Shown here piece after piece: positions 1 to 45,559 of a stretch of DNA of 45,559 bases (the first letter of the stretch is position 1; every line of letters begins with the position of its first letter). Source of the DNA: Flavobacteriales bacterium (GTDB lineage: Bacteria; Bacteroidota; Bacteroidia; Flavobacteriales; TMED113); contig PKDT01000009.1 in assembly GCA_002863085.1 (NCBI GenBank), positions 1 to 45,559 of the forward strand. The letters are read 5' to 3'. Under the pieces are notes generated by a model, which was not told the origin of the DNA, searched no databases, and saw nothing but the letters and a program-made list of their open reading frames with translations. Both the position numbers and the translations under genes were made by a program.

Positions 1-497
1 GAATTCCTGTATCCAAATTTACATTTTGATTTATTAAAGTATTCTAATTTTCCAGTCTCTAAATTAACAGCAGAAAGACCTATAAACACATCTTTTATTT
101 CAACCCCATACGCACCGATATTTTGTATTGGAGCAGCACCAACACTTCCAGGAATTAATGAAAGATTTTCTATCCCATATAGATTTCTTTTCGTTGTCCA
201 CTCAACCAGATTATCCCATTCTTCTCCTGCTCCAACTTCAATAATCAATTCATTTTTTTTATCACTTAAAACTTGGATACCTGTAATTTTATTGTGGATA
301 ATCAGACCATTGAAATTTCTAGTAAACAAAATATTACTACCTCCTCCAATAACCATAATTTTTTGCTTTTTAAAAAAATCATCATCCAAGATTTCAGAAA
401 TTTCATTAACACTTCTAACCCCGACGAAATAATCAGATTTTACATTTATTTTGAAAGTATTGTATTTAATTAATGATTTAGAATTTACTATATTCAT
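1..497 (-). CDS. murB: UDP-N-acetylenolpyruvoylglucosamine reductase, C-terminus cut by window edge
   Basis: MurB reduces UDP-GlcNAc-enolpyruvate to UDP-MurNAc with FAD and NADPH in the cytoplasm, an early step of peptidoglycan synthesis. I translated the minus strand from the ATG at 495-497. The open frame runs to base 1, giving about 165 residues of a protein normally near 300-340. Visible are the FAD-binding stretch VIGGGSNILF at about residue 49 and the family motif PGSVGAAPIQNIGAYGVEIK at about 116. The reading ends in FGYRN, where MurB proteins have FGYR(D/N)S. The catalytic serine region and the C-terminal domain lie outside the window. The gene is divergent from the glycosyltransferase at 555 across 57 bases. 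The identification is firm; only the N-terminal FAD domain can be checked. Confidence 0.93.
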   Translation of the reverse strand, partial: MNIVNSKSLIKYNTFKINVKSDYFVGVRSVNEISEILDDDFFKKQKIMVIGGGSNILFTRNFNGLIIHNKITGIQVLSDKKNELIIEVGAGEEWDNLVEWTTKRNLYGIENLSLIPGSVGAAPIQNIGAYGVEIKDVFIGLSAVNLETGKLEYFNKSKCKFGYRN

Positions 498-554
498 GTT
501 GCTAATATAATTCCTTTGAGTAATAAAAATTAAATTTTTTAATGTCTAAATAAA

Positions 555-1634
555 TTGAAAAAAATAATTATTTCTGTAACCAATGATTTATCAACAGACC
601 AAAGGGTCAACAAAGTTGCAACAAGTTTGTCAAAAATTGGGCTTTCTGTATTGCTTGTTGGAATACATAGTAACAAATCCTTTGATGATCAATTTAAGAT
701 TAAAAGGTTTAAATTATTTAATAAAAAAGGATTTTTTTTCTATTTAGAGTATAATATAAAATTATTTTTTTTTCTTATAAACAGTGATTTTAATATTCTG
801 TTATCAAATGATGCGGATACAATTGTTCCAAATTTATTAGTCTCAAAAATAAAAAACAAACCACTAGTGTATGATAGTCATGAGTTATTTAGTGAAGTGC
901 CAGAGTTAATTAGCAGACCTGTAATAAAAAAGGTTTGGAAAATGGTTGAATATATTTGTTTGCCTAAATTAAATTTTTCCTATACCGTGAGTGATAGTAT
1001 AGCTGATTATTATAAAACAAATCATGGAATTCAAATGAGTGTAATTAGAAACTTTCCATTGATAAAGCCAGTTTCAAACAATAAACAACCAAATAAAAGA
1101 AAAATAATTATATATCAAGGTGCTGTCAACAAAGACAGGGGAATCGAGCTAATGATTTTGTCAATGAGCTATGTTGACGCAACTCTAATAATTGTTGGTA
1201 ACGGAGACGAAATTAATCGTCTAAAAGACTTAGCAAAAGAAAATAATCTTGAAGATAAGGTTAGTTTCATAGGACATGTTAATTTTAATAAGCTTCACGA
1301 AATAACTCAAAATGCAGATTTAGGATTATCTTTTGAAGAAGATAGTTGTTTAGCTTATCGATATTCACTTCCTAATAAAATTTTTGACTACATAAACGCT
1401 GAAATTCCTGTGCTTGTTAGTAATTTACCCGAGTACAAAAAAATTCTTAACAGATATAATTTTTGTAACATTTTAATTTCCAGAAATCCAAAAGTTGTTG
1501 CCTCTCAGATTAACAAGATTTTAGCAAAAGATAAAATTCAATATGCAAATGAGATAAAAAAAGCAAAAAGAAAATTTTGTTGGGATTCGGAGGAATTAAA
1601 CCTTTTTAAGCTTTTTGAAAAAATTTCTTTTTAA
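555..1634 (+). CDS. GT4-like (GT-B) glycosyltransferase, TTG start
   Basis: This probably transfers a sugar from a nucleotide sugar onto a surface glycan or lipid. The 359-residue protein opens with MKKIIISVTNDLSTDQRVNK, a typical N-terminus of Bacteroidota group 1 glycosyltransferases. It has a GT-B C-terminal half: IYQGAVNKDRGIELMI at about residue 192, IIVGNGDEINRLK at about 213, and the donor-site region around FEEDSCLAYRYSLPNKIFDY at about 262-281, with an acidic pair and the following LPNKIFDY. The start is TTG at 555, because the only nearby ATG (542) opens a three-codon frame ending at 553. The 3' end overlaps the convergent GT2 gene by 29 bases. The substrate cannot be told from sequence; O-antigen or capsule assembly is an inference from family and neighbours. 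Confidence 0.85.
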   Translation: MKKIIISVTNDLSTDQRVNKVATSLSKIGLSVLLVGIHSNKSFDDQFKIKRFKLFNKKGFFFYLEYNIKLFFFLINSDFNILLSNDADTIVPNLLVSKIKNKPLVYDSHELFSEVPELISRPVIKKVWKMVEYICLPKLNFSYTVSDSIADYYKTNHGIQMSVIRNFPLIKPVSNNKQPNKRKIIIYQGAVNKDRGIELMILSMSYVDATLIIVGNGDEINRLKDLAKENNLEDKVSFIGHVNFNKLHEITQNADLGLSFEEDSCLAYRYSLPNKIFDYINAEIPVLVSNLPEYKKILNRYNFCNILISRNPKVVASQINKILAKDKIQYANEIKKAKRKFCWDSEELNLFKLFEKISF

Positions 1635-2481
1635 TTGTAAAAAGAAAACCCAATTTGTAAAATTGTAGCAAAATTAAATTAGGTTTATTAGAATTTAAAT
1701 TTTTAAGAATATGAGGTTTTAAAAATTTAAATGCGATTAATATAAAAGACTGAAATACGTTTAACTTATTAAACCAGACCAAGATTCTTATTTTGTCTTC
1801 GATGATTTTTTGATTTTCGTAAATCAAAAGATTTTCTAGGCTTGCTTCGCAATCAGCGATGAATTTTGAATTTTTTTTTAAGCCAATGTGATAAAGAGGA
1901 TTATCGATGTATTCAAAGTTGTAGTTACTTTCTAATTGAAAAATCAAGTCCTCGTATCCATATTTAGTTATCTTTTCATTAAATTTTTTTTCTAGTAAAA
2001 GATTTTTTTTTATGAGAAAATGGTGTGAAGAAAAATGTTTTATTTTTTTTTTGCTTTCTATTTTTTTACCATAATTCTCATGTAGTGAAAACTCACAATT
2101 ATTGCTTGTTTTGTATAGTGTTTGACCATAAAAAACAGTTTTATTTTTATTCTTATTTGCTTCGATTAAGTAATTTTCTATAAAATTGTCATCAACAATT
2201 TCGGAGTCACAATCGATGAACAAAAGCCATTCAAAATTTGCAGATTTAGCTAATTTGTTTCTTACTGCTGATCTACCAATATTTTTATTTAAAATAGAGT
2301 AGTGTGCGTTTTCAATTTGTTCTATTTTAAAATTTTTAAAAAGTTTTTTTGAACCATCTTCAATACAAATGATTTCAAAATTATTTAGTGATTTACTTTT
2401 TATACAAAGCTGGTTTAAATCATTTACTAATTTTAATAGATTCCAATTATGGCATGGTATAAGGATAGATAAATTAATCAT
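1606..2481 (-). CDS. GT2-family glycosyltransferase
   Basis: A 291-residue GT-A fold glycosyltransferase. It begins with [19 protein letters not shown], followed by IICIEDGS at about residue 37 (nucleotide-binding aspartate) and the DxD-type motif LLFIDCDSEI at about residue 86. The motif YGYEDLIFQLE at about 174 carries the catalytic-base ED pair seen in many GT2 enzymes. There is no obvious membrane segment, so it probably acts at the inner face of the membrane. Its ATG overlaps the TGA of ftsE in an ATGA arrangement at 2478-2481, so translation is probably coupled to ftsE. Its 3' end overlaps the convergent GT4 gene. The acceptor and sugar are unknown. Confidence 0.85.
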   Translation of the reverse strand: MINLSILIPCHNWNLLKLVNDLNQLCIKSKSLNNFEIICIEDGSKKLFKNFKIEQIENAHYSILNKNIGRSAVRNKLAKSANFEWLLFIDCDSEIVDDNFIENYLIEANKNKNKTVFYGQTLYKTSNNCEFSLHENYGKKIESKKKIKHFSSHHFLIKKNLLLEKKFNEKITKYGYEDLIFQLESNYNFEYIDNPLYHIGLKKNSKFIADCEASLENLLIYENQKIIEDKIRILVWFNKLNVFQSFILIAFKFLKPHILKNLNSNKPNLILLQFYKLGFLFTIKKKFFQKA

Positions 2482-3152
2482 CGTTCAAAAACAATATTTT
2501 TATCACATACAATTGTTCTGTTGGGGAATCTATCCATTAGATATTGATCATGAGATGCCATGAGAACTGTTTTTCTTGAAGTTATATCTTTAAGAAGCTC
2601 TATAATCTCAACAGACGTTTGAGGATCTAAATTACCAGTTGGTTCGTCAGCTAATATTAGCTCAGGATTATTTAACAAAGCTCGAGCAATTGATATTCTT
2701 TGTTGTTCACCACCAGAAAGCTGGTGAGGTTTTTTGTGTTTTTTTGTTGACATATTGACAAGATCAAGAACTTCATCAATACGCTTGGTAATACTTTTTG
2801 ACTTTTTCCAATCAGTTGCTTCAAGTACAAATTTTAAATTTTGAAAAACATTTCTGTCTTCAAGTAATTGAAAGTCTTGAAATATTATACCCATTCTTCT
2901 TCTAAGAAATGGTATTTCAGATTCTTTAAGCTTTTTGAGATTAAAACCTACAATTTGTGCATTACCTTGTTTTAAATTTAAATCACCATAAAGTGTTTTT
3001 AAAAGACTGCTTTTACCCGATCCTGTTCTTCCAATTAAATAAACGAATTCGCCTTTCGATATTTCAAAAGTAACATCCTTAAGTACAAGGTGATTATTTT
3101 GATAAATCTGTGCTTTTTCTAAAGAGATAGTTGGTTTTGTTTTATCAAACAT
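2478..3152 (-). CDS. ftsE: cell-division ABC transporter ATP-binding protein FtsE
   Basis: FtsE is the ATPase partner of FtsX; the pair controls peptidoglycan hydrolases at the division septum. The 224-residue protein has a complete ABC domain: Walker [10 protein letters not shown] at about residues 41-49, a Q-loop in [10 protein letters not shown] at about 89-98, signature LSGGEQQR at about 144, Walker [13 protein letters not shown] at about 164, and an H-loop in MASHD near 199. LolD and MacB ATPases are close relatives, but the short length and N-terminal pattern fit FtsE. FtsX is not adjacent, which is common in Bacteroidota. The gene is divergent from the TPR gene and forms an ATGA overlap with the downstream glycosyltransferase. 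Confidence 0.85.
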
Positions 3153-3275
3153 TTATTAAAAATTATGTTGTTCTACCAAATCCACATTAATATACAAAAA
3201 ATAAATGTTAATTATTTTGTGAAATATTTAATCAATTTACGTGTTATTGTATTAATAATAAATTTATGTTTACGT

Positions 3276-6245
3276 ATGCATAATTTGGCTTTTATTATTT
3301 TTTTTATTGTATTTGGACTCTCTGCTCAGGATTCAAATACACTCTATACTAAAGCCATTTCCTGTTATAACAATCAGGATTATAATTGCTCAAAAAAATA
3401 TCTAGAATCTTGTATGAATACAAATGTGTTACAAAAAGATTTTCAAATGGATTATGTTCATTATTATTATTTTTTATCATCATTAAAATTATACAACCCT
3501 AATACAGAGTTTTTATTCAAAAAGTTTTTAAAAGAATTTCCACTAAGTTCTAAAAAAACTGATTTGATAATAAATATGGCCAGTTTTTATTTTGAAAAGA
3601 AGAAATTTAGTAATGTCGTAGATTTATTGGAGGAAGTTAATTTATATAAGGTTCCAAAATCAATTCGAAATAGTGTTTTTTTTCAACTTGGGTATAGTGC
3701 ATTTTCAGTTGAGAAGTTTGATTTAGCAAAAAATTCATTTTTTGAAATAATAAACTCTAATGATTCAGTGCATATTGAAGATGCAATTTTTTACAATGCA
3801 ATAATATTTGAGAAAGAAAACAATTATGATGATGCATTAGTAAATCTAGAGTCTTTAGTTGAATCAGAAGGTTACCAGTCAGAGGCGGTTTATCAAAAAA
3901 GTAAGATACTATATAATAATAATCAATATTCTGAATTAGTAAATTTTTTAGAACCGATAATTGATATTGTAAAAAAAAATCATTTTGAGTCTCTCATTCT
4001 TTTTCTTGCAAAATCTTATTTTCACTTAAATGACTATGATAAATGTATTGTTTATTACGATAGTTATAGATCACTAGTAAAAGAAGTGAGTATTCAGCAA
4101 ATTTATCAAATAGGAGTATCTTATTATAAAAAGGGTTTATATGGTTTTGCGGTTGATAACTTAAACAAAATAACAGATTCAGCCAGTGAGAAAATTAACC
4201 AATATGTTAATTATTACTTAGCTGATAGTTACAAAAAAATTGGCGATATTAACTCTGCAATTAATGCATTTATGTCAGCTTCATTAATGGATCATGACAA
4301 GGAAATAAAACATGATTCGTACTTCAATTATATTTTGCTTAGCTATGAACATCAAACAAATCAATCTGGTTTAATTTTCCACATTAATGAATTCATTAAG
4401 TTATACCCGAATTCTAAACATGTTGACGAATTAGTATCTTGTTTAGCTAATATTCATCTAAATAGTTTGGACTACGATCTTGCAATCAATGTTCTGCAAA
4501 ATAATAATTTAAAAAATTATGATAATCTTAAACAATTTCAAAAAGTTTGTTTTTTCAAAGCAGTACAATTATTTAATGATGCGGAGCACCAGTCAGCCGA
4601 AATTTACTTCAAAAAATCAATCGAGACGGACATTAAAAATGATCTGTGGTTTAAAGCTAACTTTTGGTCAGCTGAAAACTATTTTGAACTAGATATTTAT
4701 AACAAAGCAATTAATTCATATAATTTATCAAAAGAATATCCTGAATTTGCCTTTGAAAGCTTATACGGCATGGGCTATGCATATCTAAAAATAAATCAGC
4801 AAACAAATTCGATAAACAATTTTTTAGATGCCGTGGAGTTAACAGATAACAAAAGGTATATCCACGATATATATGCCAGAGTTGGTGACAATTTTTTTGA
4901 ACTTGGTAATTATGATTCCGCATCTGATTTTTATACCAAATCAATCAAAATTGGTGGAATTCAATCAGAATATTTGATTTTCAGAAAGGCGATTTCTTTA
5001 ATGCTTAGAGAAAAATATGACATGGCAATTAAGTCCTTGAACTTATTAATTAGTGACTATCCACAATCAAATTTTATAGATGAAGCTATCTTTAAGCTAG
5101 GAGAAATTTATATTATAACCAAAAATTTTGATCTAGCAATTTCATCCTTTGAAAAAATAATTAATGAATTTCAGAATAGTAATTTTTACGCAAGTTCTAA
5201 GCTCAAGTTAGGCTTAGTTTATTATATGAAGAACAATGATGAAAAATCAATCAATATTCTTGAAAAATTATTAATTGAGTTTCCAAACTCTCTTATTTCA
5301 GAGGAGTCTTTGATCATTCTTAAAAATATATATAGTGATAGGGGAGAGCTGAATAAGTTTTTAGATCTTATAAAAAATTTAAATCATGATTATTCAAAAT
5401 CAGAGCTAGACTCGACAACTTTTTTATCTGCTGAATTACAGTTTCTAAAATCGAATTATGTGAATTCAAAGGCTGCCTTCAAAAATTATTTAGATTATTA
5501 TCCAGATGGATTATTTATATTAGAAGCTAACTATTATTTATACAGAACATACAAGGAGCTAGATGAATTCAGTGAGGCATTAAATCATCTTGATTATATT
5601 GTTAGTAAGAGTGAAAATAAGTACACTGAGGAAAGTTATAGTTCTTTGGCAGAAATATCCTTCTCATTAGAAAAATATATTTCCTCTGAAAAATATTTCG
5701 AAAAATTATTAAATGTTTCAAAAACAATTGACATAAAACAAAAAGCTTTACTAGGTTTAATTGAATCAAAGTTTAAACTCTATAAGTATCAGGAAATAAT
5801 AATGACTATTGACAATTATTATAAAGATGAGATTTTCTCAGGAAAAGATTTCAAAAGACTAAAATATATTGAAGCAGTTTCCCTCTACAAAGTTGGTAGT
5901 GATAAAAAGGCATTAATTAAGTTCAAATGGCTTAAAAATAATAGTGATGGTTCCTTGAAGGCCGAGTCATATTACAATTTGGCTTTAATTAGCTATAATT
6001 TAGGTAAGTATGATGAGTCTCAAAAGTTTGTATTTAATCTTATCAATGAGTTACCAAGTTACAAAAAATGGGTAAACAATTCGCTTCTCGTTTTATCCAA
6101 ATGTTATTTTAAAAAAGGTGACATATTTCAGTCTCGACACGTCTTAGATGAGCTTAAAAATAAAACAGATGATACTTTTTTGCTTGATGAAATTGATTCA
6201 CTTTTGCGTAACTTTGATAATGAGGGTTCAGATACGATAAAATAG
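3276..6245 (+). CDS. large secreted/periplasmic tetratricopeptide-repeat protein
   Basis: A protein of about 989 residues made almost wholly of TPR helices, for example the pairs SNFIDEAIFKLGEIYIITKN and SEALNHLDYIVSKSE. I start it at the ATG at 3276, because this gives a clean signal peptide, MHNLAFIIFFIVFGLSAQ, ending just before the TPR part. The frame is open upstream to an ATG at 3165, but that extension is not signal-like. TPR arrays serve as protein-binding scaffolds; the partner here is unknown. The gene lies 5 bases before a predicted outer-membrane barrel gene with which it is surely co-transcribed. That pairing suggests an envelope complex. No catalytic domain is visible. Confidence 0.85.
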   Translation: MHNLAFIIFFIVFGLSAQDSNTLYTKAISCYNNQDYNCSKKYLESCMNTNVLQKDFQMDYVHYYYFLSSLKLYNPNTEFLFKKFLKEFPLSSKKTDLIINMASFYFEKKKFSNVVDLLEEVNLYKVPKSIRNSVFFQLGYSAFSVEKFDLAKNSFFEIINSNDSVHIEDAIFYNAIIFEKENNYDDALVNLESLVESEGYQSEAVYQKSKILYNNNQYSELVNFLEPIIDIVKKNHFESLILFLAKSYFHLNDYDKCIVYYDSYRSLVKEVSIQQIYQIGVSYYKKGLYGFAVDNLNKITDSASEKINQYVNYYLADSYKKIGDINSAINAFMSASLMDHDKEIKHDSYFNYILLSYEHQTNQSGLIFHINEFIKLYPNSKHVDELVSCLANIHLNSLDYDLAINVLQNNNLKNYDNLKQFQKVCFFKAVQLFNDAEHQSAEIYFKKSIETDIKNDLWFKANFWSAENYFELDIYNKAINSYNLSKEYPEFAFESLYGMGYAYLKINQQTNSINNFLDAVELTDNKRYIHDIYARVGDNFFELGNYDSASDFYTKSIKIGGIQSEYLIFRKAISLMLREKYDMAIKSLNLLISDYPQSNFIDEAIFKLGEIYIITKNFDLAISSFEKIINEFQNSNFYASSKLKLGLVYYMKNNDEKSINILEKLLIEFPNSLISEESLIILKNIYSDRGELNKFLDLIKNLNHDYSKSELDSTTFLSAELQFLKSNYVNSKAAFKNYLDYYPDGLFILEANYYLYRTYKELDEFSEALNHLDYIVSKSENKYTEESYSSLAEISFSLEKYISSEKYFEKLLNVSKTIDIKQKALLGLIESKFKLYKYQEIIMTIDNYYKDEIFSGKDFKRLKYIEAVSLYKVGSDKKALIKFKWLKNNSDGSLKAESYYNLALISYNLGKYDESQKFVFNLINELPSYKKWVNNSLLVLSKCYFKKGDIFQSRHVLDELKNKTDDTFLLDEIDSLLRNFDNEGSDTIK

Positions 6246-6250
6246 ATGTT

Positions 6251-7906
6251 ATGAGATTATTTTTTATTTTTATTTTCTTTGTTTTTACCACTTCTTTGTT
6301 TTCTCAAAACGAAAAACTCAGAACTGAAACCATCAATGTTTTCAAAGAATATAATGCACTAACTCCGGATTTTAAAAAAATAAGTGAACAGCCTATTTAT
6401 GATGACTCACTCAAATCTGTAATAAAAACTGACAGAAAAATAATGGAGTATCAATTTTCTCAGAAAGAAAAAATTATTTTTAAGTCTCATCCTAAATTTA
6501 TTCAAGATAATTCAAGAAGCATAAAACCTAGAAATATTCTTTTAGAATTGGGTTCAAATAATTATACTAAATCTAAATTTCATTATTCAAATGGATTGTC
6601 TTTACAACATAACTCTGGAATCTTACTAAATTTTAAAAAACATAATCATAACATTTTTAGTAATGAATTTCTCAAAAGAAACGGTGAAAAAAAATATCAC
6701 GGGAGAATTTACACAACAAGATTCTTAAAAGGCAGGACTATAAATGCTTCATTTCAACTAGAAAACTTAAATGCGCTGTACTGGGGAGGTTTAGACTCTA
6801 TTCAAATAAACAAAATTCACGAGCTTAAATGTGGTAATTTAGGTTTAGATTTAAATCTTGATCAATTTTCTTCTGAAAGTTTGCTAAAAAATGCAAAACT
6901 TGGAATTAATCGGTTTTTCTTAAACAGTTCTAGAAACGATTTTTTATTAGAAAACTCTCTTATATTTGAATTAGAAAAAGCTTTGAAAACTTACAATCTT
7001 GTTATTGAAAATAACTACTCATCTTCTGAGATTAATTTAACTCAAACAATCAATTCAATTAATGATTTAAGTCAATCATTTGATATTTTTATTAATTCAA
7101 AATTTTCAGTATCGTTTCAAAAGGAAAATAGCTACGATTTTGGATTTAATCTTAGTTACATTGAAAGAGATAAAAACAATGAACAAAACTTAATTTTATT
7201 TCCAAAATTTCATTTTTCAAGTGATAAGAGTTTTCAGAAATTTGGTTTATTAATAAATAATGAAATTGACTTCAATAATATTTTGAAAATTTTTGGAGAT
7301 CACCCACAAATTAATCCAAATTTTGAAAATTCTTTCACTAAAAATTATTATTCAAAGATTTATCATTTAGCTAAATTTGGAGAGTCCATAACATTTTACA
7401 ACAGACTCAGCTACAATTTCATTAGGGATTACATAGTTTTAGACTTACAAGTCAATGATCTGATGGGCTATTCATCAGCCAGACTGGTCGACCTTAATGG
7501 TTTAAATTTTGAGTCAAACTTATCATGGTCACTGACATCTGCAGAGCTTTTATTTAATTTATCATTGAATTCTTTCAAATCAAAAAATTATGAATCCAAA
7601 AATTTTATTCCAAATAAAATAAGCACGACTTTTAATGCCAATTTTTTTAAGGATTTAAGTTTTATGTTTGAGCTTTATCATGTTGGCCCCAGGGATATCC
7701 TTGATTTAGATAATAATACCAACCAATTAAACCATAAAACAATAAATGCATATACCAGTTCAAATATTTGTTTTAGTTATGATTACGACGAATTTACATT
7801 TTCATTAAGTTTTATCAATTTAGCTAATCAAACTTACAATTTTCACGAAGGTTTTTACAACGATGACGGCTTCAAATACAGATTTGGGGTTTATTATAAT
7901 TTTTAA
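6251..7906 (+). CDS. predicted outer-membrane beta-barrel protein
   Basis: A 551-residue protein with a signal peptide, MRLFFIFIFFVFTTSLFSQ, then about 90 residues of mixed charge, then a long region of alternating hydrophobic and polar strands rich in Asn, Ser, Phe and Tyr. It ends in RFGVYYNF, with the terminal phenylalanine typical of outer-membrane barrels recognised by the BAM complex. It resembles the barrel part of TonB-dependent receptors, but I cannot recognise a plug domain or TonB box. It starts 5 bases after the TPR gene and is likely its functional partner. A substrate cannot be named. The barrel assignment is moderately strong; a receptor role is only one possibility. Confidence 0.75.
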   Translation: MRLFFIFIFFVFTTSLFSQNEKLRTETINVFKEYNALTPDFKKISEQPIYDDSLKSVIKTDRKIMEYQFSQKEKIIFKSHPKFIQDNSRSIKPRNILLELGSNNYTKSKFHYSNGLSLQHNSGILLNFKKHNHNIFSNEFLKRNGEKKYHGRIYTTRFLKGRTINASFQLENLNALYWGGLDSIQINKIHELKCGNLGLDLNLDQFSSESLLKNAKLGINRFFLNSSRNDFLLENSLIFELEKALKTYNLVIENNYSSSEINLTQTINSINDLSQSFDIFINSKFSVSFQKENSYDFGFNLSYIERDKNNEQNLILFPKFHFSSDKSFQKFGLLINNEIDFNNILKIFGDHPQINPNFENSFTKNYYSKIYHLAKFGESITFYNRLSYNFIRDYIVLDLQVNDLMGYSSARLVDLNGLNFESNLSWSLTSAELLFNLSLNSFKSKNYESKNFIPNKISTTFNANFFKDLSFMFELYHVGPRDILDLDNNTNQLNHKTINAYTSSNICFSYDYDEFTFSLSFINLANQTYNFHEGFYNDDGFKYRFGVYYNF

Positions 7907-7927
7907 TAAAATTCCCATAATTTATAA

Positions 7928-7956
7928 TTGTATTTTAGATTTATTTATTATATTTA
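7928..7956 (+). promoter_or_regulatory. candidate promoter of gyrB
   Basis: TTG at 7928-7930, an 18-base spacer, then TATATTTA at 7949-7956. This matches the Bacteroidota -33 TTG / -7 TAnnTTTG pattern except for the last base. It lies 25 bases before the gyrB ATG. The surrounding DNA is AT-rich, so chance matches are possible. Confidence 0.4.
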
Positions 7957-7981
7957 TTAGACTAAGATATATGATTTAATT

Positions 7982-9934
7982 ATGGATTTAGACAATCAAA
8001 AGAACTCTCAGTATTCTGCTGGTAGTATACAAGTTTTAGAAGGTTTAGAAGCTGTTAGAAAAAGACCAGCTATGTACATTGGTGATGTTGGACAAAAGGG
8101 CCTCCACCACCTTGTTTATGAAGTTACTGATAATTCAATTGATGAGGCCCTCGCAGGGCATTGTAAAAATATTCATGTTACCATTAACGAAAACAACTCA
8201 ATTACAGTTTTAGACGACGGAAGAGGTATTCCAACAGGTTTACACGAAAAAGAAAAAAAATCTGCCCTCGAAGTTGTTATGACCGTTTTACACGCAGGTG
8301 GTAAGTTTGATAAGGATTCTTACAAAGTTTCAGGTGGTTTACATGGTGTCGGAGTCTCATGCGTAAATGCACTATCTCAACACCTCAAGGTTACCGTGTA
8401 CAGAGAAAATAAAATATTTTGTCAGGAATATGAAAAGGGAGTTCCTCTTTATCCGGTTAAACAGATTGGAGAAACTGAAAAAAGAGGAACCGAGGTGACA
8501 TTTTTGCCTGATAGTAGCATTTTTGTTGACACCAATTATGTGTATGATATCCTGTCTTCCAGAATGCGTGAACTTTCTTTTTTAAATAAGGGCATATCTA
8601 TTTCTATTACTGATAAAAGAACAAAAGATGAAAACAATAATTACTTAACCGACACATTCTTTTCGGAGGGCGGTCTAAAGGAGTTTGTAAAGTACCTAGA
8701 CGCAACACGAGATTCGTTAATGGAAAATGTTATGTACATGGAAGGTGAAAAAAATGGCATTCCAGTTGAGGTAGCAATGCAGTACAACACAACATACTCG
8801 GAAAATTTACACTCTTATGTCAACAATATTAACACCCATGAAGGTGGGACTCATCTTTCGGGTTTTAGAAGAGCTCTTACAAGAACACTCAAAAGTTTCA
8901 TAGAGAAGACCGGGGTTTTGTCTAAAGAAAAAATTACCATTTCAGGAGATGACTTTAGAGAAGGTTTAACGGCAGTTGTTTCCGTTAAAGTTATGGAGCC
9001 TCAGTTCGAAGGTCAAACGAAAACCAAGTTGGGAAATAGTGAAGTCATGGGTCCCGTTGATCAACTTGTTGGTGAAATGCTTTTCAATTATTTGGAGGAA
9101 AACCCAAGAGAGGCTAAGTCAATTATCCAAAAGGTTGTTCTAGCCGCAAAGGCAAGACAAGCTGCTCGAAAAGCTCGTGAACTTGTTCAGAGAAAAACAG
9201 TAATGTCTTCAACCGGTTTACCGGGAAAACTTTCTGATTGTTCTGAGTCTGACCCAAATTTATGCGAGATTTTTTTAGTTGAGGGTGATTCTGCTGGTGG
9301 AACTGCTAAGCAAGGAAGAGATAGGGCATTTCAAGCTATACTTCCTCTCAGAGGAAAGATTTTGAATGTTGAAAAAGCTATGCCATACAGAGTATTTGAA
9401 AATGAAGAAATTAAAAACATGTTTACTGCTCTTGGTGTTTCTGTTGGTACTGAGGAAGATGAACGAGCACTAAATTTAGAAAAACTGAGATATCACAAAA
9501 TTGTAATAATGTGTGATGCTGATGTAGATGGAAGTCACATTGCAACATTGATTTTAACTTTTTTCTTCAGGTATATGAAAGAACTAGTTGAGTCTGGATA
9601 TGTATACATTGCTACCCCCCCTCTTTATTTGGTGAAAAAAGGATCAACTCAGAAATACTGTTGGGATGATAAAGAAAGGGATGATACAGTTGAAAATTTA
9701 AGAGCTGGAAAAGACATTAAAGTTAATATTCAAAGATATAAAGGTCTTGGTGAAATGAACGCCTCTCAATTATGGGATACTACCATGAATCCTGAAAATA
9801 GAACTCTTAGACAAGTAACAATTCAAAATGCTGCTGAAGCGGATAGAGTATTTTCTATGTTGATGGGGGATGATGTTCCTCCAAGAAGAGCGTTTATTGA
9901 AGAAAATGCTAAGTATGCTAAAATAGATGTATAA
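7982..9934 (+). CDS. gyrB: DNA gyrase subunit B
   Basis: GyrB supplies the ATPase and the metal-binding TOPRIM domain of DNA gyrase, which introduces negative supercoils. The 650-residue protein has the expected order. The GHKL ATPase has EALAGHCKNIHV at about residue 45, DDGRGIP at about 78 and the GGLHGVGVS lid at about 118. The transducer domain has QTKTKLGNSEV at about 345. TOPRIM has EGDSAGGTAKQGRDRAFQA at about 434 and the metal motif DADVDGSH at about 512. The tail has QRYKGLGEMN at about 584. The length is normal for the short Bacteroidota form. gyrA is not adjacent. Its stop lies 2 bases from the stop of the convergent T9SS cargo gene, so there is no room for a terminator. Confidence 0.97.
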   Translation: MDLDNQKNSQYSAGSIQVLEGLEAVRKRPAMYIGDVGQKGLHHLVYEVTDNSIDEALAGHCKNIHVTINENNSITVLDDGRGIPTGLHEKEKKSALEVVMTVLHAGGKFDKDSYKVSGGLHGVGVSCVNALSQHLKVTVYRENKIFCQEYEKGVPLYPVKQIGETEKRGTEVTFLPDSSIFVDTNYVYDILSSRMRELSFLNKGISISITDKRTKDENNNYLTDTFFSEGGLKEFVKYLDATRDSLMENVMYMEGEKNGIPVEVAMQYNTTYSENLHSYVNNINTHEGGTHLSGFRRALTRTLKSFIEKTGVLSKEKITISGDDFREGLTAVVSVKVMEPQFEGQTKTKLGNSEVMGPVDQLVGEMLFNYLEENPREAKSIIQKVVLAAKARQAARKARELVQRKTVMSSTGLPGKLSDCSESDPNLCEIFLVEGDSAGGTAKQGRDRAFQAILPLRGKILNVEKAMPYRVFENEEIKNMFTALGVSVGTEEDERALNLEKLRYHKIVIMCDADVDGSHIATLILTFFFRYMKELVESGYVYIATPPLYLVKKGSTQKYCWDDKERDDTVENLRAGKDIKVNIQRYKGLGEMNASQLWDTTMNPENRTLRQVTIQNAAEADRVFSMLMGDDVPPRRAFIEENAKYAKIDV

Positions 9935-9936
9935 AA

Positions 9937-12420
9937 TTATTTAGCCATTATTATTTTTCCTAGTTCTTTTTTTTCAATCCCCATATTAGTTTTGTAAACT
10001 ACTTTATAGCTATAAATATCTGAGGGTAGCATTTCTCCATTTATTTGTTTTCCATCCCAACCTTCTTCGTATTTATTGGTTTTAAAAAGCTCATTTCCCC
10101 ATCTGTCAAAAATTGTTAATGAATAACTTTCGTAATCGATATTCATTAAAGAAGGAGAAAATGTATCATTCATACCATCATTATTTGGTGTGAATATGTT
10201 TGGGGTGTATGAATAATAGTCCTGTAAAACTCTTAGTTCTTTTGTAATAACATCACTACAACCAAAAATGTCGACAACCTCTAGTGTAACAAAATATACG
10301 CCTGGTTGAAGATATTGATTTGTTGGGTTTTGTTGATTTGAATTATTACCATCACCAAAATCCCAAGACCAAGAAATTATATTGTTATCAATGGATAAAT
10401 CAGTGAATTCAGTTGGTTCATTAGATAGTGAGAACTCAAACTCATCAGTTTCAAAATTAGCCAGAGGAGATGAATTTAATGAAATATAACTTTCACTTTC
10501 ACAGTTATTACTATCATTTACTGAAACTAAGTACTCCCCAGCCTCTAGTCCCTCAAAGTTTCCATTTGTATTGGAATCAACTATATTGTTGTCATATGAT
10601 AAACTATAGAAGTAGTTAGGGATTCCCCCTGATGCATTAATGGAAATTTCGATGTCATTAACATTACAATCTTCAAAATCTACATCAAAACTTACAGCCT
10701 CATTTTCATTGATTTCTATTGAAAATAACTCTTCACAACCATTTTGATCTGTAAGAGTAAGTGAATAGTTTCCGCCGGAAACATTTTGTAAGTCTTCGGT
10801 GTTGAAAGAATCACCCATGGGATTAACCCAAACATATGAATAATTAGGGTTTCCGCCAGAAACAGTTATATCAATGAAACCATCTTCTGAATTATTACAG
10901 CTCACACCACCAGTTTCATTCAACTCGATAATTATTTCATTAGGTTGATTAATATTAAAAATAATTTCATCACCAGTTATTAAACATCCGTTTGAATCAA
11001 GAACTGAGTAATAATAATCACCAGATTCTAAATTATTAAATGATATTAAATCACCAGATTCAGTAGAAATATTTTCTTGGTTAGCATTATATAAATACGT
11101 TGTATATGGTGAAATACCACCCTCTATTGTGATTTCTATCAATCCGTCACTTCCACCAAAACAAGAAACATCAGAGGTTAAATCACTAGAAATTATTTGC
11201 GCAGGTTGATTGATTGATATATTAATTTCTGAGCTTACACACAAGCTTGACTCTTCTTGAATGTCAATAAAGTATTCTCCTGGGCTGAGGTTTTGGAAAA
11301 TAAATTCTTCATTACTGGAATTTTCAGATAAAATGAGAGTTGAGTTCGAATCATAAAGATTATATATCCAGTTTCCTTCATAAGGAGCGAAGACCTCTAT
11401 TGTTCCGTTATTTAGTTCAAAGCAACTTACGTCATTGCCATTTCCACTCAAATTCAGTTCTTCGAAAAAGATACTAACATCATCACCTTCTATACCTCCT
11501 TCAAATCCACACCAATCTCCAGCATCACCACAAAGTGAGGCACCAGCAGTGTAAGTAACATTTCCGCCAGGAATTACTGTTATTTGTCCACCTGTTCCAA
11601 TCTGATTTCCAAATTCATCTTGCCATATGATGTCAGTTCCTGCTACTGCAGGAGCAAATTCCATATTTTCTATGACATAGTCATCGTTTCCGTTTGGTGT
11701 GAATCTCCAAGCATCATTTTCACATGTCCATTGATTTGGAAAATTTCTTACAATTCCATCAAGTCCTGTTACGACATGCGCAATTGTACCGTCAATATTG
11801 TGAAGACCGTGAACCGCCGCTCCTTCGTTCCATGTTGTGCACAAAACCTTCTGTGCAATATGTGTTTCAATTATATTACTCCCCTCAAATAGCTTGATTT
11901 GACTTGAATAACATATATCAGTGCATGAAAACATAGGAATGCCGCAAAACGAAGCAATGAACACTCTGTTAGGTGCTTCACCTGTAGTTGCGTACTGTAT
12001 TGTGCCGTTTCCATTCGCCCCGGGGTAGATATCTTGCCATGGGCAAAGAATAGAGTTTTGTGTTTCTGGTTCTAAGTTGGTTGGTATAGCTGCATCTATG
12101 GTCCAGTCTGAGTAGTTGCCGGCATTGAAAGTATTGAAAGATAAATAATTATTAGATGCGAGTACGACCTGATTGTATGTATTTCCGTAAAAAACAAAAT
12201 CAAAACCAAGGTCTATTACACTTCCAAAGATATCGTCAGTGTATATATTTGAATCATTTAGGTCTACAGCGAATGAAGTTGCTGATAAAATAACCTCAAC
12301 ATTTCCTTGTTCACCCTCACAGAGATAAACATCGTCGGATGCAACAACTTGTGATTTCAAATCACAAACAAATAATGTCAGTACTAAAGAAAGAAGTAAA
12401 AAATTATCTATTCTATTCAT
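9937..12420 (-). CDS. T9SS cargo with SprB-like repeats, PKD domain and type B (gliding-motility) C-terminal domain
   Basis: An 827-residue secreted adhesin-like protein. A signal peptide at residues 1-24 ends near LKSQ. Residues of about 30-235 form a Cys- and aromatic-rich domain of the sort seen at the N-terminus of large Bacteroidota surface proteins. Several repeats of about 80 residues follow at about 330-650, with recurring cores such as VSCFGGSDGLIEITIEGG and VSCNNSEDGFIDITVSGG, similar to SprB repeats. A PKD domain (WSWDFGDGNNSNQQNP) comes next. The last 95 or so residues, with TPNIFTPNNDGMNDTF, IFDRWGNELF and W-D-G-K, are the gliding motility-associated type B sorting domain. It is exported by Sec and then by T9SS to the surface. 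The ligand is unknown; gliding motility is not proven by this domain. Confidence 0.88.
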   Translation of the reverse strand: MNRIDNFLLLSLVLTLFVCDLKSQVVASDDVYLCEGEQGNVEVILSATSFAVDLNDSNIYTDDIFGSVIDLGFDFVFYGNTYNQVVLASNNYLSFNTFNAGNYSDWTIDAAIPTNLEPETQNSILCPWQDIYPGANGNGTIQYATTGEAPNRVFIASFCGIPMFSCTDICYSSQIKLFEGSNIIETHIAQKVLCTTWNEGAAVHGLHNIDGTIAHVVTGLDGIVRNFPNQWTCENDAWRFTPNGNDDYVIENMEFAPAVAGTDIIWQDEFGNQIGTGGQITVIPGGNVTYTAGASLCGDAGDWCGFEGGIEGDDVSIFFEELNLSGNGNDVSCFELNNGTIEVFAPYEGNWIYNLYDSNSTLILSENSSNEEFIFQNLSPGEYFIDIQEESSLCVSSEINISINQPAQIISSDLTSDVSCFGGSDGLIEITIEGGISPYTTYLYNANQENISTESGDLISFNNLESGDYYYSVLDSNGCLITGDEIIFNINQPNEIIIELNETGGVSCNNSEDGFIDITVSGGNPNYSYVWVNPMGDSFNTEDLQNVSGGNYSLTLTDQNGCEELFSIEINENEAVSFDVDFEDCNVNDIEISINASGGIPNYFYSLSYDNNIVDSNTNGNFEGLEAGEYLVSVNDSNNCESESYISLNSSPLANFETDEFEFSLSNEPTEFTDLSIDNNIISWSWDFGDGNNSNQQNPTNQYLQPGVYFVTLEVVDIFGCSDVITKELRVLQDYYSYTPNIFTPNNDGMNDTFSPSLMNIDYESYSLTIFDRWGNELFKTNKYEEGWDGKQINGEMLPSDIYSYKVVYKTNMGIEKKELGKIIMAK

Positions 12421-12545
12421 ATTAAGTATTTTATATTTTTAAAATACAAATATCATACCACAAAAACACATTGATATAAACAATTTACAATTTAGTTAAA
12501 AAAAAATATATATTTATTTATATTTAATACAATAAATTTTTTTTT

Positions 12546-13484
12546 ATGAAAATAACCGTTGTGGGCGCAGGTGCAGTTGGTGCAAGTTCTGCCGAGTATA
12601 TTGCTATTAAAAACTTTGCTTCTGAAGTCGTATTACTAGATATCAAAGAAAATTTTGCTGAAGGAAAAGCAATGGATCTTATGCAGACATCGTCACTTAA
12701 CTCTTTTGATACAAAAATCATTGGTTGTACCAATGACTATTCAAATACTAAAAATAGTGATATTGCCGTCATAACTAGTGGTATTCCAAGAAAGCCTGGT
12801 ATGTCTAGGGAAGAGCTCATTGGAATAAACGCCAAAATAGTCAAAGAAGTTTCTGATGAATTAATTAGATTTTCTCCTAATGTAATTTTAATTATCGTTA
12901 GTAACCCTATGGACACTATGACATACCTTGCATACAAAACGCTTGGTATCGAAAAAAGAAGAGTAATAGGCATGGGCGGTGCTCTTGATAGTGCTAGATT
13001 CAAATATAGGATCAGTGAAGCATTGTCATGTCCAAGTTCTGATATTTCAGCTATGGTTATCGGGGCACACAGTGATAAAGGAATGGTCCCTTTAACAAGG
13101 TTAGCTACAAGAAATAGCATTCCAATTAATCAAATGCTAAGTCATGAGACAATAGAGAAAATAAGACATGAAACTAAAGTTGGTGGCGCAACACTAACAT
13201 CAATGTTAGGTACCTCTGCATGGTATGCACCAGGGGCAGCTGTTTCTTCAATTGTTCACGCGATTGCATGTGACCAAAGAAAAATCTTTCCATGCTCTGT
13301 TTTTCTTGATGGTGAGTATGGTTTGAGTGATATCGCAATTGGTGTTCCAGTTGTATTAGGCAAAAATGGTATCGAAAGAATTTGTGAAATAGAACTTGAT
13401 AAAATTGAAAAAAATATGCTAAGCGAGTCGGCCTCGGGAGTTAATAAAACAAATGAAATTCTCAAGGAAATGAAAATTATTTAA
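12546..13484 (+). CDS. mdh: malate dehydrogenase (LDH-like type)
   Basis: This enzyme interconverts malate and oxaloacetate with NAD in the TCA cycle. The 312-residue protein has the Rossmann motif VVGAGAVGASSAEY at about residue 5 and LLDIKENFAEGKAMD at about 31, the acidic residue marking NAD use. It also has the substrate loop SGIPRKPGMSREEL with its arginines, SNPMDTMTY at about 119, and the catalytic histidine in VIGAHSDKGMVPL at about 171. The His-Asp loop reads AHSD where most relatives have GHGD; the catalytic His and Asp are kept. The arginine-rich loop argues for malate rather than lactate. The 3' end overlaps the convergent T9SS cargo gene by 8 bases. Confidence 0.94.
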   Translation: MKITVVGAGAVGASSAEYIAIKNFASEVVLLDIKENFAEGKAMDLMQTSSLNSFDTKIIGCTNDYSNTKNSDIAVITSGIPRKPGMSREELIGINAKIVKEVSDELIRFSPNVILIIVSNPMDTMTYLAYKTLGIEKRRVIGMGGALDSARFKYRISEALSCPSSDISAMVIGAHSDKGMVPLTRLATRNSIPINQMLSHETIEKIRHETKVGGATLTSMLGTSAWYAPGAAVSSIVHAIACDQRKIFPCSVFLDGEYGLSDIAIGVPVVLGKNGIERICEIELDKIEKNMLSESASGVNKTNEILKEMKII

Positions 13485-15777
13485 TCACTAGCTTGTGATT
13501 AATCTCAGTTTTTTTAGATTTGAGTTTAACGAAGTAAATTCCTTTTTTGAAGCTAACGTTAAAAAAAACAACATCTTCATTGATAATACTTTCATTTAAA
13601 ACCTCTTTTCCTAGTAAATTGTAAATAATGATTTGTCCATCAAATCTTTTATCAAATTTAATACTGAAATTCCCTGCACTAGGATTTGGAAACAGTTTAA
13701 CTTTGAGGTTTTCAAATTCATTTCCATTAGAGTTGAGATTATTTTCTGAAAAAAATTCAACACCTCCACTAGAGTTTCCCCTAACTAAGTCTATATAGCC
13801 ATCATTGTTTATATCGCTTATAAATATTTTTGAATGAATACAATTAGTGTCACCCAACATATTGTCAGATACTTCAGAGTACTCAAATTCTAAATTTAAT
13901 TCATAGTCGCCGTTTTCATTTATCTCTTCAACATTTTCATAAAGATGAACATTACCTCTTTCTGTTCCTACTGCTAATAAAAATTTATTTTCGTATTCAA
14001 AAACATGAGGATCAGTGTAACCAGTTAAATATATTGTGTCAGCAAGATGAATTCCGCCCAAACTTTTAATAATGATTTCAGATCCATTGCTATCGATAAT
14101 TCCGGTATTAAATGTAGGGGTGAAATCAGCAAAATTAGGGTCATTTATCGTACCTATGTTTTGATAGTAGTTAATCCCATTTAAAATTCCATTGTCAATA
14201 CCCATTCTTTCACCAATTACGAGATCCAGTAAACCGTCTCTGTTTAAATCCACAAGTTGTGGGGTTGCAAAACTACCAACATCAATATCTAAAACTTGAT
14301 AGTTCTCAAATTCTGGAAAGTTAGAATCGTTCAATCCTAAAGAACTAAATAGGTATATCTGACCATTGTTGTCTCCAACAATCATGTCTGTTAAGTTGTC
14401 GTTATTCAGATCACCAAAAGATGCGCTAAGTGATTGGAAACCAGACTGATTTCCAATTGATGACAGTTCGGCAAAATCGTTTGTAACAAATTCAAAAATT
14501 GGGTTTGTTAGTGTACCAGTATTCTTATAAAGTGAAATTTTAGAATTATAATTCCCATTATCGAAATAACCTTTGTTACATATTATTAAGTCTTTTAAGT
14601 TATCGTCGTTGAGATCATAAAGAAGGGGCTTAGAATTTGCCCCGACATCAATCATGCTACCAATTAAAAAATCATTGGATGAATAATTAAATTGAATTTC
14701 ACCATCTTCGTTTTGGCCGGAATTAACATAAAGATGAACGTTGTTGAAATTTTCAGACACATTGACACCGTTTGGATTAATTAAAATATCATCAAGATTA
14801 TCGTTATTCACATCGAGGTTAAAAGCAGCTGGAAATTTTGTTAAATTGATTGGAAGGTCATAACTAGGGTAATTTAGGTCTTGGTTGCTAATTGTGGCTT
14901 CATTTTGAGTCCCACCATTATATAGCATGACCATATTATCATATGTTAAATCGCCAAGAAGAAGTTCTAAACTTTGATTTACGTCTGGGTTTAAATCCAG
15001 GGCTAATAATGTTGACCCAGAATGTTTTGCAAATCTGCTATTTTCATTAACCTCATTGCAGTTTTCATCCAGCCCTAAAGTAACACTATTAGTACTGAAA
15101 TCTTCAACAAATTTTCCCCAACAATTATCACTTCTCACCATATTTATACTGTCACAGTTTCCGTACATTTGCATTGTTTTATTTTCATGAAAATAAACTT
15201 TGCTTCCTGATGGATCGAATGTTAAAATATCAATATCTGAGTCGCCGTCAACATCTACTATCGCAGGAATATCGGAACCACTTACATATAAATTAATTGG
15301 ACCGAATCCAGCGTCAGATTTAATTATTTTTAAAAATTCAAATTCTAAAACTTCATTCTCCGAAATATTTTTATAAACTGCTACCGATGAATTTTGGCTG
15401 GTGAATATGTCTTTTTTACCATCGAGATCGAAGTCAATCAAAAGTACCCAATCTCTCAGTTCAGGAAAATATGATGAGTATTCTGGGGAAAATATAAATT
15501 CGTTAGAGAAATTATTGAATAAAAATGTACTAATTTTAGCTCCGTTTTGAGTTCCGTTTTTTCCTGACTTATCAAATACAAATAAATCTTCAATTCCGTC
15601 TAGATTTAAGTCAATTTTTGAAAACTGACAAAAGTTCAATCCTCCGGACCAGGGGTTTTTCAACTCAACATTATCTTTAATAACACTTACATTAATCTGT
15701 TGTTCAAAGTTAATTTGACATTTGATTATGCAATTGAAAATTATCAATGATATCCAAAGAGTGTGTTTTTTGTACAT
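13477..15777 (-). CDS. T9SS cargo with FG-GAP/VCBS-like repeats and type A sorting domain
   Basis: A 766-residue secreted protein. It has a signal peptide over about residues 1-21 (MYKKHTLWISLIIFNCIIKC). Many FG-GAP/VCBS-type repeats follow, with calcium-binding D-x-[DN]-x-D-G-like loops such as DLNLDGIEDLFVFD, DVDGDSDIDILTFD, DLNNDNLTDMIVGD and DLNRDGLLDLVIGE; these predict a beta-propeller. The last 75 or so residues, from KLFPNPSAGNFSIKF through IYNLLGKEV to GIYFVKLKS, are a T9SS type A sorting domain. Such domains pass the outer membrane through T9SS and are usually cleaved and attached to the surface or released. No catalytic module is seen, so adhesion or ligand binding is likely. It is divergent from secDF across 164 bases. 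Confidence 0.9.
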   Translation of the reverse strand: MYKKHTLWISLIIFNCIIKCQINFEQQINVSVIKDNVELKNPWSGGLNFCQFSKIDLNLDGIEDLFVFDKSGKNGTQNGAKISTFLFNNFSNEFIFSPEYSSYFPELRDWVLLIDFDLDGKKDIFTSQNSSVAVYKNISENEVLEFEFLKIIKSDAGFGPINLYVSGSDIPAIVDVDGDSDIDILTFDPSGSKVYFHENKTMQMYGNCDSINMVRSDNCWGKFVEDFSTNSVTLGLDENCNEVNENSRFAKHSGSTLLALDLNPDVNQSLELLLGDLTYDNMVMLYNGGTQNEATISNQDLNYPSYDLPINLTKFPAAFNLDVNNDNLDDILINPNGVNVSENFNNVHLYVNSGQNEDGEIQFNYSSNDFLIGSMIDVGANSKPLLYDLNDDNLKDLIICNKGYFDNGNYNSKISLYKNTGTLTNPIFEFVTNDFAELSSIGNQSGFQSLSASFGDLNNDNLTDMIVGDNNGQIYLFSSLGLNDSNFPEFENYQVLDIDVGSFATPQLVDLNRDGLLDLVIGERMGIDNGILNGINYYQNIGTINDPNFADFTPTFNTGIIDSNGSEIIIKSLGGIHLADTIYLTGYTDPHVFEYENKFLLAVGTERGNVHLYENVEEINENGDYELNLEFEYSEVSDNMLGDTNCIHSKIFISDINNDGYIDLVRGNSSGGVEFFSENNLNSNGNEFENLKVKLFPNPSAGNFSIKFDKRFDGQIIIYNLLGKEVLNESIINEDVVFFNVSFKKGIYFVKLKSKKTEINHKLVIK

Positions 15778-15910
15778 TATGCAAATAATTAATCTAGATT
15801 TTGTGGTAAAATTTGAAAAATCTTCTTCTCACAAATTACATTATTTTTTATTTCACACCAAATAAGACTTATTTAATAACTTCATTTTTTCTAAAACATA
15901 TTAAAATTTT

Positions 15911-15918
15911 TATATTTG
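15911..15918 (+). promoter_or_regulatory. candidate -7 element for secDF
   Basis: TATATTTG matches the Bacteroidota -7 consensus TAnnTTTG exactly and ends 23 bases before the secDF ATG. No clear TTG lies about 19 bases upstream, so only the -7 half is supported. Confidence 0.4.
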
Positions 15919-15941
15919 CCCTTCATTTTACTACTTGAATT

Positions 15942-18896
15942 ATGAAAAATAGCAACGTTAGAAATTTAATAGGTTTTATTGGTATTGTTTTTTTTATATC
16001 ATTTTTGTTTTCACTCTCTTTTACCTTTGTAGTGAATCGCGAAAAGAGCAAAGCAAAAGAATTTTCATCCGGTGACATTGAGTTAGAACAATATTATCTC
16101 GATTCTGTTGCAAATGAACCAATTTATACTCCCTGGTTATTTTTTGGACAAAAATCTTGGACATTATCTGAGTGTCAAGACAGTGAATTAAAGTTAGGAC
16201 TAGACTTACAAGGTGGTATGAACGTAACCTTAGAAATTTCAATGAAAGATATTCTTATTGCTTTGTCTGACAATAGCAAGGATCCTGTATTTAACAAGGC
16301 ACTAAGTATTGCAAGTGAAAAAGAAAAAATTAGTCAAGAAGATTATTTGAGTTTATTCGAAAAAGAATTTATAAAATTGAATGCTGAGTCCAATATGTCT
16401 TCAAGGCTTTCATCTCCAAGAATTTTCGGAAATAAAGATCTCAGAGACAAGATTCCTTCCGATGCATCGGATGCTGATGTAATGAGAGTTATAAGACTTG
16501 AGGCTGAAGGAGCAGTTGATAGAGCTTTTACAGTTCTCAGGGCAAGAATCGATAAATTTGGAGTTGCTTCGCCAAGTATACAAAAAGCTGAAAGAACCGG
16601 TCGAATTATTGTTGAACTTCCTGGTGTCAAAGATGTAGTTAGGGTAAAGAAACTACTACAAAGTGCAGCAGTTCTAGAATTTTGGGAAACTTACGATAAT
16701 GTAAATCTTTTTAATTTCTTTCAGGAAGCAAACTTTGTTTTAAGTGAAAAGCTTTCAAATGCTGAAAATGAAGCAGATAATTCCAAAAAAACAAACACGA
16801 TTGATGATGAATTAGAAGACTTAATATTGGAGGCAGAAGAGTCTGATACCACTTCGCAAAATCTAAATGTATTATTCGATCTTTTAAATCCAAATATTGC
16901 TGTTGACCCCAACACAAATTCTATACAAATAATTCCTGGACCAGTTGTTGGCTCATCTCTAGTTAAAGACACTACTAAGGTTAACGAATATTTAAATTCA
17001 GCTGATTTTTTAAAATTAATACCACAGCAATTTAGAAATATTAAATTTTTATGGGAAGCGAAACCATTTGACGATAAAAAAGAGAGACTAAGACTTATTG
17101 CTATTAAGTCAAACAGAGAAGATAAATCCAAATTGTCTGGCGATGTAATTGTAGATGCAGCACAAGATATTGACCAATTTGGAAATCCTCAAATTACAAT
17201 GAGAATGAATAGAACCGGTGCAAGACTATGGCAAAAATTAACTAAAGAAAATATAGGAAGCTCCGTAGCAGTTGTCCTTGATGACTTTGTTTATTCTTTC
17301 CCTGTCGTTAATGCTGAAATTTCTGGGGGAAGTTCTGTCATTTCTGGTGATTTCACCTTAGATGAGGCTCAAGATCTTGCTAATATTCTAAAAGCCGGAA
17401 AACTTCCGGCTCCAGCCAATATTATACAATCAGAAATTGTTGGTCCATCATTGGGTCAAGAAGCAATTGAGTCTGGCTATAAGTCATTCCTTATTGCACT
17501 AGGTTTTATTTTATTGTATATGATTTTTTATTATATGCATGCCGGTCTAGCCTCCAACCTTGCCCTTCTAATTAATATGTTTTTTATATTCGGAGCATTG
17601 TCTGGACTTGGTGGTGTCTTGACTCTTCCTGGAATTGCTGGAATTGTTTTAACTATTGGTATGTCTGTTGATGCTAATGTCCTTATTTATGAAAGAATTA
17701 GAGAAGAGTTAACCCAAGGAAAGGGACTTACCCTTGCAATCCGAGACGGTTATCAACAAGCTTACAGCTCGATTATTGATGCAAACATCACAACATTATT
17801 AACAGGTGTTGTGTTATTTTATTTTGGTTCTGGACCAATCAAGGGTTTTGCAACAACTTTAATCATTGGTATTTTAACTTCTTTGTTTTGTGCTATTTTT
17901 GTTACTAGAATTGTTTTTGAGTCTCGTATAGAATCCAAAAGAAAGGTTACTTTTTCAAATTTTATTACTAACAATGCTTTCAAAAATTTAAATCTCACCT
18001 TTTTGAACAATAGAAAAAGGTACTACATTCTTTCGGCAACAATAATTGTTGTGGGTATATTCTCACTATTTACTAAAGGATTAAATCAGGGGGTTGATTT
18101 TCAAGGAGGTAGAACATATGTTGTGAGATTTGATAACAATGTAAATACGGCTGAACTAAGAAATAGTCTTGGTAACCACTTTGTAAATGAAAATAATTTA
18201 AAAATGTTTCCCGAAGTTAAAACCTTTGGTGACCTCAATCAGGTTAAAATTACAACCAATTATATGATTGAAGATTTGACTGCTGATGAAATTGTTGAAA
18301 ATTCTTTAAAAAAATGTTTAAATGGATCTAGCTATGGAAATTATGAAATTATGAGCTCTCAACTTGTTGGCCCTACAATCGCAGACGATATTAAAAGTTC
18401 TGCCTTTTGGTCGATATTATTTTCACTTGCTCTGATATTCATGTATATTCTATTTAGATTCAAAAAATGGCAGTATAGTTTGGGAGCTGTTGCTGCAGTC
18501 TTTCATGATGTTTTAATTTTGCTATCAATATTTTCGTTGTTTTATGGAATGTTACCCTTTTCTCTTGAAATAGATCAAGCCTTCATTGCCGCTGTGTTGA
18601 CTGTTATTGGTTATTCTTTAAATGACACTGTTGTTGTTTTTGATAGAATAAGAGAGTACATGAGTGTGAAAGTTGGAGAACCATCTGTTGTTATTAATAA
18701 TGCGTTGAACAGTACACTAAGTAGAACAATTAATACATCACTAACAACCTTCTTTGTTTTATTTGTTATTTTTATTTTTGGTGGTGAGATAGTGAGGGGT
18801 TTTATGTTTGCACTTATGATAGGTGTAATTGTCGGTACATACTCGTCTTTATTCATAGCAACGCCAATCATGTATGATTCATCTTACAAAAAGTAA
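15942..18896 (+). CDS. secDF: fused protein-export membrane protein SecDF
   Basis: SecDF uses the proton-motive force to pull preproteins leaving SecYEG into the periplasm. Here SecD and SecF are one 984-residue protein, as is usual in Bacteroidota. The SecD half has a first membrane helix at about residues 10-31, the GLDLQGGMNVTLEI motif at 86, a large periplasmic P1 region, and helices around GMSVDANVLIYERIREEL at about 574. The SecF half opens with its own helix near 690, then GVDFQGGRTYVVRF at about 716 and GYSLNDTVVVFDRIRE at about 889. The conserved acidic and arginine residues of the membrane core are present in both halves. It is followed after 5 bases by a TatA-like gene. It would also support the export of T9SS cargos through Sec. 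Confidence 0.97.
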   Translation: MKNSNVRNLIGFIGIVFFISFLFSLSFTFVVNREKSKAKEFSSGDIELEQYYLDSVANEPIYTPWLFFGQKSWTLSECQDSELKLGLDLQGGMNVTLEISMKDILIALSDNSKDPVFNKALSIASEKEKISQEDYLSLFEKEFIKLNAESNMSSRLSSPRIFGNKDLRDKIPSDASDADVMRVIRLEAEGAVDRAFTVLRARIDKFGVASPSIQKAERTGRIIVELPGVKDVVRVKKLLQSAAVLEFWETYDNVNLFNFFQEANFVLSEKLSNAENEADNSKKTNTIDDELEDLILEAEESDTTSQNLNVLFDLLNPNIAVDPNTNSIQIIPGPVVGSSLVKDTTKVNEYLNSADFLKLIPQQFRNIKFLWEAKPFDDKKERLRLIAIKSNREDKSKLSGDVIVDAAQDIDQFGNPQITMRMNRTGARLWQKLTKENIGSSVAVVLDDFVYSFPVVNAEISGGSSVISGDFTLDEAQDLANILKAGKLPAPANIIQSEIVGPSLGQEAIESGYKSFLIALGFILLYMIFYYMHAGLASNLALLINMFFIFGALSGLGGVLTLPGIAGIVLTIGMSVDANVLIYERIREELTQGKGLTLAIRDGYQQAYSSIIDANITTLLTGVVLFYFGSGPIKGFATTLIIGILTSLFCAIFVTRIVFESRIESKRKVTFSNFITNNAFKNLNLTFLNNRKRYYILSATIIVVGIFSLFTKGLNQGVDFQGGRTYVVRFDNNVNTAELRNSLGNHFVNENNLKMFPEVKTFGDLNQVKITTNYMIEDLTADEIVENSLKKCLNGSSYGNYEIMSSQLVGPTIADDIKSSAFWSILFSLALIFMYILFRFKKWQYSLGAVAAVFHDVLILLSIFSLFYGMLPFSLEIDQAFIAAVLTVIGYSLNDTVVVFDRIREYMSVKVGEPSVVINNALNSTLSRTINTSLTTFFVLFVIFIFGGEIVRGFMFALMIGVIVGTYSSLFIATPIMYDSSYKK

Positions 18897-18901
18897 ATAT
18901 T

Positions 18902-19078
18902 GTGAAAGTCCTAATCTTAAATTTAGGTTTTGGTGAAATATTTATTATTTCACTAATTTATGTCATATTTTTTGGTACGAAGAATCTTCCATCAACAATG
19001 AGTGACATAGGCAGATTTATAAATAGAACTAAAAATTCTTTCAAAGATGTCTACAATGAGTTTAACTCTAAAAAATAA
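18902..19078 (+). CDS. tatA: short TatA/TatE-like twin-arginine translocase protein, GTG start
   Basis: A 58-residue protein, GTG at 18902 to TAA at 19078. The N-terminal part reads NLGFGEIFIISLIYVIFFG. This gives the Tat signature: a conserved F-G-E, one short membrane helix, then the FG hinge. An amphipathic helix with basic residues follows (SDIGRFINRTKNSFKDV). TatA oligomers form the transport path for folded proteins with twin-arginine signals. The length is at the short end of the family because the acidic C-terminal tail is nearly absent. It starts 5 bases after the secDF stop, so it is probably translated from the secDF message. tatC is not in the window. TatB is less likely given the size. 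Confidence 0.75.
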   Translation: MKVLILNLGFGEIFIISLIYVIFFGTKNLPSTMSDIGRFINRTKNSFKDVYNEFNSKK

Positions 19079-19084
19079 TTACAA

Positions 19085-19113
19085 TTGGATAAATTAGTGT
19101 TGATAAATATTTG
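19085..19113 (+). promoter_or_regulatory. candidate promoter of glnA
   Basis: TTG at 19085-19087, an 18-base spacer, then AATATTTG at 19106-19113. The -7 element differs from TAnnTTTG only at the first base. It lies 88 bases before the glnA start, leaving room for a regulated leader that contains the palindrome at 19170-19189. Confidence 0.4.
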
Positions 19114-19169
19114 TTTATGTTAATAAATTATAAAAGAAAAAAACATTAACGTATGCATTAATACAATAA

Positions 19170-19189
19170 ATTTATTAGAATTAATAAAT
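19170..19189 (+). promoter_or_regulatory. interrupted palindrome before glnA
   Basis: ATTTATTA at 19170-19177 and its exact reverse complement TAATAAAT at 19182-19189 are separated by GAAT. The element ends 12 bases before the glnA ATG. It could be a repressor or activator site, or a hairpin over the translation start. All arm bases are A or T, so chance formation is quite possible. Confidence 0.3.
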
Positions 19190-19201
19190 GAAATAATTCC
19201 G

Positions 19202-20209
19202 ATGAATGCATACAAATTTGAATATATATGGCTTGATGGTTATCAACCTGAAGCTAATCTGAGAAGTAAAACCAAAATTCTCAGTTTTAAATCCTTTGAT
19301 AAGGATATTACGAAACTTCCTGACTGGTCTTTCGATGGGAGTTCAACAATGCAGGCTGATGGTAGTTCATCTGACTGTGTTTTGAAACCGGTTGCAATTT
19401 ATGACGACCCTGCAAGAATTAATGCTTTTTTGGTTCTTTGCGAAGTTTACAATGCTGACGGAACTCCTCATGAATCTAATACAAGATCAAAAATTCCAAA
19501 AGGTCATGACGATTTTTGGTTTGGATTTGAACAAGAATATACATTGATGGATGAAGCTAGACCACTGGGATTTCCAGATCATGGTTTCCCAAATCCACAG
19601 GGAATGTACTATTGTTCAGTTGGTAACAAAAATGTTGCTGGCCGTGAAATTGTAGAAGCTCATCTAGATTTGTGTCTGGAAGCCGGTTTAAACATTACTG
19701 GTATCAATGCCGAGGTTCTTCTTGGTCAATGGGAGTTTCAAGTTCTTGGAAAGAGCCCACAAGCTGCTGGCGATGATTTGTGGATAGCAAGGTACCTCTT
19801 ATTCAGAGTCACTGAGGAATTCGGTGTTGGTATTGAGTTTCATCCCAAACCAGTTAAAGGTGACTGGAATGGCTCAGGAATGCATTGTAATTTTTCAAAT
19901 GATAAAATGAGAAAAGTTGGCGGAAAAAAATACATTTATGATATTTGTGATGAGTTAGAAAAAAATCATGACAAACACATAGCAGAGTATGGTTCATCAA
20001 ACGATCAACGTCTCACGGGGCTTCATGAGACCCAGTCTATTGACAAATTCAGTTATGGATTATCTGATCGTGGAGCATCTATAAGAATTCCAATATCTTT
20101 ACCATTAACTGATTGGAAGGGTTACTTGGAAGATAGAAGACCAGCTTCAAACGCAGATCCTTACAGAATAGTATCTGTCATGATTGAAACTGTTAGTAAA
20201 GTAATATAA
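19202..20209 (+). CDS. glnA: glutamine synthetase, type II (eukaryote-like)
   Basis: This enzyme makes glutamine from glutamate, ammonia and ATP and is central to nitrogen assimilation. At 335 residues it matches GSII rather than GSI (about 470) or GSIII (about 700). The beta-grasp domain has EYIWLDGYQPEANLRSKTK at about residue 8 and WSFDGSSTMQADGSSSDC at about 42. The catalytic domain has FWFGFEQEYTLMD at about 102, GINAEVLLGQWEFQV near 168, and HPKPVKGDWNGSGMHCNFS at about 217. RGASIRIPISLP and EDRRPASNADPY follow near the C-terminus. The adenylylation tyrosine of GSI is not part of this class, so control is likely transcriptional or allosteric. It has its own promoter-like sequence and a palindrome upstream. 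Confidence 0.94.
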   Translation: MNAYKFEYIWLDGYQPEANLRSKTKILSFKSFDKDITKLPDWSFDGSSTMQADGSSSDCVLKPVAIYDDPARINAFLVLCEVYNADGTPHESNTRSKIPKGHDDFWFGFEQEYTLMDEARPLGFPDHGFPNPQGMYYCSVGNKNVAGREIVEAHLDLCLEAGLNITGINAEVLLGQWEFQVLGKSPQAAGDDLWIARYLLFRVTEEFGVGIEFHPKPVKGDWNGSGMHCNFSNDKMRKVGGKKYIYDICDELEKNHDKHIAEYGSSNDQRLTGLHETQSIDKFSYGLSDRGASIRIPISLPLTDWKGYLEDRRPASNADPYRIVSVMIETVSKVI

Positions 20210-20290
20210 TTTAAACTCAAATTATTTTATTTTTTTCTTGTAAAGAAAATATTGTTAAATTGCTAAAGATTATCATAAAATAGATTTAGA

Positions 20291-22603
20291 ATGAAAAAAA
20301 GTCAAAAAATTATCCCTTTCCTATTACTAATTTTAGTTTCATCTTTTGCTTTTAGCCAAAATTCTGGTGACTTTAAAAAGGCAATGAAAGCCTTTGATAA
20401 CCTTGAATATGGAAAAGCTGAGACAATTTTCAAGAGGGCATACTCTAGATCTAATGATAGATTAGAAAAGAATAAAATTAGTTTTAAACTCGCTCAGTGC
20501 TACTTTTTCCTTGGGGATTATAAAAAAGCTGAAATGAACCTAAGAAGAACTCTCAAGATGCGTCATGACAATCCTCTTGTGTATTATTATTTGGCTGAAT
20601 GTTACAAAGGCATGGAAAAATTTGAAAAAGCTCAAGAACAATATGAAATTTATTCTAGCCTTGCACCAGATGATCCAAAAGGTATTAATGGTATTAAATC
20701 TCTTGAGTTATCTCAAAAGTGGATAATTGAGGGTAGTAAATATAGGGTTTTGAATGCTGGAAAAATCAACTCTTCTTCCAATGATTACTCACCAGCATTA
20801 AATCCAAAAGCAAAAAATGACCAGTACAAATTCTACTTTACCTCATCAAGAGATGGTGCACTAGGCAAGAATTTAAACCATCAAACTGGTCAGCCATTCT
20901 CAGATATTTTTAGATTAAAAGGATTTAGCAAAAAAGACAAGGCCAGGAAAAAAAACACCTCCAATATTCTTAATCCAGATGATAAATGGGATGTTGAGTC
21001 AATAACAAATACAAAAGATGGCCTTGAAGAAGTAGCCGTTAATCTAAAGAACTCCGAAGAAGGTGTAATTTCATTCGATGGAAGAGGAAATAAAATGTAT
21101 TTTACTCGTGCATTATTTTCAAAAAATAAGTATCAAGGAAGACGAATTTTTTCGGCCGAACTTAGAGGTAATGTTTTTGAAAAAACTGCTATGGAGGTTA
21201 TTCCTGTTGATACACTAGTCGACTTGCATGGCCCTAGTGTCAGTAGTGATAACAAAATGTTATTTTTTTCTGCTGAAATTGAGGGTGGCTTCGGCGGTTC
21301 GGACATTTACGTTTCAAAATACGATAGACGAAAAAAGTCTTGGGGTGAGCCCCAAAACTTAGGTGAAAACATCAACAGTTCTGGTAACGAAGCTTTTGCT
21401 CATTACAATTCGGATACTAAAAATTTATATTTTTCATCTGATGGCAGAATGGGTATGGGGGGACTAGACATATTTAAAGCTGAACATAATCCCTCGATTA
21501 GTGATGATGTAACTAAAATGTTTCAAGAAGCTGAAAATCTTAGATACCCAATAAATACTTGCTATGATGATTTTGGGATTACTTTCGAAGATGAAAAGGA
21601 ATCTGCCGGAATTCCTGAAATGAAGGGTTATTTTTCATCTAATAGAGTGGGGTCAAGATGGAAAAGTAAAGGAAATACTGATATATATTATTTTGACAAA
21701 AAAAGAACTTATTACAATCTAAAAGGAAAAGTTATAGACGTAGCTGATGGCGCTCCTATCAAGGGTGCAAAAGTCGAATTGATTGGACCAAGATCGAGTA
21801 AAGTAAAAATCACCAAAAAAGATGGAACTTTCAACTTCAGTGATGAAAACTTTTTTGACGATGAGGATTATAGACTTACAGTCAATAAAGACTGGTTCTT
21901 TCAAGTAGTTGACACTACAATTTCAACTTCTCATATCAGAAATGAGGATCTTGTTGTCATTACAGAAAAACATCCTCTATACAGTGATGATATTGACAAA
22001 ATGGGACATGATTCATATGAAATGACAAGAATGCCGATAGAAATGCGTACAATGAGACGTCCTTTGGTTCTCAAGAGTGTGCTTTTTGACTTGGGTAAGT
22101 CTGATCTCAGAAACGAATCAAAAGCAGAGCTAGATTCACTTGCTTCACTTTTGAATAATGATTGGCCTAATCATGTTATAGAACTTCGATCTCATACCGA
22201 TTTTAGAGGCAGTGATACTTTAAATACTCGTCTCTCGTTTGACAGAGCATTAAGTTGTGTAGACTATTTAGTTTCAGTTGGAGTAGATTCTAGAAGGTTA
22301 ATTCCTGTTGGTATGGCTGATACTGAGCCAACCGTTTTAACATCTGAGACAATGGGCCTCTCTCCAGGTTCACTAAGTAGAGAATACATTGAACGTTTAA
22401 AAACAAACTCTTTGAAGGAAATGGCTCATCAAAAAAATCGAAGAACAGATTTTAAAGTATTAAGCACTGATTTTGAAAGCTGGCTTGAAAATCCTGAAAA
22501 TGTTGAAAAAAGTAGCTCTATTAAAGACGCTAAAATAAAAAAAGATGGCAAAGTTGTTCCAATGAAGAAGTCTTCAGGAAACTACTTACAACAGCCTTAC
22601 TAG
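20291..22603 (+). CDS. PorE-like envelope protein: TPR, PD40 propeller, carboxypeptidase-regulatory-like and OmpA domains
   Basis: A 770-residue periplasmic or outer-membrane-associated protein. A signal peptide ends near SFAFSQ (residue 23). TPR helices run over about 25-150. PD40/WD40-like strands include YFTSSRDG, LFFSAEIEGGFGGSDIYVS and LYFSSDGRMGMGGLDIF, over about 170-400. A carboxypeptidase-regulatory-like fold follows (LKGKVIDVADGAPIKGAKVE) at about 477. The OmpA domain has VLFDLGKSDLRNES at about 597, ELRSHTDFRGSDTLNTRLSF at about 632 and DRAL; the Asp and Arg that bind diaminopimelate are present. The same domain order occurs in P. gingivalis PorE, a peptidoglycan-linked T9SS component, but many paralogues share it. 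A T9SS anchor role is therefore an inference. Confidence 0.82.
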   Translation: MKKSQKIIPFLLLILVSSFAFSQNSGDFKKAMKAFDNLEYGKAETIFKRAYSRSNDRLEKNKISFKLAQCYFFLGDYKKAEMNLRRTLKMRHDNPLVYYYLAECYKGMEKFEKAQEQYEIYSSLAPDDPKGINGIKSLELSQKWIIEGSKYRVLNAGKINSSSNDYSPALNPKAKNDQYKFYFTSSRDGALGKNLNHQTGQPFSDIFRLKGFSKKDKARKKNTSNILNPDDKWDVESITNTKDGLEEVAVNLKNSEEGVISFDGRGNKMYFTRALFSKNKYQGRRIFSAELRGNVFEKTAMEVIPVDTLVDLHGPSVSSDNKMLFFSAEIEGGFGGSDIYVSKYDRRKKSWGEPQNLGENINSSGNEAFAHYNSDTKNLYFSSDGRMGMGGLDIFKAEHNPSISDDVTKMFQEAENLRYPINTCYDDFGITFEDEKESAGIPEMKGYFSSNRVGSRWKSKGNTDIYYFDKKRTYYNLKGKVIDVADGAPIKGAKVELIGPRSSKVKITKKDGTFNFSDENFFDDEDYRLTVNKDWFFQVVDTTISTSHIRNEDLVVITEKHPLYSDDIDKMGHDSYEMTRMPIEMRTMRRPLVLKSVLFDLGKSDLRNESKAELDSLASLLNNDWPNHVIELRSHTDFRGSDTLNTRLSFDRALSCVDYLVSVGVDSRRLIPVGMADTEPTVLTSETMGLSPGSLSREYIERLKTNSLKEMAHQKNRRTDFKVLSTDFESWLENPENVEKSSSIKDAKIKKDGKVVPMKKSSGNYLQQPY

Positions 22604-22641
22604 TATTTCAAAATTTTTAATTCTTGTCATTACAATTAAAT

Positions 22642-23796
22642 ATGGAGAAATATTTAAAAAGAGGCGTATCCGCAGATAAGACAGATGTTCATAACGCTAT
22701 AAAAAATATTGAAAAAGGTGTATTTCCAAACACCTTTTGTAAACTAATTCCTGATTATTTAACTAATGATAAAGACTATTTATTGGCAATGCATGCCGAT
22801 GGTGCAGGAACAAAGTCGTCTCTTGCCTACATATACTGGAAGAGAACTAACGATTTATCTGTATGGAAGGGCATTGTTCAGGATTCAATTGTAATGAATT
22901 TAGACGACTTATTGTGTGTAGGTGCAACAAATAACTTCATTCTTTCCTCAACAATTGGAAGAAATAAACAATTAATTCCTGGAAGTGTAATTTCTAGTAT
23001 TATCAATTACACAAGCGAAATAATTGAAATGTTCAAAGAATGGGATATCAACATAATTTCATCTGGTGGTGAGACAGCCGACATTGGAGATATAGTACGA
23101 ACTATTATTGTTGATAACACAATGGTATGCAGAATTAAAAAAGACGATATCATTGATAATTCCAATATTAAGCCCGGAAATGTTATTATTGGTTTGTCTT
23201 CATTTGGCCAAACAAATTATGAAAATTGTTACAACTCTGGAATTGGAAGCAATGGTTTAACATCTGCTCGTCACGATATTTTTGATAAAAGTCTTGCCGT
23301 TGAATTTCCAGAAAGTTTTGATAATTCAATTGACCCTAGCTTAGTATACTGTGGTACCAACAAAATATTTGATAAATTAAACGGCCAAACTTTGGGTAAA
23401 TTAGTTCTTTCTCCAACTAGAACTTATGCTCCGGTTGTTAAAGAAATTTTTAAATTTTTCAGAAGTCATATTAATGGAATGATTCACTGTACTGGTGGAG
23501 GTCAGACAAAAATTTTGAATTTTGTCGATAATTTACATATTGTAAAGAACAATATGTTTGAGACCCCACCATTATTTAAACTTATTAAAAAAGAATCCAA
23601 CGCAAACTGGAGCGAAATGTATAAGGTTTTTAACATGGGTCATAGAATGGAGATTTATGTTGATCCTAAATTATCCAATGAAATCATATCATTATCTAAA
23701 TCTTTTGGCTTAGATGCAAAAGTTATTGGATTTGTTGAGAATTCTCATAAAAAAAAATTAACTATTGAAACTCCGGATATAAAAGTTGTTTACTAG
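22642..23796 (+). CDS. purM: PurM-like phosphoribosylformylglycinamidine cyclo-ligase (AIR synthase family)
   Basis: This is predicted to close the imidazole ring of AIR from FGAM with ATP in purine synthesis. I start it at the ATG at 22642 (MEKYLKRGVSADKTDVHNAI), giving 384 residues. A TTG at 22624 would add six residues with no family support. Motifs include MHADGAGTKSSLAY at about residue 50, DSIVMNLDDLLCVGA at about 78 (metal- and ATP-binding Asp residues), STIGRNKQLIPG at about 102 and SSGGETADIGDIVRT at about 136. This is the divergent Bacteroidota clade of the family, so exact activity rests on family annotation. It is followed by prfA after 3 bases and pyrF, so it probably heads a purM-prfA-pyrF operon. 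Confidence 0.82.
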   Translation: MEKYLKRGVSADKTDVHNAIKNIEKGVFPNTFCKLIPDYLTNDKDYLLAMHADGAGTKSSLAYIYWKRTNDLSVWKGIVQDSIVMNLDDLLCVGATNNFILSSTIGRNKQLIPGSVISSIINYTSEIIEMFKEWDINIISSGGETADIGDIVRTIIVDNTMVCRIKKDDIIDNSNIKPGNVIIGLSSFGQTNYENCYNSGIGSNGLTSARHDIFDKSLAVEFPESFDNSIDPSLVYCGTNKIFDKLNGQTLGKLVLSPTRTYAPVVKEIFKFFRSHINGMIHCTGGGQTKILNFVDNLHIVKNNMFETPPLFKLIKKESNANWSEMYKVFNMGHRMEIYVDPKLSNEIISLSKSFGLDAKVIGFVENSHKKKLTIETPDIKVVY

Positions 23797-23799
23797 GTT

Positions 23800-24864
23800 A
23801 TGATTGATAAACTCAATGCTATAAAAGACAGATTTAATCAAGTTTCAGAAATGATTGTTAGACCAGAAATTATTTCTGATATGAAAAAGTACATCAAACT
23901 AAATAAAGAGTACAAAGATTTGAAACCCATTGTAACCAAAATAAATCAATATTTAAATCTTTTAAAAAACATCGATGAGGCAGATGAAATATTAAAAAAT
24001 GAAAACGATCCAGAACTTAAAGAGTTAGCAAGACAGGAACTCCAAGAGTCGACTTCAAAAAAATCAATTTTAGATTCAGAAATAAAAATATTACTGATAC
24101 CCAATGATCCGGATGATTCAAAAAATGCTGTTGTTGAAATCAGAGCTGGCTCTGGTGGAGATGAAGCCAGTATTTTTGCTGGTGATTTATTCAGAATGTA
24201 TTGTAAATTTTTAGATTCCAAGAATTGGAAGTATGATCTCATGGATGTAAGCGAAGGCACATCTGGTGGTTTTAAGGAAATTGTATTTTCGGTGACCGGA
24301 GAAAGTGTTTATGGAGAATTAAAGTACGAATCAGGAGTTCATAGAGTTCAAAGAGTGCCCCAAACTGAAACCCAAGGAAGAGTTCATACATCAGCTGCAT
24401 CTGTAGTCGTTTTACCTGAAGTTGAAGATTTTGATATTGAGTTAAATGAAAGTGATATAAAAAAAGAAACATACTGCTCATCAGGTCCAGGTGGTCAATC
24501 GGTAAATACTACATATTCTGCTGTCAGGCTAACTCACGTACCAACTGGAGTGGTTGCTCAATGCCAGGATCAAAAATCTCAAATAAAAAATTTTGCAAAA
24601 GCACTTAAAGTTCTCAGATCTAGAATTTATGAAATTGAATTGAACAAAAGGAATGAAGAAATTGCTGGTCAACGAAAAACAATGGTCAAAACGGGAGACA
24701 GATCCGACAAAATAAGAACTTATAATTATTCTCAGGGCCGAGTAACTGATCATCGAATTGGACTTACCCTTTATTCCCTTAATGAAATTATAAATGGAGA
24801 TATATGTAAGTTAATTGAAGAATTGAAAATTGCTGAAAATGCTGAAAGGTTAAAACATGGTTAG
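23800..24864 (+). CDS. prfA: peptide chain release factor 1
   Basis: RF1 recognises UAA and UAG in the ribosomal A site and triggers release of the nascent peptide. The 354-residue protein has an N-terminal coiled helical domain, the RF1-type recognition tripeptide P-Q-T in [16 protein letters not shown] at about residue 186, and the universal GGQ motif in [17 protein letters not shown] at about 228. The GGQ glutamine is the one methylated by PrmC. RF2 would carry SPF in place of the PxT motif, so RF1 is clear. The gene lies 3 bases after the purM-like gene and 5 bases before pyrF, in one transcription unit. Confidence 0.95.
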
Positions 24865-24869
24865 GTGTT

Positions 24870-25682
24870 ATGGGAACAAGTGATATAATAAGTCAAATAA
24901 GAAAAAAAAAATCATTTTTATGTGTTGGTCTTGATCCAGATTTGGATAAAATTCCACAACATTTACTTAAATACAAAAATCCTATTTTAGAATTTAATAA
25001 ATTGATAATTGATCATACAAAAGACTTATGCATTGCATATAAACCAAATCTAGCTTTTTTTGAAAAGCTTGGCAACACTGGCTTTGAAACACTAAAAAAA
25101 ACTATTGAATATATTCCAAAAAATCATCTAATAATTGCTGATGCTAAAAGATCTGATATTTCTAATACAGCTAAAATGTATGCGGATACATTTTATGATT
25201 TTTTTGGTGTAGACGCTGTTACAATTTCCCCTTACATGGGAAAAGATGCAGTTACTCCATTTTTAGTTAAAGATAAATATGTTGTTTTACTTGCTGCAAC
25301 TTCGAATGATAATGCAAGTGATATCCAAAATATCCAAACTCAATCGGGTTTACCTCTTTATGCAGAGATAGTTAAGATATCAAAAAAATGGTCAAATAAT
25401 CAAATCATGTATGTAGTTGGTGCTAATAAAACTGATGAAATGAAATTAATTAGAAGCATATGTCCAAATAGTTTTTTTTTAGTGCCAGGAATTGGGCATC
25501 AAGGTGGAGATCTTAAATCAGTTTGTAAATATGGATTAACTAAGTCATGTGGTTTAATTATAAATGTTTCCAGATCAATTTTATATGCTGACTCAGGAAA
25601 TGAATTTTACAAACATTCAAGAGTTGTGTGTGAAAATATCCAGAATGAAATGAAAATTGAGTTAGATAAAATCGGCTTTTAA
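24870..25682 (+). CDS. pyrF: orotidine 5'-phosphate decarboxylase (long, type 2 form)
   Basis: This enzyme removes CO2 from OMP to make UMP, the last step of de novo pyrimidine synthesis. The 270-residue protein has FLCVGLDPDLDKIP at about residue 15, AYKPNLAFFEKLG at about 62, and the catalytic Asp-Lys pair in IADAKRSDISNTAKMYADTF at about 89. VTISPYMGKDAVTPF follows at about 116, and the phosphate-binding FLVPGIGHQGGD near 204. The length and the YMGKDAVTPF motif fit the longer class found in Bacteroidota and mycobacteria. It starts 5 bases after prfA and is followed at 17 bases by a reductase gene. Confidence 0.94.
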   Translation: MGTSDIISQIRKKKSFLCVGLDPDLDKIPQHLLKYKNPILEFNKLIIDHTKDLCIAYKPNLAFFEKLGNTGFETLKKTIEYIPKNHLIIADAKRSDISNTAKMYADTFYDFFGVDAVTISPYMGKDAVTPFLVKDKYVVLLAATSNDNASDIQNIQTQSGLPLYAEIVKISKKWSNNQIMYVVGANKTDEMKLIRSICPNSFFLVPGIGHQGGDLKSVCKYGLTKSCGLIINVSRSILYADSGNEFYKHSRVVCENIQNEMKIELDKIGF

Positions 25683-25699
25683 AATTACTTTACATTTTA

Positions 25700-26545
25700 A
25701 TGATATTAAATAAAAAAATTTTAATTACTGGAGCTAACGGATTAGTTGGCCAAGCCATGTGTAGTCTTTTGCAAAAAAAAAAAATAAAATTTGTCGGCTC
25801 AGTTAAAAATATCAGTGAGTCAAGTTTTTCATTTGATGTCGCTGAAATGAATATTTCATGTAAACATTCTTGTAAGCATGTGCTCAACAAATTCTCCCCT
25901 GATATTATTATAAATACCGCTGCTTTCACTAATGTTGACCAATGTGAAATTAATAAGGAGGAATGTTGGATGGTTAATGTTGTTGGTGTGGAAAACTTGG
26001 TCATGTATTGTAAAAGAAAGAACATTCATTTAGTTCACATTTCATCTGACTTTGTATTTGATGGATTAAATGGTCATTACTCTGAAAATGATGTTTGTAA
26101 TCCAATTAATTATTATGGTAAAACAAAGTTATGTTCTGAAAATATTATTAAAGAAAATATTAGTAATTACACAATTATTAGAACTTCGATGATTTATGAT
26201 TATAACAACTTTGAAAAAGGTTTTTTAAGTTGGATTGCAAATAAAGTCAAGAAAAATCAAACAATTAATATAGTTGATGATCAATTTAGAACATCAACTA
26301 ACGTACATGATCTTGTCAAGTCTATTTTTGTAATCATAAATAGGAAAAAAACTGGTGTTTATCACATTTCAAGTGATGTTAGACTGTCAATTTATGATAT
26401 TGTTTGTAAATTTGTAAAAAAAAATGGTTTCGATATCAGTCTAGTTAATAAAATTAGTTCTAAAGAATTAAAAATTATTGCTCAAAGACCGAAAGACTCA
26501 AGTCTCAATTGTCGTTATGCAATGAAGAATTTAAAATATAAATAA
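25700..26545 (+). CDS. RmlD-like NAD(P)-dependent sugar reductase (SDR)
   Basis: A 281-residue extended short-chain dehydrogenase. The N-terminus has the nucleotide-binding [14 protein letters not shown] at about residue 7, then [14 protein letters not shown] at about 71, [10 protein letters not shown] at about 114, and the catalytic Tyr-x-x-x-Lys in [11 protein letters not shown] at about 137. [14 protein letters not shown] near 196 matches the RmlD substrate-binding pattern. RmlD makes dTDP-L-rhamnose from the 4-keto intermediate. However, no rmlA, rmlB or rmlC is nearby and the neighbours are pyrF and a symporter. A generic dTDP-4-dehydrorhamnose reductase-like label is safest. Confidence 0.8.
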
Positions 26546-26570
26546 TCGTTCCAATAAAAATAGTTTTAAT

Positions 26571-28463
26571 ATGATCAATTTAAATAAAAGTTTCTTATTT
26601 CCTGTTTTAATTATTTTATTTTCTATTCCAGACTTTTCTTATTCTTCAAATAATAAAATTGACACATTAGAATTTTTATCAAGAGAATTCTCATACTCCT
26701 CGATTGATGGTTTAGAAATAGACATTACCGATTCGGATTACTTTAATTTAGAAAAAAATGGAAGTTTTAGATACAGTGTTTATGAAAAAAATGCTAGCGG
26801 AAATTGGTCATTACAGACCATCAAAGATAATTCCTTTTTAGTTCTACATTATTCTTACCCTAATGATACGATTAGAGCTTTTAAGATAGATATTTTAAAT
26901 AAAAATGTTTTTACGTTATCTGAAAATAATTATGTTTTCACTTTTGAACATAGATTTTCTAACAAAATTAACTCTTTTTCCAATTCAATAAATTCTATGT
27001 TTGAACCATTGGTTCTATCAATTGCAAGTGTTATTTTCTTTGATATTACAAATCCTGTTTATATTAAGAAGTATTTCAATAATACTAATTTTAATCCATT
27101 GTCTTATTTCGGCCAAAATAAAAATATTCCATTTATAGTAATTTGGCTTGTTTTTGGAGCTTTATTTTTTACAATTAGAATGGGTTTCGTAAATATAAAA
27201 GGATTTAAACATGCAATAATGCTGGTTAAAGGAGATTATGATGATCCTAATAATAAGGGTGAAGTTTCTCATTTTCAGGCACTCACAACCGCCTTGTCTG
27301 GTACAGTAGGCTTAGGAAATATTGCTGGAGTTGCAATTGCAATAAGTTTGGGAGGTCCTGGAGCGACTTTTTGGATGATAGTTGCTGGACTCCTTGGAAT
27401 GTCATCTAAATTTGTTGAATGTACTTTAGGTGTCAAGTACCGGCAGATTGATGACGATGGTACAGTACATGGTGGTCCTATGTATTATCTCAGGGATGGT
27501 CTTGAAAAAAAGAATTTTAAAAATCTAGGTAAATTTTTAGCTTTTCTGTTTGCTTTGCTGTGTATTGGGGGTTCCGTAGGAGGCGGAAATATGTTTCAAG
27601 CAAATCAAGCATTTTCAGCCTTAAAGGGTATTTTTCCAGGCATAGCTAATTATGGTCCATTATTTGGTATCTTTTTTTCTGTCTTGGTTGGTGTCGTTAT
27701 TATTGGAGGGATCAAAAGTATTGCCAAGGTGACAGAAAGAATTGTTCCGTTAATGGCAGCGGTTTATGTTGGTGCATCTCTAATAATCATCTTGTTAAAT
27801 TTTTCTGAAATTGGGTTTGTTATTTCTGAAATTATTTCAGGTGCATTTACACCCAAAGCCGGTTTTGGAGGGGTTATTGGTGTTTTAATAATTGGATTTA
27901 AGAGGGCTGCATTTTCAAATGAGGCAGGAGTTGGGTCAGCTTCAATCGCACACTCAGCTGCAAAAACAAAAGAACCTGTTTCTGAGGGTATGGTTGCATT
28001 GTTAGAGCCATTCATTGATACAGTAGTTATTTGTACAATGACAGCTTTCGTTATTATAATTACTGGGAATTATCAAAATGTCGATGGCTTGGGTGGTTCT
28101 GAGCTAACTGCTCAAGCTTTTGGGAGTGTAATATCATGGTTTCCGTATATTTTGACGATTGCAATACTTCTTTTTGCTTTTTCAACAATGATTTCATGGT
28201 CATACTATGGTTTAAAATCTTGGACTTTTTTATTTGGAAAAAGTAAAGCATCTGAACTTTCCTACAAGATAATGTTTATGTTCTTTATCGTTGTTGGCTC
28301 ATCTGTAAGTCTTGGTGCTGTTGTTGACTTTTCAGACATGATGATTTTAGCAATGGCTTTTCCAAATATTATTGGTTTATTGATTATGTCTGGTGAAGTC
28401 AGGAGTGATATGAAGGATTATTTTAAAAAGATTACTAGTGGTGAAATAAAAAAATATAAATAA
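26571..28463 (+). CDS. AGCS-family sodium:alanine/glycine symporter with exported N-terminal domain
   Basis: A 630-residue membrane carrier that should import alanine or glycine with sodium. The transporter core starts near residue 185 ([20 protein letters not shown]) and includes the family motifs [19 protein letters not shown] at about 238, [32 protein letters not shown] and [20 protein letters not shown] near 443. Ahead of the core stand a signal peptide ([19 protein letters not shown]) and about 130 residues of soluble, probably periplasmic, sequence with strands typical of a beta-sandwich. The usual AGCS length is about 450-500, so this N-terminal part is extra. The stop is directly followed by the ATG of the acyl-CoA dehydrogenase with no spacer. 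Confidence 0.9.
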
Positions 28464-29600
28464 ATGAATTTTAAAATCTCAGAAAATCAAATTTTAATCA
28501 AGGAAACAATCTCTGAATTTTGTAAAAGAGAAATTATCCCTCACATGATGAGATGGGACGAGTCACAATCATTTCCAACTGAGTTATTTAAAAAGCTAGC
28601 AGGACTTGGTATGATGGGAGTTCTAGTACCAACAAAATACGGTGGATCTGGTTTAGGTTATTTTGAATATGTCACAATAATATCTGAGATTTCAAAAGTT
28701 TGTGGTTCAATTGGTTTGTCAGTTGCAGCTCATAACTCACTTTGCGTTGGTCATATATTAAAATTCGGTTCTGAGGAGCAAAAACAAAAATGGTTACCTA
28801 AATTGTGCTCTGGAGAAAGCTTGGGTGCTTGGGCTTTGACTGAAACCGGAACTGGTTCAGATGCCTTGAGAATGGATACAACTGCTCTCAAAAAAGATGA
28901 CAAGTGGGTATTAAATGGCACTAAAAATTGGATAACTCACGGAATCAGTTCTGAAATAATTGTTGTGATGGCAAGGACTGGAGAAAAAGGTGATTCTCAC
29001 GGTATTTCTGTATTTGTTGTTGAGAGATCAAATCCAGGACTTAAATTTGGAAAAAAGGAAAATAAATTAGGTATGAGAGCATCTGAAACGTCTGAGATAA
29101 TTTTAGATAATTGTGTTTTAGATGAATCTTGCATGCTCGGTAATGAGGGCGAAGGCTTTATCCAAGCAATGAAAATTTTAGATGGAGGAAGGATTTCAAT
29201 AGCTGCTTTATCATTGGGTATTTCAAAAGGGGCATATCAAGCAAGCTTAAATTACTCTAAAGAAAGAAATCAGTTTGGTAAACCAATTTCAAAATTTCAA
29301 GCAATCTCCTTTAAATTAGCTGAAATGGCTACTGAGATTGAGGTTTGTGAAAATCTAATTTACAGAGCTTGCCATTTAATTATGACGAACAAGCCAGTTA
29401 CAAGAGAAAGTGCAATGGCAAAATATTATTCTTCAGAAACATGTGTGAAAATTGCTAATGATGCAGTTCAAATTTTTGGAGGTTATGGTTACACTAAAGA
29501 TTTCCCTGTTGAAAAGTTTTACAGAGATTCAAAACTTTGTACTATCGGTGAGGGCACATCAGAAATTCAGAAACTTGTTATTTCTAAAAACTTAATTTGA
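28464..29600 (+). CDS. acyl-CoA dehydrogenase (FAD-dependent)
   Basis: This oxidises an acyl-CoA to the 2-enoyl-CoA and passes electrons to ETF, in fatty-acid or branched-chain amino-acid breakdown. The 378-residue protein has the three-domain layout. The helical N-domain is followed by the flavin site WALTETGTGSDALRM at about residue 131 and WVLNGTKNWITHG at about 152. The C-terminal domain has RNQFGKPISKFQAISFKLAE at about 269, QIFGGYGYTKDFPVEKFYRD at about 336, and the catalytic glutamate in IGEGTSEIQKL at about 360. A base at this position is typical of short- and medium-chain enzymes. The ATG follows the symporter TAA with no gap, so translation is probably coupled. The chain-length preference is not visible. 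Confidence 0.92.
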   Translation: MNFKISENQILIKETISEFCKREIIPHMMRWDESQSFPTELFKKLAGLGMMGVLVPTKYGGSGLGYFEYVTIISEISKVCGSIGLSVAAHNSLCVGHILKFGSEEQKQKWLPKLCSGESLGAWALTETGTGSDALRMDTTALKKDDKWVLNGTKNWITHGISSEIIVVMARTGEKGDSHGISVFVVERSNPGLKFGKKENKLGMRASETSEIILDNCVLDESCMLGNEGEGFIQAMKILDGGRISIAALSLGISKGAYQASLNYSKERNQFGKPISKFQAISFKLAEMATEIEVCENLIYRACHLIMTNKPVTRESAMAKYYSSETCVKIANDAVQIFGGYGYTKDFPVEKFYRDSKLCTIGEGTSEIQKLVISKNLI

Positions 29601-29626
29601 AATAATTAAAAAAAATACTAAATTCG
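29597..29626 (+). promoter_or_regulatory. candidate promoter of rpsU-xerC
   Basis: TTG at 29597-29599, a 19-base spacer and TAAATTCG at 29619-29626, one mismatch from TAnnTTTG. The -33 part overlaps the end of the acyl-CoA dehydrogenase gene. The start of rpsU is 18 bases downstream. Confidence 0.45.
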
Positions 29627-29644
29627 CAATCCAAATATATTTAT

Positions 29645-29839
29645 ATGATTATTATTCCAGTAAAAGAAGGAGAGTCAATTGATAGAGCTTTAAAAAGATT
29701 CAAAAGAAAGTTTGACAAGGTTGGCACTCTCAGAGAAATTAGAAGCAGAAAAACTTTTGTTAAACGTTCTACCCAAAGAAGAGAAGAGCTTATGAAAGCA
29801 AAATTTTCTCAATCTTACGTAAACTCAAGAGAAGATTAA
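29645..29839 (+). CDS. rpsU: 30S ribosomal protein S21
   Basis: S21 is a small basic protein of the 30S platform near the anti-Shine-Dalgarno end of 16S rRNA. The 64-residue sequence has the family start MIIIPVKEGESIDRALKRF, a run of basic residues (KRKFDKVGTLREIRSRKTF), and RSTQRREE in the C-terminal helix. Length and order match Bacteroidota S21. It has its own promoter-like element and precedes xerC. In this phylum S21 takes part in masking the anti-Shine-Dalgarno sequence, consistent with the lack of SD sites across this window. Confidence 0.94.
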   Translation: MIIIPVKEGESIDRALKRFKRKFDKVGTLREIRSRKTFVKRSTQRREELMKAKFSQSYVNSRED

Positions 29840-29866
29840 AGTACACTTGTTTTAAGCCCCTCCTTC

Positions 29867-30748
29867 TTGAATATTATCAAAAAATTTGGTCACTTTCTAA
29901 TCAATGAAAGAAACTATTCACTCCTAACAGCAAAGGCCTACCTAAGTGATGTTAATTCATTTTTATTTTTTTCTAAAAAAGAATTTAACAAAGATCTTGA
30001 ATATTTAACAAGCCACGAAGTTAGAATATGGATTGTGTCACTCAAAAAAAAAAAAAATTGTGCTAGAACCATAAATAGAAAAATTAGTTCTTTAAAATCA
30101 TTTTTTGAATTCTGCATCAGAGAAACCTTAATCAAGGAAAACCCCATGATTAACATCAGATCACTTAAAACATCTATTTTATTACCAAACGTTTTATCAA
30201 GTAAAAGCCTAGATAAATTATTTGATTCAAAATTATTTTTTGGTAATGACTTTATAGGTTTAAGAGACAGATTTATATTAGAGATGTTTTATATGACGGG
30301 AATAAGATTATCAGAACTGATTAATATTAAGGTCATACATTTTGATAAATATTCTGCACAGTTGAAAGTTACAGGTAAGAGAAGAAAACAAAGAATTTTA
30401 CCCCTAACACCGAATATTATTAAGTTATATGATTCATACATGAAAATGCGAAATGAACAACAACAAAAAAGTGAATACTTATTTTATAGCTTAAAAGGCC
30501 AAAAGTCCTATGAAAAAATGATTTATAGGATTGTCAATAAGTACTTAAAAAAAATAAGTAGTCTAAAAAAAACTAGTCCACATATTCTTAGACACGCTTT
30601 TGCAACACACCTTATTAACAATGGTGCGAATTTAAATTCTATAAAGGAATTGCTGGGACATACCTCTCTTCTTTCAACACAAGTTTACACACATATTTCA
30701 AGCGATAAAATAAAAAAAGTTTTTAAAGAAACTCACCCAAGAGGTTAA
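29867..30748 (+). CDS. xerC: XerC/XerD-type tyrosine recombinase, TTG start
   Basis: This should resolve chromosome dimers at dif together with a second Xer protein. The 293-residue protein has a SAM-like core-binding domain (about 1-90) and the catalytic domain. The active-site residues are visible: Arg in MTGIRLSELINIK (about 145), Lys in TGKRRKQRILPLT, His-x-x-Arg in SPHILRHAFATHLINNGA (about 238), His in LLGHTSL (about 264), and the nucleophile Tyr in TQVYTHIS (about 273). The start is TTG at 29867; no ATG exists between it and the rpsU stop. The neighbour rpsU and the size favour housekeeping XerC over a phage or conjugative integrase. No attachment site or island lies nearby. Confidence 0.88.
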   Translation: MNIIKKFGHFLINERNYSLLTAKAYLSDVNSFLFFSKKEFNKDLEYLTSHEVRIWIVSLKKKKNCARTINRKISSLKSFFEFCIRETLIKENPMINIRSLKTSILLPNVLSSKSLDKLFDSKLFFGNDFIGLRDRFILEMFYMTGIRLSELINIKVIHFDKYSAQLKVTGKRRKQRILPLTPNIIKLYDSYMKMRNEQQQKSEYLFYSLKGQKSYEKMIYRIVNKYLKKISSLKKTSPHILRHAFATHLINNGANLNSIKELLGHTSLLSTQVYTHISSDKIKKVFKETHPRG

Positions 30749-30760
30749 TAATGTAAAAAA

Positions 30761-30795
30761 AAAACGTTTTATTCTTTGTAAAAGAAAAATGTTTT
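30761..30795 (+). terminator. imperfect hairpin after xerC, possible terminator
   Basis: Arms at 30761-30777 and 30781-30795 pair over 15 positions, including one G-T, with a 2-base bulge and a GTA loop. A run of A residues precedes it and the right arm ends in TTTT. It lies 12 bases after the xerC stop. The stem is nearly all A/T, so its strength is doubtful. Confidence 0.45.
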
Positions 30796-30805
30796 AATAA
30801 ATTTG
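30776..30805 (+). promoter_or_regulatory. strong candidate promoter of the tRNA-tuf-secE-nusG operon
   Basis: TTG at 30776-30778, a 19-base spacer and TAAATTTG at 30798-30805 match the Bacteroidota -33/-7 consensus exactly. It lies 124 bases before tRNA-Thr, the first gene of the operon. Its -33 element sits at the loop of the xerC-side hairpin. This is the best promoter match that I find in the window. Confidence 0.6.
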
Positions 30806-30929
30806 CACTCCTCTAATTAAGATGGTTTAAGTAATAATCTGTTAATTAGAAAATAGTTTTTTGAAATTATGCATTGTGGAAGATAGCATTTAAACAGCAA
30901 TGTTAATGTTATACGCCAACTGATATTTT
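30806..30929 (+). other. leader region of the tRNA-tuf operon
   Basis: No open frame of note is present between the promoter and tRNA-Thr. The region contains a 9-base inverted repeat, TCTAATTAA at 30812-30820 with TTAATTAGA at 30842-30850 (21-base loop). This could form a hairpin at the 5' end of the transcript. Otherwise I see nothing in it. Confidence 0.3.
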
Positions 30930-31003
30930 GCCGATGTAGCTCAGCTGGCTAGAGCAGCTGATTTGTAATCAGCAGGTCGTGGGTTCGAGTCCCTCCATCG
31001 GCT
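30930..31003 (+). tRNA. tRNA-Thr (anticodon TGT)
   Basis: A 74-base cloverleaf. The acceptor stem GCCGATG pairs with CATCGGC, and the discriminator is T. The anticodon stem GCTGA/TCAGC encloses the loop TTTGTAA with anticodon TGT, reading ACA. The T arm contains GGGTTCGAGTCCC. CCA is not encoded. It is the first gene of a tRNA-Thr, Tyr, Gly, tuf cluster. Confidence 0.96.
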
Positions 31004-31025
31004 CGATTCAAATATAATCGATATC

Positions 31026-31107
31026 GGGGGAATACTCAAGCGGTCAACGAGGGCAGACTGTAAATCTGCTGGCTTAGCCTTCAGAGGTTCGAATCCTCTT
31101 TCCCCCA
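31026..31107 (+). tRNA. tRNA-Tyr (anticodon GTA)
   Basis: An 82-base class II tRNA with a long variable arm. The acceptor stem GGGGGAA pairs with TTCCCCC, and the discriminator is A. The anticodon loop CTGTAAA carries GTA, reading TAC and TAT. The T arm contains AGAGGTTCGAATCCTCT. CCA is not encoded. It lies 22 bases after tRNA-Thr. Confidence 0.96.
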
Positions 31108-31121
31108 CAATAATGTCATAA

Positions 31122-31194
31122 GCGGGAGTAGCTCAGTTGGTAGAGCATCAGCCTTCCAAGCTGAGGGTCGCGGGTTCGAGTCTCGTCTTCCGCT
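31122..31194 (+). tRNA. tRNA-Gly (anticodon TCC)
   Basis: A 73-base cloverleaf. The acceptor stem GCGGGAG pairs with CTTCCGC, with one G-T pair. The anticodon loop CTTCCAA carries TCC, reading GGA. The T arm contains CGGGTTCGAGTCTCG. The discriminator is T and CCA is not encoded. It lies 63 bases before tuf. Confidence 0.95.
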
Positions 31195-31257
31195 CAGATA
31201 ATTTGAAAAACAAAAAATATTAATTAAAAAAAATAAAATAATTAAAATATAAAAGTC

Positions 31258-32445
31258 ATGGCAAAAGAAAATTTTGAAAGAAGTAAACCGCATTTAAATA
31301 TTGGTACTATTGGTCACGTTGATCATGGTAAAACTACATTAACTGCGGCAATAACAACAGTTCTTGCAAAAAAAGGTCTCTCTGAGGTTAAAGCTTTTGA
31401 TGCAATTGATAATGCTCCAGAAGAAAAAGAGAGAGGAATCACCATTAATACATCTCATGTTGAGTATGAGACTGAAAACAGACATTATGCTCACGTCGAT
31501 TGTCCTGGTCACGCTGATTACGTTAAAAACATGGTAACAGGTGCTGCTCAGATGGATGGTGCTATACTGGTTTGTGCTGCAACCGATGGACCTATGCCTC
31601 AAACTAGGGAACATATTCTTTTGGCAAGACAAGTTGATGTTCCTAGAATGGTAGTATTCATGAACAAAGCTGATATGGTCGATGATTCTGAACTGTTGGA
31701 GCTTGTTGAAATGGAACTTCGAGAATTGTTATCATTTTACGAGTTTGACGGAGACAACACTCCTATTGTTACTGGTTCTGCACTTGGAGGTCTAAATGGA
31801 GAAGCTCAATGGGAAGATAAAATCATGGAACTTATGGCTGCAGTTGATTCATGGATTGAAGTTCCTAAAAGGGACGTTGATAAAGATTTGCTCATGCCTG
31901 TTGAAGATGTTTTTTCAATAACTGGTAGAGGTACAGTCGCAACAGGTAGAATTGAATCTGGAATTGCTAATACTGGAGACGAAGTAGATATAATTGGTAT
32001 GGGTGCTGAAAAACTCAAATCAACAATAACTGGAATTGAAATGTTCAGAAAAATTCTTGATAGAGGAGAAGCGGGTGATAATGCTGGTATTCTCCTTAGA
32101 GGTATTGAAAAGACTGACATTAAAAGAGGTATGGTCATCTGCAAACCAGGCTCAATAACACCTCACAAAAAATTTAAAGCTGAAGTATATGTACTAAAAA
32201 AGGAAGAAGGTGGAAGACACACTCCATTTCACAATAAATATAGACCACAGTTTTATATAAGAACGACTGATGTAACTGGAGAAATTAATCTTCCTGACGG
32301 AACTGAAATGGTTATGCCAGGTGATAACTTAACAATCACTGTAGATTTAATTAATACAGTAGCTCTTGACAAAGGTGTAAGATTTGCAATCAGAGAAGGT
32401 GGTAGAACAGTTGGAGCTGGGCAGGTCACTGAAATATTAGAGTAG
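31258..32445 (+). CDS. tuf: elongation factor Tu
   Basis: EF-Tu brings aminoacyl-tRNA to the ribosomal A site in a GTP-dependent way. The 395-residue protein has the P-loop [10 protein letters not shown] at about residue 19, switch [18 protein letters not shown] at about 55, the G3 motif [12 protein letters not shown] at about 81, the G4 motif NKADM at about 136, then domains II and III ([12 protein letters not shown] at about 224, [10 protein letters not shown] near the end). The length is standard. It sits between tRNA-Gly and tRNA-Trp, an old arrangement that puts tRNA and tuf in one transcript. Only one copy is in the window. Confidence 0.98.
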
Positions 32446-32472
32446 TTAGGTTGGAGGCATTGGCGGCTATCT

Positions 32473-32543
32473 ACGGGTATGGTGTAATGGTAGCATAGCG
32501 GTCTCCAAAACCGTTGATGGGAGTTCGACTCTCTCTACCCGTG
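32473..32543 (+). tRNA. tRNA-Trp (anticodon CCA)
   Basis: A 71-base cloverleaf. The acceptor stem ACGGGTA pairs with TACCCGT, and the discriminator is G. The anticodon stem GCGGT/ACCGT encloses the loop CTCCAAA with anticodon CCA, reading TGG. The T arm contains GGAGTTCGACTCTC. It lies 27 bases after tuf and 18 bases before secE, inside the operon. Confidence 0.95.
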
Positions 32544-32561
32544 CTTTGAATTAAATTATTT

Positions 32562-32741
32562 ATGAAAGATAAAATTAGGGAAATAGTTCAAGAGTTTAAA
32601 AAAGTTCAGTGGCCAAGTTGGGATGCGCTCCAAAATGATGCCATTGTTGTCGCTGTTGCCTCTGTTATTATTGCATTGATAATATATGCAATGGATCAAT
32701 CTTTCAATAATATTTTAGGATGGTTTTATAGTATTTTTTAA
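32562..32741 (+). CDS. secE: preprotein translocase subunit SecE
   Basis: SecE clamps the SecY channel in the inner membrane. This 59-residue single-span form begins MKDKIREIVQEFKKVQWPSW. It thus has the amphipathic helix with the conserved KKVxWP(S/T) motif at residues 13-19. One membrane helix follows (AIVVAVASVIIALIIYAM, about 27-44) and then a short periplasmic end. Size and motif match the minimal SecE of most bacteria. Its place between tRNA-Trp and nusG is the classical one and confirms the call. Confidence 0.95.
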   Translation: MKDKIREIVQEFKKVQWPSWDALQNDAIVVAVASVIIALIIYAMDQSFNNILGWFYSIF

Positions 32742-32752
32742 TAATACAACTT

Positions 32753-33301
32753 ATGAATACAAATGAAATGAAATGGTATGTTGTAAAGACTATTTCTGGA
32801 AAAGAGGAAAAGGTTAAAAACTATATCCAGAGAGAGCTTGAGCATAACAAAATGTCAAAGTTTGTTTCCCAAATACTAATACCAACTGAAAAGGTTTACC
32901 AAATTAAAAACGGAAAAAAAGTAAATAAGGAGAGGAATTTTTTTCCTGGATATATATTATTAGAAGCTAATTTGTTTGCAGAATTGATCCATTTGATCCG
33001 AAATTTAACTGGTGTCATAGCTTTCTTAGGTGCAACAAGGGGTGGAGAGCCTTTACCACTTAGAAAGCAAGAGGTAAACAGAATTTTAGGAAGAGTTGAT
33101 GAACTTGCTCTAGAAAATGAAGACGTTAACATTCCATTTGTTGTAGGTGAGTCAGTGAAGGTGATCGATGGTCCATTTAATGGCTTTAATGCTGTTATAG
33201 AAGATATAAATGAAGAAAAGAGAAAGCTACAGGTTATGGTAAAGATTTTTGGACGTAAAACTCCGTTGGAACTCAACTATATGCAGGTAGATAAAATTTA
33301 A
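32753..33301 (+). CDS. nusG: transcription termination/antitermination factor NusG
   Basis: NusG binds the clamp of RNA polymerase and links it to Rho or to the ribosome. The 182-residue protein has the NGN domain ([19 protein letters not shown] at about residue 7, [12 protein letters not shown] at about 63) and the C-terminal KOW domain ([20 protein letters not shown] at about 131). The size is normal for the two-domain form, without the insert seen in some phyla. It starts 11 bases after secE and is followed after 11 bases by rplK. The operon-specific paralogue UpxY/RfaH is unlikely given this position. Confidence 0.96.
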
Positions 33302-33312
33302 AAAAATTACTA

Positions 33313-33756
33313 ATGGCAAAAGAAATTTTAGGTTTAATTAAATTACAAGTTAGGGGAGGTACAGCTAATCCTTCACCACCTGTTGGTCCTGCTCTTGGTG
33401 CAAAGGGTGTCAATATAATGGAATTTTGTAAACAATTTAATGCTAGGACGCAAGACAGGCAAGGTAAACTCCTCCCAACTGTAATCACGGTTTACGCTGA
33501 TAAATCTTTTGATTTTGTAATAAAAACCCCACCTGCCGCTGTTCAGCTTTTGGAAGCTAGCAAGTTAAAGAAAGGTTCATCAGAATCTAACAGGGATAAG
33601 GTAGCAAAAGTAACCTGGGATCAGGTCAAAGTAATTGCTGAAGACAAAATGAAAGATTTAAATGCATTTACAATACAATCTGCTATGAAAATGATAGCAG
33701 GTACTGCTAGAAGTATGGGAATTACAGTCACTGGTAAATTTCCAACTGTTGATTAA
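33313..33756 (+). CDS. rplK: 50S ribosomal protein L11
   Basis: L11 forms part of the GTPase-associated centre on 23S rRNA and is the target of thiopeptides. The 147-residue protein has the N-terminal motif [20 protein letters not shown] at residues 7-26, the following [19 protein letters not shown], and the rRNA-binding C-domain with [17 protein letters not shown]. The proline-rich N-terminal loop is intact. The gene is in the secE-nusG-rplKAJL-rpoBC order, 11 bases from both neighbours. Confidence 0.97.
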
Positions 33757-33767
33757 AAAAAAATAAT

Positions 33768-34457
33768 ATGAGCTCAACTAACAATAGAAAAAAGGCACTT
33801 GCAGAATTTGATATTAATAAATTATATCCTCTCAAAGAGGCTTCTAGTATAATTAAAAAAATTACAAATACTAAATTTGACTCTACAATTGATTTAGCTG
33901 TCAGACTTGGTGTTGATCCAAAGCAGTCAAACCAAATGGTGAGAGGCGTTGTTTCTTTACCACATGGAACCGGAAAGGATATCAAAATTGCGGTCATATG
34001 CCAAGCAAACAAAGAAGATGAGGCTAAGTCAAATGGTGCCGATTATTTTGGTTTTAATGATATTATTGATAAAATTAAAGGTGGCTGGGTTGATTTTGAT
34101 GTTCTCATCACCTCCCCAGATTGTATGGCCAAAGTTGGTCCGCTTGGTAAAGTTTTAGGTCCCCGTGGACTCATGCCTAATCCCAAAACTGGTACCGTCA
34201 CATTTGAAATTGGCAAGGCCATTCAAGACGTTAAATCTGGAAAGATTGACTTTAAGGTTGACAAGTTTGGTATTGTTCACGCTGGTGTAGGAAAAGCTTC
34301 ATTTACCGAAGCTCAAATTGAGGAAAATGTTCAAGAACTTTTAGCTACCATTATCAAACTTAAACCTAGTGCTGCAAAGGGCACCTATGTTAAAACTGTA
34401 ACTATGTCAAGTACAATGAGTCCTGGAATTAAGGTTGATTGTAGACAAATTAATTAA
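33768..34457 (+). CDS. rplA: 50S ribosomal protein L1
   Basis: L1 builds the mobile L1 stalk that helps E-site tRNA leave; in many bacteria it also represses its own rplKA message. The 229-residue protein has [20 protein letters not shown] at about residue 37, the signature [16 protein letters not shown] at about 127, and [19 protein letters not shown] near 170. The length is normal. No L1-like rRNA mimic is evident before rplK, where only 11 bases separate it from nusG, so autogenous control cannot be claimed here. Confidence 0.97.
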
Positions 34458-34463
34458 TACGAA

Positions 34464-35117
34464 GTGAATAAAGAAGAAAAAATAAAAATTGTAAGTAGCT
34501 TATCAAGCTCACTAGCTGCTAGTAAAAATATCTATCTTACAGACATTTCAGGACTTGACGCTGAGCAAACTGGAATTTTAAGAAGAATGTGCTTTGAAAA
34601 AAATGTTTCATTGTCTGTTGTAAAGAATACTTTACTAAAAAAAGCGATGGATGCTTGTGACAAAGATTTTACAGACTTTGACAAAATTCTCAAAGGAAAT
34701 ACTGCTCTCATGGTTTCTGACGTTGCCAACGCACCAGCCAAGGTAATAAAAAAGTTTATAGAAAAAACAAAACTCGATAAACCAGATTTTAAAGCCGGGC
34801 ACGTTGAAGAGTCGGTATATTTTGGTTCTGAACAACTCGAAATACTGGCTTCATTGAAGTCTAAGGAAGAACTATTATCTGATCTTATATCACTACTAAA
34901 GTCACCCATGGCGAATCTTATTTCGTCATTGAGTTCATCTTCTAATAAACTTAGTGGTATTTTAAAGACACTTGAAGAGAATCCTGTTGCTATTAAGGCT
35001 AATGAAAAAGAAAATGATGAGCCGGTAGTTACAAAAGACAATGCATCTGATAAAAAAGAAGATGTCAAAGAAAATATAATTGATAAAAATCCAAAATTGG
35101 ATGAAAACAAAGAATAA
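34464..35117 (+). CDS. rplJ: 50S ribosomal protein L10 with charged C-terminal extension, GTG start
   Basis: L10 anchors L7/L12 dimers to the ribosome. The 217-residue protein matches L10 from the GTG at 34464: NIYLTDISGLDAEQTGILRR at about residue 22, VVKNTLLKKAMDAC at about 52, LKGNTALM, and the L12-binding helix up to KLSGILKTLEEN at about 173. Typical L10 ends there, near 165-175 residues. Here a tail of about 45 residues follows, rich in Lys, Glu, Asp and Asn, with no hydrophobic pattern (for example NEKENDEPVVTKDNASDKKE). No ATG is available between the rplA stop and the GTG, 6 bases away. The tail is probably disordered. Confidence 0.94.
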   Translation: MNKEEKIKIVSSLSSSLAASKNIYLTDISGLDAEQTGILRRMCFEKNVSLSVVKNTLLKKAMDACDKDFTDFDKILKGNTALMVSDVANAPAKVIKKFIEKTKLDKPDFKAGHVEESVYFGSEQLEILASLKSKEELLSDLISLLKSPMANLISSLSSSSNKLSGILKTLEENPVAIKANEKENDEPVVTKDNASDKKEDVKENIIDKNPKLDENKE

Positions 35118-35182
35118 CGTAAAATGCTTTAAAAAAGTATTATAATTAAACAAAAAAGAGTATTAATATAAATTAAATTATT

Positions 35183-35563
35183 ATGGCCGATATAAAAGAT
35201 TTTGCAGAAAAATTAGTAAATCTTACTGTAAAAGAAGTTAGTGAATTAACAACCATTCTCAAGGAAGAATATGGAATTGAACCTGCTGCTGCCGCTGTCG
35301 CAGTTGCTGCTGGAGGACCTGCAGCTGGTGATGCTGGTTCTGCTGATGAAAAAACAGAGTTTGACGTTATTTTGAAAGCTGCGGGTGGTTCAAAACTAGC
35401 TGTTGTTAAATTAGTAAAAGAATTAACAGGAAAAGGACTCAAAGATGCAAAGGATTTAGTTGATGGTGCACCTGCAACCCTAAAAGAAGGAGTTGCCAAG
35501 GATGAAGCTGATGCTATGAAGAATCAATTAGAAGCTGCTGGTGCTGAAGTTGAGATAAAATAA
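35183..35563 (+). CDS. rplL: 50S ribosomal protein L7/L12
   Basis: L7/L12 forms the flexible stalk that recruits and stimulates translational GTPases. The 126-residue protein has the N-terminal dimerisation helices ([20 protein letters not shown]), an Ala/Gly hinge at about residues 34-55, and the globular C-domain with [20 protein letters not shown] at about 58 and [18 protein letters not shown] at about 81. Length and order are normal. It lies 65 bases after rplJ and 81 bases before rpoB; the latter gap holds a hairpin. Confidence 0.97.
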
Positions 35564-35603
35564 GCTTTGCTTTTTGTAAAATTATCTAAAAGCATAAAAG
35601 CTT
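35562..35603 (+). promoter_or_regulatory. hairpin between rplL and rpoB, possible attenuator or processing site
   Basis: The arm AAGCTTTGCTTTT (35562-35574) pairs with AAAAGC (35588-35593) and AAAGCTT (35597-35603), leaving a 3-base bulge (ATA) on the right side. This gives 13 paired bases around a 13-base loop. It begins within the rplL stop codon. No T run follows, so it is not a classical terminator. In E. coli this gap holds an attenuator and an RNase III site; the same role here is inference. Confidence 0.4.
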
Positions 35604-35644
35604 TGCATTGTTGTTAATTAGTTTACTAATTTAAATATGTTGTT

Positions 35645-38600
35645 TTGACAAATAATAATAGAATTCATTTCGGTTCATTTAGTGGAGCTGATAATTATCC
35701 GGACTTTTTGGATATACAAATTAAATCCTTTCAAGATTTCTTTCAACTCGATACTGATTCAGATAACAGAAATCAGGAAGGTCTTTTTAAAGTTTTTAAT
35801 GAAAACTTTCCAATTACTGATACAAGAAACCAGTTTGTTCTGGAGTTTTTGGATTACTTCCTGGATCAACCAAGATATACTGTTGAGGAATGCGTTACTA
35901 TGGGACTCACTTATAACGTACCTCTCAAAGCGAGATTAAAGTTATATTGTACTGATCCTGAACATGAAGATTTTGAAGAAATTGTTCAAGATGTTTATCT
36001 GGGCAATATACCATATATGACTCCGAATGGTAACTTTGTAATAAACGGCGCACAACGTGTTTGTGTTTCTCAACTTCACAGGTCTCCTGGAGTATTTTTC
36101 GGTCAGTCCTATCACGCAAACGGAACTAAACTATATTCTGCGAGAGTTATTCCCTTCAAAGGATCGTGGATTGAGTTTTCAACGGACATAAATAATGTAA
36201 TGTATGCATACATAGATCGGAAAAAAAAGCTCCCTGTGACTACTCTCTTTAGAGCAATTGGTTATGAACACGACAAGGATATCCTTGATATTTTTGGCTT
36301 GGCTGACGAGGTAAAGGCAAAAAAAAGCGCTTTGAACAAGATTATTGGAAAAAAACTTGCAGCTAGGGTGTTAAGAACTTGGGTTGAAGATTTTTCTGAC
36401 GAGGACACCGGTGAACTTGTCCATATAGAGAGAAATGAGGTAGTAATCGATAGAGATATTGTCATTGAAAAAAGTCACATTCAACAAATTATTGATTCAG
36501 GTGTTGATAATGTTTTAATATACAAAGGACATGAGTTATCCTCCCATTACGAGATTATTCATAACACTTTTAGGAAAGACCCTACAAACTCTGAAAAAGA
36601 AGCTGTCGAGCATATTTACAGAAAACTGAGAAATGCTGAACCACCAGACGAAGAAACTGCTCGTGGAATAATTGATAAACTATTTTTTTCTGAAACAAGA
36701 TACAGTCTTGGTGAAGTCGGTAGATACAGAATCAATAAAAAATTAAATATTCAAGATGACCCAGATGACATTGTTTTAAGAAGCCATGACATTATTCTAA
36801 TTGTAAAACATCTCATTGACCTTATCAACTCGAAGCAAGACGTTGACGATATTGATCACTTAAGCAATAGAAGAGTCAGAACTGTTGGTGAACAACTTTA
36901 TAACCAATTTGGAATTGGACTTGCTAGAATGGCGAGAACTATCAGAGAAAGAATGAATGTTAGAGATAACGAAGTATTCACCCCAATTGATTTAATTAAT
37001 GCAAAAACATTGTCTTCGGTAATTAACACATTTTTTGGAACTAATCAACTTTCTCAGTTCATGGACCAAACTAACCCTCTCGCTGAGATAACTCACAAAA
37101 GAAGATTGTCTGCACTCGGACCCGGCGGCCTATCCCGTGAAAGAGCCGGATTTGAAGTTAGGGATGTTCACTACACTCATTACGGTAGATTATGCCCAAT
37201 TGAAACTCCAGAGGGTCCAAATATTGGTTTAATTTCATCACTCTGTGTATTTGCTAAAATAAATAAGATGGGTTTCATTGAAACTCCTTACAGATCTGTT
37301 TCTAAGGGTAGTGTTGATATGTCAGAGATTAAGTACTTGACTGCAGAAGAAGAAGAAGATAAAACCATTGCTCAAGCAAATGCAAAATTAGATACAAAAG
37401 GTAAGTTTTTAAATGAAAGAATCAAAGCAAGACAAATGGGTGATTTTCCTGTTTTATCTCCTGAGAAACTTGATTATATGGACGTTGCTCCAAACCAAAT
37501 TGCTTCAATTTCAGCCTCACTAATTCCTTTTCTTGAGCATGATGATGCAAATAGAGCTTTGATGGGTTCTAACATGATGAGACAGTCAGTTCCACTAATC
37601 GTCGACGAATCCCCGATTGTAGGCACTGGTCTGGAATTTAATGTTGCAAATGATGCTAGAATTTGTATCAAAGCTGAAGGTGACGGAGTTGTGACTTACG
37701 TTGATAAAAATAAAATATTAATTAATTACAATCTTTCTGACGATGAAAAAACTGTTTCGTTTGAAGGCTCTGAAAAAACATATCATTTAAGTACTTTCAA
37801 AAAAACAAACCAAAATACCTGTTTTAATCTCAAACCTATTGTTTCGGTAGGAGATAAAGTTACCAACGGTAAAATATTAACTTCTGGCTATTGTACTGAT
37901 AATGGCGAATTAGCTCTTGGAAAGAATCTCAAGGTAGCTTTTATGCCTTGGAAAGGATACAATTTTGAAGATGCTATTGTAATTTCTGAAAGAGTTGTCA
38001 GAGACGATTTATTTACGTCTGTTCACGTAGATGAATATTCACTTGATGTCCGAGAAACAAAATTAGGTCCTGAGGAACTGACAGCAGATATACCAAACGT
38101 CAGTGAAGATGCAACAGGAAATTTGGATGAAAATGGAATGATCAGAATTGGAGCAGAAATAAACCCGAATGATATTTTAATCGGAAAAATTACCCCAAAA
38201 GGTGAATCTGACCCATCCCCTGAAGAAAAATTACTGAGAGCAATATTTGGTGATAAAGCCGGCGATGTTAAAGACGCATCCTTAAAAGCTCCTCCATCCT
38301 TGAGAGGTGTTGTAATTGAAAAAAAATTATTTAAAAGATCACTAAAAGACAAAAAATCGCGTATTAGTGACAAAGAAACTATTAAAAACTTAGAAAAAAA
38401 ATACAAACAAGATTGTCATGATTTGACGGAATTGCTTGTAGAAAAATTATTCAAAATAATTAAATCTAAATCCTGTCAAGGAATATTTAACCATGACGGT
38501 GAAACAATTGTCAAAAAAGGCGAAAAACTTACTATGAAGGTGCTTTCGAAAATAACTGATTTTAAACAAATCAACAACTTTAATTGGACCTCCAGTGATG

Positions 38601-39445
38601 ATGTTAATCAATTAATTAAAAAAGTTTTACACAATTTTTCCATTGCAATTTCAAACCTTGACTCTAAGCTCAAGAGAAAAAAATTCAATATTACAATTGG
38701 TGATGAACTTCCAAGTGGTACATTAAAATTAGCCAAGGTTTTTGTGGCTAAGAAAAGAAAATTGAAGGTTGGTGATAAAATGGCTGGAAGACATGGAAAT
38801 AAAGGAATTGTAGCTAAAATTGTCAGAGACGAAGACATGCCCTTTTTGGAGGACGGTTCAGCTGTTGACATTGTGTTAAATCCTCTCGGTGTACCCTCAA
38901 GAATGAACCTTGGTCAAATTTATGAAACAGTTCTAGGTTGGGCTGGCCAAAAGTTAGGCCTTAAGTTTGCTACTCCAATTTTTGATGGAGCATCTATAGA
39001 TGAGATTAATCATTACACTGAAAAGGCTGGAATACCAAAATTTGGCCATACGTATTTATATGACGGTGGAACCGGAGAAAAATTTGATCAAAAAGCCACT
39101 GTTGGAATTATATACATGCTTAAACTTGGTCACATGGTTGACGATAAAATGCATGCCAGATCGATTGGACCATATTCGTTAATCACTCAACAACCACTTG
39201 GTGGAAAAGCTCAATTTGGTGGACAGAGATTTGGTGAAATGGAAGTTTGGGCACTACAAGCCTTTGGAGCTTCAAATACTCTCAGAGAAATATTGACAGT
39301 TAAATCAGACGATGTTTATGGTAGAGCTAAAACATATGAAGCTATAGTCAAGGGGAATCCATTACCGGAACCAGGCTTGCCAGAGTCATTTAAGGTCTTG
39401 TTACATGAGATGCAAGGTTTAGGACTTAAACTTACAATGTCTTAA
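35645..39445 (+). CDS. rpoB: DNA-directed RNA polymerase subunit beta, TTG start
   Basis: The beta subunit forms much of the RNA polymerase active centre. The 1266-residue protein matches Bacteroidota RpoB throughout: [18 protein letters not shown] near the start, [17 protein letters not shown] at about 147, and [18 protein letters not shown] at about 1042. The rifampicin region, with [23 protein letters not shown] and RERAGFEV from about 467, has the sensitive-type Asp, His and Ser residues. The end is [12 protein letters not shown]. The start is TTG at 35645. The only nearby ATG (35637) opens a three-codon frame whose TGA overlaps this TTG. rpoC follows after 23 bases. Confidence 0.97.
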
Positions 39446-39468
39446 TTTTAATTTATTATCATTACAAT

Positions 39469-42400
39469 ATGAATTATTTGAAAAAAAAGAAAAAACATAA
39501 CTCAGATTTTAAAAAATTAATAATAAGTGTGGCTTCTCCTGAGTCTGTACTAGAAGAATCCTGTGGTGAGGTCTTAAAACCTGAAACTATAAACTACAGG
39601 ACATTTAAGCCTGAAAGAGATGGTTTGTTTTGTGAAAGAATTTTTGGACCTGTTAAGGATTATGAATGTCATTGTGGGAAGTACAAAAGAATAAGGTATA
39701 AAGGTATCGTATGTGACAGGTGTGGAGTTGAGGTAACTGAAAAAAAAGTCCGAAGAGAGCGAATAGGCCACATAAAGTTGGTTGTTCCTGTTGCACACAT
39801 TTGGTACTTTAGAAACTTACCTAACAAAATTGGTTATGTATTGGGTTTACCTACGAAAAAACTCGATATGATTATTTATTACGAGAGATATGTAGTTATT
39901 AACCCTGGCTCAGCAACTGATATTGAAGGAAATCCTTTAAAGAGATTAGATTTTTTAACTGAAGATGAGTATTTTGATACACTTGACAGATTGCCAAAAG
40001 AGAACTCATATTTAGAAAATACAGACCCAAACAAGTTTATTGCAAAGATGGGAGCGGAAGCGTTAATAGATTTGTTAGCAAGCATAAACCTAGTTGATTT
40101 ATCCAAAGAGTTAAGAAGAAAAGCACATACAGAAACCTCTGTTCAAAGAAAAAATGAAGCACTTAAAAGACTTAATGTTGTTGAGGCGTTTCGTGAATCG
40201 AATGAAATTATCGACAATAAGCCAGAATGGATGATTCTTCAAGTTATTCCCGTTATACCTCCAGAGTTACGTCCGTTAGTGCCCTTGGACGGAGGAAGAT
40301 TTGCAACATCTGATTTAAATGATTTATACAGAAGAGTAATTATCAGGAACAACCGTTTAAAAAGATTACTTGAAATAAAGGCTCCGGCTGTGATATTACG
40401 TAATGAAAAAAGAATGTTACAGGAGTCCGTTGATTCATTATTAGATAACACAAGAAAAGCTTCTGCAATAAAGTCAGAATCAAATCGTCCACTCAAATCA
40501 TTATCAGACAATCTCAAAGGAAAGCAGGGTAGATTCAGACAAAATCTATTAGGAAAAAGAGTTGATTATTCTGCTAGGTCAGTAATTGTTGTTGGACCTG
40601 AACTTGAAATGCATGAGTGTGGTTTACCCAAAGATATGGCAGCTGAGCTGTTTAAACCTTTTGTTGCCAGAAAACTTATAGAAAGAGGAATTGTAAAAAC
40701 TGTTAAGTCTGCAAAAAAAATTATTGACTCTCGTGAGCCTGTAGTTTGGGATATTCTCGAAAATGTTATCAAGGGACATCCTGTTTTGTTAAACAGAGCA
40801 CCTACATTACATAGATTGGGGATTCAATCTTTCCAACCAAAATTAATTGAGGGTAAAGCCATACGTTTGCACCCGTTATCATGTACAGCTTTCAATGCAG
40901 ATTTTGATGGTGATCAAATGGCAGTTCACGTTCCCCTCAGTGCTGCCTCAGTTTTGGAAGCTCAGTTGTTAATGCTTGGATCTCACAACATTCTAAATCC
41001 TGCCAACGGCGCTCCGATTACTGTTCCTTCACAAGACATGGTTCTGGGTTTATATTATACAACGAAAGCCCGTAAAGGTACCAAAGAACAACCTGTCAAG
41101 GGTGAAGGACTTACATTCTATTCGTCTAGTGAGGTTATTATTGCATACAATGAGAAAAAAGTTGATTTACATTCAATAATTAATGTGAGGATGCCTATTG
41201 ATAAAATTAGTCCAGAAAGCCATGAAATCGTTGAAACAACCGTTGGAAGAATTCTATTTAACCAATATGTACCTGATCAAATTCCATATTATAATGATGT
41301 TTGTAATAAAAAAAATCTAAGAGACTTAATTGGTAAAATTTTAGAAAAAACTGATGCGCCAACAGCAGCAAAATTCTTAGATTCAATAAAGAAACTTGGT
41401 TATAAAATGGCCTTCTCAGGAGGGTTGTCTTTTTCTCTTGGAGATGTTTTAGTTCCAAATCTCAAGCAAGAAATGGTAGAAGACGCAATAAAAAGTGTTG
41501 ATCAAATCAGTGAGTCTTATAATATGGGGCTCATTACTAACAACGAGAGATATAATCAAGTCATTGATGTTTGGACAAATACAAACTCTAAATTAACCGA
41601 GAAGGCAATGGATGATTTATCTAGCGACAATCAAGGCTTTAACTCAATATACATGATGCTTGACTCAGGAGCCCGAGGATCTAAGGAACAAATTCGTCAA
41701 TTGTCGGGTATGAGAGGACTTATGGCAAAACCACAAAAATCTACTTCTGGAGGAGGTGCTATTATTGAAAACCCTATATTATCAAATTTTAAAGAAGGAT
41801 TATCCATCCTCGAGTATTTTATTTCAACTCATGGTGCCAGAAAGGGTCTTGCAGACACCGCCCTCAAGACTGCTGATGCAGGATACTTAACAAGACGACT
41901 TGTTGACGTAGCTCAGGACGTAATAATAAATGATTTGGATTGTGGTACACTAAGAGGTATTTCTATTTCTGCTGTTAGAAAGCAAGACGAAATTATCGAA
42001 TCAATTTCATCTAGGATAGAAGGAAGAACTTCATTAAATGATATTTTTATTGGAGATGAAAAAATTGTTAGCGCAGGTGAAGAGATTAAACTTGATCAAG
42101 CCTTAGTAATAGAAAAGAATGATATTCCATCAGTAATGGTACGATCAGTGTTAACTTGTGAACTTGAAACGGGTGTTTGTTCTATGTGTTATGGACGTAG
42201 TCTCGCTACTAACAAACCCGCGCAAAGAGGTGAAGCCGTTGGTGTTATAGCCGCTCAGTCTATTGGTGAACCAGGAACACAGCTAACTCTTAGAACATTT
42301 CATATTGGAGGTGTTGCCTCTGGAGCAGCTCAAGAATCTGAGATAATATCAAAGTTTGAGGGGGTCGTTAAATTAGAAGAGATCAGAACTATCAGTACTA

Positions 42401-43770
42401 AGAATTCTAACAATAAAAAAGTTGATGTAGTGATTGGTAGAACTGGGGAGTTTAAAATAGTTGACCAATCTAATTCTGTTTTATTTTCTGGTAATATTCC
42501 CTATGGAGCACATCTATCAGTTTCAGATGGTGATCTTGTGAAAAAAGGAGATCTAATTTGTGAATGGGATCCATATAATGCAGTAATTATTTCTGAAATT
42601 GCTGGAAAGGTTGAGTTTGAGGACTTTGAACAGGGAACTACCTATAGAATTGAAATCGATGAACAAACTGGATTTAAAGAAAAGGTTATTATCGAAACCA
42701 AGGATAAAAAGAAAATCCCTATTTTAAAAGTCATTTCTGGGAAAAAAATTAAAAATTATAACTTACCTGTTGGAGCTCACATAAATGTTGAAGAAAACCA
42801 AAAAATTAAGTTAGGTAGTGTTTTGGCAAAAATTCCAAGAACCACTGCAAAAGCAGGAGATATTACCGGTGGACTCCCTCGAATAACCGAACTATTTGAA
42901 GCAAGAAATCCCTCTAATACTGCTATTGTTACAGAAATTGATGGTATCGTTTCTTATGGTAAGATTAAAAGAGGAAACAGAGAAGTTATTGTTACTTCAA
43001 AGATTGGTGATGTTAAAAAGTATCTTGTCCCCTTATCAAAACAGATTTTAGTTCAAGAAAATGACTTTGTCAAATCTGGCATGCCGTTGTCTGATGGAGC
43101 AATTTCTCCCTCAGATTTTTTATCGATTCAAGGTGCAAATGCGGTGCAGGAATATCTCGTTTATGAACTTCAAGAAGTTTATAGACTTCAGGGAGTTAAA
43201 ATCAATGACAAACATTTTGAAGTAATCGTTCGTCAAATGATGCGAAAAGTAAAAATATTAGATCCGGGTGACTCAAAATTTTTAGAGGGTGAACTTGTTC
43301 ACAAGCTAGACTTCAAAAAAGAAAATGACAGACTTTACCACTTGATGATAGTTGAAGATTCCGGGGACGAAACAGATGATGCATATCAGCCTGGTTCAGA
43401 AATAAACGCTCGTCAACTAAGAGAAAGAAATTCTATACTTCAACAGGATAATAAAAAGTTAATTACAGCTAGGGATGCAGTTACTGCGGTTTCTAAGCCA
43501 ATGCTTCAAGGAATTACAAGAGCCTCTTTACAAACAAAAAGCTTTATGTCTGCTGCTTCATTCCAAGAAACTACAAAAGTTCTGAACAATGCTGCTATAA
43601 GAGGTATGGTTGATGATTTATCTGGTTTGAAAGAAAACGTAATAATTGGTCATCAAATTCCTGCTGGAACTGGAATGAGATTTAAGAAAACTATTGTTGG
43701 TTCAAAAAAACAGCTTGAAATTCTTGAATCCACTGAAAAAGAAAACGAAACTGTAAATTCAGATAATTAA
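39469..43770 (+). CDS. rpoC: DNA-directed RNA polymerase subunit beta'
   Basis: The beta' subunit carries the catalytic magnesium ion. The 1433-residue protein has the N-terminal zinc ribbon [20 protein letters not shown] at about residue 67, [20 protein letters not shown] at about 352, and the catalytic triad motif [12 protein letters not shown] at about 479. The bridge helix and trigger loop regions include [20 protein letters not shown] near 792. The second zinc site is [14 protein letters not shown] at about 897, and [20 protein letters not shown] follows. The C-terminal [20 protein letters not shown] is present. Length and order are those of Bacteroidota RpoC. It is followed after 13 bases by the DUF3467 gene. 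Confidence 0.98.
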
Positions 43771-43783
43771 TTTTTATTAGCTT

Positions 43784-44092
43784 ATGAGTGAAGAAAAAAA
43801 AAAGAAAATAAATATAGAAATTAAAGAAGAAGTAGCTAACGGTGTCTACTCAAACCTAGTTGTAATAAATCATTCCCCATCTGAGTTCGTTCTAGATTTT
43901 ATAACAATGATGCCAGGTTTTTCAAAAGCTAAAGTAAGGTCAAGAATTATTTTAGCACCACAACATGCCAAAAAACTTATGAATGCTTTGAATCAGAATA
44001 TCAATAATTTTGAAAAGCAAAATGGTAATATTAAGGATGTTGATATTAAAAAAGTCCCTCTCGACTTTGGAGGACCCACTGCACAAGCATAG
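43784..44092 (+). CDS. DUF3467 family protein
   Basis: A 102-residue cytoplasmic protein of unknown function. It begins with a lysine-rich stretch, then IEIKEEVANGVYSNLVVINH, SEFVLDFITMMPGFSKAKVR and RIILAPQHAKKLMNALNQNI, the core of the DUF3467 family. The end is short and neutral (DFGGPTAQA). Homologues commonly sit just after rpoC in Bacteroidota, as here at 13 bases, suggesting a role linked to transcription, but none is established. The stop lies 6 bases from the stop of the convergent PLP enzyme gene. Confidence 0.85.
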   Translation: MSEEKKKKINIEIKEEVANGVYSNLVVINHSPSEFVLDFITMMPGFSKAKVRSRIILAPQHAKKLMNALNQNINNFEKQNGNIKDVDIKKVPLDFGGPTAQA

Positions 44093-44098
44093 AAACCA

Positions 44099-45076
44099 TC
44101 ATAAAAAATTATTTTTTTTCATCCAATCGTCGTTGTAAACTTTTCCAACATACCTGCTTCCATGGTCAGGTAAAATAATAACAACCACGTCAGTTGACTT
44201 TATTTGGCTTTCAAGTTGTAAAGCACCAGCGATTGCAGCACCACAAGAGTTTCCAGCAAAAATCCCTTCCTCAGTTGCTAATTTTCGAGTCATCAAAGCT
44301 GCATCACGGTCAGAAACTTTCTCAAAATGATCAATAATATCAAAATTTACATTTTTGGGTATTATGTCCTCCCCAATTCCCTCAGTCAAATATGGGTAAA
44401 CTTCTTCTTGGTCAAAGATTCTAGTTTCATGGAATTTTTTATAAACAGAACCGTAAGTGTCAATTCCCCATATTTTAATTTTTGGATTTTTTTCTTTCAA
44501 ATACATTCCACAACCGGTTATTGTTCCTCCAGTTCCGACTCCAGCTATTAGATGAGTAATTTTTTTTTCAGTCTGTCTCCAAATTTCAGGACCTGTTGAA
44601 TTATAGTGTGTCATTCTATTAGATAGATTGTCGTACTGATTAATATAAATGCTGTTTTTAATTTTGATTCCAAGATTTCTTGCAACTGAATAATATGATT
44701 TTTCGTCTTCAGGTGCCACATTCGTTGGTGTGACAATCACTTCAACACCAATTGCCTTGAGTATATCAATTTTTTCTTTTGACATTTTATCAGGCATAGT
44801 AACAATCATTTTATATCCTTTCTTTATTGCAGCAAGAGCTAGCCCCATTCCAGTATTACCAGAGGTTGACTCAATTACCGTTCCGCCAGGTTTGAGCAAT
44901 CCCTTTTTTTCAGCGTCGTCTATCATATTTTTTCCTATTCTATCCTTAATTGAGTGCCCAGGATTAAATGATTCGATTTTAGCTAGAAAAATACCCTTAC
45001 TATTTTTGAAAATTTTATTAATCCTGACAAGAGGAGTATTACCAATTAAATCTGTTATATGTTTAGCATATTTCAT
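44099..45076 (-). CDS. PLP-dependent cystathionine beta-synthase/cysteine synthase family enzyme
   Basis: This enzyme of fold type II makes cysteine or cystathionine by beta-replacement on a serine or O-acetylserine substrate. The 325-residue protein has LIGNTPLVRINKIF at residue 10, the PLP lysine in HSIKDRIG (Lys44), the phosphate/substrate loop ESTSGNTGMG at 69, the glycine-rich AGVGTGGTITGCG near 178, and GIFAGNSCGAAIAGAL near 277. The stretches HYNSTGPEIWRQT and YLTEGIGEDIIP resemble cystathionine beta-synthase more than CysK. The paired CBS regulatory domains of the animal enzyme are absent. Its ATG overlaps the stop of the upstream permease by one base (TAATG). CysK/CysM activity remains possible. 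Confidence 0.85.
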   Translation of the reverse strand: MKYAKHITDLIGNTPLVRINKIFKNSKGIFLAKIESFNPGHSIKDRIGKNMIDDAEKKGLLKPGGTVIESTSGNTGMGLALAAIKKGYKMIVTMPDKMSKEKIDILKAIGVEVIVTPTNVAPEDEKSYYSVARNLGIKIKNSIYINQYDNLSNRMTHYNSTGPEIWRQTEKKITHLIAGVGTGGTITGCGMYLKEKNPKIKIWGIDTYGSVYKKFHETRIFDQEEVYPYLTEGIGEDIIPKNVNFDIIDHFEKVSDRDAALMTRKLATEEGIFAGNSCGAAIAGALQLESQIKSTDVVVIILPDHGSRYVGKVYNDDWMKKNNFL

Positions 45077-45559
45077 TAATTTATTTTTAAAATATTGGAT
45101 GGAGATATTTTTTTAACAATCAAATAAGGTACAAAAATACTAATTTGAATTATTAATAATGTAAGTAAATTTACAGTAATCAACATGGGGACATCAAGTT
45201 CAATTGGTACATAATCAATAAAATAGGAATCAGGGTTTAGTTTAATAAAATTTGTCTTGCTTTGAAAAACACAGATAAATATTGATATCAAATTTCCAAA
45301 AAAAATGCTTTGAAGAAAAATTTTCGTCTTTTGAATCATAAAAATTTTAATAATTGAATAGTTTTTCATTCCTATTGATTTTAGAATACCAACAGTTTGT
45401 GTTTGATTAAAGACAATTATTAACATTGTATTTGTAATGTTAAATAGACAAATAAGTAACAATATTGTTATTAAAAAAAATATATTTTTATCAAATAGGT
45501 ATATCCAACTAAATAGACCAGGAAACCTTTCACTTATAGACGTTGCAACCAGATTATAA
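45076..45559 (-). CDS. FtsX/LolC-type ABC transporter permease, N-terminus cut by window edge
   Basis: The C-terminal 160 or so residues of an ABC permease, open to the last base of the window; the true start lies outside. The visible part begins YNLVATSISERFPGLFSW, then a membrane helix (FFLITILLLICLFNITNTML) and the coupling region TVGILKSIGMKNYSIIKIFM, typical of the LolC/LolE/MacB (FtsX-like) family. Two further helices follow and a short cytoplasmic end, PSNILKIN. Such permeases extract lipoproteins from the inner membrane or do mechanotransmission with a LolD/FtsE-type ATPase. It forms a TAATG overlap with the PLP enzyme. LolC/E-like is the best guess. Confidence 0.8.
   Translation of the reverse strand, partial: YNLVATSISERFPGLFSWIYLFDKNIFFLITILLLICLFNITNTMLIIVFNQTQTVGILKSIGMKNYSIIKIFMIQKTKIFLQSIFFGNLISIFICVFQSKTNFIKLNPDSYFIDYVPIELDVPMLITVNLLTLLIIQISIFVPYLIVKKISPSNILKIN

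Follow-up and report, generated by a model that had tools for sequence, protein, structure and literature searches.

A conserved Bacteroidota gene pair encoding a long TPR protein and an apparently plugless receptor-like barrel: candidate parts of a TonB/ExbBD-linked trans-envelope module

Introduction

Which envelope system is served by a very long secreted TPR protein and an outer-membrane barrel encoded side by side in a Flavobacteriales bacterium is the question raised by the locus at positions 3276–7906 of the sequence studied here. This sequence (the window) is a stretch of 45,559 nucleotides and represents one contig (PKDT01000009.1, assembly GCA_002863085.1) of a 1.35-Mb genome in 84 contigs that is 95.9% complete. 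A preliminary description of the locus, made from the sequence, had proposed a two-gene system in which a periplasmic scaffold serves an outer-membrane channel, and had assigned neither protein to a named family. A literature search of openly licensed papers returned no description of the pair. Comparison of the two proteins and their gene neighbourhoods across the phylum leads us to put the pair forward as candidate parts of a powered and so far undescribed machine of the Bacteroidota envelope.

Results

The locus and its neighbours

The TPR gene (3276–6245) and the barrel gene (6251–7906) lie on the forward strand, with 5 bases between the TPR stop codon (ending at 6245) and the barrel ATG (6251). 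Divergent from them, on the reverse strand, is a gene for an ftsE-like ABC ATPase (2478–3152; ORF list, Pfam and NCBIfam) that scores 242 bits against an NCBIfam FtsE cut-off of 265, and gyrB follows on the forward strand (7982–9934; Pfam, NCBIfam and neighbour comparison). ORF coordinates and strands therefore agree with the earlier picture of one transcriptionally oriented unit with a 5-base spacing, divergent from ftsE. Six other genomes of the window's family share the arrangement GT4-GT2-ftsE / TPR-barrel-gyrB and, because the TPR-barrel arrangement is in addition kept across the phylum, the pair is more than a chance juxtaposition. Of 67 loci, 17 show linkage to ftsE; all but one of these belong to the window's order, and the linkage is kept within that order and not beyond the class. 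Among the loci examined, gyrB is a neighbour only in the window's own family (in L010, G003:C17, it is split over two frames, through either a frameshift or an error of assembly), and it probably lies outside the module. Elsewhere in the window, about 12 kb downstream of the pair, a forward-strand gene (20291–22603) encodes a 770-aa protein with TPR, PD40 and OmpA domains, the make-up of PorE. Two reverse-strand genes encode likely type IX secretion substrates, one with FG-GAP repeats and a Por_Secre_tail sorting domain (13477–15777) and one with a gliding-type C-terminus recognized by eye only (9937–12420).

The TPR protein

The TPR frame can be read from an alternative start at 3165, giving 1026 aa, or from the ATG at 3276, giving 989 aa; the latter provides a signal-peptide-like N-terminus, as it does in relatives. 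TPR and TPR-like repeat families of Pfam matched the 989-aa protein, and its fold model is all helical (53 helices, or about 26 helix pairs; pLDDT 85, pTM 0.41), in keeping with the secreted, all-TPR protein of 989 residues first described. Among the matches listed in a search with this fold, helical-repeat proteins reached TM-scores no higher than 0.32, and the search was left unused. No lipobox was seen, the signal region being without cysteine, and a lipobox pattern was found in one of 41 assessable relatives from a set of 56. Stretches of the protein matched the BamD/YfiO and YbgF models, and the NCBIfam model tol_pal_ybgF was exceeded (116 bits against a cut-off of 90, best over residues 569–672). 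We read this last match as generic TPR sequence. The statement that neither protein falls in a named family holds for the barrel, which has no Pfam or NCBIfam match. Within the window's family TPR relatives are 42–51% identical to the window's protein (n=6) and barrel relatives 25–32% (n=6), so that the TPR protein is the slower-changing of the two.

The barrel protein

The barrel gene encodes 551 aa, beginning with a signal-peptide-like stretch and ending in ...YYNF, so that the terminal Phe given in the preliminary description is indeed present. The predicted barrel part comprises approximately residues 94–551 (6530–7903, forward strand), a low-confidence delimitation from the model and structure alignments. 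The window's protein gave no match in Pfam (E≤0.001) or NCBIfam (E≤0.1), and its sequence alone found nothing among solved structures. A profile of 29 barrels, by comparison, matched the C-terminus of the TonB-dependent receptor 5fr8 (E 2.5e-6) and, with weaker E-values of up to 0.16, 11 other receptor sequences. The receptor barrel domain PF00593 was matched by seven of 56 family members and the Plug domain PF07715 by none of the 56 (Pfam, E≤0.01).

Of five structure models of the barrel, the best (pLDDT 58, pTM 0.52, with seven sequences in the alignment; the other four, pLDDT 33–44) contains about 22–24 strand segments, and its residues 12–112 are mostly below pLDDT 50. All 50 Foldseek matches listed for it are TonB-dependent receptors (best E 4.9e-9, TM at most 0.45). 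A second structure alignment, covering mainly residues 92–551, also placed a receptor first (Z 16.6, rmsd 8.0, 369 residues), closely followed by the Mtr-complex protein MtrB (Z 15.2), VDAC (14.2) and the PapC usher (13.9). Since the model is weak and rival folds are close, kinship with receptors rests more on the sequence profiles than on the model. Taken together, the protein resembles TonB-dependent receptors and appears to lack a recognizable plug. The preliminary description had made membership of a known receptor family, with a clear plug and a TonB box, the finding that would speak against a new system; no member matched the Plug domain, and by its profiles the barrel is akin to receptors.

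Distribution and pairing across the Bacteroidota

In a phylum-wide sample of 247 genomes, a profile built from 32 of the TPR proteins found (A5; E≤1e-60) detected a TPR relative in 176, and nearly all genomes listed in this search had a single match. In a further order the TPR gene was found in 84 of 99 genomes. The corresponding figure for the barrel, 196 of 247 genomes, is not used as a prevalence because the barrel profile also catches ordinary receptors, of which L127 is one by eye. Regions were fetched from 60 of the 196 barrel-positive and 20 of the 176 TPR-positive genomes, hand-picked for family spread and not random; the 60 include L127, which falls outside the barrel cluster. Set A2 omits L023, which has runs of N, and by choice L016, L017, L026, L035, L039 and L043; set A6 omits L109, L110, L111 and L113.

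The TPR gene lies upstream of the barrel gene on the same strand in 49 of the 60 barrel-centred loci, with a gap of at most 150 bp in 45 of them. Starting from the TPR gene, the barrel gene is next in 13 of 20 loci (in five of the other seven the next gene is aroA-like by eye) and, in the further order, in 30 of 30, these being the best-scoring 30 of the 84. Adjacency is therefore the rule and separate occurrence the exception, as the check on synteny and co-occurrence proposed at the outset required of a genuine unit. The 11 unpaired barrel loci are L127, L082, eight in family f37 and one in f35. The genome of L082 has its TPR gene elsewhere, beside ftsE (L158), and the genomes of the nine f37/f35 loci, in which no TPR gene adjoins the barrel, likewise carry it at another site. 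Several genomes of genus g9 (L015–L017, L035, L042, L043, L073 and L075) have a gene of ~290–300 aa, PhzF-like by eye, between the TPR and barrel genes. At L244 (G009:C19:28124–30301) a second, cut-off TPR copy with an adjoining ftsE-like gene stands at a contig end; it is nearly identical to the copy at L242 and is perhaps an assembly duplicate.

Within the window's family both genes are present in nine of 12 genomes and neither in three. Both are missing from all three genomes of genus g2 (G001, G007 and G010; 62–86% complete), which keep an HU-domain gene of the kind described below (its SPOR part was tested in the window's genome only); the pair is therefore not indispensable.

A conserved segment ahead of the barrel

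Residues 18–54 of the barrel protein (6302–6412, forward strand) stand out by their invariant positions: an alignment of seven relatives has 12 such positions among the 37 of this segment, against 30 among the 514 elsewhere (p 3.7e-6, for a region chosen after looking). Across the phylum the segment before the barrel often has a form close to EExVxVVKPYxPxISDAxKI. When the second half was turned into a strict pattern, 42 of 86 N-termini contained it; it occurred nowhere in the remainder of these proteins, 30 of the 86 being cut at a locus end, or in shuffled sequences. The window's copy is a diverged form that falls outside the strict pattern. By eye, the first half resembles a TonB box; a scan of 56 barrels gave two at p<0.05 where 2.8 were expected, no better than chance, with a score built on four Escherichia coli boxes and run with no positive control. 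From its sequence conservation, the segment is possibly a docking segment. Barrel relatives with a different N-terminal motif (DIEIRSEFRARFPGLRRQPILGF and similar) occur at L106, L107, L109–L113, L117 and L126, where they adjoin SPOR-ExbB-ExbD-TonB genes away from the TPR gene.

Linkage to motor and SPOR genes

An all-against-all comparison of neighbours yielded recurrent downstream clusters of ExbB-like (22 loci), ExbD-like (19) and TonB-like (32) proteins, and one representative of each matched MotA_ExbB, ExbD and TonB_C, respectively. In 34 of the 60 regions the first six genes downstream of the barrel gene include at least one of the three, and in 18 they include all three. Twenty-five of the 34 motor-linked regions also have the TPR gene, nine of them combining TPR, barrel and all three motor genes. 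The linkage is distributed over many families in 34 of the 47 regions outside the window's order and was found in none of the 13 regions inside that order, the Flavobacteriales (L073–L085). Outside the window's order a gene with a SPOR domain often stands between the barrel and the motor genes. SPOR proteins are known from binding to the septal wall. Seven genes that adjoin the barrel gene or separate it from the motor genes were searched as SPOR candidates: five exceeded the SPOR cut-off, L087 was just under it and L092 had no SPOR match. HU-type domains (E≤0.001) were found in five of the seven, most of these over a cut-off. HU-CCDC81 domains are reportedly the subject of a 2017 paper. A search for the HU domain PF18175 was positive in 18 of 18 genomes tested, 16 of them over the cut-off; among 14 control genomes it gave matches below the cut-off in six and one above it. 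In the f37/f35 loci the order barrel-SPOR-ExbB-ExbD-TonB occurs without a TPR gene, which makes the barrel the element that joins the TPR half to the motor half.

The window's genome has related genes on other contigs. An HU-HU-SPOR gene on contig C1 (L179:7523–8845) is followed ~2 kb further on by ExbB-ExbD-ExbD, and contig C25 carries ExbB-ExbD-TonB-like-folC-like, the arrangement that other families have next to the barrel. Against the barrel-linked profiles the C25 set scores higher than that of C1 (ExbB, 262 versus 175 bits; ExbD, 134 versus 43 and 29). The TonB-like protein of C25 matched nothing in Pfam (E≤0.01) but did match the TonB-like cluster profile in a one-sequence search (E 7.8e-11). 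The ExbBD-TonB sets of Riemerella function in hemin uptake, and a strain with a double tonB mutation is viable (PMC5109031, available text); if the C25 set corresponds to one of these, it would be a general-purpose set.

Discussion

The motor genes that follow the barrel in 34 of 47 regions, often past a SPOR gene, suggest an energized machine over a passive channel. The reading of the pair as a periplasmic scaffold with an outer-membrane barrel is well supported as regards a conserved unit, and needs correcting on two points: more than two genes probably belong to the system, and the barrel is akin to TonB-dependent receptors. We propose that the pair is part of a trans-envelope module that is linked to TonB/ExbBD and contains a TPR scaffold, and we place the probability of this reading, in which contacts, energy coupling and function are all inferred, at roughly 0.45. 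In a module conserved in the Bacteroidota, the TPR protein would supply the periplasmic part and the barrel the part in the outer membrane, this barrel being like that of a TonB-dependent receptor, lacking the plug and preceded by the conserved N-terminal segment. The long TPR solenoid would bind this segment, the mouth of the barrel or both, tie the barrel to other periplasmic partners or to the cell wall, and may close or gate it. TonB, driven by ExbB-ExbD, would act on the assembly by means of the proton motive force, so that the module would pass force from the inner to the outer membrane. Since the gene that usually accompanies the barrel carries a SPOR domain, the module would most likely serve to maintain the envelope, perhaps where the cell divides. 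Maintenance at division is suggested by the SPOR gene, by the ftsE linkage and by the available text of PMC12204202, in which Bacteroidetes are said to be without identifiable tol-pal loci.

The main rival is a specialized TonB-dependent transporter, in which one conserved substrate would be moved in or out, the TPR protein would replace the plug as gate or carrier, and there would be no role in division. The similarity of the barrel to receptors (in the C-terminal profile match, the seven of 56 members with PF00593 and the Foldseek matches listed) and the nearby TonB/ExbBD genes fit this view, and in Myxococcus a TonB-dependent transporter is reported to be needed for protein export (PMC6434023, available text). 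The pair's barrel differs from TonB-dependent receptors in its length of ~550 residues, the lack of a Plug match in all 56 members and the ~1000-residue TPR partner. Against the transporter, a single pair per genome across very wide lifestyles is unusual for a substrate receptor, and no recurring surface lipoprotein or substrate-processing partner was seen among the neighbours. We regard the transporter as possible but doubtful.

In its boldest form the trans-envelope module would be the counterpart of Tol-Pal that the Bacteroidota seem to be missing, a machine coupled to division and made up of an ExbB-ExbD-TonB motor positioned by the SPOR protein, a plugless receptor-like barrel and a giant TPR strut. 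The motor would pull the barrel through the TPR strut, and the outer membrane would so follow the constricting cell wall. In outline, Tol-Pal (TolQRA, TolB, Pal and CpoB) would be matched by motor genes of the ExbB/ExbD/TonB type (near the barrel in 34 of 60 regions, in none of the 13 of the window's order), a periplasmic TPR protein, the SPOR protein and, in the window's order, the ftsE linkage. The differences are that the outer-membrane part of the pair is an integral barrel whereas Pal is a lipoprotein, that the linked transducer is TonB-like, and that the TPR protein is four times the length of CpoB (a 263-position model). The phylum also has another proposed stand-in: PorE, a CpoB-TolB-Pal fusion, has been put forward as a tether and Tol-Pal substitute (PMC12204202, available text). 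A protein with the domain make-up of PorE is encoded in the same window (20291–22603), but PorE is described in that paper as a lipoprotein with an OmpA domain and, as far as domains tell, is unrelated in sequence to the pair. We consider a Tol-Pal-like role unlikely.

An outer-membrane assembly or lipid-traffic factor (BAM-, Lpt- or Tam-like), its linkage to TonB incidental, would accommodate the TPR stretches that match BamD/YfiO and YbgF models and the absence of motor genes from the Flavobacteriales regions. It is an improbable reading in view of the motor linkage, found repeatedly (34 of 60 regions, from many families), and of the available text of two papers on Bacteroidota BAM (PMC12578637 and PMC12611786), which names no such subunits; 'TPR' and 'tetratricopeptide' do not appear in that of the former, nor 'tetratricopeptide' in that of the latter. 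A BAM subunit was accordingly set aside as a candidate. BamG is a 14-stranded FadL-type barrel (PMC12611786, available text), whereas the model of the pair's barrel (pLDDT 58) has more strand segments; FadL was absent among the matches listed in the second structure alignment, which excludes nothing.

TPR regions joined to or paired with an outer-membrane barrel are also a feature of the polysaccharide exporters BcsC, PgaA and AlgK-AlgE. The recurrent neighbours of the pair differ from these in including no polysaccharide synthase beyond the GT2/GT4 genes in the window's order. Porphyromonas PG1028 was dropped as a candidate, being an OmpA-like protein of ~60 kDa (PMC4980022, available text); it has also been listed as a TPR protein in vesicles (PMC4335976, available text).

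Least probable is a part in type IX secretion or gliding, towards which a co-occurrence with SprA that is strong in raw counts (173 of 247 genomes with both, three with the TPR gene only, 17 with SprA only and 54 with neither) and sub-threshold similarity to PorW/SprE, another large periplasmic TPR protein of Bacteroidota, would point. However, a single family (f31) accounts for at least 43 of the 54 genomes with neither gene, SprA occurs without the TPR gene in 17 of 247 and 13 of 99 genomes, and the window's TPR protein reaches 67.1 bits against the NF052312 cut-off of 250, has no lipobox and has a barrel as its partner. Five genomes without SprA have nevertheless retained the TPR gene (G161, G361, G368, G384 and G466), which weakens the case for an accessory role; both are lacking in G448 and G460.

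The components are familiar in kind; what is new, as far as could be seen, is their pairing and a receptor-like barrel without a plug. The trans-envelope module would bring together a barrel that, in the window, carries no Pfam or NCBIfam name, a TPR partner present in 176 of 247 genomes and a proton-driven motor linked to them in many families, and genus g2 is a lineage in which to look for what replaced the pair or freed the cell from it. If our reading is true, a receptor barrel has been re-used in the Bacteroidota without its plug.
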